Source: Verrucomicrobiota bacterium (lineage in GTDB: Bacteria; Verrucomicrobiota; Verrucomicrobiia; Verrucomicrobiales; DEV007). From it: DNA of 64,000 nt. Each line of letters begins with the position of its first letter. The first letter of the stretch is position 1. Of the stretch, positions 1-64,000 are shown in pieces. A program made the position numbers and the translations under genes. The notes under the pieces were generated by a model that saw only the letters and a program-made list of their open reading frames with translations, had not been told where the DNA came from and did not search any database. The stretch covers positions 1 through 64,000 of the forward strand of contig JAGWVU010000012.1 in assembly GCA_018970725.1 (NCBI GenBank). Direction: 5' to 3'.

Positions 1-446
1 GCACTCCCGGGAGTTCACCGGGAGCTCCGGCTCCGAACGGAACCATCGTTTTCCATGTCCGCGATCTCTCGGATCCCTCTTCCGTCACGGCATCGAAGAG
101 CGTCGCGCATCCGGTTGTTTCCCCTCCACACACCGCTTCCACCCGGTTTGTCGTCGGCGGGCGGGACCAGACCGGGCATCTTTGGGACGGCCAAGTGGCC
201 CGGCTGCGGATCAGCGATGGTGGGATGAGTGACGCGACGCTCCTCACGGCCGCGAAACCCGTCGCGCCGCCTGCGATCGATTGGCGTTTCACGGGGCCGG
301 GCGCAGGGGCTCCCCAACCGGGCGCCCGCTGGATGCCAGGTCCTTCCAAGGGCCCGAATCGCGGAGGCCAAGCTACGGCCTTGGAAGCGATGACCAGCTT
401 CGTTCACGCGCTCTTCAATTCGAGCGAGTTCCTCTATCTCCAATAA
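1..446 (+). CDS. C-terminal part of a DUF1553-type protein with LamG domain (5' truncated by window)
   Basis: The reading frame is open from the first complete codon at base 3 to a TAA at 444-446, so only the last 147 residues are visible. A LamG/concanavalin-like ending is recognisable (LWDGQVARLRISDGG), followed by a second short beta-sandwich-like stretch. The end, SFVHALFNSSEFLYL, is the usual tail of Planctomycete-type cytochrome proteins with DUF1549/DUF1553 domains. The haem motifs and DUF1549 expected upstream lie outside the window. Only 9 bases separate it from the DUF1501 gene, the usual two-gene arrangement for this family. Its likely role is a secreted, haem-bearing protein in polymer or sugar breakdown; the exact reaction is not established for the family. 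Confidence 0.8.
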   Translation, partial: TPGSSPGAPAPNGTIVFHVRDLSDPSSVTASKSVAHPVVSPPHTASTRFVVGGRDQTGHLWDGQVARLRISDGGMSDATLLTAAKPVAPPAIDWRFTGPGAGAPQPGARWMPGPSKGPNRGGQATALEAMTSFVHALFNSSEFLYLQ

Positions 447-455
447 TCCCTCGTC

Positions 456-1880
456 ATGCCTTGCTCACAAATTGACCAGTTCGGCAGTCGGCGCGATTTC
501 CTCTTTCGGGCTGGGGGCGGATTCGGTGGGGTTGCCTTGGCGGCCCTTCTCGGCCAGCCCTCCATGCTTCGCGCGGCCGATCCCTCGTCCGGAGCCACCA
601 AGATTCCTCACGCGCCGGGCCGTGCCAAGAATGTGATCTGGCTCTTCATGGAAGGCGGGCCGAGCCATCTCGACCTCTTCGACCCGAAGCCGTTGCTCGA
701 CAAACTGGCCGGCCAGCGTCTGCCGCCCAGTTTTGGTCGCCCTGTCACGTCGATGGGCGAGGTCAATTCCCCGCTGCTCGGGAGCAAGCGTTCCTGGGCC
801 CGCCATGGGAAGTGCGGTCACTGGATCTCGGACTGGTTGCCGCGCCATGGAGCCATCGCGGATGAGCTTTGCATCATTCGTTCCTGCGTCTCGGACGGGA
901 TCAACCACAGCGGTGGGGTTTGCCAGATGAACACGGGATCCGTCTTCGGAGGCCGTCCTTCGCTCGGGGCATGGTTGTCCTACGGGTTGGGCTCCGAGAA
1001 CCACAGCATGCCCTCTTTCGTGGTCCTCAAGGACAGCGATTCCATGGTCGTCAATGGCGTGCGTTCCTGGGGATCGGGATTCCTGCCGGCGGTCTACCAG
1101 GGCGTATTGCTCGATCACGGGGCCGAGCCGATTGCCAACCTCAACTCACCGGCTTCGCTCGCCGCCTCCAGACAGGCATCCAAGCTCTCTTACATCCACC
1201 AACTCAACCGGCAATATCTGGTCGGCCGGGAGTCCAACACGGAACTCGAGGCCCGGATCCGGAGCTATGAGCTCGCGGCGCGCATGCAGGCCGAGGCCCC
1301 GGAGGCAGTCGATCTCGGGGCCGAACCGTCCTCGATCCGCCAACTCTACGGCATGGACCAGCCGCACACCGAAGTCTTCGGCAGGAACTGTCTCCTCGCG
1401 CGGCGCTTGGTGGAGCGTGGGGTCCGCTTCGTGCAACTCTATCATGGTGCCGGGAGCAAGTGGGACAGCCACGCCAAGATCGAGGAGAACCACACCAAAC
1501 TCTGCGCCGCCGTGGATCAACCGATCGTCGGGCTCATCACCGACCTCAAGCAACGCGGCCTGCTCGACGAAACCTTGGTCATTTGGGGAGGTGAGTTCGG
1601 GCGCACGCCGATGAGCGAAAAGGGCGACGGCCGGGACCATAACCCCACCGGTTTCACCATGTGGATGGCCGGAGGAGGGGTTCGCGCCGGTCACGTGATC
1701 GGTTCAACCGATGAATTGGGCCTCTTCGCCACGGAAGACAAGGTCCATGTCCATGACTTCCACGCCACCATCATGGCGCTGATGGGGCTGGACCACACGT
1801 CCGTTGTCTTCCGGCACAAGGGAAGGCCCGAACGCGTTGATCTCAACGAAGGTCACGTCAAGCCGTCCATCATCGGTTGA
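456..1880 (+). CDS. DUF1501 family protein, Tat-exported
   Basis: The 474-residue protein begins with a Tat signal (SRRDFLFRAGGG near residues 11-22) and a hydrophobic stretch ending in an AAD-like cleavage region. The body carries DUF1501 hallmarks: IWLFMEGGPSHLDLFDPKP near residue 61, the WGGEFGRTP motif near 376-384 and the late VHVHDFHATIMALMG block. DUF1501 proteins have an alkaline-phosphatase/sulfatase-like fold and are generally encoded next to DUF1549/DUF1553 cytochrome proteins, as here. No substrate is proven. The ATG at 456 follows the upstream stop by 9 bases and has no clear ribosome binding site. It shares the same core motifs as the DUF1501 gene at 16134-17591 but is not a close copy. 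Confidence 0.93.
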   Translation: MPCSQIDQFGSRRDFLFRAGGGFGGVALAALLGQPSMLRAADPSSGATKIPHAPGRAKNVIWLFMEGGPSHLDLFDPKPLLDKLAGQRLPPSFGRPVTSMGEVNSPLLGSKRSWARHGKCGHWISDWLPRHGAIADELCIIRSCVSDGINHSGGVCQMNTGSVFGGRPSLGAWLSYGLGSENHSMPSFVVLKDSDSMVVNGVRSWGSGFLPAVYQGVLLDHGAEPIANLNSPASLAASRQASKLSYIHQLNRQYLVGRESNTELEARIRSYELAARMQAEAPEAVDLGAEPSSIRQLYGMDQPHTEVFGRNCLLARRLVERGVRFVQLYHGAGSKWDSHAKIEENHTKLCAAVDQPIVGLITDLKQRGLLDETLVIWGGEFGRTPMSEKGDGRDHNPTGFTMWMAGGGVRAGHVIGSTDELGLFATEDKVHVHDFHATIMALMGLDHTSVVFRHKGRPERVDLNEGHVKPSIIG

Positions 1881-1921
1881 GGTTGTCTGTTTGGACTTGA
1901 TCTCCCCAAGCCGCTTCTTTG

Positions 1922-3547
1922 ATGACCGTTCAGCAGGCCCAGATTCCCGCTCCCGCTGCCGGGGAAGCGTCGCCGGTGGGAGATTTCCGGGGCTTCCGCC
2001 GCTACTGGCGGCAGGACATGTTGGCTGGCTTCCTTGTTTTTCTCTTGGCTCTTCCGCTATGTCTGGGAATCGCCATGGCCAGCGGCTTTCCTCCGATGGC
2101 CGGCATCTTCACCGCGATCGTCGGCGGATTGGTCACTCCGTTTTTCTCGAATTCCGAACTCACCGTCAAAGGCCCGGCCGCCGGGTTGATCGTGGTCGTC
2201 CTCGGCTGCGTCCATGACCTCGGCGATGGAGATCCGGTCATGGGATACCAACGCGCCTTGGCCGTCGGATTCGCCGCGGGCGTGGTCCAAATTCTCTTCG
2301 GCCTTTTTCGTGCCGGGGCCTTGGTCGGTTTTTTCCCGCTCGCCACGGTCCACGGCATGCTCGCTTCCATCGGTCTCATCATCATTTCCAAGCAAATCCA
2401 TTTGGCCCTCGGGGTCGCTCCCCACGGCACTGAACCCTTGGAATTGATGTCCCAGATCCCCGCCTCGATCCGGAATTTGAATCCGAAAATCGCCGGCATC
2501 GGTTGTCTCAGTCTGTTGCTGCTCTGGTTCCGGCCCCGTCTGACCTGGAGACCGATCGGGTCCCTCCCCGGTCCGCTCCTGGTGTTGCTGCTGGTTGTTC
2601 CCCTCGCCATGGTTCTGGAACTCTCCAGGCCGCACGACTACACGTTCGCCGGGCGCTCCCACCACATCGGTCCGGAGTTTCTCGTTTCCCTGCCGGGCAA
2701 TCTCTTGGCCGCGATCGCCCACCCGGATTTCTCCGTCCTCGCGACACGGGAAAGTCTCAAGTGGGTCCTCATGTTTTCCTTGATCGGCAGCTTGGAATCC
2801 CTGCTCAGCGCAAAGGCCATCGACCTTCTCGATCCCTATGGCCGCCGCACCGACGGGAACCGTGACCTGCTCGCGGTTGGACTCGCCAATACCCTGAGTT
2901 CCGCGATCGGTGGGCTTCCGATGATCAGCGAGATCGTCCGGTCGTCGGCCAACTGCGACGATGGCGCGAAAACGCGATTTGCCAACCTCTGGCACTCCGT
3001 CTTCCTTCTCGCCATGGTCGCCAGCGTGCCCCATCTTCTCAACCAGATTCCGCTCGCTGCCTTGGCCGCGATGTTGGTTTTCACCGGTTGTCATCTGGCA
3101 TCGCCCCAGGAGTTCCTGCGGATGTGGCATATGGGACGCTCGCAGTTCCTCGTCTTTGTCACCACCATCGGTGTCACCCTCTCTACCGACTTGTTGCTCG
3201 GCCTGCTGGCAGGGATCGCCACCACCTTGCTCCTCCTGCTTTTGCAGGGGGTGCCACCCCACCACCTGTTTACCCTCAAGACCGAGGTGATTGATCACCC
3301 TGACGGCACCGTTGTGGCCGTCCACCGTGCCGCGGTTTTCAGCAACTGGCTGCATCTCCGCTCCGGGCTCCGAAAACTTCGGAAGAAAAGCAAAGTCATT
3401 GTCTGCCTCCGCGACACCACGTTTGTCGATTCCACTTTCCTGACGAAACTGCGGGAGACGGTCGAAGATTGGAAACGCGAGCACCGCGAGCTGCTCATCA
3501 CGGGCCTCGAAAAACCTCCGCCGGTCAGTCCGTCCCCTCCATCCTGA
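1922..3547 (+). CDS. SulP-family inorganic anion transporter
   Basis: A 541-residue multi-pass membrane protein. Residues 25-330 carry the SulP core, including DMLAGFLVFLLALPLCLGI in helix 1 and the NSELTVKGPAAG segment. About 100 C-terminal residues form a degenerate STAS-like domain with alternating beta and alpha segments (VVAVHRAAVFSNW, VIVCLRDTTFVDSTF). The family moves sulfate, bicarbonate or similar anions across the inner membrane. The hydrophilic tail ends in a proline-serine run. An in-frame TTG lies at 1919, but the ATG at 1922 is the simpler start. It sits 41 bases after the DUF1501 gene and converges on the histidine kinase gene. The substrate cannot be deduced. Confidence 0.9.
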   Translation: MTVQQAQIPAPAAGEASPVGDFRGFRRYWRQDMLAGFLVFLLALPLCLGIAMASGFPPMAGIFTAIVGGLVTPFFSNSELTVKGPAAGLIVVVLGCVHDLGDGDPVMGYQRALAVGFAAGVVQILFGLFRAGALVGFFPLATVHGMLASIGLIIISKQIHLALGVAPHGTEPLELMSQIPASIRNLNPKIAGIGCLSLLLLWFRPRLTWRPIGSLPGPLLVLLLVVPLAMVLELSRPHDYTFAGRSHHIGPEFLVSLPGNLLAAIAHPDFSVLATRESLKWVLMFSLIGSLESLLSAKAIDLLDPYGRRTDGNRDLLAVGLANTLSSAIGGLPMISEIVRSSANCDDGAKTRFANLWHSVFLLAMVASVPHLLNQIPLAALAAMLVFTGCHLASPQEFLRMWHMGRSQFLVFVTTIGVTLSTDLLLGLLAGIATTLLLLLLQGVPPHHLFTLKTEVIDHPDGTVVAVHRAAVFSNWLHLRSGLRKLRKKSKVIVCLRDTTFVDSTFLTKLRETVEDWKREHRELLITGLEKPPPVSPSPPS

Positions 3548-3554
3548 CGGTCGC

Positions 3555-4913
3555 CTACTCTTCCATCCGATTGCGCGTCGGTGAGGGTGGAAGCCTCACC
3601 GTGAGGCGAACGCCGGAGCGCGGCAGCGCTTCCACGGTGAGGTCGCCACCGCATTGCGAGGCTCGCGCCCGCATTCCGGTCATACCGATGCCGGGCGGCC
3701 CCGCCTTTCCCCTCTGTAAGGGCAGTCCCCTGCCATTATCTTCGATCATGAGCCGGACCAGCGAGTCCGGACCCGGAGCTTCCAAACGCACCCGCAACCG
3801 GCTGGCACCGGAATGACGCGCGATGTTGGTCAGGGCCTCCTGGGCAATCCGGAAGAGGTGCGTCTCCACCTCATCACTCAATCGGAAATTCAGGTCCGAC
3901 TCGTAGACGGAATCCAAACCCGTCCGCTCGGCAAACCCCTCCACGAGCCACCGCAAGCCCGCGTCCAGCCCGAAATCATCGAGGATCACCGGGCGCAGCA
4001 GCTGGGACATCTCCCTCACATTCGCGATGGACTGGTCCACCAGACGGATCAAATCCCCCTGACGATCTTCCGAAACGGTCCCATGCGCGAGGCTGGCACG
4101 CAGGGCCGCCAGAGACTGTCCCAGTTCATCGTGCAACTCATGGGAAAACCTTCTGGCCGTCTCTTCCTGACTCCGCAACATATGCCAGGAAACCCGGGTC
4201 AACTCGGCGGATTGCGCCTCCATCCGCCTGATCCCGCGGGCCGCGAACCGAATTGTGGCCATCGCGCAGATCGATGCCATGGCGAAACAGGCGACCAACA
4301 GCAAAAACGTCTGGTGCGCAAAGTTCGCCGATTGCCTTTCCATGCTGAACTCCGCCATCCGCAACCTTTCTGAACTGGCCTGCAAGAGGGAATCCACCCG
4401 CGTCAGGACACGGTCATGGTGACTGAAGATCCGCTGGGTCTGCTCCTTCGACAGTGGTTGCGGGTGGGCCACCGCCTCCCGGGCCGCCGAAGTGAAGGCC
4501 CGGATCTCCTCCGCCAACGCCTGCCACGAACCCGCCGGGGCCATCTCCGCGGCGTCGCCCAGCAGAGCATCAAGGGCGTCGTCGACCGCCTGAAGATCCT
4601 CCAACAACCCGCTCGGTCCCTCAGCCAAGGACAGGTTCGCCACCCGGTGCAGGATCTCGGTCAGGGCATTCTGCTCAACCTGCAATTCGTGCAGCAACCG
4701 CGCCATGACGAGCTGCTCCCGCGCCACCAGGGCATTACCCTGACGGATGGCCTGACTTTCCCGGGTCACCACCAGCGCGGCGGCGGTCAGGAGCACACCC
4801 ACCAGCGTGAACCCAAGCGCCAGGGCCCGGAGGATGCCACGATCCGTGAAGCGGTCGTCCTCGCTCGCGGAGTTCGTCCCAGCCAAACCCGGGCCTTGGG
4901 TTTCCGGCTCCAT
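3555..4913 (-). CDS. NarL-type sensor histidine kinase
   Basis: The 452-residue protein has a membrane helix at about 28-50, a helical sensory region of about 150 residues, a second helix near 201-220, then a HisKA_3 dimerisation/phosphoacceptor domain with SHELHDELGQSL (His261). The HATPase domain has an N box (QEALTNIARHSG), a G1 box (IEDNGRG) and GIGMTGMRARA. This is a two-component sensor that autophosphorylates and passes phosphate to a LuxR-type regulator. Its start overlaps the last base of the regulator gene at 4913, so the two are translationally coupled. The sensor lies between two membrane segments, which suggests a periplasmic stimulus, but no ligand domain is recognisable. Confidence 0.93.
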   Translation of the reverse strand: MEPETQGPGLAGTNSASEDDRFTDRGILRALALGFTLVGVLLTAAALVVTRESQAIRQGNALVAREQLVMARLLHELQVEQNALTEILHRVANLSLAEGPSGLLEDLQAVDDALDALLGDAAEMAPAGSWQALAEEIRAFTSAAREAVAHPQPLSKEQTQRIFSHHDRVLTRVDSLLQASSERLRMAEFSMERQSANFAHQTFLLLVACFAMASICAMATIRFAARGIRRMEAQSAELTRVSWHMLRSQEETARRFSHELHDELGQSLAALRASLAHGTVSEDRQGDLIRLVDQSIANVREMSQLLRPVILDDFGLDAGLRWLVEGFAERTGLDSVYESDLNFRLSDEVETHLFRIAQEALTNIARHSGASRLRVRLEAPGPDSLVRLMIEDNGRGLPLQRGKAGPPGIGMTGMRARASQCGGDLTVEALPRSGVRLTVRLPPSPTRNRMEE

Positions 4914-5569
4914 CAGTCGATCAGACCGTTTCGCATCGCAAACCGCACCAGTTCACCGATCGAGTGCAGGTTGAGCTTTTCCATGATCCGCCCCCGGTGC
5001 GCCTCGACGGTGTAGACGCTCAGCGACAACGCCGTGGCAATCTCCTTGTTGGTCTTGCTCTCCGCGATCATTTGCAAAACTTCCCGCTCCCGCGATGAGA
5101 GCAGATCGATCGGATTGGTCACGTGTTTCCGGTAGTCGTCCAGCACCGCCTCGGAGACTTCGGGACTGAGGTAGCCCTGACCTTGGGAGACCCCGCGTAT
5201 TGCCGCCAACAACTCCCGCTCACCGGAATCCTTGAGCAAATACCCCCGGGCCCCGGCCCGGAGAATCTCACGCACATAGACCGCGTCCTTGTGCATCGAG
5301 AGGGCCAGAACCCGGACCCTTGGACAATCACGGGCGATTCGCCGGGTCGCCTCGATGCCGTTCAGCTCGGGCATCGTCACGTCCATGACCACCACCTCCG
5401 GTTGCAGCGCCACGGCCATTTCGACCGCTTCCCGGCCATTCGAAGCCTCACCGACGACCTCGATGTCGGGCTGCGCCGAGAGAAGCATCCGGAAGCCCCG
5501 GCGAACCACCGCGTGATCGTCCGCCAACAAGATCCGGAGCATACTCCCGGGGCGATTGGATTGGCTCAT
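4913..5569 (-). CDS. LuxR/NarL-family response regulator
   Basis: The 218-residue protein has an N-terminal receiver domain with the acidic pair in LLADDHAVVRRG, phospho-acceptor Asp63 in VVMDVTMPELNG, and the conserved Lys in YLLKDSG. A C-terminal LuxR-type helix-turn-helix follows (LLSSREREVLQMIAE, then SVYTVEAHRGRIMEKL). It is the cognate partner of the kinase encoded immediately downstream. The start overlaps the stop of the SYLF-domain gene by four bases (ATGA type). A coupled SYLF-regulator-kinase order suggests that the membrane-associated SYLF protein and the signalling pair act in one response, perhaps to envelope stress; that is inference. Confidence 0.95.
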   Translation of the reverse strand: MSQSNRPGSMLRILLADDHAVVRRGFRMLLSAQPDIEVVGEASNGREAVEMAVALQPEVVVMDVTMPELNGIEATRRIARDCPRVRVLALSMHKDAVYVREILRAGARGYLLKDSGERELLAAIRGVSQGQGYLSPEVSEAVLDDYRKHVTNPIDLLSSREREVLQMIAESKTNKEIATALSLSVYTVEAHRGRIMEKLNLHSIGELVRFAMRNGLID

Positions 5570-6309
5570 CGGGCGGGCTCCGTCCGCGAATACTCGATGA
5601 TTTTCTCGATCAATTCCTTCCCAGCCTCGGACCAGTGTCCCTTCCCCTCGAACAGAATCTGGCGCATCGACGCCCCGTAATACACCGCGTTCGCCTTGTC
5701 CGCGGGACCGATGCCGCCGCCTTCGATCGCCGCCCCGGCGTAAAGCCCGCCGGCGTCGGAATAGACCAGAATCGGTTCCTTGATGGTGTCCGCCTTCAGC
5801 TCGCCCCCTGCGGTCGAGGGACCTGCCGTAGCCCGGAGATTGACCCCGAGCTTGGCCCCGCCGCCCTTGAGCAACTCCATACCCCGGTCATCCATCAGCA
5901 GAAGGACGCTGTCGGACTTCTGCCCTCCGATTTGCAACCCGTAACTGCCTTCCACATTGGCAACGAAGGCCGGAGGACTCCAAGCCCCGGTCTGAGCATC
6001 GCGAACCGTCGCGAGTCCGCTCCCCGCCTGGAACCCGAAACCCAGTCCAGCCTTGATCTGGTGGATGATGATCACCCCCCGCGCGTTCGCCAGAATCTGC
6101 GGCGGGATGCGCGTGGCGCGATTGCGTTGCAGGGCGACGAGGTAGCTCGACGCATTGCGAATTTTCGTGTCGAGCTTTTCGGGATCCTTCTTGAAAGCCT
6201 GGGCCTGCACCAAGCCCGTCGGCAAAAGCAGCGCGCAGAACGTGGCCACTTTCAGGAACGAAAACGGCTGCCCTTGGCGAGCCGGACAGATGGAGGGGGG
6301 ATTTTTCAT
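5566..6309 (-). CDS. SYLF (Ysc84-type) lipid-binding domain protein, secreted
   Basis: From the ATG at 6309 the product has 247 residues: a signal peptide (FLKVATFCALLLPTGLVQAQA), then a SYLF domain. Visible family features include ILANARGVIIIHQIKAGLGFG and VEGSYGLQIGGQKSDSVLLL. The family binds phosphoinositide-like lipids in eukaryotes, and many bacterial members are periplasmic with unclear roles. The open frame continues 52 codons upstream, but that part is Gly/Ser/Arg rich and lacks a leader, so I start at MKNPPS. It is the first gene of the SYLF-regulator-kinase operon and is transcribed divergently from the lipoprotein gene at 6441. Confidence 0.88.
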   Translation of the reverse strand: MKNPPSICPARQGQPFSFLKVATFCALLLPTGLVQAQAFKKDPEKLDTKIRNASSYLVALQRNRATRIPPQILANARGVIIIHQIKAGLGFGFQAGSGLATVRDAQTGAWSPPAFVANVEGSYGLQIGGQKSDSVLLLMDDRGMELLKGGGAKLGVNLRATAGPSTAGGELKADTIKEPILVYSDAGGLYAGAAIEGGGIGPADKANAVYYGASMRQILFEGKGHWSEAGKELIEKIIEYSRTEPAR

Positions 6310-6440
6310 GATAGGGAACAAGACGCGGGGATTTCTTGCACTGGCAGACCTCCCGGAAGATCTTTCCTCGAAAAAACCCTCGCCTGCAAGCATGCTTTCC
6401 TCAACTCCGTGCCCACCCCCCTGGCTTGCCTGAATCTCCC

Positions 6441-7598
6441 ATGCGTGTTTCCATCCTCGCCCCAACTTGCGCCCTGGCCCTGCTGCTGAGTTCCTGCCTT
6501 CCGTCAGGTGAAAGCAAGGTCACGACGGAGTTGCGGGCACGGATCGATCGCCTCGAGGCGGCGGTCAAGGATAGCGAGCTTCAGATCACGGAAGAAAAAG
6601 TCGCGGCCCAAGAGGCCCTCTCCCTCCTCAAGGATCGGGTGGGACAGGTCGAACGGTCCAATGCCTCCGGTGGCGTGCAGGAGGCCATCGCCCGGCAGTT
6701 GGAATTGACCCAAGCCCAGCTTCTGGAGTTTCAGGGAGCCATCAATTCCTTGTTGGAAATCTCCCACACGGGGCAGAACTGGATCCGTTTCGGACTCGGT
6801 TACGCCGGGCATGCCGTGGCGCGCACCCCGCACGGCTCCTTCCTCGTGGAACTCCGTTCCCAGGAGTCCGCCGGTGAAGGCAAGGGGCACATCGTCAAGC
6901 TCCGGATCGGGAACAGCACCAGCCTGACGGTTCACAAGTTCAAGTTGTCCGGCCATTTCGGCGCCCCTCCCCCCGATGCCAAGCCGGGCGCTCCGCTCGG
7001 TCCGGAGGCCCAGTCGGATTGGGAGAGCCGCCTCCGCCCCTTTGAACAATCCTTCACCACGGTCCTTCCCAATGCCTCTTGGAAAGAGGTCGATCTGCTG
7101 CTGCCGGCCGAGCGCCTCGCCGATCTCCGGTTCATCCGGATGCGCATGGAAGTCGAGCGCGCCAGTCTCCCCGAGGCCTCCGAGGTCGGACCGGAGCGCC
7201 TCCGGATCGGCCTCGATTCGAAGGGGGGCTTCATTCTCCACACGGATCATGGCGCCATCATCATGGCCCTTGAAGGTTACCGGAAGACCGCCGGAGGGCA
7301 TGAACTGCTCGTCCGCTTTGGCAACCCGCTCGGACTCACGGTCACCCGTTGCACTCTCCAAGGCCGACACGGCCCCGATCCTCCGAAGATCGAGGCCTTC
7401 CCGGATTTCGAAAAATACCGGTTCGCCCTCTCGGAATGGCAACAACGGGTCCGCCCCTTCGAAATCGAGGTTCCCGGAGAACTCGCTCCCTCCGTGTGGA
7501 GTCCAAAAACGCTGAAGTTTCCGACCCGCGACCCAGCCGAGCTCGCGTTCATCGAGTGCCGCCTCGTCGTCAAGAACGTCAGCCTCCGGCAGCCCTGA
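6441..7598 (+). CDS. lipoprotein with coiled coil and internal duplication, unknown function
   Basis: The 385-residue product starts with a lipoprotein signal (ALALLLSSC, lipobox Cys near residue 18), so it is probably membrane anchored. Residues 25-100 are a predicted coiled coil. Two related modules follow, each starting with a glycine-rich strand (IRFGLGYAGHAVARTPHGSF and LRIGLDSKGGFILHTDHGAI), passing through a strand like LTVHKFKLSGHFG or LTVTRCTLQGRHG, and ending with RPFEQSF or RPFEIEV. This is a tandem duplication of one beta domain. A relation to DUF3251/YajI-like lipoproteins is possible but unproven. The start is the ATG preceding the lipobox; the 35 upstream in-frame codons are not leader-like. 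Confidence 0.8.
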   Translation: MRVSILAPTCALALLLSSCLPSGESKVTTELRARIDRLEAAVKDSELQITEEKVAAQEALSLLKDRVGQVERSNASGGVQEAIARQLELTQAQLLEFQGAINSLLEISHTGQNWIRFGLGYAGHAVARTPHGSFLVELRSQESAGEGKGHIVKLRIGNSTSLTVHKFKLSGHFGAPPPDAKPGAPLGPEAQSDWESRLRPFEQSFTTVLPNASWKEVDLLLPAERLADLRFIRMRMEVERASLPEASEVGPERLRIGLDSKGGFILHTDHGAIIMALEGYRKTAGGHELLVRFGNPLGLTVTRCTLQGRHGPDPPKIEAFPDFEKYRFALSEWQQRVRPFEIEVPGELAPSVWSPKTLKFPTRDPAELAFIECRLVVKNVSLRQP

Positions 7599-7609
7599 CG
7601 ATTTTATTC

Positions 7610-7626
7610 CCTATCAGTCGGATAGG
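7610..7626. terminator. short hairpin between convergent genes
   Basis: CCTATC at 7610-7615 pairs with GATAGG at 7621-7626 around a 5-base loop. It lies where the lipoprotein gene (ends 7598) and the small minus-strand gene (stop 7614-7616) converge. It could help end transcription in either direction, but the stem is only 6 bp, and the only flanking run is ATTTTATT on its left side, which would serve the minus strand as a U-poor tail. Confidence 0.3.
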
Positions 7627-7961
7627 CCGAACCAAAGGTCCTTCCGTTCCGTCCGCCAGATCCGGCTGACACCATCATCCGCCATCTGCAGCCGGAAGGT
7701 GCCGAACTCCTCGAAGCGATAAGTCAGGGTAAGTTCCATGACGCCGTCCGGAAGCAGCCGGCCGGAGAGGCTCGCCAGAACATTCGCCGGATCACCCGGC
7801 GGATACACCTGACCGCTCACCGCGCCGGACCGCTCATTGATCCTCAGGCGGATCTCAATCGCGGTCCCGTCCCATTTCCCCCGATAGATCTTCTCCTTCG
7901 CTTCCCCGGACGGCATCCAAAGCAGCGAGAGCCCCATAGCCAAGATCAGCGCGGTTCGCAT
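7614..7961 (-). CDS. small secreted protein, unknown function
   Basis: A 115-residue protein with a clear signal peptide (LILAMGLSLLWMPSGEA, cleavage before KEKIY). The mature part is about 94 residues of predicted beta strands (WDGTAIEIRLRIN, AVSGQVYPPG, GVMELTLTYRFEEFGTFRL), a small beta-sandwich or lipocalin-like shape without a family I can name. It has its own candidate promoter upstream and lies between the lipoprotein gene and metX. No catalytic motif or cysteine pair is visible. Confidence 0.7.
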   Translation of the reverse strand: MRTALILAMGLSLLWMPSGEAKEKIYRGKWDGTAIEIRLRINERSGAVSGQVYPPGDPANVLASLSGRLLPDGVMELTLTYRFEEFGTFRLQMADDGVSRIWRTERKDLWFGLSD

Positions 7962-7979
7962 GAAGAGATCCCCGTTTCA

Positions 7980-8007
7980 AGCTTACCCCGTTTCCCCGGA
8001 TTGTCGA
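7980..8007 (-). promoter_or_regulatory. candidate sigma-70 promoter for the small secreted protein
   Basis: On the minus strand TCGACA (8002-8007) is followed after 16 bases by TAAGCT (7980-7985). The ATG at 7961 lies 18 bases downstream of the -10, giving a leader of roughly 10 bases. Both hexamers match the consensus only in part. Confidence 0.4.
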
Positions 8008-8015
8008 GGCCACCG

Positions 8016-9224
8016 TCATGGCACCATGTCGTCCGAATCCCAGGCATCGCCACACTTGACGCCCCGTCGCAAAACATAGGACAGATGCGGCGTGTAAAGT
8101 TCCGGCTCGAGGAGGAATGAGTCATGCCCCTTCGCGGAATGCACCGTGATGTGCATGGCCGGGACCTGTACCTTTTCCAGTTGCTTCACCAACTCGGCCT
8201 GCTCCTCCGGGTAGAAGCAGTAATCGGAGTCGATGCTGAACACCAGCCAATGATGTCCTGCCCGTTGGCTGATGGAAAGAAGGTCATGGATGGAATCGAC
8301 CCCTGCGTCCGCCACAGGATCGAAGCGGAGCCACATATCGCAAATTCTCAGGTAGGTATTGGCGTCGAAACGCTTCACAAACTTTTTCCCCTGGTGGAGC
8401 ATGTAGCTCTCCACATTGTGACCGACCCGATACCAGGAGAGTTGATCCCCCGCCTGAACCAGTTCGGAGCGGGCCCGGCGCTCGATGGAATCCAGATGAA
8501 CGAAGGTCTTGTGGCTGATCATCCGGGCCAAGGCCAGCCCATACTCCGGCTCGCGCCCTCCGTAATAGTGGCCACCTCGGAAATGCGGATCGTTCTCGAT
8601 TGCGATGACCTGCTCGAACACCGTCAGTCGCGTCAAGACCGTGGTGCGCAGACCGCTCGCAATTGAGACCACCAGGCGAACGCGATCCGGGAACAACGTG
8701 GCGAAATTCAGCGTGAGGAGCCCCCCGATCGAGGCTCCAACCACGGCGTGCAACTTTTCGATTCCGAGATGGTCCAGAAGCAAGGCCTGGGAACGAACCA
8801 CGTCCCCGGTGCCAACGTAGGGAAAGTCCGGTCCATAGGGACGGCCCGTTTGCGGATTGATCGACGCGGGTCCGGATGATCCGTAGCAACCGCCGAGGTA
8901 ATTCGCGCAAATGATGAAAAAGCGATCCGTATCCAGTGCTTTCCCCGGCCCGATGAAGCGGTCCCACCATCCTTGATGGACATCAGCGGTCCACCGCTCC
9001 CCCAACCCGGGAACATCGTCGCAAAAGCCGCCCGCATGGTGGCTCCCGGACAAGGCATGGAAAACCAGGATCGCGTTGGAATGATCCGCGTTGAGGCTGC
9101 CGTGCGTCTCGTAGGCAAGCACAAGCTCTTCCAACTCGACACCGCATCCGAAGCGAAAGGGACGATCCGGAGTGGCGATCCGGGCAAACCTGGTTTCCAC
9201 CGGAACAAAGTGGGGCGACGACAT
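8016..9224 (-). CDS. metX: homoserine O-acetyltransferase MetX
   Basis: A 402-residue alpha/beta-hydrolase of the MetX family. It transfers an acyl group, usually acetyl, to L-homoserine as the first committed step of methionine synthesis. The N-terminal block NAILVFHALSGSHHAGG, then FFIICANYLGGCYGSSGP, is characteristic. The nucleophile is Ser165 in VVGASIGGLL, with Asp334 (SIDSDYCFYP) and His367 (AKGHDSFLLE) completing the triad. The elbow reads GASIGG rather than the more usual GGSMGG. No sulfhydrylase (metY) or metW gene is adjacent and no SAM riboswitch fits in the 57-base upstream gap. Substrate choice between acetyl-CoA and succinyl-CoA cannot be settled by eye. Confidence 0.92.
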   Translation of the reverse strand: MSSPHFVPVETRFARIATPDRPFRFGCGVELEELVLAYETHGSLNADHSNAILVFHALSGSHHAGGFCDDVPGLGERWTADVHQGWWDRFIGPGKALDTDRFFIICANYLGGCYGSSGPASINPQTGRPYGPDFPYVGTGDVVRSQALLLDHLGIEKLHAVVGASIGGLLTLNFATLFPDRVRLVVSIASGLRTTVLTRLTVFEQVIAIENDPHFRGGHYYGGREPEYGLALARMISHKTFVHLDSIERRARSELVQAGDQLSWYRVGHNVESYMLHQGKKFVKRFDANTYLRICDMWLRFDPVADAGVDSIHDLLSISQRAGHHWLVFSIDSDYCFYPEEQAELVKQLEKVQVPAMHITVHSAKGHDSFLLEPELYTPHLSYVLRRGVKCGDAWDSDDMVP

Positions 9225-9281
9225 GGGGACCCTAATGATGGAGGCAATCCCCTTGGCGGCAAGCGGAGAAACGGCCCCGCT

Positions 9282-11588
9282 TCAGCGTTTGCGACGAAGG
9301 ACCTCGACCTCCAAGGAGGTCGCGGCGGGCTTGGACGAACCGGTGATCTTCTCCCGCAGGAGGCGATCGAGTTCCTCGTAAAGGGCCTGCAACTCCCGAA
9401 GAGCCTGCGCCCCTTCCGGCTCCGTTCCCTTCGTCTCCCGCTCCGCGATTTCCTGGCGGACCTTCGCGATTTTCGCTTCGATCATCGGGTCATAGTTCAA
9501 TGCTTCCACCTGAATCGGAGGCATCGCCGGAACCGCCGGTGCCAGTTTTTCCAACGGCTCCCGCCAGTAGATCGGAGGTTTCCAATCCGCCCCCAAACGC
9601 TTGCGCAGTTCTTCCGCCTTCTTGACGAACTCGAGCGACTCCCCGGGTCGGTCCAATTGACGGCTGGCGAGCGCCTGACCGTAAAGAGCGACGACTTGGG
9701 CGGCGAAATCCCCGGCTTTTTCAAAAATCGGGAGTGCGAGGGAAAAAGCGTCCCAAGCCCCGCCCGGATCACCCGCATATCGATACGCACAGCCGGACCG
9801 GAGGAGCAGGTCCGCCAGGGTCCGCGGGGTATCCGCATATTCCACCGCCCGATTGTAGGCCTTGATGGCCTCGCCGTGGTCGCCCTTTTCCAACCGCAAA
9901 TCACCGGACAAACTCCACGCGGCGGCGGTATCCCGGCTGAACCAATCCTGCCATCCGGCGATCATGCACCCTTCCTCCAGAGCCGGAATGATTTCCCGCA
10001 ACATCCCTTCCCGCTCTTCCGCCCGCTCCCTTTCCCCACGGAACCGGATCTGGGCCTTCAAACTCCGGTGCAACCCGGTCCCGGTCCGCCCTTCCCGTTC
10101 CAGATTCACCAAGGCCGCGGTCAGCAGCGTCGCCTGACGCTCCGCCCGTCCCGTGTCCCCGGCGAACCCGGCGCGAATCATCTCCCACTTCGCCTCTTCC
10201 GCGACCCGGTCCTCCGGAGGCGGGCTCATCAGCTCCACCGCACCTCCCAGGAAACCATCCACCAACGGGATGAGGAAGGGACGCGCCGCCGCCATCTCCT
10301 GCAACTTCCCGGCCCGGGACGCCAGCCGCTTCCCGTCCGCCGGTTGTTTTCCCAGCCAGACGACCAAAATTTCCACGCTCCGCGTCCACTCCACCCCCGA
10401 TGAAATGGTCGCCAAAATCTCGAAGGCCTCGGCCTCACGGGCCACCGGATCCACCACCGGGATCTCCGCCCAAAAGCCGATGGCCTTGACCAATTCAGCC
10501 TTCGCCGCATCGGCGTCACCGTGGCAACGCGCTGCCACCGCGAGCAGGGCATGCAATCGATACAGCTCGCTTCCGAAGTCGCCCGGCGAAGCCGCCTCCA
10601 GCAAATCGCCGGCCTGTTGAAGCCACTCCCGGGCCTCTTCCGGTTCCCCCGGCAAATGGCTCTCGGCCCGGTCCATCCACGCTTTCAGAGCCAGCCGCAA
10701 GGCCTCCGGATTCCCGGCAAAGGGATGGACCACTGGAGGAGGCGGCACCGGCGGGGCCTCGATCGGTTCAGGGCCCGGCGGAGGAGGAGCCAACTCCTTA
10801 ACCGTCTCCGGCGGCAACGCCGCGGTCGGTTGCAACCCGCCGGGCGGCTCCAACCCTACCACCGGAACCCGGAAGTTCGCCAGAAAGGCTTCCACATCCC
10901 TTCCCACTCCCCCGGCATACGCGTCGCTTCCCCGGACCGCACTCCAGTGCAGCGTCTCCCGAAAGCTCCAAAGCGTGGCCAGCACCATCGCGGTGGCCCC
11001 GGCCGCACAGGCCAGAACCCGCTCGCGCGCCAACCTTGCAGCCCGGCGATCAATGAAAAAGACCAACTCCTCCAACCGCACGCCGAGGACCGTGGCGACC
11101 ACCGCCGGGACCGCCGCCTCCACCCCGCCGAACCCCTTTGCGCTGATCCAACGCTCCTGATCCGCCTTCCGCAGGTTCTCCGGAAAACATGGCTTCTCGT
11201 AAGCCTCCCGCGTGGTCCCCTGCGGCTCCGGTTCTCCTTCCAAGACCACCGGGATCACCACGGCCCGCGGCCGGGATGCATAATACACTTCCAACTCTGC
11301 CGCGATCCACCGCGAACTCGCCGCCGCCGCACTGCACAACAGCACCATCATCTCTCCGGACCGGATCAGATCGCGCACCGCCTCCGGAACCTCCTCCATC
11401 CGCGGATTCTCCGAATCATGCCGGACCATGGTCCGCACCCGGGCGAACCGAAGCCGGTCCTCCGGCACCTCAACGCCGCGCGGCACGTGAAAACGCTCGA
11501 AACCCTCCTGCAGCAGGCGGGCCTGCTCCCCGTCATGCCGGGTGGCGCATAGGTAAATAGGGTTCGGCGAAGGCATCTCCGGGGTCAC
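9282..11588 (-). CDS. TIR-domain, single transmembrane, TPR-repeat protein
   Basis: A 768-residue protein. Residues 8-170 resemble a bacterial TIR domain: strand IYLCATRHDG, then MMVLLCSAAAASSRWIAAELEVY, where Trp94 and Glu98 occupy the W-x3-E position holding the catalytic glutamate of NAD-cleaving TIR domains, followed by VVIPVVLEGEP. A basic stretch (RRAARLARER) leads into one transmembrane helix near 190-209. A proline-rich linker (about 265-287) joins it to roughly 400 residues of helical TPR-like repeats, the clearest near 580-660 (GDHGEAIKAYNRAVEYADTP). The C-terminus is a charged coiled coil. It lies alone between mpl and metX. TIR proteins act in NAD-based immunity or in signalling; which applies here is unknown. 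Confidence 0.72.
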   Translation of the reverse strand: MTPEMPSPNPIYLCATRHDGEQARLLQEGFERFHVPRGVEVPEDRLRFARVRTMVRHDSENPRMEEVPEAVRDLIRSGEMMVLLCSAAAASSRWIAAELEVYYASRPRAVVIPVVLEGEPEPQGTTREAYEKPCFPENLRKADQERWISAKGFGGVEAAVPAVVATVLGVRLEELVFFIDRRAARLARERVLACAAGATAMVLATLWSFRETLHWSAVRGSDAYAGGVGRDVEAFLANFRVPVVGLEPPGGLQPTAALPPETVKELAPPPPGPEPIEAPPVPPPPVVHPFAGNPEALRLALKAWMDRAESHLPGEPEEAREWLQQAGDLLEAASPGDFGSELYRLHALLAVAARCHGDADAAKAELVKAIGFWAEIPVVDPVAREAEAFEILATISSGVEWTRSVEILVVWLGKQPADGKRLASRAGKLQEMAAARPFLIPLVDGFLGGAVELMSPPPEDRVAEEAKWEMIRAGFAGDTGRAERQATLLTAALVNLEREGRTGTGLHRSLKAQIRFRGERERAEEREGMLREIIPALEEGCMIAGWQDWFSRDTAAAWSLSGDLRLEKGDHGEAIKAYNRAVEYADTPRTLADLLLRSGCAYRYAGDPGGAWDAFSLALPIFEKAGDFAAQVVALYGQALASRQLDRPGESLEFVKKAEELRKRLGADWKPPIYWREPLEKLAPAVPAMPPIQVEALNYDPMIEAKIAKVRQEIAERETKGTEPEGAQALRELQALYEELDRLLREKITGSSKPAATSLEVEVLRRKR

Positions 11589-11635
11589 GTCCCGATCTTC
11601 AGACCGCCCTGAAATTCAGGAGACGAAGACCATTA

Positions 11636-11689
11636 ACCCTGACAGATACACGAAGACACGAAGGACGCAACCGGGGATTTTGTCAGGGT
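11636..11689. repeat. inverted repeat enclosing a CACGAAGACACGAAGG tract
   Basis: ACCCTGACA (11636-11644) and TGTCAGGGT (11681-11689) are perfect 9-base arms. The 36 bases between them include ACACGAAGACACGAAGG, built of repeated CACGAAG units. It occupies the 137-base gap between mpl and the TIR gene. The stem could form a structured 3' end, but no T run follows on the minus strand. Similar CACGAAG-type tracts recur between genes in unrelated bacteria, so it may be a dispersed repeat; that is from memory. Confidence 0.4.
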
Positions 11690-11725
11690 CCTGCCCGACT
11701 GCCCTTCCCCCACAGCCCGATTCCC

Positions 11726-13123
11726 TCACATCGCGGCCAACAACTTGTCGTGGATGCGGTCGAACCCCCCGTTGCTGAACACAATCAAGACGTCGCCGTC
11801 CCGCGCCTGAAGGGCCAAACGGGAGACGATCGCATCCGCGTTCGGCTCATGATAGGCTTCAACCCCGCGCCCCACCAGCTCCCGGGCCACAAGGTCCGGA
11901 TCCAACCGGTTTTCCGCCGCCACCTTCTCCGGATTCGGCACGGAAGCGATGCAGACACCGTCCGCTCCCGAAAGGGCGTCCGGCAGATCGTTTTGAAAGA
12001 CCCGGCGCCGGGTGGTGTTGGAGCGCGGCTCGAAAATCGCCCAGAGTCTTCGCCCCGGGAATTTGCGGCGCATCCCCGCCAGCGCTTCCCGCATGGCGGT
12101 CGGATGATGCCCGAAATCGTCCACCACCACGATCCCGCGCGCGGTTTCTCCACGCACTTCCTGCCGCCGCGCCACCCCGAGGAATCCGGGCAACGCACCA
12201 GCCAGCGCCCTTGCCGGAAAACCGGCTGCCCGCGCCGCGGTCAAGGCCATGGCCGCATTGCGCACGTTGAATTCACCGGACAACCCCATCTCGCAGCGAT
12301 GACCGTCCAAGAGGAAACGGGATCCGTCCGGAAGATACTCCGCGTCCTCGATCCGGACGGAGCAACCGGCCCCGAAGCCCACGCTGATCACCTTGGCCCA
12401 ACAGCCTGACGCCACCTCCAGACAATTCGGGTCGTCCCCGTTGATCACCACCACGCCGTTCGCCGGCACCAGATTCAAGAGGCGGCGGAAGCTCAGTTTG
12501 ATGGCTTCGAGATCGGCGAAGATGTCGGCGTGATCGAACTCGATGTTGTTGATGACGACGATCTCGGGCAGGTAATGCACGAACTTCGAGCGTTTGTCGA
12601 AAAAGGCGGTGTCGTATTCGTCTCCTTCGAGCACCACAAAGTCCGTCTCCCCGCCCAGCCGGCAGCCCATCCCGAAATTGGCGGGCAACCCGCCGATCAT
12701 AAAATCCGGATTTCCTCCGGCCTCCTCCAAGAGCCAGGTCAGAATCGAGGTGGTGGTCGTTTTCCCGTGCGTTCCCGTGACCACGAGATTCCGTTTCCCC
12801 CGCAGGAACTGCTCCTTGAGCACCTCCGGGAGGGAAAGATAGGCGAGTTTCCGGTTCAGCACTTCCTCGACCTCCGGATTGCCCCGGCTCATGGCATTAC
12901 CGATCACGATATGATCCACGTCGACCGGCAGATTCGCCGCCGAGAACGGTGCGAGGATCGGGATCCCTTTCGAAGCCAGAAAGGTCGACATCGGAGGATA
13001 AACCGCCCCATCCGATCCACTGACCCGGTGCCCCAAATCTTTCAAACCGGCGGCCACCGCACCCATCGCCGTGCCGCAAATCCCCATAAAATAGAAATGC
13101 TTCGGTTCTCGCGTCGTCCTCAT
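11726..13123 (-). CDS. mpl: UDP-N-acetylmuramate:tripeptide ligase Mpl (Mur ligase family)
   Basis: From the ATG at 13123 the product has 465 residues. The N-terminal Rossmann domain begins HFYFMGICGTAMG, the ATP loop is VVTGTHGKTTTTS, and the central domain has LEGDEYDTAFFDKRSKF and NNIEFDHADIF, which fit Mpl better than MurC. The C-terminal domain contains VVVDDFGHHPTAM and IFEPRSNTTRR. Mpl re-attaches the recycled L-Ala-gamma-D-Glu-meso-DAP tripeptide to UDP-MurNAc in the cytoplasm, so the organism is likely to recycle cell wall. The 45 in-frame codons upstream are ignored because MRTTREPKHFYF is the normal N-terminus. The gene is divergent from the membrane protein at 13225. Confidence 0.9.
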   Translation of the reverse strand: MRTTREPKHFYFMGICGTAMGAVAAGLKDLGHRVSGSDGAVYPPMSTFLASKGIPILAPFSAANLPVDVDHIVIGNAMSRGNPEVEEVLNRKLAYLSLPEVLKEQFLRGKRNLVVTGTHGKTTTTSILTWLLEEAGGNPDFMIGGLPANFGMGCRLGGETDFVVLEGDEYDTAFFDKRSKFVHYLPEIVVINNIEFDHADIFADLEAIKLSFRRLLNLVPANGVVVINGDDPNCLEVASGCWAKVISVGFGAGCSVRIEDAEYLPDGSRFLLDGHRCEMGLSGEFNVRNAAMALTAARAAGFPARALAGALPGFLGVARRQEVRGETARGIVVVDDFGHHPTAMREALAGMRRKFPGRRLWAIFEPRSNTTRRRVFQNDLPDALSGADGVCIASVPNPEKVAAENRLDPDLVARELVGRGVEAYHEPNADAIVSRLALQARDGDVLIVFSNGGFDRIHDKLLAAM

Positions 13124-13224
13124 CACTCTGGCGAAAACTCCTCCATACGACAGCCTCACCGGAGGCGAAAGCGCTTTTTGCTTGGTCTCACGCGCCGAAC
13201 CTGCGTTGTTGGGAGGGCCCTTTG

Positions 13225-14748
13225 ATGTCCTCTCCAAGCGCAAGAATGCCCCGTCCAAGCTACCGGCTGACCCGGTGCATCCTCCTCAGGCTCCTGGGGT
13301 TGGTTTATCTCGTGGCGTTTCTCGTGGCCGCTTGGCAATTCATCCCTCTGGCGGGCGAACACGGGCTGACTCCCGCTCCCCCGCTGCTCCGCGCCCTCGA
13401 GCAAATCCATGGAAGCAAGTGGAGCGCATTCCGGGAGGTGCCCTCCCTCTTCTATTGGAACTCCTCCGATTCGTTCGTCCAAGCCATGGCATGGTCCGGC
13501 GTCGCGCTCGCCTCCTTGGTACTGCTCGGCTTCGCGAATGTCCCGTTGCTCCTTGCCCTTTGGTTCCTCTATCTCTCCTTCATCCACTCCGGAGGACTCT
13601 GGTATGGCTACGGCTGGGAGATGCAGCTCCTCGAAACCGGATTCCTCGCCCTTTTTCTCGTTCCTCTGATCGATCCCCGCCCTTTTCCCAAAGCCGATCC
13701 CCCCGTCGTCACCCTCTGGCTCTACCGTTGGCTCATTTTCCGAATCATGCTCGGGGCCGGCCTGATCAAAATCCGCGGGGACGACTGTTGGCGGGATCTC
13801 ACCGCCCTGTTTTATCACCACGAGACCCAGCCGGTTCCCAATCCGCTGAGTCCACTCCTCCACGCAGCCCCCCGCTGGTTCCACCGCGCCGGCGTTCTCG
13901 CCAATCATTTCGTCGAGCTGCTCCTCCCTTGGTTCGTCTTCGGCCCCCGCCCGGCCCGCCATGTCGCCGGAACCTTGCTGATCGCTTTCCAAGCCGCCCT
14001 CATCGTCAGTGGAAATCTTTCTTTCCTCAATTGGCTCACCATCATCCCCTGTATTGCCTGTCTCGACGATTCCTATTGGCGGCGCCTCCTCCGGCTCGCC
14101 CCCCTGACCGACAACCCGTCACCCGCGGCCCGGCCCGCAAGCTTCGCTGCTCTCGCCTTCGCCTGTGTCGTAGCCTGGCTCAGCGTGCCGGTCGTCCGCA
14201 ACCTCCTCTCGCCCAATCAGGCCATGAACACGTCTTTCGATCCCCTTCACCTCGTGAACACTTACGGCGCGTTCGGCAGCGTGGGACGGGAACGATTCGA
14301 ATTGATCTTCCAGGGCACGCGAGACGAAGTCCCGGCCGAATTCGCCGACTGGCAGGACTACGAGTTCAAAGTCAAGCCCGGCGATCCGCGGCGCCCTCCA
14401 GCCCTCATCACGCCTTACCACCACCGGCTCGACTGGCAAATCTGGTTTGCCTCCATGGCCACGCCCGGGCACGATCCCTGGACCCTTGCCCTCATCTGGC
14501 ATCTCCTCCAAAACGATCCCGCCACGCTCGGTCTCCTCGCGCACCATCCGTTTTCTGACGAACCGCCCCGTTTCATCCGCGTCCTCCGCTACCGCTACCA
14601 GTTTGCCCCGCCGGCGCAAGGTGATGGCTCGTGGTGGCGCCGGGAGCGACTGGAGATCTGGCTTCCCCCCATTTCCCTGCAAAGCCGCGAGGTCCGCGAT
14701 TTCCTGACCGCCCGGGGCTGGATTTCCCCCCAAAAAACGCAAAGCTAG
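13225..14748 (+). CDS. lipase maturation factor family membrane protein
   Basis: A 507-residue integral membrane protein resembling eukaryotic lipase maturation factor (LMF1/LMF2). Several membrane helices lie in residues 15-320. The diagnostic segment is present: SGGLWYGYGWEMQLLETGFLA cut here to the core YGYGWEMQLLETGF, then IFRIMLGAGLIKIRGDDCW and FYHHETQPVPNPLSP. The last 170 residues form the soluble LMF C-terminal domain (VNTYGAFGSVGRERFELIFQG, core TYGAFGSVGRERFE; HHRLDWQIWFAS). The bacterial role is unknown. ATG codons at 13225 and 13246 are both possible; a TTG lies at 13222. The rarA gene follows after 4 bases, suggesting co-transcription. Confidence 0.88.
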   Translation: MSSPSARMPRPSYRLTRCILLRLLGLVYLVAFLVAAWQFIPLAGEHGLTPAPPLLRALEQIHGSKWSAFREVPSLFYWNSSDSFVQAMAWSGVALASLVLLGFANVPLLLALWFLYLSFIHSGGLWYGYGWEMQLLETGFLALFLVPLIDPRPFPKADPPVVTLWLYRWLIFRIMLGAGLIKIRGDDCWRDLTALFYHHETQPVPNPLSPLLHAAPRWFHRAGVLANHFVELLLPWFVFGPRPARHVAGTLLIAFQAALIVSGNLSFLNWLTIIPCIACLDDSYWRRLLRLAPLTDNPSPAARPASFAALAFACVVAWLSVPVVRNLLSPNQAMNTSFDPLHLVNTYGAFGSVGRERFELIFQGTRDEVPAEFADWQDYEFKVKPGDPRRPPALITPYHHRLDWQIWFASMATPGHDPWTLALIWHLLQNDPATLGLLAHHPFSDEPPRFIRVLRYRYQFAPPAQGDGSWWRRERLEIWLPPISLQSREVRDFLTARGWISPQKTQS

Positions 14749-14752
14749 GCCC

Positions 14753-16117
14753 ATGGAGGATCTCTTTCCATCCGATGACCCGGATTCCGACGACGCACCC
14801 GACGCCCCTGCCATGCCCCTGGCCGCCCGGATGCGCCCCCGCTCCTTGGACGAATACATCGGCCAACAGCATATCCTCGGTCCCGGCCGGCTCTTGCGTC
14901 GCGCGATCGAGTCGGACCGCTTCACCTCACTGATCTTCTACGGCCCACCCGGCGTCGGCAAAACCAGCCTGGCCCAGCTCATCGCCAAGTCCACGACCTC
15001 ACGCTTCGTCAACTTGAGCGGAGTGGAGAGCAATGTTGCGGAGATCCGTCAGGCCGTCGATCACGCTTCGCTCTTCCTCCGCACCCGGAATCAGGGCACC
15101 ACGCTGTTCGTCGATGAAATCCACCGGTTCAACAAGGCGCAGCAGGATGTGCTCCTCCCGCACATCGAACGCGGCACGGTCCGCTTTATTGGCGCCACCA
15201 CGCATAATCCTTTCTTTTACATCAACAGCCCTCTCATTTCCCGGTCCCAGGTTTTCCAATTGGAGCCACTGGGCAACGAGGATCTGGTTGCCCTCATCGA
15301 GCGCACCCTTGCGGATGCCGGACGAGGTCTGGGGCGGAGCCGGATCCGGATGGCCCCGGAGGCGGCCCTCCACCTCGCCACCTGCGCGGATGGCGACGCC
15401 CGCAAACTTCTCTCCTCGCTCGAACTCGGCGTCCTGACCACGCCACCCGGCCCTGACGGAACGATCGACTTCACGGTTCAGGTGGCCGAGGAGTCGATCC
15501 AGCGCAAGACGGTGGTCTATGATGGCGACGGCGACGCCCATCACGATACCATCAGCGCCTTCATCAAATCGATGCGCGGCAGTGACCCTGACGCGGCCCT
15601 CTACTGGTTGGCCAAGATGCTGTATGCAGGTGAGGATCCGCGCTTCATCGCCCGGCGCCTTGTGATCGCCGCCAGTGAGGATGTGGGCATGGCGGATTCC
15701 AACGCGATCCGCATCGCCTTGGCCGCCCACCAAGCCGCCGAATTCATCGGGATGCCCGAGGCCCGGATCCCGTTGGCCCATGCCACCGTCTACATCGCCA
15801 CCGCTCCGAAGAGCAACCGGGCCTATGTGGCGATCGACGCCGCCCTGGCGGATGTCCGCAACGGACGCACCCTGGCGGTGCCCCCTCATCTCCGCACCAA
15901 GACCCGCAAGAAGCTGGCCGCCGCCAGCGGAACCGGGGAGGTGGACCTCGCCTACAGCTACGCCCATGACGATCCGGAGGGCTACATTCCCCAGGCCTAC
16001 CTGCCCGAGGGCCGCCGCTACTATGAACCCTCGGAAAACGGACTCGAAGCCCGGGTCAAGGAGCGGCTTGAGCACTGGCGGAAACTGTTCGAGCAGTCCG
16101 CCGGCCCAAAAGCGTGA
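14753..16117 (+). CDS. rarA: replication-associated recombination protein RarA (MgsA), AAA ATPase
   Basis: A 454-residue clamp-loader-like ATPase. The N-terminus has the RarA signature LAARMRPRSLDEYIGQQH, Walker A GPPGVGKTSLAQ (near 64-75), Walker B LFVDEIHRFNKAQQD, sensor FIGATTHNPFF, and the C-terminal helical domain with MRGSDPDAALYWLAKMLYAGEDP and ASEDVGMAD. RarA acts at stalled replication forks. It is full length. The start lies 4 bases after the LMF-like gene without an obvious ribosome binding site, so coupling is likely. It converges on the DUF1501 gene at 16134. Confidence 0.95.
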   Translation: MEDLFPSDDPDSDDAPDAPAMPLAARMRPRSLDEYIGQQHILGPGRLLRRAIESDRFTSLIFYGPPGVGKTSLAQLIAKSTTSRFVNLSGVESNVAEIRQAVDHASLFLRTRNQGTTLFVDEIHRFNKAQQDVLLPHIERGTVRFIGATTHNPFFYINSPLISRSQVFQLEPLGNEDLVALIERTLADAGRGLGRSRIRMAPEAALHLATCADGDARKLLSSLELGVLTTPPGPDGTIDFTVQVAEESIQRKTVVYDGDGDAHHDTISAFIKSMRGSDPDAALYWLAKMLYAGEDPRFIARRLVIAASEDVGMADSNAIRIALAAHQAAEFIGMPEARIPLAHATVYIATAPKSNRAYVAIDAALADVRNGRTLAVPPHLRTKTRKKLAAASGTGEVDLAYSYAHDDPEGYIPQAYLPEGRRYYEPSENGLEARVKERLEHWRKLFEQSAGPKA

Positions 16118-16133
16118 TCCGGCTTGACCTCCT

Positions 16134-17591
16134 TCAGCCGATCAGTTCCGGGATCACCCGGCCGTGAATATCGGTAAGGCGGTAATCCCGCCCTTGGAAA
16201 CGATAGGTCAGTTTCTCGTGATCGAACCCGAGGAGATGGAGGACCGTCGCTTGGAAATCGTGCACATGCACCGGATCCCGCGCGACCTTGAACCCAAGCT
16301 CGTCCGTCTCGCCATAGACGCTGCCGGCGCGCACCCCGCCCCCAGCCATGAAGAGACTGTAGCAGTCCGGGTAATGATCCCTCCCGAGGGTCTGGCTCTT
16401 TGCGGTGCGCCCCTCACGGAACGGCGTCCTCCCGAATTCACCGCCCCAAATCACCAGCGTATCCTCGAGGAGACCCCGGCTTTTCAGGTCGCGGATCAGC
16501 GCCGCCACCGGTCGATCCGTCCGCGCCATCTTGGCGGTCAGTCCGCCCCGGATGTCCTCGTTTGGTCCCGTGCCGTGGAAATCCCAGCCCCAATCAAAAA
16601 GCTGGACGAACCGGACGCCTTGCTCGACCAAGCGCCGGGCCAGCAGACAGTTGTTTGCAAACCCCGGCTCCCCCGGTTTTGCCCCGTAAGCTTCCAGCAC
16701 GTGCTGCGGTTCCTGCGAAATGTCCATCACCCCGGGCACACTGGTCTGCATCCGGTAGGCCAGCTCGAACTGGGCAATCCGCGTGATCGTTTCCGCATGC
16801 CCCAGTTCGTTCGCCTGCCGCTCGTTCAGGACGCGCAGTGCGTCGAGACTCTTGCGCCGCATCTCCCGGCTCATCCCCGCCGGATCGGAGACGAAGAGGA
16901 CCGGATCCCCCTTCGACCGGCATTGCACGCCTTGATACACCGAAGGGACAAATCCGCTGCCCCAACATCCCTGCCCGCCGCTCGGCTGGGTTCCGCTGGA
17001 GATCATGACCACGAATCCCGGAAGATCCTCGTTCTCCGTCCCCAAACCATAGGTGGCCCACGACCCCAACGAAGGACGGCCCTGGCGCGCGTGCCCGGTG
17101 AAGAGAAGCAACTCCGCCGGAGCGTGATTGAACTGATCCGTGTGCATGGAACGGATCAAACAGAGATCATCCGCCAACCCGTGGAAGTTCGGCACGGCGT
17201 CACTCATCCACATCCCGGCACCACCGTATTGCGCGAAGCTCCGGGGTGTCCCCATCAATTTCGGGACGCCGGTGGTGAATGCGAAGCGACGCCCTTCCAA
17301 GACCGACGCCGGACAGTCCTCGCCGTCGTGCTTCACCAACTCCGGCTTGTAGTCGAAGAGGTCGAGATGCGGCGGCGCACCGGACATGTGCAGGTAGATC
17401 ACCCGCTTCGCTCTCGCGGGAAATTGCGGCCGACGGGCGGACAAAGGATTCTCGACCGCACCGACCGCCGCATGGGCCGGCTGACCGCCGAGGGCCTTGA
17501 GCGCGATGGCTCCCAAGCTGAATTGGGAGGCCCCGGTCAGAAACTGACGCCGGGTGGTGTGTTGCAGTTGCTCGTATCGGAGAGGATTCAT
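16134..17591 (-). CDS. DUF1501 family protein, Tat-exported
   Basis: A 485-residue protein with a Tat signal (HTTRRQFLTGASQF, residues 11-24, ending PAHAA). DUF1501 motifs include RVIYLHMSGAPPHLDLFDYKP, MHTDQFNHAPAELLLFTG, IWGGEFGRTPF and VHVHDFQATVLHLLGFDH. It is the last gene of a minus-strand operon and follows the cytochrome/DUF1553 gene after 28 bases. These proteins have a phosphatase/sulfatase-like fold and are predicted to work with the adjacent haem protein outside the cytoplasm. Its sequence is clearly different from the DUF1501 gene at 456, so the two modules probably have different substrates. Confidence 0.93.
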   Translation of the reverse strand: MNPLRYEQLQHTTRRQFLTGASQFSLGAIALKALGGQPAHAAVGAVENPLSARRPQFPARAKRVIYLHMSGAPPHLDLFDYKPELVKHDGEDCPASVLEGRRFAFTTGVPKLMGTPRSFAQYGGAGMWMSDAVPNFHGLADDLCLIRSMHTDQFNHAPAELLLFTGHARQGRPSLGSWATYGLGTENEDLPGFVVMISSGTQPSGGQGCWGSGFVPSVYQGVQCRSKGDPVLFVSDPAGMSREMRRKSLDALRVLNERQANELGHAETITRIAQFELAYRMQTSVPGVMDISQEPQHVLEAYGAKPGEPGFANNCLLARRLVEQGVRFVQLFDWGWDFHGTGPNEDIRGGLTAKMARTDRPVAALIRDLKSRGLLEDTLVIWGGEFGRTPFREGRTAKSQTLGRDHYPDCYSLFMAGGGVRAGSVYGETDELGFKVARDPVHVHDFQATVLHLLGFDHEKLTYRFQGRDYRLTDIHGRVIPELIG

Positions 17592-17619
17592 GGCGGAAAT
17601 GGCGGGGAATTCCCAAGGT

Positions 17620-20600
17620 TCAACGCCTCATGAGAAATTCATCCAGATTCAAGATTACGTTGGCCACCACGGTCCAAGCCGCCGCTTCCGGAACGGACAG
17701 CCGGCTCCCGGCCCCCAGCGGACCCAGCGGTTGCATGGCCATTTGCGCCGCGAGTCCCTGCCCCTCGGCCGACCCGTATTCCGCCAGGGCGGTGCGATAA
17801 AGGGTCGTCAGCGTGTTCACCTCGTGGGACGAAGGGTCGCGCGACAGACAATCGCGAAATCCCCTGCGCACCGCCGCACCGGGGTCCGCCGTTCCACCGG
17901 GCGTCTCCGCCATCTTCCGGGCGAGGGCCTGACTCGCCTCGACGAAGACCGGATCATTCAGGGTCACAAAGGCTTGCAAGGGCGTGTTGGTCCGGTTTCT
18001 CCGGATCGTGCAGACTTCCCGGTTGGGGGCGTCGAACGTGGAAAAGCTCGCGTAAGGCGCGTTGCGACGCACCTCGGTGTAGACGGCCCGGCGCAAACGA
18101 TCCTCGCCCTCGCTCGCCACCCAGTCATTGCTGCGCCCAAAAGCGGTCGACAGACCCATGCCGGGCGCGGCGGGACGCACCGGCGGTCCCCCGATCTTCC
18201 GGCTGAGCAACCCGCTTGCCGCCAGCGCCTGGTCCCGCAGCAGTTCCCCTTGGGGCCGGAACCGCGGCCCCCGGGCCAGCAGCCGGTTTTCGGGGTCGGT
18301 TTCGTTGAGCCGCGGCGTGCTCCGGGAATCCTGCCGATAGGCCCGGCTCGTGACCATTTGCCGCAAGAGCCGCTTCACATCCCAGCCGTGCTCCATGAAA
18401 TCAACGGCCAGCCAGTCCAGCAATTCGGGATGAAAAGGAGCCTCGCCCTGGGAGCCAAATTCCTCGCTCGTCCTGACCAGACCGACCCCAAAGATCGCCT
18501 CCCAATAGCGGTTCACGATGACCCGTGCTGTCAACGGATTGTCCCGGCTCACGAGCCATTCGGCGAGCGCCAGGCGATCCACCGGACGCCCTGCGGGCAA
18601 GGGATGAAACGCCTCCGGCACGCCGGGGTCGACTTCGTCTCCGAGATTCTGCCAGTTCCCGCGGATCTGGACCCGGGTCACCCGGCGCTGTTCCTTGGGC
18701 AAATCGGTCATCACCGGAACCGTCGAGGGCCGGATGCCCTCCAAACGCGAACGCAACGCGGCGAGTTCCTGGCGTTCCCAGGCCAGCCCGGGAGCCACCT
18801 GCCGCACATGGTAATCCCGGATCAAGGCTTCCTGAGCCGCGGTCCGATCCGCTTTCCCGACCAGCAAGGCCGCGCGCACCGGATCCGTCAACGCGGCCAC
18901 CCGGTCCAACCCCTTTTCCCCTGTCACTCCAAGTCGGAACGCGCCAAGGGTGTGCCCCGCAAACTGCGATCTCTGCTCCAGCCGCAGGGCCAACACGCCT
19001 CCTGGCTCACCCGTCAATTCCGAAAGCACCAAGGTGAGATGACGATCCACCCCGGTGAATCCGCCCAAGGCCCAGCCTTTGTCCGGTGCCACGGCCCCCT
19101 TGATCACATCCCTGGCGCTGAAGCCCGCCTGGGTCGCGTCCGCGAAGGCATCGGCAAAGCGGAGCCTCCGACGGCCGCTCACTGAAACCTCCAGAGCCGA
19201 AGTGGCCACCGGCGCGGTCTTCTGTTCCCACGCGACCTTTCCACCCGCCTCAATGAGGATCAAACGCAGCGCCCCCTGCTCCGCCCCGGGGCCTTTGTCA
19301 GCCCTCTTCCAGATCACGATCCGGTCCACCGGCTGATCGGCAGCAAGTTCCACCTCCCACCATTGGAGCCCGCCCTCACCGGAGGTCAAGGCCACCGCCT
19401 TCCCGGTCGCGCCCGCTCCATCGGTTTGTCCATCGATCGCCGCCTGCGCCGCCGCCCCGGCCGGGGAAGTTCCGTTCTGGGTGGCCCGGCCACGTCGTGC
19501 GACATTTTCCATTCCACTGAAAACCTCCACCTCGGCCAAGGCCAGAGGGTGCGTGTCCCCGCCCGTTGTCTCGATCCGCAACTTCCTCGCCGTGACCGGA
19601 ACCGCGGACGGAGGAATGAAATCCGCCAGCACGGAAGAGAGGACAAAATTGCCCGCTGCATAGCCGGGCCCCCCGCCCGGAAGCCGGGGATCCGCCAGCA
19701 CCTCCAGACGAACCGCGTGAACCGGAGCTTCGAGCGACACGGCGACGTCGGTCGACGCCCCGGACTTGGGCTGGGGCGAGGGCGGCACCAGAACCCTCCC
19801 GTCAGCCTCCGGAACCACGGCGCCTTCCCCGGAAAAACCTACGGAATGGAGCCGGGCCGGCTTCCAAACCGGGCGCAACGCCAACGAGGCTTCCCACGGC
19901 CCCACCCCCGCCAAAAACTCGGGCCGGGGATGGGCGAATGATTCGTCAAGCTTCGAGATCCGGGCCTCGATCTCCGATCTCTCCCGCTTTTGCGCCGGCG
20001 TGAAAAAATCCGCCAAGGGGGTCTCGTCCTTGCGATCGGCGTCCGCGCTCTGGTTCAGGATCGCGAAAACCCGATAATACTCCGTTTGGGTGATCGGATC
20101 ATATTTGTGCGTGTGGCACTGGGCACAGGCCATCGTCGTCCCCATCCACACCGCCATGGTCGTATTCACCCGGTCCACCACGGCGGCGATCCGGAATTCT
20201 TCGTCGCTCGTCCCGCCCTCGTTCTGCGTCATCGTGTTCCGGTGAAACGCCGTTGCAATCAGCTGGCTCTCCTTTCGCCCCGGAACGAGATCCCCCGCGA
20301 TCTGATCCACGGTGAACCGATCAAACGGCAAATTCCCGTTGAACGCGTCGATCACCCAATCCCGATACCCCCAGATCTCCCGTGGCTGGTCGCTCGGATA
20401 ACCCGAACTATCCGCATACCGCGCCAGATCAAGCCAACCGGTGGCCCAATGTTCCCCAAAGGCCGGGCTGGACAACATGGCGTCCACAAAGGCTCCGTAG
20501 CCGTCGCCCGGGGAAGACTTCTTCAAGGACTCAACGCTTTCCCAGGCCGGGGGCAATCCGGTCAAATCGAGCGAAACCCTTCTCGCCAGCGTTCCGAGGT

Positions 20601-21156
20601 CCGCTTCCGCGGTTGGCGCCAACCCCTCCTTCTCCATCCGCGCCAGAAGGAACCGGTCGATCTCGTTGACCGGCCAACCTGCGTCCTTCACGGAGGGCAA
20701 TGGGTGGGACCGGGGAACCACGTAGGCCCAGTGAGCGGCGTATTCCGCGCCTTGCCGAACCCATTCCCGCAAAATCGAAATCTCTTTGTCGGACAACCGC
20801 GGCCCCTTTGACCCCGGCGGCATCCGCTCCTCCTCGTCCGTGGTCAGGAGACGCTCCACAAGTTCACTGCGTTCGGGATGCCCGGGCACCACGGCCGCAT
20901 ATCCCCCCAGATCCGCCACCGCGCCAGCCCTTGTGTCAAGCCGCAGCCCCGCCTTGCGCTGCTCCTCGTCCGGTCCATGACAGGCGATGCATTGGTTCGA
21001 CAAAATCGGACGCACATCCCGATTGAAATCGATCGTCCCGCCGTAGACCGAGCCGAGGAAAGGCGGCGCCATCAGGATCGCAACCGGGATCAGGCTCCGG
21101 AAGCTCCCGAATGCCCCGGCAGATGAAGACTCAGAAGGGTCGCAGGACGGTCTCAT
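17620..21156 (-). CDS. PSCyt1-DUF1549-DUF1553 secreted cytochrome protein with inserted beta domains
   Basis: A 1178-residue exported protein. A signal segment (residues 17-40) precedes a PSCyt1 haem domain with CIACH near 57-61 and MPPGSKG as likely distal Met region. DUF1549 follows ([24 protein letters not shown]) and contains a second CxxCH ([11 protein letters not shown]). The middle, roughly 440-770, is beta-rich and includes two discoidin-like parts ([19 protein letters not shown]). DUF1553 closes the protein ([37 protein letters not shown], final [10 protein letters not shown]). Its four-base overlap with the lactonase-like gene shows tight coupling. The likely role is haem-linked extracellular carbohydrate processing, but no activity is demonstrated for this architecture. 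Confidence 0.92.
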
Positions 21157-22328
21157 TTTCCAAACAGGATGCAGATGGGGCCGGGCACGTTGATCACGCC
21201 CTTGGGCTGAAAGACCAGTTCACCGGTTGCCTCGTCGATCCGGAACACGCTCACCGTATTGGAATCCGCCCCCGCCGCCAGGAGCCATTTGCCCGAAGGA
21301 TCGAGGTTGATGTTCCGGGGAATCGCCCCGCGGATCGGCTCCACTTCCACCACGCTCAAATGGCCCGTCCCCGGTTCCACCCGATAGACCGTGACGCTGT
21401 CGTGCCCCCGGTTCGAGGAATAAACAAACCTGCCCCCGGGATGCACCAGAATCTCCGCCGCCGAATTGGTCGCTTCCTTCGCCTTGACCTCTTCGGAGAG
21501 CGCCGCCACCGAGGCGACCTTGGCCGCGGTCCCGGTGGACGGATCCCACCCGTAAGTCGTCACGGTCAGGGAAAGTTCGTTGAGGAGGAAGATCCACTTT
21601 CCATCCACCGAAAACCGCATGTGCCGGGGCCCGGCCCCGGGATCCGCCACGATTTTCCCGTGCCACGCCACGGATGGGATCGCGCCGGAGAGATCGACCC
21701 GATAAACGACGATCGCATCCATCCCCAAGTCCGGTACCAAGGCGAAGGCACCATCCGGTGAAAACCCGCACCAATGGGGGTGAGGCTTCTCCTGACGGGT
21801 GGGGACAATGCCCGATCCTCCTTCGTGGCGGAACAACTGGACCGGCCCCAACCGGCCCTCCGCATCGAGAGGAAACAGGGCGACCGATCCACCTCCATAT
21901 TGGGCGGTGAGCAAAAACCGACCGGACGGGTGGATCGCCACGTGCGCCGCCCCGCCGTCGCCGATCGCGGAGGTGTTGATCGGCGTCAAGGCACCGTCCG
22001 GTTCGATCCGATACCCCGCCACGCCGGGGCCGCCGGGAGAGGTTCCCACCGCATAAAGACGGTCGCCCGCCGCGTTCCGTGCCAGAAAGCCCGGCGCACC
22101 GATCTCCGCGGCGAGGACGGCGGCGCTGAGCTTTCCCTTGGCTAGGTCAAAGCCGGCCCGGTAGATGCCCTTGGTCTCGTTTCCCCCGGTGCCAAAATAG
22201 ACGGGAACCACGCCTTCCGGAGCCCCCTCGAGCCCGCCCGTCCCCGTGAGCATGAAGCCGCAGATCGCCACCAAGAAAAGGCCTGAAGCCTCCCCGTTCC
22301 GCCGCTGCTTGTGGTCGGATTGCTTCAT
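21153..22328 (-). CDS. lactonase-fold seven-bladed beta-propeller protein, secreted
   Basis: From the ATG at 22328 the product is 391 residues with a signal peptide ([19 protein letters not shown]). The body matches the 6-phosphogluconolactonase/YbhE-like family (lactonase, seven-bladed propeller): [17 protein letters not shown] at the start, repeating blades such as [21 protein letters not shown] and [20 protein letters not shown]. Export suggests a periplasmic lactonase or sugar-binding role rather than the cytosolic pentose pathway. The stop overlaps the next gene by four bases and the PQQ-propeller gene lies 11 bases upstream. The frame is open for 133 more codons upstream, but that overlaps the PQQ gene and is not protein-like. 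Confidence 0.88.
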
Positions 22329-22339
22329 TTCCGTTTCCC

Positions 22340-23674
22340 TCAGGGTTTGCCCACGCAGATCAGATCCGTATCCGTCCGGATGAAGAGATTCCCTTGGGAC
22401 ACCGCGATGCTGGCCCGCGAGATGTTTTTCATGCTCTTGCCCATCGCTACCTGATGCAGTTCCTCGTAGACATCGCCCGCCTTGACCACGAAAACGTCGC
22501 CCAGTTGGTTCATCAGATAAATCTTCCCGTCCGCCCCGGTCGGGGAAGCCTCGAACTTCTCCCGGCTGCCGGTCATCCGGGTGTAGATCACCTTGCCCGT
22601 CGCCGGATCGATGCAGCTCAAGCTGCGCGTCGGACCGTGGTCGATCACGTAAAACCGACCTTGGTAAAACAGCGGGGTGGCCACATCGGTGGTGATCGGG
22701 ACCTGTTTGCTCGGCTGGCTCGCCCAAACCAATCCGTCCGTTCCCTCATGGTTTCCCGAGAGCCCGGCCTTCACCGCAAAAATCGGAGCGTTCTTCGGCC
22801 CGCAAGCCAGAATCGCTCCCGCACCGTGAACCGGGGAAGGGACGAGCCGCCACCATTCCTCCCGATGCTCCGGGTTCCAAGTCCCCCATCGCCACAACTC
22901 CCTGCCCGTGTCCGGGTCATGGCCGGTGAGGACATCGCCGCCCGAAACAAGCAGCTCCCGCCGGCCATTGAGCGAAAACGGAACGGGGGTCGAGTAGGCC
23001 TCCAAGGATTCCTTCCGGGCCGGACTCGGCCGGACGTGGCGGTAGATCTCCTTCCCGCTCTGCGGATCCAGCGCAAGGAGATACGACTCGGCGCCGTCCT
23101 TCCCCCGCTCATGGACCACTTCGTTCCGCTGCAAGACCTGGAAGAAAAGTTTACCGCCATCCAAGACCGGGCTTGAGGAGAATGTCCACTGAAACGCGAA
23201 ATCCCCATATCGTTCGGTGACATCGATCGACCAAAGCGGACGGCCCTCGAAATCAAAACAGGCCATCGGGCCATTCCCAAAAAAGAACACGACCCTCTCA
23301 CCGTCCGTCGTCGCGGATGAGGAAGCGAAGTTGCTCCGGTTGTCGTAAGCTCCACCGGGGAACGGTTTCCTCCATTTCTCCTTCCCCGTCTTGCGATCCA
23401 GGCAGAGGGCCACGGAGCCATCCGTCCCCAGCGCCGACGTGAGAAAGACCGAGTCCCCCCAAATCACGGGCGTCGAGGCGCCCTCCCCCGGCAACGCGAC
23501 GCTCCAACGGACGTTCTCCGATGCCGAGAAGGTGGTCGGAAGCCCGGTCTCGGTCGAGGAACCATCCCAATGGGGGCCCCGCCAATTCGGCCAGTTTTCC
23601 GCCGGCAACGGAACGGGAAACCAGGGCAACAGGCCCGCACAGCAAGCCAAGAGGTGAGAGGGGATGGGTTTCAT
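22340..23674 (-). CDS. PQQ-like beta-propeller protein, secreted
   Basis: A 444-residue protein with a short signal peptide ([18 protein letters not shown]). The mature protein opens [20 protein letters not shown], the usual start of outer-membrane-associated PQQ-like proteins in these phyla. Repeating blades follow, each with a [16 protein letters not shown]-like strand-turn. It is related in fold to BamB and quinoprotein dehydrogenases, but I see no convincing PQQ or calcium site. It is first in the four-gene operon ahead of the lactonase-like, cytochrome/DUF1553 and DUF1501 genes. The start is ATG 23674; the 18 upstream codons are not leader-like. Confidence 0.87.
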
Positions 23675-23813
23675 GGGAACTCCGAAAGACAAAGCAACTG
23701 CGTAGTCCATCACGTTCGCTGGAGCCATCTTGATTCAAGCAATTTCGGGTGTTTTCATCCCTTTTCTTCCTCGAAAGGACTCGGTCCCCCTGCAGCGTGT
23801 AATTCCCGTTCTC

Positions 23814-25454
23814 ATGGATTTCACGCTTCGCTCCCTCCTCGCCGCGCTCACCGTCCTTTGGCCGCTCGGCCTCGCTGCGGAGACGACGGCTCCGCTCAAG
23901 CTCAAGCTGCAGACCCGCTCTCTTGCCGGCGACGTGCGCTCCGCCGCGGAAGTCTGGGCTCCGGCCCGCACCGCGATCATCGTGTGCGACATGTGGGATT
24001 TGCACCATTGCAAGAACGCGGTTCTCCGCGAAACGGAGATGGCCCCGCGCCTCAACGCCCTTCTTGCCAAGGCCCGTTCCCAAGGCGTGTTCATCATCCA
24101 CGCGCCCAGCAGTTGCATGGCCCCCTACGAGGGTTCCCCGGCACGGGAGCGGGCCCGCTCCGCCCCGGCCGCGGACCAACTGCCACCCGCCATCGATGAA
24201 TGGTGCCGCCAACTTCCTTCCGAGGCCGGCGTGATCTATCCGATCGATCAGACGGATGGCGGCGAGGACGACGACCCGGCCGTCCATGCCGCCTGGGCCA
24301 GGGAATTGCAAGCCAGGGGCCTCAACCCCCGCGCCCCGTGGACCCGCCAGACCGATCTCCTGAACATCGACCAGGAGAAGGATGCGATCAGCGACTCGGG
24401 AACCGAGATCTGGAACCTGCTGGAATCCCGCGACATCGACAACGTTATGCTCACCGGAGTGCACGTCAACATGTGCGTGGCCGGCCGTCCGTTCGGCCTG
24501 CGCCAGATGGCGAAAAACGGAAGGAAGGTGGTGCTGATCCGCGATCTGACCGACTCCATGTATAACCCGGAACGCTGGCCCTATGTGAGCCATGAACGGG
24601 GCACGGCCCTGTTCATCGAGTTCATCGAAAAGCGGATCTGTCCCACGGTGACTTCGGACCAAATTCTCGGTGACGCAGCACCGTTTCGTTTCAGTTCTGC
24701 CACGGCCGGCCCGAAGCGCCACCGGATCCTCCTCCTTGGGGACAGCACCACGGAAGCGAGCTTTCCCAAGAGACTGGCTCCGGACGAACCCCAACTCGAA
24801 GACACGGTGCGCATTCTTCTCGCGATGGACCCGGGGGTGCGGACCGATGTGGTCAATCTCGGCGTGAGCGGTGAATTCATCCGCCGGTTGCTCGACTCCG
24901 GACGCTATGAAAAAGAGGTGGCTACCGAGCCTGACGCGGACCTCATTCTCATCCGTTATGGCATCAACGACAATGCCCGGCGGGAGGGCTTCGCGGAGAA
25001 CTTTCCGAGGGATTACAAGGAACTCATCGGGCGGCTTCGTCAAGATCATCCAGGCGCCAAGCTCATTCCCGTCTCCATTATCCCGTTCGCCAATGAGGAA
25101 ACCAGCACACGCATCAACCGCATCATCCGGCTGGTGGCGGACGAAGAAAAACTGCCCTTCTTCGATCTCTACCCGGCCTATGCAGCCGCGCTCAAGGCGG
25201 GCCCGGACATGTTGAACTACCGCCGCTATCCCCTCTCCAAAGTCCCGGCGGACTTGCAACCTCTGGCCACCCCTTACATTCTCCCCGGAAAGGACCCGGC
25301 GGTCGTGGTGCTCGACAACCGGCTTGACGCTCTCTTCGGTCATCTCCCGGGATGGTTCGGGGACCGGCATCCCAATCTCGCCGGTTATCAGGTGATCGCC
25401 CGGGAGACCGCGCGCTTCCTCGCGACGTTTCTCGCTCAGGCGGGGAGCGAATAG
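23814..25454 (+). CDS. secreted cysteine hydrolase (isochorismatase-like) fused to SGNH/GDSL hydrolase
   Basis: A 546-residue protein with a signal peptide (residues 4-22, ending GLAAET). Residues about 50-275 are an isochorismatase-like domain with the whole triad: Asp59 (IIVCDMWD), Lys189 (IDQEKDAIS) and Cys221 (GVHVNMCVAGRP). Residues about 300-540 are an SGNH hydrolase: block I LLLGDSTTEA with Ser311, block II NLGVSGEF, block III YGINDN and block V DRHPNLAGY holding Asp and His. Each domain is common alone; both in one exported polypeptide suggests sequential cleavage of an amide and an ester on one substrate, which is inference. It is divergent from the PQQ-propeller operon and its last 19 bases overlap the convergent LOG gene. 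Confidence 0.85.
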   Translation: MDFTLRSLLAALTVLWPLGLAAETTAPLKLKLQTRSLAGDVRSAAEVWAPARTAIIVCDMWDLHHCKNAVLRETEMAPRLNALLAKARSQGVFIIHAPSSCMAPYEGSPARERARSAPAADQLPPAIDEWCRQLPSEAGVIYPIDQTDGGEDDDPAVHAAWARELQARGLNPRAPWTRQTDLLNIDQEKDAISDSGTEIWNLLESRDIDNVMLTGVHVNMCVAGRPFGLRQMAKNGRKVVLIRDLTDSMYNPERWPYVSHERGTALFIEFIEKRICPTVTSDQILGDAAPFRFSSATAGPKRHRILLLGDSTTEASFPKRLAPDEPQLEDTVRILLAMDPGVRTDVVNLGVSGEFIRRLLDSGRYEKEVATEPDADLILIRYGINDNARREGFAENFPRDYKELIGRLRQDHPGAKLIPVSIIPFANEETSTRINRIIRLVADEEKLPFFDLYPAYAAALKAGPDMLNYRRYPLSKVPADLQPLATPYILPGKDPAVVVLDNRLDALFGHLPGWFGDRHPNLAGYQVIARETARFLATFLAQAGSE

Positions 25455-26341
25455 AAGCGGCTGATCTCTTCCCATGCCTCTGCCCCGGTTTCCACCATGC
25501 GGAACAGATTGACGTCACCGGAACTGATGAGCCCTTCCTCCACGAGGAAACCGAAATCAATGGCGCGCTGCCAAAACGCCCGGCCCACCAGAATCACGGG
25601 AATCGGATCGATTTTTCCGGTCTGGATCAGCGTCAGGGCCTCGAACAACTCGTCCATTGTCCCGTATCCACCCGGAAAGCAGATCAGGGCCTTGGCGCGC
25701 ATCAGGAAATGCATTTTCCGCAGGGCGAAATAATGGAACTGAAAACACAGTTCGGGAGTGATGAAGGGATTGGGCTGTTGCTCGTGGGGCAGCACGATGT
25801 TGTGGCCGATGCTTTTCGCCCCGCACTCATGGGCCCCGCGATTCGCCGCTTCCATGATCCCGGGGCCGCCGCCCGTCGCCACCACAAAGTGGCAGTGCCC
25901 GTTCAGGTGACACGAGGTAGAGGCAAGACGCGCCAATTCCCGGGCTTCATCGTAATAGCGCGAGGTTTCCACCAAACGATGCGCCACCCGAACCGCGGTC
26001 TTCAATCCCCCGTCACCGGGTGATCGCGCCAAGTCCGCCTCCGCCGTTTCCAGTCGTGCCCGGGCTACCGAAGGTTCCAAAATCCGGGCACCCCCGAACA
26101 CCACGATCGTCGATTCAATCTCCTCGTCGATCTGGATCAGATCCGCCTTCTGGAACTCCAACTGGAGACGAACCCCGCGCATCGCGTCGCGTAACAAGAA
26201 AGCGTCGTCGGTGAACGCGAGCGCGTAGGAGGCCGACTCTGTTTGCAAAGTGATCGCGTGGCGGCGGGAATCGACCACGCCCTTGGCGGCGGATGGATAG
26301 GTCTGGTGGAGGATGCCCGGCGGAGTCTCCGAATCGTTCAT
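25436..26341 (-). CDS. LOG-family nucleotide hydrolase (TIGR00730-like)
   Basis: A 301-residue Rossmann-like protein with the LOG signatures GGGPGIMEAANRGA and PGGYGTMDELFE. Family members cleave nucleoside 5'-monophosphates to base and ribose 5-phosphate (cytokinin activation or nucleotide salvage). The N-terminal 90 residues are longer than in the short LOG proteins and contain TIVVFGGARILEP. The 3' end overlaps the cysteine hydrolase-SGNH gene by 19 bases. Riboflavin synthase lies 36 bases upstream on the same strand, so the two may be co-transcribed. Confidence 0.9.
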   Translation of the reverse strand: MNDSETPPGILHQTYPSAAKGVVDSRRHAITLQTESASYALAFTDDAFLLRDAMRGVRLQLEFQKADLIQIDEEIESTIVVFGGARILEPSVARARLETAEADLARSPGDGGLKTAVRVAHRLVETSRYYDEARELARLASTSCHLNGHCHFVVATGGGPGIMEAANRGAHECGAKSIGHNIVLPHEQQPNPFITPELCFQFHYFALRKMHFLMRAKALICFPGGYGTMDELFEALTLIQTGKIDPIPVILVGRAFWQRAIDFGFLVEEGLISSGDVNLFRMVETGAEAWEEISRFYSLPA

Positions 26342-26377
26342 TACGTTTACGGTGAGTTTCCCAAAAATCGCGCCGCG

Positions 26378-26980
26378 TCAGGACTCTTGCTCCCGCCCCA
26401 AGGCACGCTCCACATACTTCGCGAGAACATCGAACTCCAAATTCACCCGGTCGCCGACCTTGCGCTGCCTCAAATTAGTCACGGACCAGGTATGCGGGGT
26501 GATCCAGATCGTGAACCGCTCAGGCTGCAATTCGGCGATCGTCAGGCTCATCCCATCGACGGTCACCGACCCTTTAAAAATCGTATATCCCGCAAACCGG
26601 GAGGGAAGCGCAATCCCCAATCGATGATCCTGACCGACCGGTTCCCAGGCTTCGATCCGCGAGCAGCAATCGACATGCCCTTGCACGAAGTGTCCGCTCA
26701 ACCGGTCGCCCACCCTCAGGGCGCGCTCCATGTTCGCGAGGGCTCCATCCGCCAGATCCCCGAGATTGGTGATCCGCAGGGTCTCGGCGAGGAGATCGAA
26801 ACGCACGCCCCCGTGGTCCTCGAATCCTGCCACGGTCAGACAACAACCGTTCACGGCGACACTCTCCCCGAGGCTCAATTCCGCGGCGGTATCCCCCATC
26901 TCCAGAATCAGCCGCCCTCCGGTTGCGATGGGCCGCAATTCCCGGACGACGACGGTGCGCTCGACGATTCCCGTAAACAT
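26378..26980 (-). CDS. ribE: riboflavin synthase, alpha subunit type
   Basis: The 200-residue protein converts two 6,7-dimethyl-8-ribityllumazine molecules to riboflavin in the cytoplasm. It starts MFTGIVERTVVV and consists of two lumazine-binding repeats, each with its signature: GESVAVNGCCLTV in the first and KGSVTVDGMSLTI in the second, plus HFVQGHVDCCSRI. The open frame begins 19 codons earlier, but MFTGIVE is the invariant family N-terminus. No other rib gene is next to it. The 81-base gap upstream is too short for a typical FMN riboswitch and none is visible. Confidence 0.96.
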   Translation of the reverse strand: MFTGIVERTVVVRELRPIATGGRLILEMGDTAAELSLGESVAVNGCCLTVAGFEDHGGVRFDLLAETLRITNLGDLADGALANMERALRVGDRLSGHFVQGHVDCCSRIEAWEPVGQDHRLGIALPSRFAGYTIFKGSVTVDGMSLTIAELQPERFTIWITPHTWSVTNLRQRKVGDRVNLEFDVLAKYVERALGREQES

Positions 26981-27061
26981 GATCAGAAGCGGATCACTGA
27001 CGCCTGCCTTGGGGAAAGCTGCAAGCCCGTTCCACAAGTGTCACCGGATGGCGCGAGCCGT

Positions 27062-27802
27062 TCACCTTTCCAGTTCCACGATGACCGGCTCACCAGGCCC
27101 CACGCCGGCTTCAGGGATCTCCTCGTAAGCAAACCGCACCCGGTCCGGCCCCACCCGGACCCGGCTGATGCTCAGCGTGCGGGCATCCGGCCGGCACATC
27201 AAAACCGTGTCTGCGGACGGACGCCCTCCTTGGTCGAAGTGATGGAAAGCCCACAGGCTCTCAGGGCCCGACCGATCATGGCGGACGATCTCCCCGAAGG
27301 CCCGGCGGCGTGCCTCCACCACCCGCACCGTATCGACGGAGGAGGAACAGACGGGCATCGCCGGATCCGGGTCGGGTCCGCTCAACCGCTCGCGGTCATG
27401 GATCCAACGCCAGACGCGGAATCCGGCGGCGCCGCTTTGATCGAAGCCCAGCAAGGTGAATGCGTTGCAGTGGTTCACCGGATCGCGACCGAGGCGCCCC
27501 GCCACTTCCTCCAAACTCCGGCAGTCCGCCAGACTGCGGAGAAAAAGCCCGCGGCTCCGATAAACCGCTCCCGGAATCTCGGGCAATTCCCGCTCATACA
27601 AATTCAGAATCGCCAGCGTCACCCCGGCTTGATTCGCCAGAAGCCACGTTCCTCCGGATGGCCGGTCCAGCGGCGCGAGAAAGCGCATTCCCTGCCAGAT
27701 CTGCAAAGACGGTGGTGCCGCCCCGCCCCGGGTGCGGAGTTCGTCCCGGTTGAAAAAAACTTCGTAGCCGTCAGGGGCGCTCCACCAAGTCAGAGTACAC
27801 AC
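27062..27802 (-). CDS. NRDE-family (TANGO2-like) protein
   Basis: The 246-residue protein starts MCTLTWW and has the NRDE motif at residues 18-21 (FFNRDEL), followed by RPSGGTWLLANQAGVTLAILN, all typical of the transport-and-Golgi-organization-2 family. The second-position Cys resembles an N-terminal nucleophile fold. Human TANGO2 is linked to haem or lipid handling; the bacterial role is not established. It is divergent from cstA and 81 bases from the ribE start on the same strand. Confidence 0.88.
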   Translation of the reverse strand: MCTLTWWSAPDGYEVFFNRDELRTRGGAAPPSLQIWQGMRFLAPLDRPSGGTWLLANQAGVTLAILNLYERELPEIPGAVYRSRGLFLRSLADCRSLEEVAGRLGRDPVNHCNAFTLLGFDQSGAAGFRVWRWIHDRERLSGPDPDPAMPVCSSSVDTVRVVEARRRAFGEIVRHDRSGPESLWAFHHFDQGGRPSADTVLMCRPDARTLSISRVRVGPDRVRFAYEEIPEAGVGPGEPVIVELER

Positions 27803-27867
27803 GTCGCCCGGAATCTCTCCACGCCCGGCCGGGAAATCAAGCGCGACACCTCCACCTTGCTTCCCGC

Positions 27868-27896
27868 TTGATCTGCCCCGCCCGGCCCGCTACGGT
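27868..27896 (+). promoter_or_regulatory. candidate cstA promoter abutting the start codon
   Basis: TTGATC (27868-27873), a 17-base spacer, and TACGGT (27891-27896) lie just before the ATG at 27903. With only 6 bases between the -10 and the ATG, transcription would start at or beside the A of the start codon, that is, a leaderless mRNA. Confidence 0.38.
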
Positions 27897-27902
27897 CGCC
27901 GG

Positions 27903-29975
27903 ATGCCGTCCTTCAATCCACGTCGACTCCTCATCTGGGGTTCCATTTCCGCCTTGGGAGCCGCCGCGGTGGCCATTTCGGCGTTGCACCGCGGGGAACA
28001 GATCAACGCGCTCTGGCTGGTGATCGCCGGGTTTTGCACCTTCGCGATCGCCTACCGTTTTTACAGCAGTTGGCTGGTCGCGAAGGTGCTGGTGCTGGAC
28101 GACAAGCGCTCCACCCCGGCCATCACCGAGAACGACGGCAAAGACTACGTGCCCACGCACAAGTGGGTCGTCTTCGGCCACCACTTCGCCGCCATCGCCG
28201 GCCCCGGCCCCTTGGTCGGTCCGGTTCTCGCCGCCCAGTTCGGCTACCTCCCGGGGATGCTCTGGATCCTCATCGGGGCCACGCTCGGCGGTGGCGTCCA
28301 CGATGCGGTCGTCATGTTTTCCTCGATCCGCCGGGGTGGAAAATCGATCGGTCAAATGCTGCGGGAGGAGGTGAACCCAGTCATCGGCATGGTCGCGATG
28401 CTCAGCCTTCTCGCCATCATGACCATTCTGCTCGCGGTTCTCGGTCTCGTCGTGGTCAATGCGCTGGCCGACAGCCCGTGGGGCCTGTTCACCATAGCCA
28501 TGACCATTCCGCTGGCCGTGATCATGGGACTTCTGCTGAAGTCCGGCAGGGCCGATGTCCGCACCGTCACCATCTTCGGGGTGATCGGCCTCCTCGCCAG
28601 CGTCTGGACGGGCCAGTATCTGGACGATTGGCACCTTGACGGTTTCTTCCTTCGCAGCAAGGAATGGCTCGCCTGGAGCATCATTCTCTACGGATTCGCC
28701 GCGAGCGTCCTTCCGGTCTGGCTCCTCCTCGCTCCCCGGGACTACCTGAGCACGTTCATGAAACTGGGCACGGTCGTGGTCCTCGCCATCGCCGTCATCC
28801 TCGTGGCTCCCCAACTGCCGATGCCGGCGGTCACGAAATTCGTCGACGGCACCGGTCTGGTCTTCGCCGGTCCGGTCTTTCCCTTTGTCTTCATCACCAT
28901 TGCCTGCGGCGCGATCTCCGGGTTTCACGCCCTGATCTCGTCTGGGACAACCCCGAAGATGTTGGAACGCGAGTCCGCGATCCGTATCGTGGGCTACGGG
29001 GCCATGATCACGGAGATGCTGGTCGCCCTCATGGCCCTGATCGCCGCTTGCGCGCTGGAGCCCGGCCAATATTTCGCCATCAACACCGCGAACAAGGGAC
29101 TCTCCAATGCCCAGGTGGTGGAGAAGGTGAACGCCGCCATGCAGGCGGATCCCCTCCTCAAAAACAGACCACCGATCACCGAGGCCTCAATGGACCAGCT
29201 GGCCGCCTCCATTCATGAAAAGACCATGTTCGGCCGTGCCGGCGGGGCCCCGACCTTTGCCGTCGGCATGGCCCACATGTTCGCCCGCGCCTTTGGCGAC
29301 GGCATGATGGCTCTCTGGTATCACTTCGCCATCATGTTCGAGGCTCTCTTCATCCTGACCACGATCGATGCCGGGACCCGGGTCGGGCGCTTCATTCTTC
29401 AGGATTTCCTCGGACAAATTCACAAGCCCCTTGGGCAAACCCATTCTCTTTTTGCCAATGTCCTGGCGAGCGCCTTGTTGGTGGCCGGTTGGGGTTATTT
29501 CCTCATTCAAGGGGTCGTTGATCCCCTCGGCGGGATCAACACGCTATGGCCCCTCTTCGGCATTGCCAACCAGTTGCTCGCCGTGATCGCGTTTTGCCTC
29601 GGCACCACCGTCCTCATCAAGATGGGGCGCGCCCGATTCGCCGCGGTCACCTTGGTTCCGCTTACCTGGCTCGTGGTGGTCACCTTCACCGCAGGGTTCC
29701 AAAAGATTTTCTCCGCGGATCCCCGTCTCGGTTTCGCCAGCCTGATCCAAGCGACCAAGACCAAGATCGCCAACGGCGGTTCCCCGGAACAACTGGCCGA
29801 ATGGCACCGTATCATCTTCAACAACCAGATCGATATCGCGGTCACCACCGCATTCCTCGTGGGAGTGACCGTCATTGTCATCGGCTGCCTGCTTGAATGG
29901 GTCCAGCTCGTGCGCGGCACCAAACCGGTCGTCCTGCGCGAGAGCCCTTACATTCCCCTGTCCGGAGAAGCCTGA
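27903..29975 (+). CDS. cstA: carbon starvation protein CstA, pyruvate/peptide transporter family
   Basis: A 690-residue polytopic inner-membrane protein. CstA core features are visible: AITENDGKDYVPTHKWVVFGHHFAAIAGPGPLVGP, core PTHKWVVFGHHFAAIAG; GVHDAVVMFSSIRRGGKSIG; ISGFHALISSGTTPKML; and C-terminal helices with TTIDAGTRVGRFILQDFLG. E. coli homologues import pyruvate or small peptides on carbon limitation. A hydrophilic stretch near 390-440 links the CstA and CstA_5TM parts. The start ATG at 27903 agrees with a candidate promoter immediately upstream. No YbdD-like partner gene follows. Confidence 0.95.
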   Translation: MPSFNPRRLLIWGSISALGAAAVAISALHRGEQINALWLVIAGFCTFAIAYRFYSSWLVAKVLVLDDKRSTPAITENDGKDYVPTHKWVVFGHHFAAIAGPGPLVGPVLAAQFGYLPGMLWILIGATLGGGVHDAVVMFSSIRRGGKSIGQMLREEVNPVIGMVAMLSLLAIMTILLAVLGLVVVNALADSPWGLFTIAMTIPLAVIMGLLLKSGRADVRTVTIFGVIGLLASVWTGQYLDDWHLDGFFLRSKEWLAWSIILYGFAASVLPVWLLLAPRDYLSTFMKLGTVVVLAIAVILVAPQLPMPAVTKFVDGTGLVFAGPVFPFVFITIACGAISGFHALISSGTTPKMLERESAIRIVGYGAMITEMLVALMALIAACALEPGQYFAINTANKGLSNAQVVEKVNAAMQADPLLKNRPPITEASMDQLAASIHEKTMFGRAGGAPTFAVGMAHMFARAFGDGMMALWYHFAIMFEALFILTTIDAGTRVGRFILQDFLGQIHKPLGQTHSLFANVLASALLVAGWGYFLIQGVVDPLGGINTLWPLFGIANQLLAVIAFCLGTTVLIKMGRARFAAVTLVPLTWLVVVTFTAGFQKIFSADPRLGFASLIQATKTKIANGGSPEQLAEWHRIIFNNQIDIAVTTAFLVGVTVIVIGCLLEWVQLVRGTKPVVLRESPYIPLSGEA

Positions 29976-30024
29976 GACACGGAACCGCCGGCGGAAGGTC
30001 AGGTTGGGACCGGGGCTGCCCCGT

Positions 30025-30507
30025 TCACTCCCATCGGCCAAGTACCTCGTCGAGCCTGCGCTTCTCCTCCATCCAAACCTGCGCGAACTCGGATCCCGCG
30101 ATGCTGCGGGCATTGTCGAAGAGATCCGCCCGTTTGATCAGTTTCCCACGCTCGCTGATTTGAGCGAGGCGCTCCGCTTCGCGCTGTTTGCGGGTTTGAC
30201 GGTTCAAGTCAGGGTAGTTTTTCGTCGTGTAGACATCGGTCAGCTCCACCACCAACCCGAGCACTTCCTCACCGAACTCCTCCCGGATCCGCTCGGCGGA
30301 AAACCCGGCGTTGTGCGGAGCCACGTCCTCCAACACATCATGCAAACAGGCGGCGGCGAGGACCACCTCGTCCGTGGTTCGCGTCGCCACCAATGCGGCC
30401 ACCGCCAATACGTGGACGTGGTAGGGCTCACCGGTATACTTGCGAACCTGACCGATGCTCCCGTGAGCCTCGACCGCAAACTGACGGGCTTTCTCGTAGA
30501 GTCCCAT
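30025..30507 (-). CDS. small HD-domain phosphohydrolase (RelA/SpoT-like HD)
   Basis: From the ATG at 30507 the product is 160 residues with His/Asp metal-binding positions: KYTGEPYHVHVLAVA, then AAACLHDVLEDV, and KLIKRADLFDNA near the C-terminus, which suits a ppGpp-type or nucleotide HD hydrolase. No synthetase or ACT domain is present, so it would be a hydrolase only. It is the last gene of a minus-strand run with nagB and nagA, 41 bases from nagA. Its substrate is not known; MESH1-like ppGpp or NADPH hydrolysis is one possibility. Confidence 0.82.
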   Translation of the reverse strand: MGLYEKARQFAVEAHGSIGQVRKYTGEPYHVHVLAVAALVATRTTDEVVLAAACLHDVLEDVAPHNAGFSAERIREEFGEEVLGLVVELTDVYTTKNYPDLNRQTRKQREAERLAQISERGKLIKRADLFDNARSIAGSEFAQVWMEEKRRLDEVLGRWE

Positions 30508-30548
30508 GCCGACGCAGCTTCGGTGACGCGGGGGGGACTGGCAAGCCC

Positions 30549-31457
30549 TCACCACAAATCCAAGGCCACCCGGGGGTTAACCTCGACCAACCGATGCACT
30601 TCTTCCGCGGACAAGCCCACCTCCTCGGAAAGCACTTCCTCGACTTTGGGCATCGTCGCCGTGGAACCGACAAAGTGATCGCCCCCGGGGCTGCGGGCGA
30701 TGCCGTCCTCACCGATCTCCAATTCCCATCCCGCCAACCGGTAACGACCGGGGCCAAGGCGTGCGGCGGAAATGGCATCGGTGACGGCGATGGCACGATC
30801 CATTCCGGTGCAGCGCAGATAGTTTTTCAGCGTGTAAGACGGCACATGGACACCGTCCGCGATGAAGCAGCACCAGATCCGGTCCGAGACGCTGAGGAAA
30901 CGTTGGATCACATTGTCATGCCGGTGCATCCGCAGGGGACAGGCATTGCCCAGGTGGGTCACCATGGATAACCCGTGATCAATCGCCTCCTCGATTTGAT
31001 CCATCGTGGGATTGCAGTGCCCGGCCGAAGCGACCACGCCTTGGTCGACCAACCAGGAGGTGACCTTCGCCCCCGGGTCTTGTTCCGGCGCGAGGGTGAT
31101 GAGCCGCACCATGCCCTCCCCGGCCTGGAGAAGCCGCGCGGCGTCTTCGAGAGAAGCTGTCCGGACCGCCGACAAAGGATGCGCCCCCCGGTAACCATCC
31201 TCCGGACTGATGAAAGGCCCCTCGATATGGAATCCGCGAACCACCCGGCCGATGAGTTCGTCTTCCTTCCGCCAACGGGAGATCCGGGCAAGCCGCCGGC
31301 ACAAAACGTCGATCTCCTCCGTGATGAACGTCATGAGGATCCCTTCGCAACCGTCCTCCTCCAAGGCGAGGCAGGCCCCGTGCAAGGCCTCGATTCCGAG
31401 GTCGTCGGAATTGAAGTCGGCCCCGTTGTAACCGTTTACCTGAAGATCGAAACTCAT
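30549..31457 (-). CDS. nagA: N-acetylglucosamine-6-phosphate deacetylase, N-terminally short
   Basis: The product is 302 residues against about 380 for typical NagA. It starts [19 protein letters not shown] at the first strand of the catalytic barrel, so the small N-terminal beta-sandwich half is missing. Catalytic and metal residues remain: [14 protein letters not shown] (metal Glu), ASAGHCNP and MVTHLGNA (metal His residues), AVTDAIS (catalytic Asp). It should deacetylate GlcNAc-6-phosphate for NagB. The ATG overlaps the nagB stop by four bases, which fixes the start; the open frame continuing to 31688 runs through nagB and is not protein-like. Confidence 0.87.
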
Positions 31458-32197
31458 GACGCACTCAAGAGCGCCGCCGCCGCGGCATCCAAAAAGATCC
31501 GGCAGTCCCGGTGTTCCTGCAGAATCGAGGCCGGCACCGCCGGGGTGATCGCGCCCTCCAAACTCTCCTGCACCGCCTTCGCCTTCCGGGCGTCCGGCAC
31601 CGTGCAGATGATGGTCCGGGCCCGCAGAATTTCCCGGACGGACATCGAAATCGCCTTCTTGGGAACGGACTCGAGATCGGGGAACCACCCCTCACCCAGC
31701 TGTTGGCGACGGCAGGCCTCGTCCAAATCCACCACCAGATAGGGCGTCCGGGTGGCGAAATCCGCCGGAGGGTCGTTGAACGCGAGGTGCGCATTCTCAC
31801 CGATCCCGACAAACGCGACATCCACCGTGCGGGCGGAGAGCGACTCCCCGACCCGGGCGCACTCGGCGGCCACATCGCGTTCTCCGTTGAGGAAATGAAA
31901 GTGGCGCAAAGGCAACGGCAAGCGGCTGACGAACCGCTTCCAGAGGTATTGCCGGAATGAGGCAGGATGGGAAATCGGCAGCCCTACGTATTCATCAAGG
32001 TGGAAGCCGGTGACCTTGCTCCAATCAATCCCCTCTTCCGCGACCAAGGCGTCAAGCATTTCGAACTGCGAGGCTCCGGTCGCCACAATGATGGTGGCGC
32101 GGCGACGCTCCGCGAGGGCCTGACGGATCAGTTCCGCACCGGTCCTGGCCGCGGCACGCCCCATCTCCACTTTGGTTCCAAAAATCGATCGTTCCAT
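31454..32197 (-). CDS. nagB: glucosamine-6-phosphate deaminase NagB
   Basis: The 247-residue protein isomerises and deaminates glucosamine-6-phosphate to fructose-6-phosphate and ammonia. Seen motifs are [26 protein letters not shown] with the catalytic acidic residues, [19 protein letters not shown] with the active-site His, and the late [14 protein letters not shown]. The loop reads [10 protein letters not shown] rather than the E. coli DGHIAFNE form, as in many shorter NagB proteins. It couples by a four-base overlap to nagA, giving a compact route from GlcNAc-6-P to glycolysis. No phosphotransferase or GlcNAc kinase gene is adjacent. Confidence 0.9.
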
Positions 32198-32249
32198 GAC
32201 GCTCTCCCCCTAACAGCCGGCTCCCGCTCCCGGCAAGCCCCAATCCACC

Positions 32250-33536
32250 TCAAACCTTCGGTTCCCAACCCGGGCGATACTCCCGCCCCCAAAATTTCAT
32301 CGCCTCTTCCTGACGGGGACGTCCGGTGGCAGGATCAATCTCGAGCACCAGACCGCTCCGGTAGGCGATGTTACCAAGGTGACACCAAAGGGTGGATTTC
32401 TGCCCCTCCTCGATTTCCGAATTCAGGGCCACGTTGTTGCGGATCGCGTCCGCCAGATTCTGAAAGTGCGGCAGGTCCGAGGCCGGCGCGGTCTTGGTTT
32501 CAACCTGCTTCCCGGCGAGGTCGTAAATCGTGTAGCCGCTGCCGGAAAAGTGCATCGCCCCGCCATCCCCGGCAAAACTGGCGAACGCCGGCGCCTCCGG
32601 TTTCCGCGGGTGGGAGGAACTCTGCTCCCAATGCGCCCCGGCCCCGCCGAGATCGAAGACGGCCACCCCGGTGTCCGGCGTCTCCTGATCGTCATCATGG
32701 TGATAGCGGCCTCCGAGGTAGGTCACCTTCCGGGGAGCCCCGGCTTTCAACCCCCAACGCACCAGATCCAAACTGTGAATCCCGTTGTTGGCCATCTCCC
32801 CGCCGCCGAAGTGCCAATGCCAGTGCCAATTGTAATGGACCAGATTGTCCTTGAACGGATAATCGGGAACCGGTCCCTGCCAGAGGAGGTAATCGAGATC
32901 GGCCGGGACCGGAGCCGGCTTCCCCTTGCCGATCGAGCCGCGTGAAGCGAAATAATAGGCGCGGCCGGAGCGCACCGTCCCGATGGCTCCTTCGTGCAGC
33001 CGTTGGATGCCCTCCCGGATGAGAGGGAAACTGCGGCGCTGGTTGCCCATCTGCACCTTGCGCCCGTGTTTCCGGGCGGCGGCCACCATCAACTCCCCTT
33101 CCCGCCCGTTGTGGCTGGCGGGTTTCTCCACGTAAACGTGCTTGCCCGCCGCACAGGCCAAGATCGTGGCCGGCGCGTGCCAGTAATTCGGGGCGGCGAT
33201 CGAAATCAGGTCCACTTCGGGATCCCCCAACATCTCGCGGAAATCCTTGACGAACTTCGCGGGACGCTCCTGCCCTCCGCGCTGCACCACCCGGGCCGCT
33301 TCATCAGCCCTCTGCGAGTCGACGTCACACAAATACGCGATCTCCGCCCCGGGAACCCCGAGCCAACCGCTGATGTGGGCTTTCCCGCGCCCCAACCCCA
33401 TGATCCCGACGCGCAACCGATTCGATGGCGCATCTTGTCCCCGGACGGGAGTCATGGCGAAGGCCGTCGCACCCGCGGCGGCACGGGCGAAGTTGCGTCG
33501 GGTGGTGGCAGCAGCCGTTTCGGGGGTCTCGTTCAT
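32250..33536 (-). CDS. Gfo/Idh/MocA-family oxidoreductase, Tat-exported
   Basis: From the ATG at 33536 the product is 428 residues. A Tat signal (TTRRNFARAAAGATAFA) precedes the NAD-binding domain (LRVGIMGLGRGKAHISGW) and the family motif VYVEKPASHNG. The C-terminal substrate domain has WHWHFGGGEMANNGIHSLDLVRWG, core GGGEMANNGIHSLD. Exported members with tightly bound NAD are common in Verrucomicrobiota and Planctomycetota and probably act on sugar derivatives such as glycosides; the substrate is unknown. It is 52 bases upstream of nagB on the same strand. The alternative TTG at 33551 is less likely. Confidence 0.9.
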   Translation of the reverse strand: MNETPETAAATTRRNFARAAAGATAFAMTPVRGQDAPSNRLRVGIMGLGRGKAHISGWLGVPGAEIAYLCDVDSQRADEAARVVQRGGQERPAKFVKDFREMLGDPEVDLISIAAPNYWHAPATILACAAGKHVYVEKPASHNGREGELMVAAARKHGRKVQMGNQRRSFPLIREGIQRLHEGAIGTVRSGRAYYFASRGSIGKGKPAPVPADLDYLLWQGPVPDYPFKDNLVHYNWHWHWHFGGGEMANNGIHSLDLVRWGLKAGAPRKVTYLGGRYHHDDDQETPDTGVAVFDLGGAGAHWEQSSSHPRKPEAPAFASFAGDGGAMHFSGSGYTIYDLAGKQVETKTAPASDLPHFQNLADAIRNNVALNSEIEEGQKSTLWCHLGNIAYRSGLVLEIDPATGRPRQEEAMKFWGREYRPGWEPKV

Positions 33537-33636
33537 GGCAGTTGGGATCAACGGTGCTTACACGCTTCCTCCGGCCAAGTTTTGTCTTCGAATGGTTTGG
33601 CTTGCCAAGTTCCCGTTTTCACTGTGAGAGTCGGCC

Positions 33637-34224
33637 ATGCGTATCGCCCCTCTCTTCCTGCTCGCCGCGCTCGTTTCGGCGCGGGCCGATGAACCCCAGC
33701 TCCGCCCGATCTTCTCCGGAACCGACCTCACCGGCTGGAAGGTGCCCGACGGCAACGCCGAGAAAGGATGGTACAAGGCTGCGGACGGCATTCTCAAAGT
33801 GCAGAGTGATCCCACCCTCAAAGGATCGATCCTCTGGACCGAGAAATCCTACCGCGACTTTATCATGTCCTTCGACTTCAAGTTCGGGGCAGGGATCGTC
33901 GACAGCGGGATCCACATCCGGAACAGCGATCAGATCCAGATCGGGATCTCCGGTTCATTGAAGCGTGACATGACCGGCTCGCCCTACGTCGGCAAATATC
34001 CTGTCGAAGCCAAGGGCGTGGCGGCGCTGTTGAAGGCGGACGACTGGAACTCGATGAAGATTGAGGCCCGCGGTCTCCGCTACCAAGTCTGGCTCAACGG
34101 GCAGCAAGTCCTCGACTACACCTCACAGTCCGGAATTCCGGAAGGCCCCGTTGGCATCCAGTTGCATGGCAACAAGGAAATGGCGATCGACTACCGGGAG
34201 ATCAAGCTCGCCGAGCTCCCCTGA
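33637..34224 (+). CDS. secreted DUF1080 (3-keto-disaccharide hydrolase-like) protein
   Basis: A 195-residue protein: signal peptide (residues 1-17, MRIAPLFLLAALVSARA), then a DUF1080/LamG-like beta-sandwich beginning LRPIFSGTDLTGWKVPDG and containing LWTEKSYRDFIMSFDFKFG and GIHIRNS. The family includes enzymes cleaving 3-keto-glycosides made by Gfo/Idh-type oxidoreductases. Its divergent position next to the exported Gfo/Idh protein is consistent with such a pair, but that is inference. No haem or metal motif is visible. It starts at the ATG directly before the leader. Confidence 0.9.
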   Translation: MRIAPLFLLAALVSARADEPQLRPIFSGTDLTGWKVPDGNAEKGWYKAADGILKVQSDPTLKGSILWTEKSYRDFIMSFDFKFGAGIVDSGIHIRNSDQIQIGISGSLKRDMTGSPYVGKYPVEAKGVAALLKADDWNSMKIEARGLRYQVWLNGQQVLDYTSQSGIPEGPVGIQLHGNKEMAIDYREIKLAELP

Positions 34225-34277
34225 TTCTCGGACAAACGTCCACGAACTCGCTCGCTTCGGGCGGAGCGGTCTCGCCG

Positions 34278-35267
34278 TCAGGCCGCCTCGTCCGGGACCT
34301 CCGGATCCGCGATGTGGACCCAGGTGTGCACGTGGGGCTTGCCCCGGAAGTGCCAGACCAATCCGGGTCCCTCGAGCTGCCACGTGTCCCAGATTCCGTC
34401 CCCGCCAATGTCGTGCCCCTTGTAAAAGGCGAGGGAGTGCCTCTCCAGCCCCACCTTGTTGATCAAAGCCATCGACTCCGCAACATCCTCGGCCCGAAAC
34501 GGCATCAGCAAGTCCTCCAGCACCTTCAACACGTGGGCCCGCTGGTCGGTGGAGAGATCGGCCACCGCAATTCCCTCAAGCCCCACACCATCCCGGCGCA
34601 ACTGGACCGTGGCGTTCCCTCTTTCCGGTCGCGGCTGCAGCAGCAGGGCTTTCTCACGCTGTTTTCCATTGAGCATCGCGAAAACCTCGTTGGCCCGCTT
34701 TGCCTGAAACCAGTAGACATTCCCGGGGTGATCGGGCTTTTCGTTGAACCCTTGGGCCGCATGTCCGTAGAAAATCGGACCGCCGAAGGCTTTGCCGACG
34801 ACACTGTCGCCATCACACCGCCGGGTCACGTGGCGCGAGGTGAGGACAAACTCGAACTTCCCGGTGCCGGGCTCCCCGAAAAGGGCGATGGAACTGTCGC
34901 CGAACCCACCCGCCCCATTGTCGTGGATCACCTGCTTCATCACCTGGTCACGATAGGCCTCGCTATGCAGGTTGAGAAAAATCTCCCGCACCATCTGCTG
35001 CTGGTCCGGCGTCAGGAAATCCCGGATGATCGGCTCGGTCACATGCCAGTTGTTGTCCACCTTGCGCCGCAGCGGGTGGTCGAACGAAAAGCAAATTTCC
35101 TTGCGTTGCTCTTCCGTAAGGGTGCCGTGAAGCGTGGTCACGAGACTTTCGCTCGCCAGCTTCTCCGGCGCGGCCTCCAGGGCCCCGGGCAGCGCGATGG
35201 CGCTCGAAGCCGCGACGGCACGATGCAAAAAACGGCGGCGGGAAAATGAGAAATGACCGGTCTGCAT
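34278..35267 (-). CDS. DUF3500 family protein, Tat-exported
   Basis: A 329-residue protein with a Tat motif (FSFSRRRFLHRAVAASS, residues 6-22). The body matches the DUF3500 pattern: GTLTEEQRKEICFSFDHPLR, then FLTPDQQQMVREIFLNL and the C-terminal YKGHDIGGDGIWDTWQLEGP with HVHTWVHIADP. The function of the family is unknown; conserved His and Trp residues near the C-terminus might bind ligand or metal. The start is the ATG at 35267, immediately before the Tat motif. The neighbours are DUF1080 (convergent) and a rhodanese gene 96 bases upstream. Confidence 0.83.
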   Translation of the reverse strand: MQTGHFSFSRRRFLHRAVAASSAIALPGALEAAPEKLASESLVTTLHGTLTEEQRKEICFSFDHPLRRKVDNNWHVTEPIIRDFLTPDQQQMVREIFLNLHSEAYRDQVMKQVIHDNGAGGFGDSSIALFGEPGTGKFEFVLTSRHVTRRCDGDSVVGKAFGGPIFYGHAAQGFNEKPDHPGNVYWFQAKRANEVFAMLNGKQREKALLLQPRPERGNATVQLRRDGVGLEGIAVADLSTDQRAHVLKVLEDLLMPFRAEDVAESMALINKVGLERHSLAFYKGHDIGGDGIWDTWQLEGPGLVWHFRGKPHVHTWVHIADPEVPDEAA

Positions 35268-35363
35268 GATTTTTCCGGCGTGTTTAACACACCCCGCCCG
35301 CACAGGGAACCACAAAGCTCCACCCGAATCGCCGCGGCCAGAATCCAAATGCCCCAAATGACC

Positions 35364-35720
35364 TCAATAGCGCGCCACGCCGGGATCGACTTCGAGTGAC
35401 CAAGCCTCGATCCCCCCCCGGAGGCTGAAGACCAGAGAGCGTCCCCTCGCCCGGAGAAACGAAGCGGCTTGCGCAGAGCGCATGCCATGATGGCAGTAGA
35501 TGACCACCGGAACCGCGGCCTCGGGCAGGGCCGCCTCGATCGACTCGACGAAGCGACTCAAAGGCACCAACAGATCCCCTTCGATGTGACAGAAGGCATG
35601 CTCGTCCTCCTCACGGCAATCAACCAAACGGAATTCGGGGCCGCCGGGACGCCTCAAGGCTTCCACGAATCCTGGCTCAACTTCCAGACCGTCCTCGGGC
35701 GCTGGGAACGAAAGGCTCAT
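35364..35720 (-). CDS. single-domain rhodanese
   Basis: The 118-residue protein is one rhodanese domain. FRLVDCREEDEHAFCHIEGD forms the early CH2A region, and the active loop is VIYCHHGMRSAQAASFL, with the sulfur-carrying Cys in CHHGMR. It has no signal peptide, so it is cytoplasmic and probably a sulfurtransferase. The four-base overlap with the L,D-transpeptidase gene upstream fixes the start at 35720. An 80-codon upstream open frame is the antisense-like shadow of that gene. No obvious acceptor protein is nearby. Confidence 0.9.
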   Translation of the reverse strand: MSLSFPAPEDGLEVEPGFVEALRRPGGPEFRLVDCREEDEHAFCHIEGDLLVPLSRFVESIEAALPEAAVPVVIYCHHGMRSAQAASFLRARGRSLVFSLRGGIEAWSLEVDPGVARY

Positions 35721-36367
35721 GGGCGCACCGTGACCGGGGTGCCGGCCTCGACATTGCGGAAGAAGGTGGCCGCCATGTGGGTCGGCATCCTCACGCAGCC
35801 ATGGGACGCAGCGAAACCGGGGAGATAGCCTCCATGCATCCCAACCCCGTTGGCAAAACGCATAAAGTAGGGCATGGAAGATCCCTCGAACCGGGACCCG
35901 GCCGGCTTCTTGTCCTTGGTCACATCGATGTCCTTCATCGCGATTTCCCCGTTCGGCCAAAGGTAGTTGCCGTAAAGATTCGAGCGGTGATCCTTGTTCT
36001 TCTGGATGATTTTGAAATCGCCCTGGGGCGTGTCGAATCCATCCCGGCCACTCGACACCTTGGAGACACCCACAAGCTGGCTGCCTTTGTAAAAGTAGGC
36101 CCGCTGGTCGGAGACATCGATGACGATCCGCGCAGGCCCGGTCACGCTGTCACCCTCCCAATAGGACACGCTGTCCTCGATCGGGCTGTCCTCGGTTTTC
36201 TTGGCACCGAGACTCGCCGGAGGAGCCACCGAATACGGAACGTAAGCCGTGGAGGAACCGCCCGGGTTGCACCCGGTCAAAAAAAACAACGCGGACAGGA
36301 GGAACCATCCGCCAATCGCACGGATGGAATAGACGATGGATGCGGGAAGTCGGCTCGGCTCAATCAT
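35717..36367 (-). CDS. L,D-transpeptidase (YkuD) lipoprotein
   Basis: A 216-residue lipoprotein: lipobox LFFLTGC with Cys33, then a linker and a YkuD domain (ARIVIDVSDQRAYFYKGSQ). Catalytic residues are in place: MHGGYLPG with His178, and SHGCVRM with His189 and Cys191. It should cross-link peptidoglycan stems (3-3) or attach protein to the wall in the periplasm. It is 4-base overlapped with the rhodanese gene, and about 164 bases of structured sequence precede it, shared with the divergent fmdB-like gene. A possible -35/-10 (TTGTCG, 18 bases, TAGTAG on the minus strand) lies near 36413-36443. Confidence 0.92.
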   Translation of the reverse strand: MIEPSRLPASIVYSIRAIGGWFLLSALFFLTGCNPGGSSTAYVPYSVAPPASLGAKKTEDSPIEDSVSYWEGDSVTGPARIVIDVSDQRAYFYKGSQLVGVSKVSSGRDGFDTPQGDFKIIQKNKDHRSNLYGNYLWPNGEIAMKDIDVTKDKKPAGSRFEGSSMPYFMRFANGVGMHGGYLPGFAASHGCVRMPTHMAATFFRNVEAGTPVTVRP

Positions 36368-36531
36368 GGTCTCGATGGCAGGGGCCCGTGCGCCTGGCAG
36401 GGCCGCGGGCCGCTACTATGGCCAAAAATCTTGACACGACAACCCGAAATGCGACCGGATCGGACGGATCTCGAAAGCAAGTTGCACGACGGACCGTTCG
36501 ACACGAAAATCCGCGTCTTCCCTTCTGCACC

Positions 36532-36867
36532 ATGCCCACTTACGAGTACGAATGCGAAAGCTGTGGTCACCATTTCGAGGTGTTCCAATCCATGAAAGAC
36601 GCCAAGCTGACCGACTGCCCCGAGGCCGCCTGCACCGGCAAGGTGCGTCGCCTCCTCGGGACCGGAGCCGGCGTTATCTTCAAGGGGAGCGGCTTCTACG
36701 AGACCGATTACCGGAGCGAGTCCTACAAGGCCGGAGCCAAAAAGGCCGAGGAAGGCGCCAAGAGTAGCGGAGACTCGGCTTCCTCCTCTAGCGGCGGAAA
36801 CAAACCGGCCACTCCACCCGCCCCGGCGCCAGCTGCCGCACCCAAAAGCGACGCCGCCAAAACTTGA
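36532..36867 (+). CDS. FmdB-family zinc-ribbon protein with low-complexity tail
   Basis: An 111-residue protein. Residues 1-47 are the FmdB zinc ribbon: MPTYEYECESCGHHFEVFQ, then CPEAACTGKVRRLLG, four zinc Cys in two pairs. GVIFKGSGFYETDYRS follows, typical of the family. The rest is a Ser/Gly/Ala/Pro tail of about 45 residues. The role is unresolved; FmdB was named as a putative regulator of formamidase genes. The ATG at 36532 gives the invariant N-terminus, and 64 upstream in-frame codons are discarded. The stop codon region overlaps the candidate promoter of the next gene. Confidence 0.9.
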   Translation: MPTYEYECESCGHHFEVFQSMKDAKLTDCPEAACTGKVRRLLGTGAGVIFKGSGFYETDYRSESYKAGAKKAEEGAKSSGDSASSSSGGNKPATPPAPAPAAAPKSDAAKT

Positions 36868-36893
36868 ATCTTCCGCAAGACGGACGTTACTTA
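36864..36893 (+). promoter_or_regulatory. candidate promoter of the 36902 gene, overlapping the fmdB stop
   Basis: TTGAAT (36864-36869) overlaps the fmdB TGA. After 18 bases comes TACTTA (36888-36893). The ATG at 36902 is 8 bases further, so the predicted transcript start is at or next to the start codon. Confidence 0.36.
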
Positions 36894-36901
36894 AGCCGCA
36901 A

Positions 36902-37675
36902 ATGAATCAGAAGCGCGTCGTCAACAAGAAGGTCGCCAAGAAAAGGGCGCCCTCCGTCGGCGGCCGCGGTCCGGTCGGCGTTCCGGGCAAGGCGGCTCCC
37001 GAAAAGATTTTCTTTGGCGCCAAACCGAAGCCCAAGCAGGGCGCCTCCATCGGGTATGCGCCTCCGGCCACCGAGACACCCGGGCTGGGAGTTGTGGCGG
37101 TCTTCCTCTTCCTCTTCTCGATCGCACTCCTCGCCGGGGTGGTGGTCTGCTTCATTCCTCCCGATCTCTCCGCCGTTTCAGGGTATCCGGTCGTGCCGGG
37201 CAAGACCGCCCCCCAGAACCTACTCCGCCGTCTCGATGACGCCATCTCAGGCGCTTACATCGACAAAAAAGAGGCTACCCTCACCTTTACTGAGCAGGAG
37301 ATCAATCTCTACCTCAACCAACGCCTCAAGAAGATCCAGAGCGGCCCCATGGCCGGAGCCCTGCGCATGGAAGGCGTGTATTGCGACCTCCAACCGGACA
37401 CGATCAACCTCTACCTCGTGCGCACCTTGGGCGACAAGCCTCTCGTGATCTCCACGTCCTGGGTTGTCGAGGGCGATCCCGAGGACCAGAAGTTCGTTTG
37501 CCAAACCAGTTCGATCGGAGCCATCAAGGTTGACGGAGCTTCCCTGCAACCGGTGGTGGCCCCCTTCAAGCGCTTCCGCGAAACCTGCGCCCGCGAACTC
37601 GCCGCTCTTCAGGACGTCACCGTCGACCGCCTTCGCATTGACGACGGCAAGCTCGTCGTCCACGTGCAGCCCTGA
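36902..37675 (+). CDS. single-pass membrane protein, unknown function
   Basis: A 257-residue protein. A basic, Gly/Pro-rich N-terminus (residues 1-60) is followed by one hydrophobic helix near 62-84 (VVAVFLFLFSIALLAGVVVCF), then about 170 residues outside the cytoplasm. That part contains LTFTEQEINLYLNQRLKKIQ, resembling lipid-binding DUF-type periplasmic domains whose helix binds between strands, and LYLVRTLGDKPLVISTSW. I recognise no named family. It lies 34 bases after fmdB in the same direction and has a candidate promoter of its own. Confidence 0.75.
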   Translation: MNQKRVVNKKVAKKRAPSVGGRGPVGVPGKAAPEKIFFGAKPKPKQGASIGYAPPATETPGLGVVAVFLFLFSIALLAGVVVCFIPPDLSAVSGYPVVPGKTAPQNLLRRLDDAISGAYIDKKEATLTFTEQEINLYLNQRLKKIQSGPMAGALRMEGVYCDLQPDTINLYLVRTLGDKPLVISTSWVVEGDPEDQKFVCQTSSIGAIKVDGASLQPVVAPFKRFRETCARELAALQDVTVDRLRIDDGKLVVHVQP

Positions 37676-37774
37676 GCATCGTTCCTCCGGGCCACCCCGG
37701 CTGCTTCCGCCGGGCCTTCGGTTGGGCCGATTTGCTTCTGGAATCCCCGCCCCTCTGCGTCGTAGAATCCCTCC

Positions 37775-39205
37775 ATGTTCCGGCTCCCGCTGTCGCTCGT
37801 CGTTCTCTTCGGCGGCATGGCTTCGCTCCCCGCCCAAACGCCTCCGCTGCCCGGCAAGGTGGTCCCCGCGACCCTCCCCAGCGCGATCAGCCCCTCCGGG
37901 CAGTTCACCATCTATGGCGGCACCTCCGCGCTCCGGGGAGACTTCCTGACCCGATGCGAGGCCCTCAGCCGGGACTTGGCCGCGGTCACCGGGCAGGGCA
38001 AGTCCCGGTGGATCCACCCCTGCGTCATCGAGTTGACCGTCCCGGAAAGTTCGAAAGTGGTGCAGCGCCGGGCCTCCGCCCGGGTCTTTGCTCTGGATCC
38101 CCAAGGGTATCGGCTCCAGCTCTATCTCTTGATCGACGATGAGTTCCAACTCGACGAATTCGAGCATGCGTTCATCCGTCTTCTGTTGATCGAGCGGATG
38201 CTGCGCTCCAACCGTCCCGAGGCGGACGTCGACCGGCTTCCCGCATGGATGCTCGCGGGCGTGGCCGGATTGATCGAGTATCGTCGTGCCGGCCGCCCTT
38301 CCGATGTCTTCTCCGCGTTGATGGATGCACGCCAGATCCCGCCCGTGTCCGAGGTCATTGCGGGCCAGGGCGCGGAGATCACGGACAGCGTATCCCGGGG
38401 CATTCACCAGGCCTGCTCGGCAGCCTTGGTGCAGGCTCTGCTCGATCAAGCCACCGGCCCCGCACGATTCCAGGCGATGCTTGAGGATTTGGCTTACTCG
38501 AAAGCCCCGGTCGCGGAACTCCTCCGGACCCATTTCCCGGCCATCGACCAGGCCCCGGAAGCCCTCGCCAAGTGGTGGACCCTGCAGCTCGCGTCCATGA
38601 GCGAGCGCTCGGCCTATGAATTGCTGTCGCCCGCCGAGACGGAGCGCCTCCTCCAGCAGGCGCTGGTGATCGATTTCCCGGAGACCGATTCCGAATCCCC
38701 GTCCCGGAAGCCTGAACGGAGGACGCCGAACCCGGGCCGGCTGCGGGTTTTTCCCAGAAAGAGCGGCGAGCAAGCCCGGGAGGTCACCACCTTTGCCAAC
38801 GGCACCCTCGAGGATTTCGCCAATTTTGTGCGGGATCCCCGTTCGCCCACCGCCTTGCGACAATGCGAGGAACGCCTCAACAAACTGACGACCCGGTGCT
38901 TTCCGCTCCATCGTCCGATCATCGCTTCCTATGGGCGGGTCATATCCCGTTTGCTTGGGGAGGAGACAGCCGGGATCGCGGAGGAACTCGATTCCCTGAG
39001 GAAGCGCCGGAGCGAACTCACCTCGTTGATGGGCGGGGTCAGCGACTACATGAATTGGTATGTCACTACCCAGGTCCAGGAGGCATCCGATGATTTCAAT
39101 GGCTATGCCGAGGCCCTGAAAACCCTCGAACGACTCGAGTCGCGACGCCGGCGTGATCCGGTCACCACCTACCTCGACGCCATGGAACGGGAATTGGCCC
39201 CGTGA
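37775..39205 (+). CDS. secreted peptidase-MA-like protein lacking the zinc motif, unknown function
   Basis: A 476-residue secreted protein with a signal peptide (PLSLVVLFGGMASLPAQ). Residues 40-230 follow the peptidase MA pattern: strands around FALDPQGYRLQLYLLIDD, a helix where the zinc motif would sit (FEHAFIRLLLIERML) and LPAWMLAGVAGLIEYR, which resembles the LPxWLxEGlA segment. However, HExxH is absent, so catalysis is unlikely. The C-terminal 200 residues are helical and charged. The TAGAAT at 37765-37770 could be a -10 element for a nearly leaderless transcript. No named family identified. Confidence 0.7.
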   Translation: MFRLPLSLVVLFGGMASLPAQTPPLPGKVVPATLPSAISPSGQFTIYGGTSALRGDFLTRCEALSRDLAAVTGQGKSRWIHPCVIELTVPESSKVVQRRASARVFALDPQGYRLQLYLLIDDEFQLDEFEHAFIRLLLIERMLRSNRPEADVDRLPAWMLAGVAGLIEYRRAGRPSDVFSALMDARQIPPVSEVIAGQGAEITDSVSRGIHQACSAALVQALLDQATGPARFQAMLEDLAYSKAPVAELLRTHFPAIDQAPEALAKWWTLQLASMSERSAYELLSPAETERLLQQALVIDFPETDSESPSRKPERRTPNPGRLRVFPRKSGEQAREVTTFANGTLEDFANFVRDPRSPTALRQCEERLNKLTTRCFPLHRPIIASYGRVISRLLGEETAGIAEELDSLRKRRSELTSLMGGVSDYMNWYVTTQVQEASDDFNGYAEALKTLERLESRRRRDPVTTYLDAMERELAP

Positions 39206-39240
39206 AGGCTCGCCTCCATCCCAACAAAGCCACAAGAAAG

Positions 39241-39268
39241 TTGCGCCGCGGCGGGTTCCGCATAGGTT
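39241..39268 (+). promoter_or_regulatory. candidate sigma-70 promoter for the Minf_1886-type gene
   Basis: TTGCGC (39241-39246), 16-base spacer, TAGGTT (39263-39268). The ATG at 39299 lies 30 bases downstream, leaving a short leader with AAGGG 10 bases before the ATG, one of the few Shine-Dalgarno-like stretches in the window. Confidence 0.42.
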
Positions 39269-39298
39269 CGCCACCTTCCCTTTCCAAGGGCCAAGCCC

Positions 39299-39715
39299 AT
39301 GCAAGATAAATTTGGCATCGATGAGGCAGTGGAGCTGATCCTCAAGACGGATCCCCGTTTCCACCGTGACGCATACCTTTTTGTGCGGGAAGTGCTCGAT
39401 CTTGCGGTGGAAAAGTTGGGCCGCGCCAAATCCTCACGCGCGGATCGCCACGTGAGCGGCCCCGAAATGCTCATGGTCTTCAAGGAACACGCCTTGGGCC
39501 AGTTCGGCCCCATGGTGCCAATCGTCTTGGAAACCTGGGGCATCAGGAGTTGCTTCGACGTCGGAAGCATCGTCTACAATTTGATCGAGTCCGGCATCCT
39601 CGGGAAGTCGGAGAGCGACCGGATCGAGGACTTCAGGGATGTCTTCGATTTCCACGAGGCTTTTGTCGCTCCATTCCTTGGCGGTCCCGGGAACAACATG
39701 GCGCCGAACCGCTGA
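39299..39715 (+). CDS. Minf_1886 family protein
   Basis: A 138-residue protein of the family named after Methylacidiphilum infernorum Minf_1886, which is widespread in Verrucomicrobiota and Planctomycetota and has no known function. Typical features are the N-terminal VELILKTDPRFHRDAYLFVRE, core ILKTDPRFHRDAYLFVRE, HVSGPEMLMVFKEHALGQFG and the acidic end FRDVFDFHEAF. It appears cytoplasmic and all-alpha with a compact fold. The downstream M16 peptidase begins about 46 bases later, so co-transcription is possible. Confidence 0.9.
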   Translation: MQDKFGIDEAVELILKTDPRFHRDAYLFVREVLDLAVEKLGRAKSSRADRHVSGPEMLMVFKEHALGQFGPMVPIVLETWGIRSCFDVGSIVYNLIESGILGKSESDRIEDFRDVFDFHEAFVAPFLGGPGNNMAPNR

Positions 39716-39761
39716 GCAGCCCCTTTTCTTTATCGTCCCGCCCCAACCCTCCATACCCACC

Positions 39762-42308
39762 GTGATCCATTCCATCAGCCTGCCCCCGCACCAACCGCGC
39801 GTCATCAGCCTGGCAAACGGCTTCCAAGCCCTGCTCAAGCCGGACCCGGCGGCCACCGTGGTCAGCCTGCAAGTCTGGGTCGGCACCGGGAGCATCCACG
39901 AGGACGAATGGCAGGGAGCCGGGCTCTCACACCTCCTCGAGCACATGCTTTTTAACGGAACGGAACGGCGGGGTCCGCGTCAGGTGGCCGAGGATGTTCA
40001 GGCCGCGGGGGCCTCGATCAACGCCTACACCACGTTCGACCGCACGGTCTACTATATCGATACCCCCCCGGAATCCACCGCCGATTGTCTTGATATCCTC
40101 GCCGATATGATCCTGCACTCCACCCTGCCGGAGGAGGAATTCCGCAAGGAGATCGACGTCATCCATCGGGAAATGGCCATGGGTGAGGACTCTCCCGAGC
40201 GCACGGTGATGAAGCTTCTGTTCTCAACCGCCTTCCAGAAACATCCCTGCCGCCATCCGGTGATCGGGTATCGGGATGTCTTCGACCAGATCACGCACGC
40301 GGATTTGATCGCGTTTTACCGCCATCATTACGTTCCTGAAAACATGTTCCTCGTGGCTGCGGGCCCCTTCGATGAGGAGGACCTGGCTCTCCGGGTTGAG
40401 TCCCTCTTCGGCGCGGCCCCCCGGGGCCGGAGGCGTCCCGTGATTCTTCCGCTGGAGCCTCGTCAACAAGGACAGCGGGTCGTCTTCCGGGAAGGCAGCA
40501 CCCAACAGACCCACCTCCGGTTGGTGTGGCACGCTCCACAGGTCACCGATCCCAATGCCGGCGCCATTGACCTCGTCGCGTCCATCCTCGGGTCCGGCGT
40601 CAGCTCCCGGCTCTATCAGAAACTTCGTGAGGAGCAGCATCTCGTGCAGAAGATCGGCTCTTTCTTCTACGCGATGGGCGATCTCGGGTTGTTCATCGTC
40701 TCTGCGGAGGTTGACCCTGATAAAGTGGAAGCGGCGCGGGATGGAATTCTTGAGGAGGTTGCACGACTCTGTGAGGAAGGAGTCACCGAGGCGGAACGCT
40801 CCAAGGCGCTGAACTCGGCGTTGTCCGAGTCACTCTCTTCCCTGACCACTTCCGAAGGGATCGCTTCGGACATCGGTTCAAGCTGGTTGCACACCCGGAA
40901 CCCGGACTTCACCAAGGTGCATCTCAAAGGCCTCCAGGAGACCACGGTGGAGCATCTCCGTCACGTCGCCCGCACGTTTCTCCATCCGGATCAGGTCTCC
41001 ATCGTCGCTTTGGTTCCCAAAACCGATCGTAACGGGCCCTTCATTCATGTGCCCGCAGCGACCGCCCGGGAGACGGAGAAGCGGACGCTGAGCAACGGGC
41101 TGACCTTGCTCCTCAAAAAAGACGACCGCCTCCCCCTTGTCTCCGTCTGCACCTACTCGCGGGGCGGTTGCCTAGCCGAGCCGGTCGATGTCCCCGGGGT
41201 GACTTGCCTCTTCTCGCGCCTTCTTACCAAAGACACCACCAAATTGTCCGCCACCCGGGTCACCGAGAGAATCGAGTCCGCAGGCGGGATTTTCTATCCT
41301 GTCGCCGGCGGCAACACTTTCGGCGTGCAAGCCGCTGTGATGGCCCCGGATTGGGATCTTGCCCTGGAAACGGTCGCCGACAGCCTGACCATTCCTGCTT
41401 TTCTCGATTCGGTCCTGATGAAAGAAAAAGAGGCGCAGATCGCTTCCATCCGCTCCGATCTGGATAGTCCGATGACCATTGCCTCCAGCCTCATGCGGAA
41501 AGTGCTTTTCGCCGGTCATCCTTACCAGTTTCCGCGATCCGGGACCGAGGAGGGAGTCAAGGCCGTCACCCGGGATCATCTTCTCGGTCTCCACCGGACC
41601 TGCGTCTCCGCCGCTAACACGGTTCTTTCGGTCTACGGCGATATCGATCCCGAGGCCGTCGCGGATCGCGCCGAGGCTTTGTTCGCCCCGCTGCCCCTTG
41701 GCGAACGACTCTTCGCCTCGCTCGCTCCGGCCCCGCGGATTTCCGAAACGGTGCGCTACGAGCAATCCTATGCCAAAGAACAGGCCGTGGTCCTTTTCGC
41801 CTTCCCGACAGGCGGTCTCCATGATCCGGATGCACTTGCCCTGGACCTTTTGAGCGACGCCTGCAGTGATATGAGTTCCCGGTTCTTCAATCGGATCCGG
41901 GAAGATCTCGGTGCGGCCTACGCTGTCGGTGCCAGCACCCTTCTCGGAGCCGCCGGGGGCTGTTTCTTTTTCTATGCCCTCACTTCCGCCGAGCTTTCCG
42001 GGAAGGTCGAAGACGCCCTCCGCGGGGAAATCGACTTCCTCGCCCACAACGGACTGGAGGCCCCGGAGCTCGCCCGGGCGAAGCGCTCCTGGCAGGGAGG
42101 CAACCAAAACCGTCTGCAAAGTATCGCCAGCCAGGCAAGCATCCACTGTCTCGACGAGATCCAAGGATTCGGCTGGAACCACTCACACCTCACCCCGGCG
42201 CAGATGGACGCCCTCGACGCCGGCCAACTCCGGGACATCGCGCAACGCCATTTCCTCGATCGCCCCCACGGGGTGATCCGCCTTCTGCCGGAGGCCCAAC
42301 CGTCCTGA
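39762..42308 (+). CDS. M16-family zinc metallopeptidase, two-domain fused form
   Basis: An 848-residue peptidase with both M16 halves in one chain. The N-half has the inverted zinc motif HLLEH (in LSHLLEHMLFNGTE) and the third zinc ligand Glu about 77 residues later (VIHREMAMGE). The C-half (from about residue 440, LSNGLTLLLKKDDRL) lacks HxxEH, as expected for the inactive half that closes the chamber. No signal peptide is seen, so it is probably cytoplasmic or unconventional. I choose GTG 39762; an ATG at 39639 would overlap the previous gene by 77 bases and add a Ser/Arg-rich extension. No ribosome binding site decides it. Confidence 0.87.
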   Translation: MIHSISLPPHQPRVISLANGFQALLKPDPAATVVSLQVWVGTGSIHEDEWQGAGLSHLLEHMLFNGTERRGPRQVAEDVQAAGASINAYTTFDRTVYYIDTPPESTADCLDILADMILHSTLPEEEFRKEIDVIHREMAMGEDSPERTVMKLLFSTAFQKHPCRHPVIGYRDVFDQITHADLIAFYRHHYVPENMFLVAAGPFDEEDLALRVESLFGAAPRGRRRPVILPLEPRQQGQRVVFREGSTQQTHLRLVWHAPQVTDPNAGAIDLVASILGSGVSSRLYQKLREEQHLVQKIGSFFYAMGDLGLFIVSAEVDPDKVEAARDGILEEVARLCEEGVTEAERSKALNSALSESLSSLTTSEGIASDIGSSWLHTRNPDFTKVHLKGLQETTVEHLRHVARTFLHPDQVSIVALVPKTDRNGPFIHVPAATARETEKRTLSNGLTLLLKKDDRLPLVSVCTYSRGGCLAEPVDVPGVTCLFSRLLTKDTTKLSATRVTERIESAGGIFYPVAGGNTFGVQAAVMAPDWDLALETVADSLTIPAFLDSVLMKEKEAQIASIRSDLDSPMTIASSLMRKVLFAGHPYQFPRSGTEEGVKAVTRDHLLGLHRTCVSAANTVLSVYGDIDPEAVADRAEALFAPLPLGERLFASLAPAPRISETVRYEQSYAKEQAVVLFAFPTGGLHDPDALALDLLSDACSDMSSRFFNRIREDLGAAYAVGASTLLGAAGGCFFFYALTSAELSGKVEDALRGEIDFLAHNGLEAPELARAKRSWQGGNQNRLQSIASQASIHCLDEIQGFGWNHSHLTPAQMDALDAGQLRDIAQRHFLDRPHGVIRLLPEAQPS

Positions 42309-42317
42309 AGGTTGGGC
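42294..42317 (+). terminator. perfect 8-bp hairpin overlapping the M16 stop codon
   Basis: GCCCAACC (42294-42301) pairs with GGTTGGGC (42310-42317) around an 8-base loop that contains the TGA stop. No T run follows, so it would be a non-canonical terminator or an mRNA 3'-end stabiliser. Confidence 0.4.
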
Positions 42318-42476
42318 AATCGTCCCGACAAGGCGTCCCGCACCCCCGGATCAACCCACCGCCCGGACTGCCTCATCTCCCGGGCTTTGGGGCGGCGAAA
42401 GAGACGATTTTGAACTCAATCCCGCACGAGGAACCGAAAGCGGCCCCAAAACGTCGCCGCTGACGTGCTCTTTGCG

Positions 42477-43763
42477 TCACATCACGATTTCCTTCAGCGC
42501 GCCCGAGCTGTCGCCATGACGCTCGGCATTTACGCCGATGCCGTGGAGCAAGGTCAGCCAGGCATTGCAAAGCGGCGTGTCTTTCGGCGCGACGATGTTC
42601 TGGCCGAGCTTGATGCCCGCCCCGCCGCCGGTGAGGAGCGTGGGGCAGTTGTCGAGGTTGTGCTCGGTGCGGATGTTGCTGCCGTAGGCGAGGGCGACGT
42701 GATCGAATAGACGGCTGCCATCGGCTTCCTTCGTCGCTTTGAGCTTGTCGATCAATCCGGCAAGCAACTCGCTCTGCACGAGGTCACGCTGCTGCGAGGC
42801 GGCGAGCTTTTCGCCCATCGTGGAGTGGTAGTGGCTCATGTCATGCGGCGCGACCTTGATCCCGATGCTTGTCAGCAGCGTGCTCACCGGCTGGCGATAC
42901 GTCAGCACGCGGGTGCTATCCGTCTGCATCGCGGCGAGGATGATGTCATACATGATCTTGATCTCCTCCTTGCCCGCCAAACCCTCCTGAGGTTGAGGAA
43001 TCGGTGCCTTCGGTTGCGGCACGCCGATCCATTGCTCATCCTTCGCGAGGCGCGTCTCGATATCGCGGATGCCCTGGAAGTATTCGTCGAGCTTGGCTCG
43101 GTCGTTTTTGCCAAGACCGCGCTGCATCGCCTTCGCATTCTCCATCACCGTGTCGAGCACGCTGCGCTTCTGCGCCAGCATCGCCTTCTGTTGCTCGATG
43201 GGCGTCGTGTCTTTGGAAAACAGCCGATGAAACGCCTCCACGGGTCCTTTGTGACCTCCGATGGGCTTGCCGCTCACATCCCAAGCCATCGAAAGCCCCG
43301 GCCCATGCCCGGAAGCCTCCGCGTTCTCGCTGCCATTGAGTTGCAGCGACGCAAAACGCGTATCCATGCCCAGCTTCGCCGCCGCCACCTGATCCGCCGA
43401 GATGCTGTTGTGAAACGTCTGCCCCGGCTCCGCGAATCGGTTCGCGCCCGTGAGCCACATCGTGCTGCCCCAGTGCCCTTCGTTCGAGTATTTGTTCCAA
43501 AGCCCCTGCACGATGGAAAAGTCCGCCTTGTGCCGTGCCAGCGGCTTCAAGCCCTCCGGCAGCGTGTAGTCCTTCCCCGTCTGCTTGATGTCCGGAAACC
43601 ACGTCTCCGTCGTGATCCCCCAGCCAAATCCAAGAAACACCAACCGCTTCGGCGGTGCCGCCGGAGTTGCGGCCGAAGCAAAGCGACGAAATCCCAGGGA
43701 CTCAAGCGCAGGCAAGGCAATGAGCGAAGTGTTGGACTGGAGAAAGCGACGGCGGGTTTTCAT
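42477..43763 (-). CDS. DUF1552 family protein, Tat-exported
   Basis: A 428-residue protein with a Tat signal (KTRRRFLQSNTSLIA, residues 2-16). The body begins KRLVFLGFGWGITTETWFP and contains LTGANRFAEPG and SSADQVAAAKLG-like segments (ISADQVAAAKLG), typical of DUF1552. DUF1552 genes pair with DUF1592-type cytochrome genes, as here with a 6-base gap. Its function is unknown but export with a haem protein suggests an extracellular redox role. It is last in the minus-strand block whose codon habits look different from the flanking genes. Confidence 0.9.
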   Translation of the reverse strand: MKTRRRFLQSNTSLIALPALESLGFRRFASAATPAAPPKRLVFLGFGWGITTETWFPDIKQTGKDYTLPEGLKPLARHKADFSIVQGLWNKYSNEGHWGSTMWLTGANRFAEPGQTFHNSISADQVAAAKLGMDTRFASLQLNGSENAEASGHGPGLSMAWDVSGKPIGGHKGPVEAFHRLFSKDTTPIEQQKAMLAQKRSVLDTVMENAKAMQRGLGKNDRAKLDEYFQGIRDIETRLAKDEQWIGVPQPKAPIPQPQEGLAGKEEIKIMYDIILAAMQTDSTRVLTYRQPVSTLLTSIGIKVAPHDMSHYHSTMGEKLAASQQRDLVQSELLAGLIDKLKATKEADGSRLFDHVALAYGSNIRTEHNLDNCPTLLTGGGAGIKLGQNIVAPKDTPLCNAWLTLLHGIGVNAERHGDSSGALKEIVM

Positions 43764-43769
43764 GAACGG

Positions 43770-46493
43770 CTATTTCGTGTGGAATTCCTTGCTGCTGACG
43801 AGCGCGTGAATGAACTCGCGCATCGCGAGGTCTTTCTTGCTGGCCTGGGTGATGAGGTCGTCGATCAACGGCTCGTCGCAGAAGCCGATGGGGCGGCCTA
43901 AAGCGAACTCGATCAAGGCCTCGCTGAAGCTGCGGGCGAAGGCGTCGGACTTGGTGTCGATGATGTCGCGGAGGGAGAAGAAGTCGGTGAAGGACGGGCC
44001 TTTGTGGAAGGCGGAGGCGGGGTCGATGGGCCAGCGTTTGGTGCTCTTGGGGTCGGGCTTGCCGTTGGCATCGAGCGCGGTGTAGCTTTCCTCGGTGCGC
44101 CATTGGCCGGCGGCGTCGAAGTTTTCCAAACCGAAGCCGATCGGATCGATCTTGCGATGGCAGCTGGCGCACTGCGGGTCCTCCTGATGGGCGAGCAATC
44201 GCTCCTTCGTGGTGAGCACCTTGCCGGCGAGTCGCGTGATGGCGGGCACGTTGGCAGGCGCGGGCGGTGGTGGATCGTGGAGGAGCTTGCGCAGCACCCA
44301 GGCACCGCGCTCGACGGGGCTGGTACGCTCGCCATTGCCGCCCATAAAATGAATGGCCGCCATGCCGAGCAGACCACCACGCGGCGAGTCCTTCGGCAGC
44401 GACACCTTCTCATAGCCGTCGCCCTTCACGCCCGGGATGCCGTAGTAGTGGGCAAGCACGCGGTTGATGACGACGTAGTCGGCTTTGAGCAAATCACGCA
44501 GGCTGGCGTTGTGTTTGAGAATGTGCGCGATGGTCTCGTGGATCTCGCCTTTCGCCGCGACCTTCGTGCCGGTGTCAAAACGCGGATACAGCGCGCGATT
44601 CACCTCGAAGAAGTCGATGCGATCCAATCCGAGCCACTGATGCACAAACGCCGTCAAAAAACCCTCCGAACGCGGATCATCGAGCAGGCGGTTGGTTTGT
44701 GCGGCAAGCACTTCGGGCTTCGAGAGGTCACTTTTCCGCAGCTCGGCATCCGGTGGCGCACTCCAGAGGAAATAAGCGAGACGAATCGCGAGTTCGGGGC
44801 CAGACAGAGTCTTCTGCTTCTCATCTTTTACCCCTAACTTTTCACCAGCCTCCTCTTTTGGTAAAAGATCCGGGGTGAAAGATGGGGAACCGGATTCTGC
44901 CAGGTAGAGGAACATCGGCGAGGCGAGCACGACGGAGAGCGTCTCCTTCAACGCGGCCACGGGCTTGTCACCAGCTTTGCGGCGGGCGTCGTAGAGGCGC
45001 ATCAAGCGATCCACATACTCCGCAGGAGGCGGCGTGCCGCGAAAGGCCTCCGTGGCGAAGCGCTCGAAGGCTGCACGCAGTTCGACAGCGGCGGGAGCGG
45101 GTGACTTGTCGTCGAGCGGCAGCTTCAAGGCTGCAAACCCCGGCGGCACGGGCTTCGTGGCATTCGGCACGCGCTCGATCTCGATCCAGTCCACCCACAG
45201 CACCAGCTCGGGGCCGATGCCGTTGCGCTTCACGGCCTCGGCGCGTTTGCGATTCCCTTCTTCGTTTGTGTCCCAACTGCCTTTTTCGCGGAGGAAGAGC
45301 GAGCGGTTTTCACGAGTGAGGTTGCCTCGCGTCAACGTGAGCGGGATCTCGATGGTTTGCGGATTTTCCATCGTGCCGGTAATCTCGAACGTGTTCAATA
45401 CCTTGCCTGTGCGGGCATGAATGCCGAAATCGAGGAATCGACGCTCCACTGGCGCGTCCTTCACCGCCGCGGATCGCACGCGGACGATGTAATCGCCCAC
45501 CGGCCAGTCAAAGGGCACGAGCAGCTCGATGTAGTTGACGTTCAGCTCCGACGGATGCCGCGTCTGCACGCCGAGATAAGCACCGCGATCCACGCCGGGC
45601 ATGCCGATGTAATACTCGTGATACTTCAGCCAACCTGCGCCAAGCGAATCGTTCGCCAGGTCGGCATCGTTCTCGCCTTTCTTATCAAAGCCAAATGTCC
45701 GCGGATTCGGCGCACCGGGGATGCGTGCCCACTCGCGACGGAGGCGCGATCCATTGTTGTTCACCTCGGCGCGGATCTTCTCGACGATTTCTTTGTTCTC
45801 CGGCTTCCTAGCGGCTTCATCGACCGCATTCACCCACTTCTGCGCCCGCTCGCGGGCATCGATTTGATACTTCACGAAGTCGCGGACCTTCGGCGTCGTC
45901 GTCTCGCCTTCGTAATGCAGTTTCTTCGTCACGCTCGCCGCGGTTTGCCACGCAAACGCCTCCTCCAGCGCCTCGCGACCGAGCGCCTGATACTGCTCGA
46001 TCTGGTTCGCCGACATGAAGAGATTCGAGCCCACGGTATCAAAGGCCCCCGAGCCACCATCCGGCGGCAACTCGGCCACATTGATCTCGACGCCGAGTAG
46101 CTCGCGCAGCGTGTTCTTGTATTCCCGCCGATTCAGCCGCCGCATCGTGATGACGCCCTTCTGGTCGCCCAGAGTCCGCCGGGCCGCGACCATCACATTC
46201 GCCAGATCGTCGAGGAAATCGGCCTTTGCGGCACTTGCCGGCTGTTTTTCATCTGTCGGCGGCATGTCGCCCGAATTCAACGCATTCAGCACCTTCTGCC
46301 ACTTCTCGGCGACCTCGACACTCGTGATCGAAAGCGGCAGATCATCCACGCGGAACTTCCCTTTCTGCTTCTCCGGCCCGTGGCAACTCACGCAGTGCTC
46401 TTTGAAAAGAGCGCGGTGTTTCTCCGGCATCGCCGGATCGGCGGCGAGAAGGAGGGAAGGAGCAAGGAAGAGCCAAAGAAAGCGCGTCATCAT
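43770..46493 (-). CDS. PSCyt/DUF1587-DUF1595-DUF1592-DUF1588-DUF1585 secreted cytochrome protein
   Basis: A 907-residue exported protein. It has a signal peptide ([17 protein letters not shown]) and a haem domain with CVSCH (residues 35-39, [16 protein letters not shown]). DUF1587 follows ([18 protein letters not shown]), then a central carbohydrate-binding-like region, DUF1595 ([18 protein letters not shown]), DUF1592 ([19 protein letters not shown]), DUF1588 ([15 protein letters not shown]) and DUF1585, with a second CxxCH in [19 protein letters not shown]. The linker before DUF1592 contains a lysine/glutamate-rich insert encoded by an imperfect palindrome (44822-44884). It is followed after 6 bases by its DUF1552 partner and preceded by a cytochrome-c-like remnant. 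Confidence 0.92.
44822..44884. repeat. imperfect palindrome inserted in frame in the DUF1592 gene
   Basis: Arm 44822-44846 (CATCTTTTACCCC...) and arm 44860-44884 (...GGGGTGAAAGATG) match as inverted repeats in 19 of 25 positions, with 13 bases between them. The stretch is AT-richer than its surroundings. Read on the minus strand it encodes the linker residues between DUF1595 and DUF1592 ([22 protein letters not shown]), core [15 protein letters not shown]. The length of 63 bases keeps the frame. This looks like a mobile palindromic element tolerated inside a coding region. Confidence 0.6.
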
Positions 46494-46506
46494 GTTGGGT
46501 ATCGAC

Positions 46507-46614
46507 TCACAAGCCCTTCAAATGCGCCACGATGTTGGCGATGTTTTGTCCGCCGAGGGCTGGCTTGCAGGGCTCGAACTGAAGGGATGTTCCCTTTTGG
46601 TGCCCGCCCACGCT
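46507..46614 (-). pseudogene. 3' remnant of a cytochrome-c-like gene
   Basis: On the minus strand, a frame open only from 46614 to the TGA at 46507-46509 ends KPALGGQNIANIVAHLKGL. That is the typical C-terminal helix of small c-type cytochromes (ALGG...IA.IVAHLK.L). It stops at an in-frame TGA at 46615-46617 upstream and has no start or CxxCH, so it is a truncated gene end. Its stop lies 13 bases before the DUF1592 gene start, as in an operon whose front has been lost. Confidence 0.5.
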
Positions 46615-46617
46615 TCA

Positions 46618-46850
46618 CCGATCGGCATGGGATGGTGGGTTTTCAGGGGGCGGAAGGCAGTTTCCTCATTCATCCTTGAGTGATTCGAACCCCTGTCGAT
46701 GGTCTCGTCAAGGTTTTCGGCATCCCGGCGGTGGCTCCACGGTCGTTTCAGGGGATTTGGGTCCGATTCTCGGGGCGCCCCCATGGCGCCCTCTCGCTGC
46801 TGCGGCTGGGAAATGGCATTCCTGCCGCGTTCCGCCTTCTCCGGCCCCAC
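46618..46850. other. unassigned intergenic stretch next to the cytochrome remnant
   Basis: About 230 bases between the cytochrome-c remnant and the DUF1553 gene stop at 46851. A 110-codon minus-strand open frame spans 46518-46850 but has a Ser/Arg/Pro-rich composition and no recognisable family. A GGTTCGAATCA-like T-loop sequence on the minus strand near 46682-46692 has no supporting stems. I see no promoter, tRNA or IS end. Confidence 0.5.
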
Positions 46851-49715
46851 CTAATCAACAAACGCAAACTCATTCGTGGAAACGAGGGCTTGTGCGTAGA
46901 TTTCAAGCGGATTGGCGGGATCTGCCGGACCGTCGAAATCCTCGGCGTAGTCCCATGCCTGGTGGTTTCCGGAAAGGCTTTTGAGAGCGAGGCTCCATTC
47001 GAACGAGTCCGAGTCCGTCTGCTCCATCGCGTCGACCCGGAAGTCGAGGGTGTCGCCGGCCGCGACTTCGATCGGGCCGGTCTCCGCGGCGGCCCGTTTT
47101 GCGGGTTGGCAGATGGTTTCCTGAAGCACGCCGCTGCCGTTGCGAATGATCCGGAGGCGGACGCCATCCCCGCGTTCCGATCCTTTTCGCAGTGTCGCCG
47201 TCACCTTGACGCTGAGAGGCCCCGGGGCGGTCCAACGGGCGATCACGGCGACTCCCGGATTTCCCGGGTGACCTCCGGTTTGGTGCAGGGCCGCGTAGGT
47301 CAATGGAGCCGGGGCCGGGTAAACCTTGTCCACCTGCCAACGACGCTTCAACCACTGCGGAAAGGGCTGAAAAATCTCCGATCCTCCGGCTGGGTTTGGT
47401 TGCGTCATCCCGTATTGCCAATCGGACTGCGTCTGCCGGTTGTCCTTGAGACGCATTCCCTTTTGCTTCTCGAGAAACGCGGCGCCCATGGCCAGTTCCT
47501 CCCGCGAGGGATCGCGGCCGAAAATCCGCCGATACAGTTTGGTCACCGCGTCCTGCCCTTGCGATCCGGCAAGCCCCGGAAGCGCCGCGATCCGCCTGGC
47601 TTGGTCCAGCAGAAACGGGCTGTTCAAGACAAAGAGCGCCTGGGTGGCCACCGTGGTGTAGCTTCGCTGACCGACATGGGCCTGCGGACTGGCAAAGTCG
47701 AACGTGGTGAAGACCTGGGGAAGGTTCTGCCGGTCGATGTAGGCGTAAAGGCTGCGTCGCCCCGGAAACGGTGGCTCGTCGATTTCCACGGATCGGCCGA
47801 ACAGGCGCGGGTCCAGTTGCCCGCTGACGGAAAGAAGGGAATCGCGCATCGTCTCGAAATCGATCCTCCGGAGATGGGCACGCCAGAGCAGCCTGTTTTC
47901 CGGATCGATCAATTCCTGGGACGCCTGTTGGGGATGAACGCAGCCCTGCTGCCAGGTCTCCGAGGTCAGGATCAAGCGATGCAGTTTTTTGACCGACCAG
48001 CCCTGGCGCATGAACCAATCCGCCAACCAATCGAGCAGCTCGGGATGATCGGGCGTCTGCCCTTGGACGCCGAAGTCACTCGCGGTGCGCACGAGCCCCT
48101 GACCGAAATGATGCATCCAAACCCGGTTCACGAGAACCCGGGCGGTCAGCGGATTCTTGGTATCGACGATCGCGTTCGCCAGCTCCAGACGCCCGCTCCC
48201 GTTGGTAAAAACCGGAGCTTCATCGCCCGCGACAGCGGTAAGGAAACGCGGCTTCACGGCTTCGCCCCGATTGCCTGGATTCCCCCGGACAAAGACGTGG
48301 GCGACCGCGGGCTTGGGACGATCCTCCAAAATCAAAGCCCGGTCCGGCGCGTGGGGCGAATCCGCAATGAACTTGTCCCGCTTGTTCCGAAGTTCCCGCA
48401 GCTTCGTTTGGTCGCCCCGCTCGAGTTTCGGTTCCAAGGCGGCCGGACGGTTGGCTAGGTCGGGAAATTGCTTTGCGATTTCAGCAAAGCGGGGTTGCAA
48501 GAAGTCAGCGATCGATTTCTCGAGAACCGCGAGGTCCGCTTCGAACTTGCGGTATTCCGGGGTGCCGGCCGGGGAGGCGATCACCGGGGCCGCCGCGGGC
48601 GGCACGGAGTTGTCGAAAATTCCGTAGAGGCTGTAGTAATCCTTGGTGGGAATCGGATCGAACTTATGGTCGTGGCAGCGGGCGCAACTCACTGTCAGCC
48701 CCATCAAGCCCCGGAAGGTGGTGTCGATCTGGTCATCGATCAGAATCTCCCTTCGCACGGCATCGTTGGCGAGCGTGAGGAAACCCATCGCCGCAAGACC
48801 CGCCCGGTCGTTTTCCTTGGTGACCTGATCCGCCGCCAGTTGAAGCCGGACGAACTGGTCATAGGGGAGGTCGGCGTTGAAAGCACGGATCAGCCAGTCC
48901 CTGTAGACAAAGGCATAGACGAAGCGGCGCTCCCTGCCCCCGGCGGTATAGCCGCGGACATCGGAATAACGAGCCACGTCCATCCAATGCCGGGCCCAGC
49001 GCTCGCCATAATGCGGGGACGCGAGAAGATGATCGATCAGCTTTTCCGCAGGCTCGCGTGACCAAACGGAAAACTCCTGGTGAGTTGGAGGGAGCCCGGT
49101 GAGCACAAAATGGAGCCGTCGCACCAAGGTGGCGGCGTCGGCCCCCGGCGCTTGGGTGAGCCCTTTGGCACGCAAGGCCCGCTGCACAAAAAAATCGATC
49201 GGGTGCACTCCCTCGGGCAGGTTGGGCTCAACCCGCAACGGCCGCAGCGACCAATGACCCCGCGGATCTTTCTTCGCCAGAACCGGCGCAGCCGACGCCG
49301 GCCACGGAAGCCCGAGTTCAATCCACTTCTGGAGCGCGCCGATTTCGTCAGCGGCCAGTTTCGGGGCGTTCTTTGGCATGTCACGGACTCCCCGTTTCGC
49401 GCCCTCATGGCGCACCGCGACGAGGAGCTTGCTCGAGACCGGGTTTTTGAGATCGACCACCGCGCCGTTTTCGCCCCCCTTCAAAAGGGCGGCCCGGGAA
49501 TCGAGCCTGAGGCCGGATTCCGCCCGGACCTTCCCGTGGCATTCCACGCAACGCTCCACGAGCACGGGCCGGATCGAGCGCTCGAAAAACTCGAGATGAT
49601 CGGGAGGCGGGGTTTGCCCCAGGCCGGTCAGGGGAAGGAGGAAAAGGATGGGCAACGCGCAACGCACAAGAAAACAGACCACCGGTTGCGGCCCCCGTTC
49701 GGTCTCGGGTCTCAT
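46851..49715 (-). CDS. PSCyt1-DUF1549-DUF1553 secreted cytochrome protein
   Basis: From the ATG at 49715 the product is 954 residues. A signal peptide (CALPILFLLPLTGLGQ) is followed by a PSCyt1 haem domain with CVECH in LVERCVECHGKVRAESGL. DUF1549 follows (HPIDFFVQRALRAKGL, LTGLPPTHQEFSVW), with a second CxxCH in VSCARCHDHKFDPIP. DUF1553 (NPLTARVLVNRVWMHHFGQ; LLDWLADWFMRQGWSVKKL) leads to a beta-domain (VAVIARWTAPGPLSVKVTA) and the final VSTNEFAFVD. No DUF1501 gene lies next to it. Instead the foreign-looking DUF1592 block begins 230 bases downstream, which suggests the original partner was displaced. Confidence 0.92.
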   Translation of the reverse strand: MRPETERGPQPVVCFLVRCALPILFLLPLTGLGQTPPPDHLEFFERSIRPVLVERCVECHGKVRAESGLRLDSRAALLKGGENGAVVDLKNPVSSKLLVAVRHEGAKRGVRDMPKNAPKLAADEIGALQKWIELGLPWPASAAPVLAKKDPRGHWSLRPLRVEPNLPEGVHPIDFFVQRALRAKGLTQAPGADAATLVRRLHFVLTGLPPTHQEFSVWSREPAEKLIDHLLASPHYGERWARHWMDVARYSDVRGYTAGGRERRFVYAFVYRDWLIRAFNADLPYDQFVRLQLAADQVTKENDRAGLAAMGFLTLANDAVRREILIDDQIDTTFRGLMGLTVSCARCHDHKFDPIPTKDYYSLYGIFDNSVPPAAAPVIASPAGTPEYRKFEADLAVLEKSIADFLQPRFAEIAKQFPDLANRPAALEPKLERGDQTKLRELRNKRDKFIADSPHAPDRALILEDRPKPAVAHVFVRGNPGNRGEAVKPRFLTAVAGDEAPVFTNGSGRLELANAIVDTKNPLTARVLVNRVWMHHFGQGLVRTASDFGVQGQTPDHPELLDWLADWFMRQGWSVKKLHRLILTSETWQQGCVHPQQASQELIDPENRLLWRAHLRRIDFETMRDSLLSVSGQLDPRLFGRSVEIDEPPFPGRRSLYAYIDRQNLPQVFTTFDFASPQAHVGQRSYTTVATQALFVLNSPFLLDQARRIAALPGLAGSQGQDAVTKLYRRIFGRDPSREELAMGAAFLEKQKGMRLKDNRQTQSDWQYGMTQPNPAGGSEIFQPFPQWLKRRWQVDKVYPAPAPLTYAALHQTGGHPGNPGVAVIARWTAPGPLSVKVTATLRKGSERGDGVRLRIIRNGSGVLQETICQPAKRAAAETGPIEVAAGDTLDFRVDAMEQTDSDSFEWSLALKSLSGNHQAWDYAEDFDGPADPANPLEIYAQALVSTNEFAFVD

Positions 49716-49840
49716 TTTTTCCCTATCGAGTCTCGCCCGCGGATTCGCAAGCCCGTATCGGCCTTCGATCCACGAAACTGATGGGGCTGCCGGAGATTTG
49801 CCTCTCACTCATGAATCATCGAAGCGCAGATGATCCAACC

Positions 49841-49869
49841 TTGCCCGGCCGTCCGGTCCATGCTAGCGT
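49841..49869 (+). promoter_or_regulatory. candidate promoter of the phosphodiesterase-fold gene
   Basis: TTGCCC (49841-49846), 17-base spacer, TAGCGT (49864-49869). The ATG at 49878 follows after 8 bases, giving a leader of one or two bases at most. If real, it rules out the earlier in-frame ATG codons at 49830 and 49860. Confidence 0.4.
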
Positions 49870-49877
49870 CCAGCCAG

Positions 49878-51476
49878 ATGAATGCCTTCGGCTCCGCCAT
49901 CGCCCTGATCACCACCATTATCTCGGGGATCGCCCTCATGATGACATGGTCCGGAAGTGAAAGTGTCTCCTTCGACCGTGTGCCGATGGAAGGGGATCTA
50001 TCGCCCTACGATCTCGCCCAATTCCGCCATCCCGAGCCTCTGGAAGTGGCCTCGGTGGAGGAGGAAGGAATGGAGGAGGAGGAGGAGGACAAGCCAATTT
50101 CCACTGAGGGCGTTTCCTCGGAGATGGCGGCTGCCGTGGCGGCGGAGATGGCGAAAGCAGGGGCACCGAGGGGCAACCGGGGCAAGCGCCGTCAGAACCA
50201 GACTGCCATGGCGGGTCGTCAGGCTTCGATGGATGATACCAAGCCCGCCATGACCCGCACACCCGCCGTTCAGGTCGATTCCGGTGGCCCGCGGAACCGG
50301 GTGTTGTGGATCAGCATCGCGGGTTTCCGTGGAGACTACATGGAGAAGGCCGAGGCCCCGTTTCTCAAGCAGATGGCCGCCGAGGGCGGGAGCACAACTT
50401 CGCTGATGCCCGTGTTCCCTTCGCTGCATTACCCCTGCCTGATCACCCAGGCCACCGGCTTGCCCGTTTCCACTCATGGGGTTGCCGGCAACGTGATGCG
50501 GGATCCCGAAAGCAAGGAAATCCTGACGCGCCCGACCAAGCTAGCGTTGCTCAAGTCAGAGCCCGTCTGGACCACGGCGAAGCGGCAGGGCTTGACCGTG
50601 ATGGTCCATGACTGGCCGTTTTCCCAGGAACAACCCGCCGACGCCGCCGCCGACGTCTTCCTCAAAACGTTCGATGACGGCAAGACCGACGATGTCCGGC
50701 TTTCAGGCCTTCTCGAGGCTTGGTCTTCCTACAAGGGGCCGGCCAAAATCGCCCTCGCCATGGCGTCCCTTCACGGTTTGGAGAAGGCCGCGATGGCCAA
50801 CGGTAGCCGGGACCCGAAAACCTTCGAGGCCGTGACCAAGTTGGACTCGGACCTCAAGACGTTTTTCGACAAGTTGCGTGACGCATGGCCCACCCTGGGG
50901 AACCCGGGGGACAAACTTTACGTGATCCTCTCCACCGACCACGGCCGGGCCGACGCGGAAAAGGTGATCAATTTCGGACATCTCATGGGCCCCTTGGCGG
51001 AGCATGTCGAATTCACGGTTGATTCCGGTGTGGCGAACATCTGGTTCAAGGAACCTCCTGCAGGCACCACCTTGGATGCCTACATGAAGAAATACGACGA
51101 GGAACTCCGCGCCCGGATTTATTGGAGATCGTATCCCCGCGGTGAGTATCCCTCTACTCTGGAGCTGGGAAGTGGAGGCCCGTTCCTTGGCGACCGGCTT
51201 CTGGTGCTCAAGGGCGGTTATGCCTTTTCCGAAGCGAAGGGATCCGAGCCGGTCTACAGCCCGTCCGAGACCAGCGGCCCCTTTTCCTTCGGGGGCTATC
51301 CGGTGAAGGAGTCATCCCGGATGAAGGGTCAGGCCTTCATTTTCGAACTCGGCGGGGGTGGCCGCGCGGCCGACCTCGGTCAAGTCTTTCCCGCACAGCT
51401 CTACCCGACGGTTTGCAACCTGCTCGGCATCAAAGGAAACGACGGCGTGACCGCAGAACCTTTGAACGTGAACTGA
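49878..51476 (+). CDS. membrane-anchored phosphodiesterase/nucleotide-pyrophosphatase-fold protein, degenerate active site
   Basis: A 532-residue protein with an N-terminal anchor (ALITTIISGIALMMTW). An acidic run (EEEGMEEEEEDKP) follows. From residue 141 it resembles type I phosphodiesterases (ENPP): LWISIAGFRGDYM, APFLKQMAAEGG, SLMPVFPSLHYPCLITQATG and VILSTDHGRADAEKVINFGHLM. At the metal and nucleophile positions of the family it has Ala148 (normally Asp), His184 (normally Thr) and Cys187 (normally Asn), while Asp/His of STDHG remain. So it may be catalytically dead or use altered chemistry. The start is set by the candidate promoter; earlier ATGs exist at 49830 and 49860. Confidence 0.8.
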   Translation: MNAFGSAIALITTIISGIALMMTWSGSESVSFDRVPMEGDLSPYDLAQFRHPEPLEVASVEEEGMEEEEEDKPISTEGVSSEMAAAVAAEMAKAGAPRGNRGKRRQNQTAMAGRQASMDDTKPAMTRTPAVQVDSGGPRNRVLWISIAGFRGDYMEKAEAPFLKQMAAEGGSTTSLMPVFPSLHYPCLITQATGLPVSTHGVAGNVMRDPESKEILTRPTKLALLKSEPVWTTAKRQGLTVMVHDWPFSQEQPADAAADVFLKTFDDGKTDDVRLSGLLEAWSSYKGPAKIALAMASLHGLEKAAMANGSRDPKTFEAVTKLDSDLKTFFDKLRDAWPTLGNPGDKLYVILSTDHGRADAEKVINFGHLMGPLAEHVEFTVDSGVANIWFKEPPAGTTLDAYMKKYDEELRARIYWRSYPRGEYPSTLELGSGGPFLGDRLLVLKGGYAFSEAKGSEPVYSPSETSGPFSFGGYPVKESSRMKGQAFIFELGGGGRAADLGQVFPAQLYPTVCNLLGIKGNDGVTAEPLNVN

Positions 51477-51610
51477 AGCGCAAGAATCCGCATGACGTAC
51501 TTTCAAACAATTTGTAGCACATTTTTGATTTTTTCACTTGCGATCTTCTAGCACAACACCACAGTGTGATCCTAGGACAAACTGTAGTTGTTTGTTTGTT
51601 TTCATGGTTC
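51477..51610 (+). other. AT-rich intergenic stretch, possible 3' UTR or small RNA
   Basis: About 134 bases, markedly AT-richer than the surrounding DNA, between the phosphodiesterase-fold stop and a strong terminator. It contains the direct repeat TAGCACA (in GTAGCACA and CTAGCACA) and TTGATT at 51525-51530 with CTAGCA 17 bases later, a weak promoter. Candidates are a small RNA of about 80-90 bases or a long 3' untranslated region. Confidence 0.35.
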
Positions 51611-51640
51611 AAAGGCCCGATCATTCGTGATCGGGCCTTT
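51611..51640 (+). terminator. strong rho-independent terminator
   Basis: AAAGGCCCGATCA (51611-51623) and TGATCGGGCCTTT (51628-51640) form a perfect 13-bp stem with a TTCG loop, ending in a short T run (TTTT). It is the best intrinsic terminator in the window and ends transcription coming from the phosphodiesterase-fold gene or a small RNA before the PPC-domain gene. Confidence 0.85.
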
Positions 51641-51681
51641 TCCACTTCCCGCGGCGGTTTTCGGCGTTACCTTGCCTTCTC

Positions 51682-52662
51682 ATGACCGGACCGAATCCGG
51701 CCTACCGCCCGTTCGGCTTTTTCCGTTCTTCCGTGGTCCTTGTCTTTTCTTGGTTCGTTTCATTTACGGGATTGGCTCAACAGGATGTCGGCCTTTTGGT
51801 CCCCGGCGAGGTTCACGAGGTCCGACTGCTCAAGGGCGTTGACTCCCGCTGGATGGGTATCACGCCGAACTTTGAGCGCGGGATCGTCTGGTTCTTCGCT
51901 GAGCCCTTGCGTCCGGATTCCGTCGCCGCCCTGCGCATCCGCACGACGCGCGGCGTTTCCGGCAGTCCGGCCTGGGTCCGCTCCCAGACAAACGGTCCCG
52001 CTCCGGAAGCGTTGATCTCCACGGACTCGGAGGGCGGCTCCGTCCCGATCAAGATCTGGGCCGAAGCGGAGCCCGAGTTCGACGCCCATGAGCCGAATGA
52101 CGCCTTTCAGGAAGCGGCACCGCTCGCCGCCGGGGGAAATCGGTTCTTTCTCTATCCGCAAGCGGATCAAGACTGGTTCTCGTTCACTATCCCCCAAGCA
52201 TCGGAATACCGCGCCGCGGTCACGATCGCCCGCGGCGGAAGCGTCTTTCGTGATGGCTTGGAATTGGGCATCAGCGATCAGGGTCAGCGCCCGTTGGTTC
52301 AGCGGGTGGGCCAGCTCGATGACGGCGGAATATGGCAGACCGTTCCTTTCGACCTCAAAGCCGGAGAGTACCGGTGCTGGGTGCGGGCGCGGGGAAGTCG
52401 CTTTTCGAGATTTCCCCTCGTCCTGACGTTGGAGCGAGCGGACGGGGACCGTTCCATCCCCGCCGTCTCGCCCGCCGTCGCGTTGGCCGGCTCAACCCGC
52501 GCGAGCGGTTCCATCCCGGATCCATTGGCGGTCAGGAGCGTGAAGGGACCAGCCCGCTCCCCGGTCGGTGCCCGGGTGCTGCTGGGATTGTTGCTGGGGA
52601 TGATCGTGTGGTGGGGCGCTGCCCTTCTGCGCCCCCGCCGGGTCTTTGACCTGACACGATAA
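51682..52662 (+). CDS. membrane-anchored PPC-domain protein, unknown function
   Basis: A 326-residue protein with a signal segment (residues 15-33, SSVVLVFSWFVSFTGLAQ) and a C-terminal membrane helix near 299-316 (VLLGLLLGMIVWWGAALL), followed by a short basic tail. Between them a beta domain resembles bacterial pre-peptidase C-terminal (PPC) domains: FDAHEPNDAFQEAAPL, FFLYPQADQDWFSFTIPQAS. PPC domains usually help secreted enzymes bind or fold, yet no protease is fused here. It follows the phosphodiesterase-fold gene across a strong terminator. Confidence 0.72.
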   Translation: MTGPNPAYRPFGFFRSSVVLVFSWFVSFTGLAQQDVGLLVPGEVHEVRLLKGVDSRWMGITPNFERGIVWFFAEPLRPDSVAALRIRTTRGVSGSPAWVRSQTNGPAPEALISTDSEGGSVPIKIWAEAEPEFDAHEPNDAFQEAAPLAAGGNRFFLYPQADQDWFSFTIPQASEYRAAVTIARGGSVFRDGLELGISDQGQRPLVQRVGQLDDGGIWQTVPFDLKAGEYRCWVRARGSRFSRFPLVLTLERADGDRSIPAVSPAVALAGSTRASGSIPDPLAVRSVKGPARSPVGARVLLGLLLGMIVWWGAALLRPRRVFDLTR

Positions 52663-52759
52663 AATCTCCATCCACGGCAACCGCGTGGTGTTCCCGGCGC
52701 TCATCCGGTTTCCCGGTGGTGGCGCATCCGTTCTCCGCGGAAACTGGTCCCGTTACCGG

Positions 52760-52790
52760 AACGGCCGGAGCTTCGCCTGCTCCGGCCGTT
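52760..52790 (+). terminator. 12-bp hairpin in the gap before the Lrp-family gene
   Basis: AACGGCCGGAGC (52760-52771) and GCTCCGGCCGTT (52779-52790) pair perfectly around a 7-base loop, 97 bases after the PPC gene. No T run follows, so it may be an alternative terminator or a structured RNA. The rest of the 240-base gap shows nothing else. Confidence 0.4.
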
Positions 52791-52902
52791 GCGTCCCCAT
52801 CGTCGTCCAACGCGAGATCGAGGGAGCTTTTTCCAGTCGGGCCGGGGCCAAGGGCCCGGCGGTTCCTCATTGAGCTTTTCAGGAAACGGGCGAGGATGAG
52901 CC

Positions 52903-53385
52903 ATGATCGACCCCATTTTGGAAGAACTCCAGCGCAACAGCCGGTCCACCCCGGAGGAACTTGCCAAACTTTTCGGTTTGGAGGCCGCCGCAATTGCCGC
53001 CAAAATCGAGGGTTGGGAACAGGACGGGACCATCCTCGGCTACCATGCCGTGGTGGATCCCGATCGCGCTGGCGACACCGGCGTGACCGCTTTCATCGAA
53101 GTGAAGCTCACCCCGGAGCGCGAGGGCGGGTTCGACCGCATTGCCCGCCGCATTTCCAAATTCTCCCAAGTCACCAGTTGTTATCTCATGAGCGGGGGCT
53201 ACGACCTCGTGGTGGTGGTGGAGGACGTGAATCTTCGAGCCGTGGCCCAGTTCATCGCTGAAAAGCTGAGCACGCTCGAGGGGGTCCTTTCCACCTCGAC
53301 GCATTTCCAGCTCAAGGTCTACAAACAAAGCCGGTTCACCATCCAAGGGGAAATCCATTCCGGCCGACTTCCTGTTGTCCCCTGA
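52903..53385 (+). CDS. Lrp/AsnC-family transcriptional regulator
   Basis: A 160-residue regulator. The N-terminal winged helix-turn-helix is visible (LEELQRNSRSTPEELAKLFGLEAAAIAAKIE, core STPEELAKLFGLEAAAIAAK). The RAM ligand domain follows (AFIEVKLTPEREG, SCYLMSGGYDLVVVVE). Lrp-type proteins respond to amino acids. It lies 15 bases upstream of an aminotransferase gene, a classical pairing, so it probably controls that gene. A GAGGA stretch precedes the ATG. Confidence 0.92.
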   Translation: MIDPILEELQRNSRSTPEELAKLFGLEAAAIAAKIEGWEQDGTILGYHAVVDPDRAGDTGVTAFIEVKLTPEREGGFDRIARRISKFSQVTSCYLMSGGYDLVVVVEDVNLRAVAQFIAEKLSTLEGVLSTSTHFQLKVYKQSRFTIQGEIHSGRLPVVP

Positions 53386-53399
53386 CCGCAAGCGCACCG

Positions 53400-54590
53400 G
53401 TGAACAATCTTTCATCCAAAATTTCCCGCCAACTCCAGCAGATTCCCAAGTCGGGCATCCGCGACTTCTTTGAGCTGGTCCAAGGGCGTGACGACGTCAT
53501 CTCCCTCGGCGTTGGCGAACCTGATTTTTCCGCTCCGTGGCATATCCGTGAGGCCGCCATCTACTGCTTGGAGTCCGGCAACACCGCCTACACCTCCAAT
53601 CTCGGCCTCCTGCCCCTTCGCGAGGAGATCAGCACTTATGTGCAGCGCTATTTCGGGCCCTGTTATGACCCGAAGACCGAGATTCTCGTGACCGTCGGGG
53701 TATCCGAAGCCCTCGATCTCGCGTTCCGCGCCTTGCTCAATCCGGGGGACGAGGTCATTTACCACGAGCCGTGCTATGTTTCCTACAGCCCGAGTATCGT
53801 CATGGCCTACGGAACGCCCGTTACGGTGGCGACGCGCCTCGAGGACAACTTTGCCCTCCGCGCCAGCGATGTGGCCGCCGCCATCACCGCGCGCACCCGG
53901 GTCATCGTCCTAAACTTCCCCACCAACCCGACGGGTGCGGTCGAGCCCGTGGAGGAATTGGAGCAGATCGCCCGGCTTGCGGTGGAGCACGACCTCATTG
54001 TGATCACCGATGAGATTTACAGCGAGCTGATTTATGATAACCATGACGCCGCCACCGTTCCCTCGCATACCTCCATCGTATCCTTTCCGGGCATGCGCGA
54101 GCGGACGATCCTGCTGCATGGTTTTTCGAAGGCCTACGCCATGACCGGATTCCGGCTTGGCTATTCCTGCGCTCCGCCTGTCCTCACCGATGCCATGATG
54201 AAAGTGCACCAGTATTCCATGCTCTGCGCCTCGATCATTGCCCAAAGGGCCGGCATCGAAGCCCTGCGCAACGGAGCCGCCGAGGTCGAGAAAATGCGGC
54301 ATGAGTATGCCCTCCGGCGCCATCTCATGCTGGAAGGATTCGCCCGGATCGGCATCCCCTGCTTTCCTCCGGGAGGCGCTTTTTATCTCTTCCCGGATAT
54401 CAGCAAGTTCGGTCTCAGCAGCCGGGATTTTGCCTTCAAACTTCTTGAGCAGGAGAGCGTGGCGGTCGTCCCCGGAACCGCCTTCGGGGTCTCGGGTGAG
54501 GGTTGCGTCCGGGCCTGTTACGCCACCGGGCGCGCGGATCTCGAGGAAGCACTTGTCAGGATCGAGCGCTTCATCAGCCGGCTCGGATGA
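53400..54590 (+). CDS. class I/II PLP-dependent aminotransferase
   Basis: A 396-residue aminotransferase. Signature features are ISLGVGEPDFSAPWHI, NTAYTSNLGLLPLREEIS, NFPTNPTGAVEPVEELEQI, ITDEIYSELIYD and the PLP lysine in HGFSKAYAMTGFRLGY. The C-terminal arginine region is VRACYATG. It probably handles aromatic or aspartate-type substrates, but which cannot be read. The start is a GTG at 53400, 15 bases after the Lrp gene, and no other start gives the canonical N-terminus. The next gene overlaps it by four bases. Confidence 0.93.
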   Translation: MNNLSSKISRQLQQIPKSGIRDFFELVQGRDDVISLGVGEPDFSAPWHIREAAIYCLESGNTAYTSNLGLLPLREEISTYVQRYFGPCYDPKTEILVTVGVSEALDLAFRALLNPGDEVIYHEPCYVSYSPSIVMAYGTPVTVATRLEDNFALRASDVAAAITARTRVIVLNFPTNPTGAVEPVEELEQIARLAVEHDLIVITDEIYSELIYDNHDAATVPSHTSIVSFPGMRERTILLHGFSKAYAMTGFRLGYSCAPPVLTDAMMKVHQYSMLCASIIAQRAGIEALRNGAAEVEKMRHEYALRRHLMLEGFARIGIPCFPPGGAFYLFPDISKFGLSSRDFAFKLLEQESVAVVPGTAFGVSGEGCVRACYATGRADLEEALVRIERFISRLG

Positions 54591-55996
54591 CTCACCGCAT
54601 CTTCGTCAGGGGGGCCTGCCTCGTCGCCTTGACAGTCACATCGGCGGCGGCGGGCCGCACCTTCGAGGTCGGCCCCGGGCGCGCCCTCCCGGCGATCGGT
54701 CAGGTTCCCTGGGAAAGCCTGCAGCCGGGGGATGTCGTTCGCATTCACTGGCGGCCCGAGCCTTATCGCGAAAAGTGGAACATCTCCACGCCGGGAACGG
54801 CGGACGCGCCGATCCGCGTCGTTGGCGTTCCCGACCCGAAGGGTGGTTTGCCCGTCATCGACGGCCAGGATGCGCTCACTCGTCCGGACCTCGACTTTCC
54901 GGGGCAGGCCCGGGCCCTCATCAGGGTGGGTTGCCCGAACGGCCCGGAGGGGAGTGTCCCGCCGGTGCCGGCCCACGTCGTCATCGAGCATCTCGAAATC
55001 CGCGGTGCGCGGGTGCCAAACCGGTTCACCGGGCGCAACGGCATCGCTCCCTACCTGAAACACGCGGCCGGCATTTACATCGCCCAGGGAAGCCATGTAA
55101 CCATCCGTGGATGCGTCATCCACGACTGCGGGAACGGGCTGATGTCGAGCGGCGCGGAGACTTTGGTCGAGTCCTGCCATATCTTCGGCAACGGAAACCC
55201 GGGCAGCCTTTACGAGCACAACGTATACACCAGCTCATCCGGGATGGTTTTCCAATCCAACCGTCTCGGACTTCTTCGGGACGGTTCCCCCGGAAACAAC
55301 TTCAAGGATCGTTCCGCCGGATTGATCGTTCGATACAACTGGATCGAGGGAGGAAACCGCCAGCTCGACCTCGTGGACGCCAACGACCATCACGCTCCTC
55401 TCTCAAGGGAAGCACGCTACCGGGAGACCTTGGTTTATGGCAATATCCTCGTCGAGCCCGCTGAGGCGGGGAACAGCCAGATCATCCACTACGGCGGGGA
55501 TTCCGGAGAAGAGGAGTTTTATCGCAGGGGCATTCTCCGCCTGTATGGCAACACCATCCTTTCCTTCCGGCAGGGTCCCACGACCTTGATCCGTTTCGCG
55601 GGAGGCGGAGCGGTGGCGGATTGCCGGAACAATATCGTCTGGCTGGCGCATGCGTCAGGACGCATGCATCTCGGTTCCGGGGATGGCCGGATTCTTCTGG
55701 CCGGAAACTGGCTCCCGGAGCGCGTGACCCCATCTTTTGGAGTCGGCCACGCCCCGGTCGTGCAGGGCTTCATGGAAGCACGAAAGGGCGGGGATCCAGG
55801 CTTTCTGGCCGCCGACCGCGCCGACTTCCGCCTGCGCAGCCGGGGAGCCCCCTGTGCCGGCCTGTCCGTCCCTCTGCCGGCTGATTTTTTGCAAGCCCAC
55901 GGGATCGCCTTTCAGTATCACCCGCACGGCCCCCTCACCGCGCGCCCGGCGGAAACCCTGACACTTCCCGGCGCCATGGTTGCAACGGCGGACTGA
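54587..55996 (+). CDS. secreted right-handed beta-helix protein
   Basis: From the ATG at 54587 the product is 469 residues, with a signal peptide (CLVALTVTSAAAG). The body is a parallel beta-helix of short repeats: HVVIEHLEIRG, HVTIRGCVIHDCGNGL, TLVESCHIFGNGNPG, GLIVRYNWIEGGNRQLDLVD, ETLVYGNILVEP. The fold is that of pectate lyases and polysaccharide-modifying or sugar-binding proteins. It overlaps the aminotransferase stop by four bases, so it is translated from the same message, an odd neighbour for a secreted protein. The substrate and catalytic residues are not identifiable. Confidence 0.82.
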   Translation: MTHRIFVRGACLVALTVTSAAAGRTFEVGPGRALPAIGQVPWESLQPGDVVRIHWRPEPYREKWNISTPGTADAPIRVVGVPDPKGGLPVIDGQDALTRPDLDFPGQARALIRVGCPNGPEGSVPPVPAHVVIEHLEIRGARVPNRFTGRNGIAPYLKHAAGIYIAQGSHVTIRGCVIHDCGNGLMSSGAETLVESCHIFGNGNPGSLYEHNVYTSSSGMVFQSNRLGLLRDGSPGNNFKDRSAGLIVRYNWIEGGNRQLDLVDANDHHAPLSREARYRETLVYGNILVEPAEAGNSQIIHYGGDSGEEEFYRRGILRLYGNTILSFRQGPTTLIRFAGGGAVADCRNNIVWLAHASGRMHLGSGDGRILLAGNWLPERVTPSFGVGHAPVVQGFMEARKGGDPGFLAADRADFRLRSRGAPCAGLSVPLPADFLQAHGIAFQYHPHGPLTARPAETLTLPGAMVATAD

Positions 55997-56004
55997 ACCT
56001 CCGC

Positions 56005-57474
56005 TCACTGGCCGGACGGGATTTCGTTCAGCGTGTAGTATCCGGTCGGGTGAAGCACCGCGCGCCCCGCCCGGCTGCGGAGACCGGCGACCGAAAGTTC
56101 GTGGACGTGCCCTTGGGTCAAGGGCTGGACCGAGAGATCGATGGTCAGGCCGTCAGCGGAGACGCCCGCCACCTCGACGACCGGTGAAACCCGATCCACT
56201 TCCGGTGATCCATAGGCCCCGCGATAGAGGTAGGTATAGGCAGCCATCTGAAAACTTGAAGCCACGGCCGTAGCGGGATCGACGGGCTCGGTGAGACGCA
56301 GTTGAAACCCGTCCGGCCGGGCCCGCATCTCCAAAACCTCGAAGGGCACCTTGCCCGTCCAGCGGACCCGCTCGAGCGACTCCGGTTTTCCCCCCCGGGC
56401 TCCCCAGCCGCGGTCGGAACCGCCGGTGAAGAGCGTCCCATCCTCCGCGAGCCGCACCGCGATGTTCCCGGATTGGAAGCCGTTGAGGAAAGAGAAGGCC
56501 GCCCCCTGCCACACGCCGTTGACCTCTTCCAGAAACACGCGCTGCACTTGGGAAAACGTCTGTTCGCCGACGAGAAGCTGCCCTTTGAAGGGGCCGAACT
56601 TTTCGTTCTCGATCAGGGCGATGCCTGTTGGCGAGTGTCCCAGTTTTCCGTGAGGGAGAACCACGGCGGGAGGAACAAACTCCGGAATCCGCTTCCTTTC
56701 CGAGACAATCCTGGTCTCCGTGAGGGTCGGGTAGGTCGGCGGCCCACCAATGGCACCACCGGTGAACGGGAAAAAGATGTTCCCGTTGGGGTTACCTTGG
56801 AAGGAACCGACTTTTACATGCTTGAGCGATGAACTGCCATTCCATGCTCCCTGGTTGTCAGTATAGAAAACCTCACCTTCCGGTCCAAATCCGATGCCGC
56901 CCGGGGACCGCACCCCGCAAGCCGTGGGAATGACCTTGCCGTCGGGCGTGATTCGCAGGACCCATCCGCGATAGAGCGACTCCGCGGTGAAGGAACCTGT
57001 CAGGCAGAGCACGACCCAAAGATTGCCTTCCTTGTCGTGACGGGAACCGAAGGCGTATTCATGGTAGTCGCCCTTGATCCCCCAACCGTCACTGACACAC
57101 TCGAAAAGATCGGCCGATCCGTCGCCATCCTCGTCTTTCATCCGGGTGACCTCGGGCCGCTGCGTTGCATAAAGCCAACCGTCCTTCCATGAAAGGCCGA
57201 GCGGCTCGTGGAGATAACGGGCAAAGAGGGACCACTGCGGAGTGCTCCCTTCGTAGGCTCCGCTTCCAATCCAAATTTCACCCCGGCGCGTGGAGAGGGC
57301 GATCTTCCGGTCCGGCAACAACTCCAACGCCCCGACCTCGAAAAGGGTGTCTGCCGGAGTCGCCAACCGGGTGATGGGATAATACAAGGCTTCCTCAGCC
57401 GGTTGCGCCCCGGACACCGGCCGCAGGCTGACAAGGCCCAAAAGAAACAGAATGAGAGTCGCTCGTCGCTTCAT
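56005..57474 (-). CDS. secreted dehydrogenase-like beta-propeller (glucose/sorbosone dehydrogenase type)
   Basis: A 489-residue protein with a signal peptide (LILFLLGLVSLRPVSG). The propeller resembles soluble PQQ-glucose/sorbosone dehydrogenases and the membrane-bound dehydrogenase domains common in this phylum: FEVGALELLPDRKIALSTRRG, PGGIGFGPEGEVFYTDNQGAW and FPFTGGAIGGPP. A small beta-domain follows (LRLTEPVDPATAV, DLSVQPLTQGHVHELSVAGL). It lies 12 bases downstream of an azurin-PA14 gene on the same strand, which makes electron transfer to a blue copper protein plausible. PQQ ligands cannot be confirmed by eye. Confidence 0.83.
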   Translation of the reverse strand: MKRRATLILFLLGLVSLRPVSGAQPAEEALYYPITRLATPADTLFEVGALELLPDRKIALSTRRGEIWIGSGAYEGSTPQWSLFARYLHEPLGLSWKDGWLYATQRPEVTRMKDEDGDGSADLFECVSDGWGIKGDYHEYAFGSRHDKEGNLWVVLCLTGSFTAESLYRGWVLRITPDGKVIPTACGVRSPGGIGFGPEGEVFYTDNQGAWNGSSSLKHVKVGSFQGNPNGNIFFPFTGGAIGGPPTYPTLTETRIVSERKRIPEFVPPAVVLPHGKLGHSPTGIALIENEKFGPFKGQLLVGEQTFSQVQRVFLEEVNGVWQGAAFSFLNGFQSGNIAVRLAEDGTLFTGGSDRGWGARGGKPESLERVRWTGKVPFEVLEMRARPDGFQLRLTEPVDPATAVASSFQMAAYTYLYRGAYGSPEVDRVSPVVEVAGVSADGLTIDLSVQPLTQGHVHELSVAGLRSRAGRAVLHPTGYYTLNEIPSGQ

Positions 57475-57486
57475 CGGAATCTGTAG

Positions 57487-59172
57487 TTACTTCCCCGCGG
57501 CCCCCCGCCCTCCAATTACCGAAGTCCATCGGTAGTGAATCCTGAGTTCTCCCGGGGACGTGATGGCCACGAGAAGCTCCTGTCCGCCCTCGCCCGGGCG
57601 GAGTTGCGTTTGCCCGCCCTCGACCCGGATGGCAATGGGTCCGGCGGGGTAAAAGCCACTCTCGTCCGCCTCGCCTTGAACAAGGGCAATCCGTTGCATC
57701 GTCCGCGGCTCGTCCGCCCCGCTGAAGGTCAGCACCCGGAGCAGTCCCTCGACGCCGCCGGGCCCCGGCTCAGGCTCGGAACGATCGGTCACGACCATCC
57801 CCCGAAAACGGAAGCGGAACTCCGGAAACCGGTGCTGGTCCAATCGATAGCCGAGAAACTGATAATCCGGATTCGGCAGCTTCAGATCGATCTCCCGTTG
57901 CGGATCCGGAACATCCTTCTCGGATTTGATCTTCCCGATGGAGAAAGCCCTCCAGCCTTCCTCCGGGTTGGACAGAATCTGGAGGGGATATCCTTTGGCC
58001 GGGGCGGCCACGTCAAAACCCATCGGCGGTTGATCCCCCACCCCGCGCCCGCTCCAGTGGCGGCCGGCGTCCATGAAAGCACCGCGCCAGAGGAGCGCAA
58101 GATTGCAGACGTCCGCGTCCCAGCAAAGATTGACGCCGCCCGGATAGCCGACACCGATCCCGCGGGGGGAGCTTCCCAGGATGAAATTTCGATACAACAC
58201 CGCCTCGCCCTCCTTGACCGGACGCAGGGCGATCACCGGCAGAGGCTGATCTTTCTTGTTGAACGACGAAGGGGCCTCGCGGCTGAACTGGATCAAGCCA
58301 CCCTTTTTCCGCTTTGCGGCGAGGGCCAGGGCTTCTCCTCCGGCGGCCTCGAAATACTGAAGCCGCAGGCTATGCCGTCCTTTCGTGAGCTTGAGCTTTT
58401 TCGACACCGTCTTCGGGGGATGAATCCCGTTGTTCTCCAGCTCCCCTTCCCCGTCCAGAATCAGTCTCGAACCGTCGTCGGAACCGAGAAAAAACTCGTA
58501 TTCATCATCGGTCTCCACCTCCAGCGTCCCCTCGAAAACGAGGGCGAACCGGTCCGGCTTCCGCTTCCCGATGACATCGAGCGAAATCATCCCGTCCGGC
58601 ACCAGACCGGAAGCCAACGGGGTGAGTGAACCAAAGTCGGGAAGACTCGACCAATCCCCCTCATAAAGCTGATAACGCAGATCCTTGAACGCTGGCTTGG
58701 CCTGACGCACCTTCATGATGCCGTTCATGATGGTCGCATGGCCCGGCACGGTGCAAACAAAGGGATAATCCGCCGCCTTTTCCGGGGCGACGAAATACAA
58801 GTCCTCGGAAACTTTGGGATCGAGCAAGCGACTGGCAGCGAGCACCTTCGAGGAATCCCCGGGCATCCAACCCCGTGCCAGGGCCGCCTCTCCTTCCGCC
58901 CAAATCTCCTGGGCAAAGGCGAGACCGGCGGCCGGGTTGCCCTCGGACCTGAGCAGAACCAGGTTGTGTTGCAAACCATCCTCGTTCTCCACCCGCAGCT
59001 TCACCCGGGCTCCGGGCGCCACGGTGAATTCCGTGAGGTTGTAGCGCATGGTCCCTTCCGTGGTTTTCACGATCACCAGGGCATCCGGCGCGGCGGACCA
59101 CTCGGGCGGCTCGGCCTTCACCCTGTCCCCCCAACCCAACAACACAACCACAATGACGCAGAGACGATTCAT
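57487..59172 (-). CDS. azurin-like copper protein fused to PA14 domain
   Basis: From the ATG at 59172 the product is 561 residues. A signal peptide (VIVVVLLGWGDRVKA) is followed by a cupredoxin domain with all type-1 copper ligands: His69 (GLQHNLVLL) and the CTVPGHATIM loop with Cys140, His145 and Met149, which matches the azurin loop in spacing. Residues about 165-300 are PA14-like (YQLYEGDWSSLPDF, DEYEFFLGSDDGSRLILDGE), a carbohydrate-binding type. The rest is a beta-rich C-terminal domain of unknown family. It is just upstream of the dehydrogenase-like propeller gene on the same strand, suggesting an electron acceptor bound at a glycan surface. Confidence 0.88.
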   Translation of the reverse strand: MNRLCVIVVVLLGWGDRVKAEPPEWSAAPDALVIVKTTEGTMRYNLTEFTVAPGARVKLRVENEDGLQHNLVLLRSEGNPAAGLAFAQEIWAEGEAALARGWMPGDSSKVLAASRLLDPKVSEDLYFVAPEKAADYPFVCTVPGHATIMNGIMKVRQAKPAFKDLRYQLYEGDWSSLPDFGSLTPLASGLVPDGMISLDVIGKRKPDRFALVFEGTLEVETDDEYEFFLGSDDGSRLILDGEGELENNGIHPPKTVSKKLKLTKGRHSLRLQYFEAAGGEALALAAKRKKGGLIQFSREAPSSFNKKDQPLPVIALRPVKEGEAVLYRNFILGSSPRGIGVGYPGGVNLCWDADVCNLALLWRGAFMDAGRHWSGRGVGDQPPMGFDVAAPAKGYPLQILSNPEEGWRAFSIGKIKSEKDVPDPQREIDLKLPNPDYQFLGYRLDQHRFPEFRFRFRGMVVTDRSEPEPGPGGVEGLLRVLTFSGADEPRTMQRIALVQGEADESGFYPAGPIAIRVEGGQTQLRPGEGGQELLVAITSPGELRIHYRWTSVIGGRGAAGK

Positions 59173-59223
59173 GTCTAACACGATGCGAAGTTCACCCCGG
59201 GTGATGCAACCGACCAAGCCCGC

Positions 59224-60351
59224 TCAGCGGATCAGGCCCCAGTGACGATTGAAGGGCCAATACACCACCATGGCGCGGCCCACCAGATTGGCTTCAGGGA
59301 CCGGTCCCCAGCCCCGGCTGTCGTAGCTATTGAAACTGTTGTCCCCCATCGCCATATACTGCCCGTCGCGCAGATCGAGGCTCGAGATTCCCTGATAACC
59401 ACGATAGCCGTCGGTCAGGCTCATCACCCGCCGCGGCCCAAACTCCTTGGCCGGCTCCCCGTTGACCATGAGCATCGGCTCGCGGACCACAATCGAATCG
59501 CCCGGCAAACCGACCAACCTCTTGATGTAGTGAATGCTCCCCATTCGCGGATCCTCCATCGAAATCCCCCGGATCCCCTTCGTGGTGAACACGAAAACCT
59601 CACCCCGGCCCGGCGGAAGGAAGTGATAGGAGAACTTGTCCACGATCACCTGATCACCTGAATCGATGTAGCCCCTTGCGATCACCTGTCCCTTGCGCAC
59701 CGGCGTGGGTTGACGCACCATCCAGCGCCCTCCCATGCGTTCCACCGCGGGCAACCATTCAAGGATCCCAAAATCCTCGAGCACCCGGCGCGGAGGGCCG
59801 GGCATGTCATAATTCCCCCGCTGACCCACCAAACGGGTCCGGGTGAAAAACTTGAGGAGGGTATAGGTCTCGACCCCAACGATTTCGTCATCCTCCCTCG
59901 CCACCACGTTCACCCAGGAACGGCCCAGACGCACCAAGTCCACCATCCGGATCATCGGATTCGGTGCCTTCTCCTGGGTATCACGGGTCGAGTGTGCGAT
60001 GATCCCGTTCAGGGTCGGCTGCATCGATCCGGTGGGAATTTTGAAAGGTTGCGCGATGTAGGCGCGGATGCCGAGCGCGATGGCGATGGCGACGAAAAAG
60101 ACTTCGATGTTCTCGGCCACAGCGGAACTCCGGTAATCCGGACCGGCCCCCTCGCAGGTTTTCGTGAGTTCCTCACCGAGGTGCTTGAGCTTCTTTTCGT
60201 CCCGGGCGGAAATGGCGGCGGTGTATTGGCGGGCCAGATCCTCGATGGCCTCGAGTTTGGCGGCAGGCAGGAGATCCCGTCGATAATTGATAAAGCGCCG
60301 GACTCCCTTGAGCAACAACTCGGCGTCCTTGATGGATTTGGGTTTGAACAT
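59224..60351 (-). CDS. lepB: signal peptidase I, with long insertion
   Basis: A 375-residue membrane peptidase that removes signal peptides at the periplasmic face. The membrane helix (VFFVAIAIALGIRAYIA) leads into box B with nucleophile Ser109 (QPFKIPTGSMQPTL). The general base Lys277 sits in HYIKRLVGLPGDSI, and box E is MAMGDNSFNSYDSRGWG. Ser-to-Lys spacing is about 168 residues against 55 in E. coli, so roughly 110 extra residues (about 120-230) lie in the periplasmic domain. The N-terminal 80 residues are a charged coil. It is 21 bases after lepA, the same order as in E. coli. Confidence 0.94.
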   Translation of the reverse strand: MFKPKSIKDAELLLKGVRRFINYRRDLLPAAKLEAIEDLARQYTAAISARDEKKLKHLGEELTKTCEGAGPDYRSSAVAENIEVFFVAIAIALGIRAYIAQPFKIPTGSMQPTLNGIIAHSTRDTQEKAPNPMIRMVDLVRLGRSWVNVVAREDDEIVGVETYTLLKFFTRTRLVGQRGNYDMPGPPRRVLEDFGILEWLPAVERMGGRWMVRQPTPVRKGQVIARGYIDSGDQVIVDKFSYHFLPPGRGEVFVFTTKGIRGISMEDPRMGSIHYIKRLVGLPGDSIVVREPMLMVNGEPAKEFGPRRVMSLTDGYRGYQGISSLDLRDGQYMAMGDNSFNSYDSRGWGPVPEANLVGRAMVVYWPFNRHWGLIR

Positions 60352-60372
60352 GGTGATGGGATCCGCTCGAAT

Positions 60373-62178
60373 TCAGTCCGAGGTGCTGCTTTTCAGCACC
60401 TCGATGAAGGCCTCTTGCGGGATATTCACGCGCCCGATCGCCTTCATCTTTTTCTTTCCCTCTTTTTGTTTCTCCAGAAGTTTCCGCTTCCGCGTGATAT
60501 CGCCACCGTAACACTTTGCGGTCACGTTCTTGCGCAGGGCGGAAATGCTTTCCCGGGCAATCACCTTGGCGCCGATCGCTGCTTGAATCGGGACTTGGAA
60601 CAATTGGCGTGGGATGACTTCCTTAAGACGTTTCGCCAGATCCCGCCCGCGGGACTCCGCCTTCTCACGGTGCACGATGGTGGAGAAGGCATCGACCGGT
60701 TCCCCGTTGATGAGGATGTCCATCTTCACGAGACTGGAGGGTTGGGTGCCGGCATGCTCGTAGTCCATCGAGCCGTAGCCGCGGGTGGAACTCTTCAGCT
60801 TGTCGTTGAAATCGACGAGGATCTCGTTCAACGGCAGCATCGCGGTCAGCATCACCCGCGTGCCGTCCAGCGTCTCAGTGTGATCGACCCAACCCCGCTT
60901 TTCCGCGACCAGTTGGAGCACTTCGCCGATGTAGTCGTTCGGCACCATGATGAACGCCTTGACGAGCGGTTCCCGAATCTCCTCGATCGTTCCGGGGTCC
61001 GGCCAGAGCGTGGGGTTGTCGACGTGGAGTTCCTGCCCGTTGGAAAGCGTCAACTCGTAAACGACCCCGGGGTAAGTGGAGATCACGTCCATGTTGAACT
61101 CACGGCGGAGACGTTCCTGAACGATCTCCATGTGCAGCAGTCCGAGGAATCCACAACGAAAGCCGAAGCCGAGGGCCGCCGAACTCTCCGCCGTGAAGGT
61201 GAAGGCCGCGTCGTTGATCTGCAGTTTGCCAACCGCGGCCTTGAGCGACTCGAAATCGTCGGTGCTGACCGGATAAATGCCGCTGAAGACCATCGGTTGG
61301 ATCTCCTTGAACCCGGGCAGGGGCTCCGGCGCTGGTTTCGCCGTCTCGGTGATGGTATCGCCGATTTTCACCTCCGACGGCGATTTCATGTTGGCGATGA
61401 TGTAACCGACGTCCCCGTTGACGAGTTCGCCGAGTTTGGTCATGCGCGGGGTGAAGACACCGACTTCCTTGACCTCGTAGGTCTTGCCGGTGCTCATCAT
61501 GGTGATTTTGGTGCCCTTCGCGATCCGTCCCGAGAAGAGCCGCACGTAGGAAACCACGCCGCGATAGCTGTCGTAAACGCTGTCAAAGACACTGGCCCGG
61601 AGCAGCGTGTCCGCAGGTTCTGGGGGCGGAGGCACCCGTTCGATGACCGCTTCGAGAATGTCCACGATGCCAATCCCCATCTTGCCGCTCGCTTGGATTG
61701 CCTCCTCCGCCGGCATCTGGAGAATGTCCTCGAGCTGGTGGTTGATGCGCGGGATATCGGCGGCCGGCAGATCGACCTTGTTGATCACCGGAATGACCAC
61801 CAGTTTCTGCTGGTGCGCGAGGTTCACGTTGGCCAGCGTCTGCGCCTCGACCCCTTGGGCGGCATCGATGAGAAGGAGCGCCCCCTCGCAGGCGGCCAGG
61901 CTCCGGCTCACCTCGTAGGAGAAATCGACGTGCCCGGGGGTATCCAACAGGTTCAGCTTGTAGACCTTCCCGTCCCTCGAGGGGTAGGACATGGTCACCG
62001 GGTGCGACTTGATCGTGATCCCGCGCTCGCGCTCCAGGTCCATCGAGTCCAGCAACTGATCCTGCTGCTCCCGCTCGGCCACCGTCCGGGTGACCTCGAG
62101 CAGCCGGTCTGAAAGCGTCGTCTTCCCGTGGTCGATGTGGGCGATGATCGAAAAGTTACGGGTGAGTTCGGTTCCCAT
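60373..62178 (-). CDS. lepA: elongation factor 4 (LepA)
   Basis: A 601-residue translational GTPase. The G domain has [15 protein letters not shown] (G1), [10 protein letters not shown] (G2), DTPGHVDF (G3) and INKVDLP (G4). The LepA-specific C-terminal domain is present ([21 protein letters not shown], core [18 protein letters not shown]; the end [16 protein letters not shown]). It remodels stalled ribosomes. The ATG at 62178 fits the conserved start; 53 upstream codons are discarded. A good promoter-like pair lies just upstream (62196-62224). Confidence 0.97.
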
Positions 62179-62195
62179 GGTGGCGAAAGGAGGGG

Positions 62196-62224
62196 ATACT
62201 AGGTGGAGATTGCGGCCTTGGCAA
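62196..62224 (-). promoter_or_regulatory. sigma-70 promoter for lepA
   Basis: On the minus strand TTGCCA (62219-62224) is separated by 17 bases from TAGTAT (62196-62201), the best consensus match in the window. The lepA ATG is 17 bases beyond the -10, so the leader is about 10 bases. The divergent gltX gene starts at 62294, leaving 115 bases between the two starts. A 6-bp palindrome (CCCTGC/GCAGGG, 62244-62258) lies between the promoter and gltX. Confidence 0.62.
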
Positions 62225-62293
62225 ATTTCCCGACTGAGAGCTTCCCTGCGATGCAGGGTTGAATCCGGCGGAGTCGCGCGCATGGTGGCGGGG

Positions 62294-63598
62294 ATGAGTT
62301 CCGTCCGAGTCCGTTTTGCCCCCTCCCCTACCGGCATGCTTCACGTGGGAGGGGCCCGCACCGCCCTCTTCAACTGGCTCTTCGCGCGGCACCACTCGGG
62401 CACGTTCATCCTCCGGGTGGAGGATACCGACCAGCAACGGAACACGCCGGAAGCGAACGAAGCGATTTTCAGCGGACTCACCTGGCTAGGTCTCGATTGG
62501 GACGAGGGCCCCAACCGGGGCGGTTCCCACGGTCCCTACCGCCAGAGCGAGCGCACCGGGATTTACGAGCGCTACCTCGCCAAGCTCCAGGACTCGGGCG
62601 CAACCTACTCCGACGAGTCCGGAGCGATCCGTTTCCGGTGCCCCAACAGCCCCCGTCGCATCGCTGATCTGATCTGTGGCGACACCCACTTCGAGCAACG
62701 CAGCGAGCCCGACATGACGGTGCGTCGCGCCGACGGCTCGTTCATCTTCCATTTCGTGAACGTGGTCGATGACATCGAGATGGGTGTGACCCATGTCATC
62801 CGGGGTGAGGATCACCTGTCCAACACGCCGCGTCACCTCGACCTCTACGAGGCGTTCCGGGTCGAGCCGCCCCGCTTCGCCCACATCCCCCTGATCCTGA
62901 ACGAGAACGGCTCCAAAATGAGCAAGCGGGACGAAGGAGCCAGCGTGGCTGAATACCGCGCCGCCGGTTACCATCCAACTGGCGTGCTGAATTACCTCGC
63001 CCTGCTCGGTTGGTCTCCCAAGGAGGACCGGGAAATCTTTCCGCTCGAGGAACTTGTCACCCGCTTCAGTCTCGAGGGCATCACCCGCGGCAATGCGAAA
63101 TTCAGCCTCGAAAAATGCGGGTGGATCAGCGGTCAGTATTTTCATGGGATGGATCCGGAACCGCTTCGGGAGGTCCTCCTTCCCTTCCTCGCCACCGCAG
63201 GTCTTGAAACTCCGGCCGACCAACTGCCGGACGCCCTCCTGCTCGAACTCCGCACCAAGATCCGCACGCTTTCGGATGCGGTCCCGCTCCTCCTTCCCCT
63301 CTTGGTCGACGTCTTTCCGGTCGAAGCCGCCGCCGCAGCCAAGTTGGCCTCCCAAGGAGATCCCTCCCCCCTCCTCCGCGCCCTTGCCACTTCATTTGCC
63401 GAGGAATCCTCCTGGCAACCCGCCGGTCTGGAGGCGGCCATCGGTCGTGCCGCGGAACGATTGGGCCTAAAAAAAGGTGCCCTCATGTTTCCCTGCAGGG
63501 TCGCCCTCACCGGGCAATCCGGCGGATTCGGCCTGACTCTCGTTCTCGAGCGGCTCGGGCGCGAACGCAGCCTCGAGCGCCTCGGTCGTTTCCCTTGA
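62294..63598 (+). CDS. gltX: glutamyl-tRNA synthetase
   Basis: A 434-residue class I synthetase that charges tRNA-Glu. The first signature is [20 protein letters not shown] (HIGH equivalent HVGG), then [12 protein letters not shown], and the ATP-binding [26 protein letters not shown] is also typical. The C-terminal anticodon-binding part is shorter than in the E. coli enzyme (471 aa), so it may be of the type that also charges tRNA-Gln. I start at ATG 62294 (alternative 62282); the in-frame sequence upstream to 62090 overlaps lepA and is not protein-like. aroE follows after 10 bases. Confidence 0.95.
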
Positions 63599-63608
63599 TC
63601 GCCACCCC

Positions 63609-64000
63609 ATGACTCCCCCGAAACCCGTCTATTCCCTGGCCGATCTCGCCGCGCTGCCCGCGGATCCTCTGGTGCCCCCGGCCGCTCTGGCGGTCATCGG
63701 CCATCCGGTGGCTCATTCCCGCTCCCCCGGGATGCACAATGCCGCCCTCCGCGCCGCCGGAATCTCCATGCAATACATCCGGGTCGATCTGACCGAGGAC
63801 CAGCTGGCCCAAGGCCTGCAAACCTTGGCCGGGCTCGGCTTTCTCGGAGCGAACGTCACCATTCCCCACAAGGGGGCGGTGATCCCGCTGCTCGATCAAG
63901 TCGATCCACTGGCCGCCCGGATCGGGTCCGTGAACACCATTGTTTTCGATCGCGATCAGGGCGCCAAACTTGGTTTCAACAGTGACGCCCCCGGCTTCCG
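63609..64000 (+). CDS. aroE: shikimate dehydrogenase, 3' truncated by window
   Basis: The first 130 residues of shikimate 5-dehydrogenase, which reduces 3-dehydroshikimate with NADPH. The N-terminal substrate domain is clear: LAVIGHPVAHSRSPGMHNAA, core GHPVAHSRSPGMHNAA (shikimate-binding Ser residues), GANVTIPHKG with the catalytic Lys, and SVNTIVF. Reading continues to the window edge in GFNSDAPGF. It begins 10 bases after gltX in the same direction and so is probably co-transcribed. Confidence 0.95.
   Translation, partial: MTPPKPVYSLADLAALPADPLVPPAALAVIGHPVAHSRSPGMHNAALRAAGISMQYIRVDLTEDQLAQGLQTLAGLGFLGANVTIPHKGAVIPLLDQVDPLAARIGSVNTIVFDRDQGAKLGFNSDAPGF

Follow-up and report, generated by a model that had tools for sequence, protein, structure and literature searches.

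The analysed window, a 64,000-nucleotide stretch of a Verrucomicrobiota draft genome, carries on its minus strand (43770..46493) a gene for a planctomycete-type cytochrome of 907 amino acids with the domains PSCyt1, DUF1587, DUF1595, DUF1592, DUF1588 and DUF1585. Its reading frame remains open across a 63-bp imperfect palindrome (44822..44884) of the sequence CATCTTTTACCCCTAACTTTTCACC-AGCCTCCTCTTTT-GGTAAAAGATCCGGGGTGAAAGATG, in which 25-base arms match at 19 positions around a 13-base spacer. The first arm (44822..44846), reading GGTGAAAAGTTAGGGGTAAAAGATG on the minus strand, and the second arm (44860..44884, plus strand, GGTAAAAGATCCGGGGTGAAAGATG) each deviate from the motif of the GGTAAAAGNTTNGGGGTAAAAGAT family by 2 mismatches in 24 bases, while the spacer (44847..44859) reads AGCCTCCTCTTTT, or AAAAGAGGAGGCT on the minus strand, and the outer ends of the palindrome are CATC and GATG. 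The segment contributes 20 residues in minus-strand translation at approximately residues 537–557 of the protein, between the Pfam domains PSD5/DUF1595 (472–533) and PSD4/DUF1592 (563–686), and has a GC content of 44% compared with 62% for the whole window. The inverted repeat, its AT-richness and its in-frame position between two domains of a cytochrome gene had all been put forward in a preliminary description of this DNA and were reproduced here.

Considered by itself, the palindrome is no rarer than chance would have it in 64 kb: inverted repeats of such quality occurred in order-1 simulations (n = 40) with a mean of 1.3 overlapping matches per 64-kb window, and 19 of the 40 simulations contained at least one. 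Its significance derives from recurrence in the genome, as a search with the arm GGTAAAAGNTTNGGGGTAAAAGAT allowing up to three mismatches returned 12 matches in the source draft genome, compared with 0 for a reversed-pattern control, copy counts across this genome being those of pattern searches. The corresponding loci are the window site and three more, located on contigs C28, C44 and C56.

Alignment with DUF1592 homologues, a comparison that the preliminary description had pointed to, revealed that the segment is absent from close orthologues. The orthologues of the host gene in three genomes (G078, 79% identical; G107, 75%; G038, 68%) lack exactly these 20 residues, which led us to conclude that the segment is an insertion, and roughly 20 more distant homologues lack it as well, the protein running straight on to the DEK residues that follow. 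At the DNA level, the alignment with the orthologues gives a clean net insertion of 60 bp or 20 codons, so that the in-frame insertion proposed earlier stands, while its size of 21 codons needs correction to 20. The same insert is found at the same site in another DUF1592 lineage, represented by a metagenome-assembled genome (MAG) labelled Prosthecobacter debontii (L056) and a Verrucomicrobiaceae MAG (L057), with a near-identical spacer. Between the window gene and these two genes, the insert DNA is approximately 83% identical, whereas the flanks mostly reach 50–70%. We rejected conversion over a long tract by an L056-like donor gene, given that identity is not raised outside the insert. The shared site may go back to two separate insertions or to the transfer of a short segment from one paralogue to another, and the number of independent insertions at this DUF1592 site is uncertain, since the site is also filled in that second lineage, a point that counts against the explanation favored below.

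That the segment might simply be a linker which evolved in the DUF1592 protein and happens to be palindromic could be argued from the expected occurrence of about one such palindrome per window and from the similar peptide that L056 and L057 have there. However, non-coding loci also carry the DNA arms, the segment is missing altogether from orthologues far closer than L056, and the insert is far better conserved towards L056 than are its flanks. Recurrence and empty orthologous sites thus refute this reading, to which we assign next to no credence. The palindrome belongs to a repeated family and was inserted in frame, in agreement with the earlier proposal of a mobile palindrome tolerated in coding sequence, as further genomic copies exist and the orthologous sites are empty; neither outcome that the preliminary description had named as a refutation thus occurred. 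The copy in the coding gene would persist because every frame of the reverse arm is open, the forward arm has just one frame without stops (AGKRLGVKD-type) and the site is a linker; coding copies would survive only where that frame coincides with the one of the gene and the insertion falls in a tolerant linker.

When 84,980 species genomes were scanned for the exact motif, 25 stretches emerged, all in records named as, or members of, Verrucomicrobiota. The intergenic CATCTTTTACCCC palindromes that the preliminary description had mentioned from environmental bacteria are real, the exact motif occurring in Verrucomicrobiota records only. Among the genomes so detected, 15 Verrucomicrobiota genomes other than the source genome have 2 to approximately 80 arm matches each (controls 0–1). 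Almost all of the nearest relatives of the source genome are devoid of it, and its distribution is thus sporadic. A canonical copy spans 63–73 bp in the arrangement GCT-GGTAAAAGRTTNGGGGTAAAAGATT-loop-AATCTTTTACCCCNAAYCTTTTACC-AGC, with ends of the form (G)GCT-GGTAAAAG..CTTTTACC-AGC(C); each arm consists of two iterations of a word of about 13 bp, and the arms are mutually inverted. The window copy and several others show the opposite, inside-out arm order (A'..A). Most copies are intergenic and lie outside long open frames, and further candidates for in-gene copies (L055, L086, L060, L048, L045, L015, L046 and L088) were not counted as coding because no domain spans the palindrome. No clear target-site duplication was detected among 18 palindromes, and none is evident at the window insertion. 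Tandem arrangements occur as well: on contig C28 of the source genome (48650-48850; L015), a 64-bp unit with a single arm (CAATCTTTTACCCCCAATCTTTTACCAGGGCCACC...) is repeated about 2.5 times in tandem.

The positions of the copies, often between co-directional genes, just past a stop or ahead of a start codon, together with the good pairing of the arms as RNA (approximately −25 kcal/mol), would also be compatible with an element acting at the RNA level, comparable to the intervening sequences of 23S rRNA, in which the palindrome would function as an mRNA hairpin, for processing or for termination, and would have spread incidentally. The copy in the DUF1592 gene is translated through in frame, however, no Rfam family matched the palindrome at threshold (the sole match below threshold being a microRNA model that tracks the hairpin), and such a role would leave the empty sites and the deletion derivatives described below without explanation. 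We therefore regard an RNA-level element as very improbable.

A link between the palindrome and GxxExxY nuclease genes, which was absent from the preliminary description, emerged from the flanks of a 261-codon gene. At six loci (L039, L042, L044, L050, L056 and L129), the palindrome or its arms lie approximately 10–40 bp from both ends of this gene, which is complete in all of them except L129, where it is frameshifted. The encoded long-form protein of 261 aa exceeds both curated cut-offs of the family, with 53 bits against 35 for TIGR04256 (GxxExxY) and 56 against 22 for PF13366 (PDDEXK_3), and residues D75, E85, K87, Q99 and Y103 are invariant in 28 of 28 long-form proteins. The pattern D..ExK..QxxxY is that of RecB/Cas4-like nucleases, and the protein belongs to the PD-(D/E)XK nuclease superfamily. 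No sequence relative was found in the PDB, nor any relative of the long form among viral contigs and plasmids, and an AlphaFold model of the long-form protein computed from 5 sequences reached a pLDDT of 49. GxxExxY genes are present in 41 of 57 genomes of the order.

Beside 23 of the 28 complete GxxExxY genes, hairpins within 130 bp score at or above the 99th percentile of the controls (341 windows). For 29 long-form loci from the order, the score of the best inverted repeat between a locus's own upstream and downstream flanks averaged 19.8, compared with 9.1 for flanks taken from different loci, and a score of at least 12 was attained by 93% of the loci (27/29) versus 14% of cross-locus pairs. 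The flanking repeats are again two iterations of a word of about 10–13 bp, the letters of which vary by clade (GGCAGAATGATGG, GACAAAAAGATTGG, GGTAAAAGATTGG, GGCAAGAAGATTGG and others), and their similarity tracks protein identity (Mantel r 0.64; 0 of 2000 permutations). The long-form gene at L044, for example, has a palindrome of the GGTAAAAG type as its own, the GACAAAAAG type being foreign to it. Short-form GxxExxY genes of the same order (L234-L260) carry matching inverted repeats at 9 of 22 loci versus 1.9% of mismatched pairs, with ATCCGTGTTGATCCGTGTCCATCCGTGGT, AACCACAGAGACACAGAG and CGCTAATGGGACGCTGATGAGACGCTAAT as examples and repeat types including CCACGGAT, CCACAGAG, CGCAGAG and CGCTAAT.

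Several further features of these loci were observed. Five tandem words of the CCAATCTTTCTGACG type stand upstream of a truncated GxxExxY gene at L167, as if the iterated arm word had expanded. Long-form elements (L210/L214, L150-L179) are often situated between co-directional genes, right after a stop or before a start codon, and several of the neighboring genes belong to cytochrome/DUF1501-type operons. The gene order DUF1552-palindrome-GxxExxY-palindrome-DUF1592 is shared by L039, L050 and L056, and a palindrome occurs in frame at the extreme N-terminus of the DUF1592 gene in each of them (L056:5552-5744, L039:4540-4627 and L050:1645-1744). At L056, an ATG from which the cytochrome gene would start through the palindrome shares bases with the stop codon of GxxExxY (TCATGA), and the element may thereby give this gene a new N-terminus via translational coupling.

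In the source genome, the only complete long-form element is located on contig C34 (106916-107781; GxxExxY gene 106968-107747) and is flanked by a sister repeat, GACAAAAAGATTGGAGACAAAAA / TTTCTGTCTCCAATCTTTTTGTC, between what we take, by resemblance, to be a DUF1553-type stop and a DUF1501-type start. This element is common to the source genome and G107, and it is absent from the congeners G001 and G002, which hold only a short spacer there and are 93% identical in the gene next to the site. A GxxExxY gene of the GGTAAAAG type was not found in the source assembly, which counts against the favored explanation. Two contigs are broken off precisely within tandem GGTAAAAG palindromes, C44 at its end (L016), after a DUF1552-like 3' end, and C56 at its start (L017), before a DUF1592-type start. 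By analogy with L039 and L050, a GxxExxY element may sit unassembled between these two contigs.

Precise presence or absence of the element between genes, the flanking of the gene by two palindrome copies and its assignment to the PD-(D/E)XK superfamily would likewise suit a homing or addiction system. In this case GxxExxY would be a selfish gene for a nuclease, the palindromes would serve it as sites of recognition or protection, and solo copies would be scars or protected sites that were not transposed. We consider such a system improbable, given that the solo copies in G069 amount to about 80 matches at unrelated places and that internal-deletion derivatives look like transposed non-autonomous copies. 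In G069, at least 6 copies keep the 3' end of the GxxExxY gene and both terminal repeats and lack the middle, in the manner of non-autonomous derivatives.

The same genome contains a 154-bp MITE with the ends AGGCACTTGCAAAACC / GGTTTTGCAAGTGGCTC and an inside-out arm pair at its center (copies at L127, L128, L130, L132, L136, L140-L143, L145 and L146). Its 5-bp target-site duplications (45 of 55 positions match; 0 of 5000 shuffles) indicate that another, classical transposase can also carry the arms, which again counts against the favored explanation. Together with the presence of Y1 genes in 15 of 15 genomes with the palindrome, this MITE raises the alternative that the palindrome is moved by another enzyme, either RAYT/Y1 or a DDE transposase, and that the GxxExxY genes are passengers or controlled by the flanking hairpins. 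However, none of 32 Y1/RAYT loci (PF01797) has an arm within approximately 1.5 kb, and a RAYT/Y1 transposase was rejected as the mobilizer on these grounds. The clade-specific match between repeats and GxxExxY phylogeny would moreover be hard to obtain from passengers, and the window insertion differs from the MITE in having no evident duplication. Movement by another enzyme is thus unlikely, albeit the most serious of the alternatives.

Based on the palindrome family, its insertion into the DUF1592 gene, the flanking of GxxExxY genes by palindromes, the co-variation of the two, the presence or absence of elements and the deletion derivatives, all directly observed, we favor, with a probability of roughly 60%, a mobile system similar to REP/RAYT or to MITEs in which the nuclease GxxExxY takes the place of the transposase, the copy in the window being a minimal member that is not autonomous. 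The GxxExxY gene product probably moves the palindromes, by analogy with REPs that flank transposase genes. A full element comprises palindrome, GxxExxY gene (261 aa) and palindrome, and solo palindromes and internally deleted copies would derive from such elements and spread in trans. From the sequences, we infer that GxxExxY would recognize the arms, either as duplex or as extruded hairpin, and would cut its palindrome substrate, whereupon host repair or replication would insert the palindrome and leave no clear target duplication.

This favored system resembles REP/REPIN sequences with their RAYT (TnpA-REP), REPtrons and TIRtrons in its dispersed palindromes, present mostly as intergenic solo copies, and in an enzyme gene that has copies of the palindrome on either side, with clade-specific pairing of repeat and enzyme, here GxxExxY and not Y1. 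REPs are characterized by a GTAG tag and a RAYT enzyme (PMC10969869, PMC3733652). In contrast, the GTAG terminal tetranucleotide is missing here, the arms are two direct iterations of a word of about 13 bases, and the enzyme is a PD-(D/E)XK GxxExxY protein instead of a Y1 HUH transposase, with no examined Y1 gene flanked by arms. Rickettsia palindromic elements, to which the preliminary description had compared the insertion, are in-frame elements of about 150 bp with a CGTC tag at one end (PMC10969869, PMC3733652), and the CGTC class apparently has no dedicated transposase (PMC3733652). Both are palindromic, repeated and translated in frame within a protein gene; however, at approximately 63 bp, without the CGTC tag, mostly intergenic where those elements are frequent in genes, in Verrucomicrobiota and with a candidate enzyme, the present family does not support kinship. 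With MITEs, it shares short inverted repeats in common with a larger coding element (the full elements among L039-L056), internal-deletion derivatives (G069) and high copy numbers in some genomes, but it differs in being a palindrome without clear target duplication and in a candidate enzyme that is not a DDE transposase. For the GxxExxY family itself, no role in mobile elements and no tie of GxxExxY, TIGR04256 or PF13366 to repeats was found in the open-access literature searched, nor did any paper give the arm sequence in connection with bacterial repeats.

Intergenic repeats of the CCACGGAT, CCACAGAG and CGCTAAT types are common in environmental genomes. A wider and more tentative proposal, which we hold to be possible though somewhat doubtful, is that GxxExxY proteins mobilize a large and as yet undescribed class of elements whose palindromic ends are clade-specific and built from iterated words, these repeats included, with the window copy as a representative retained in the form of a protein linker. 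To our knowledge, short palindromes that enter genes in frame are known mainly from Rickettsia, with no enzyme known to move them, and GxxExxY is a very common but unexplained family. A palindrome family of similar behavior, linked through co-variation of sequence to a single conserved nuclease-like gene, makes the question of mobility testable and, if the connection is true, would provide a function for GxxExxY and a possible origin of many repeats that are abundant in environmental genomes.
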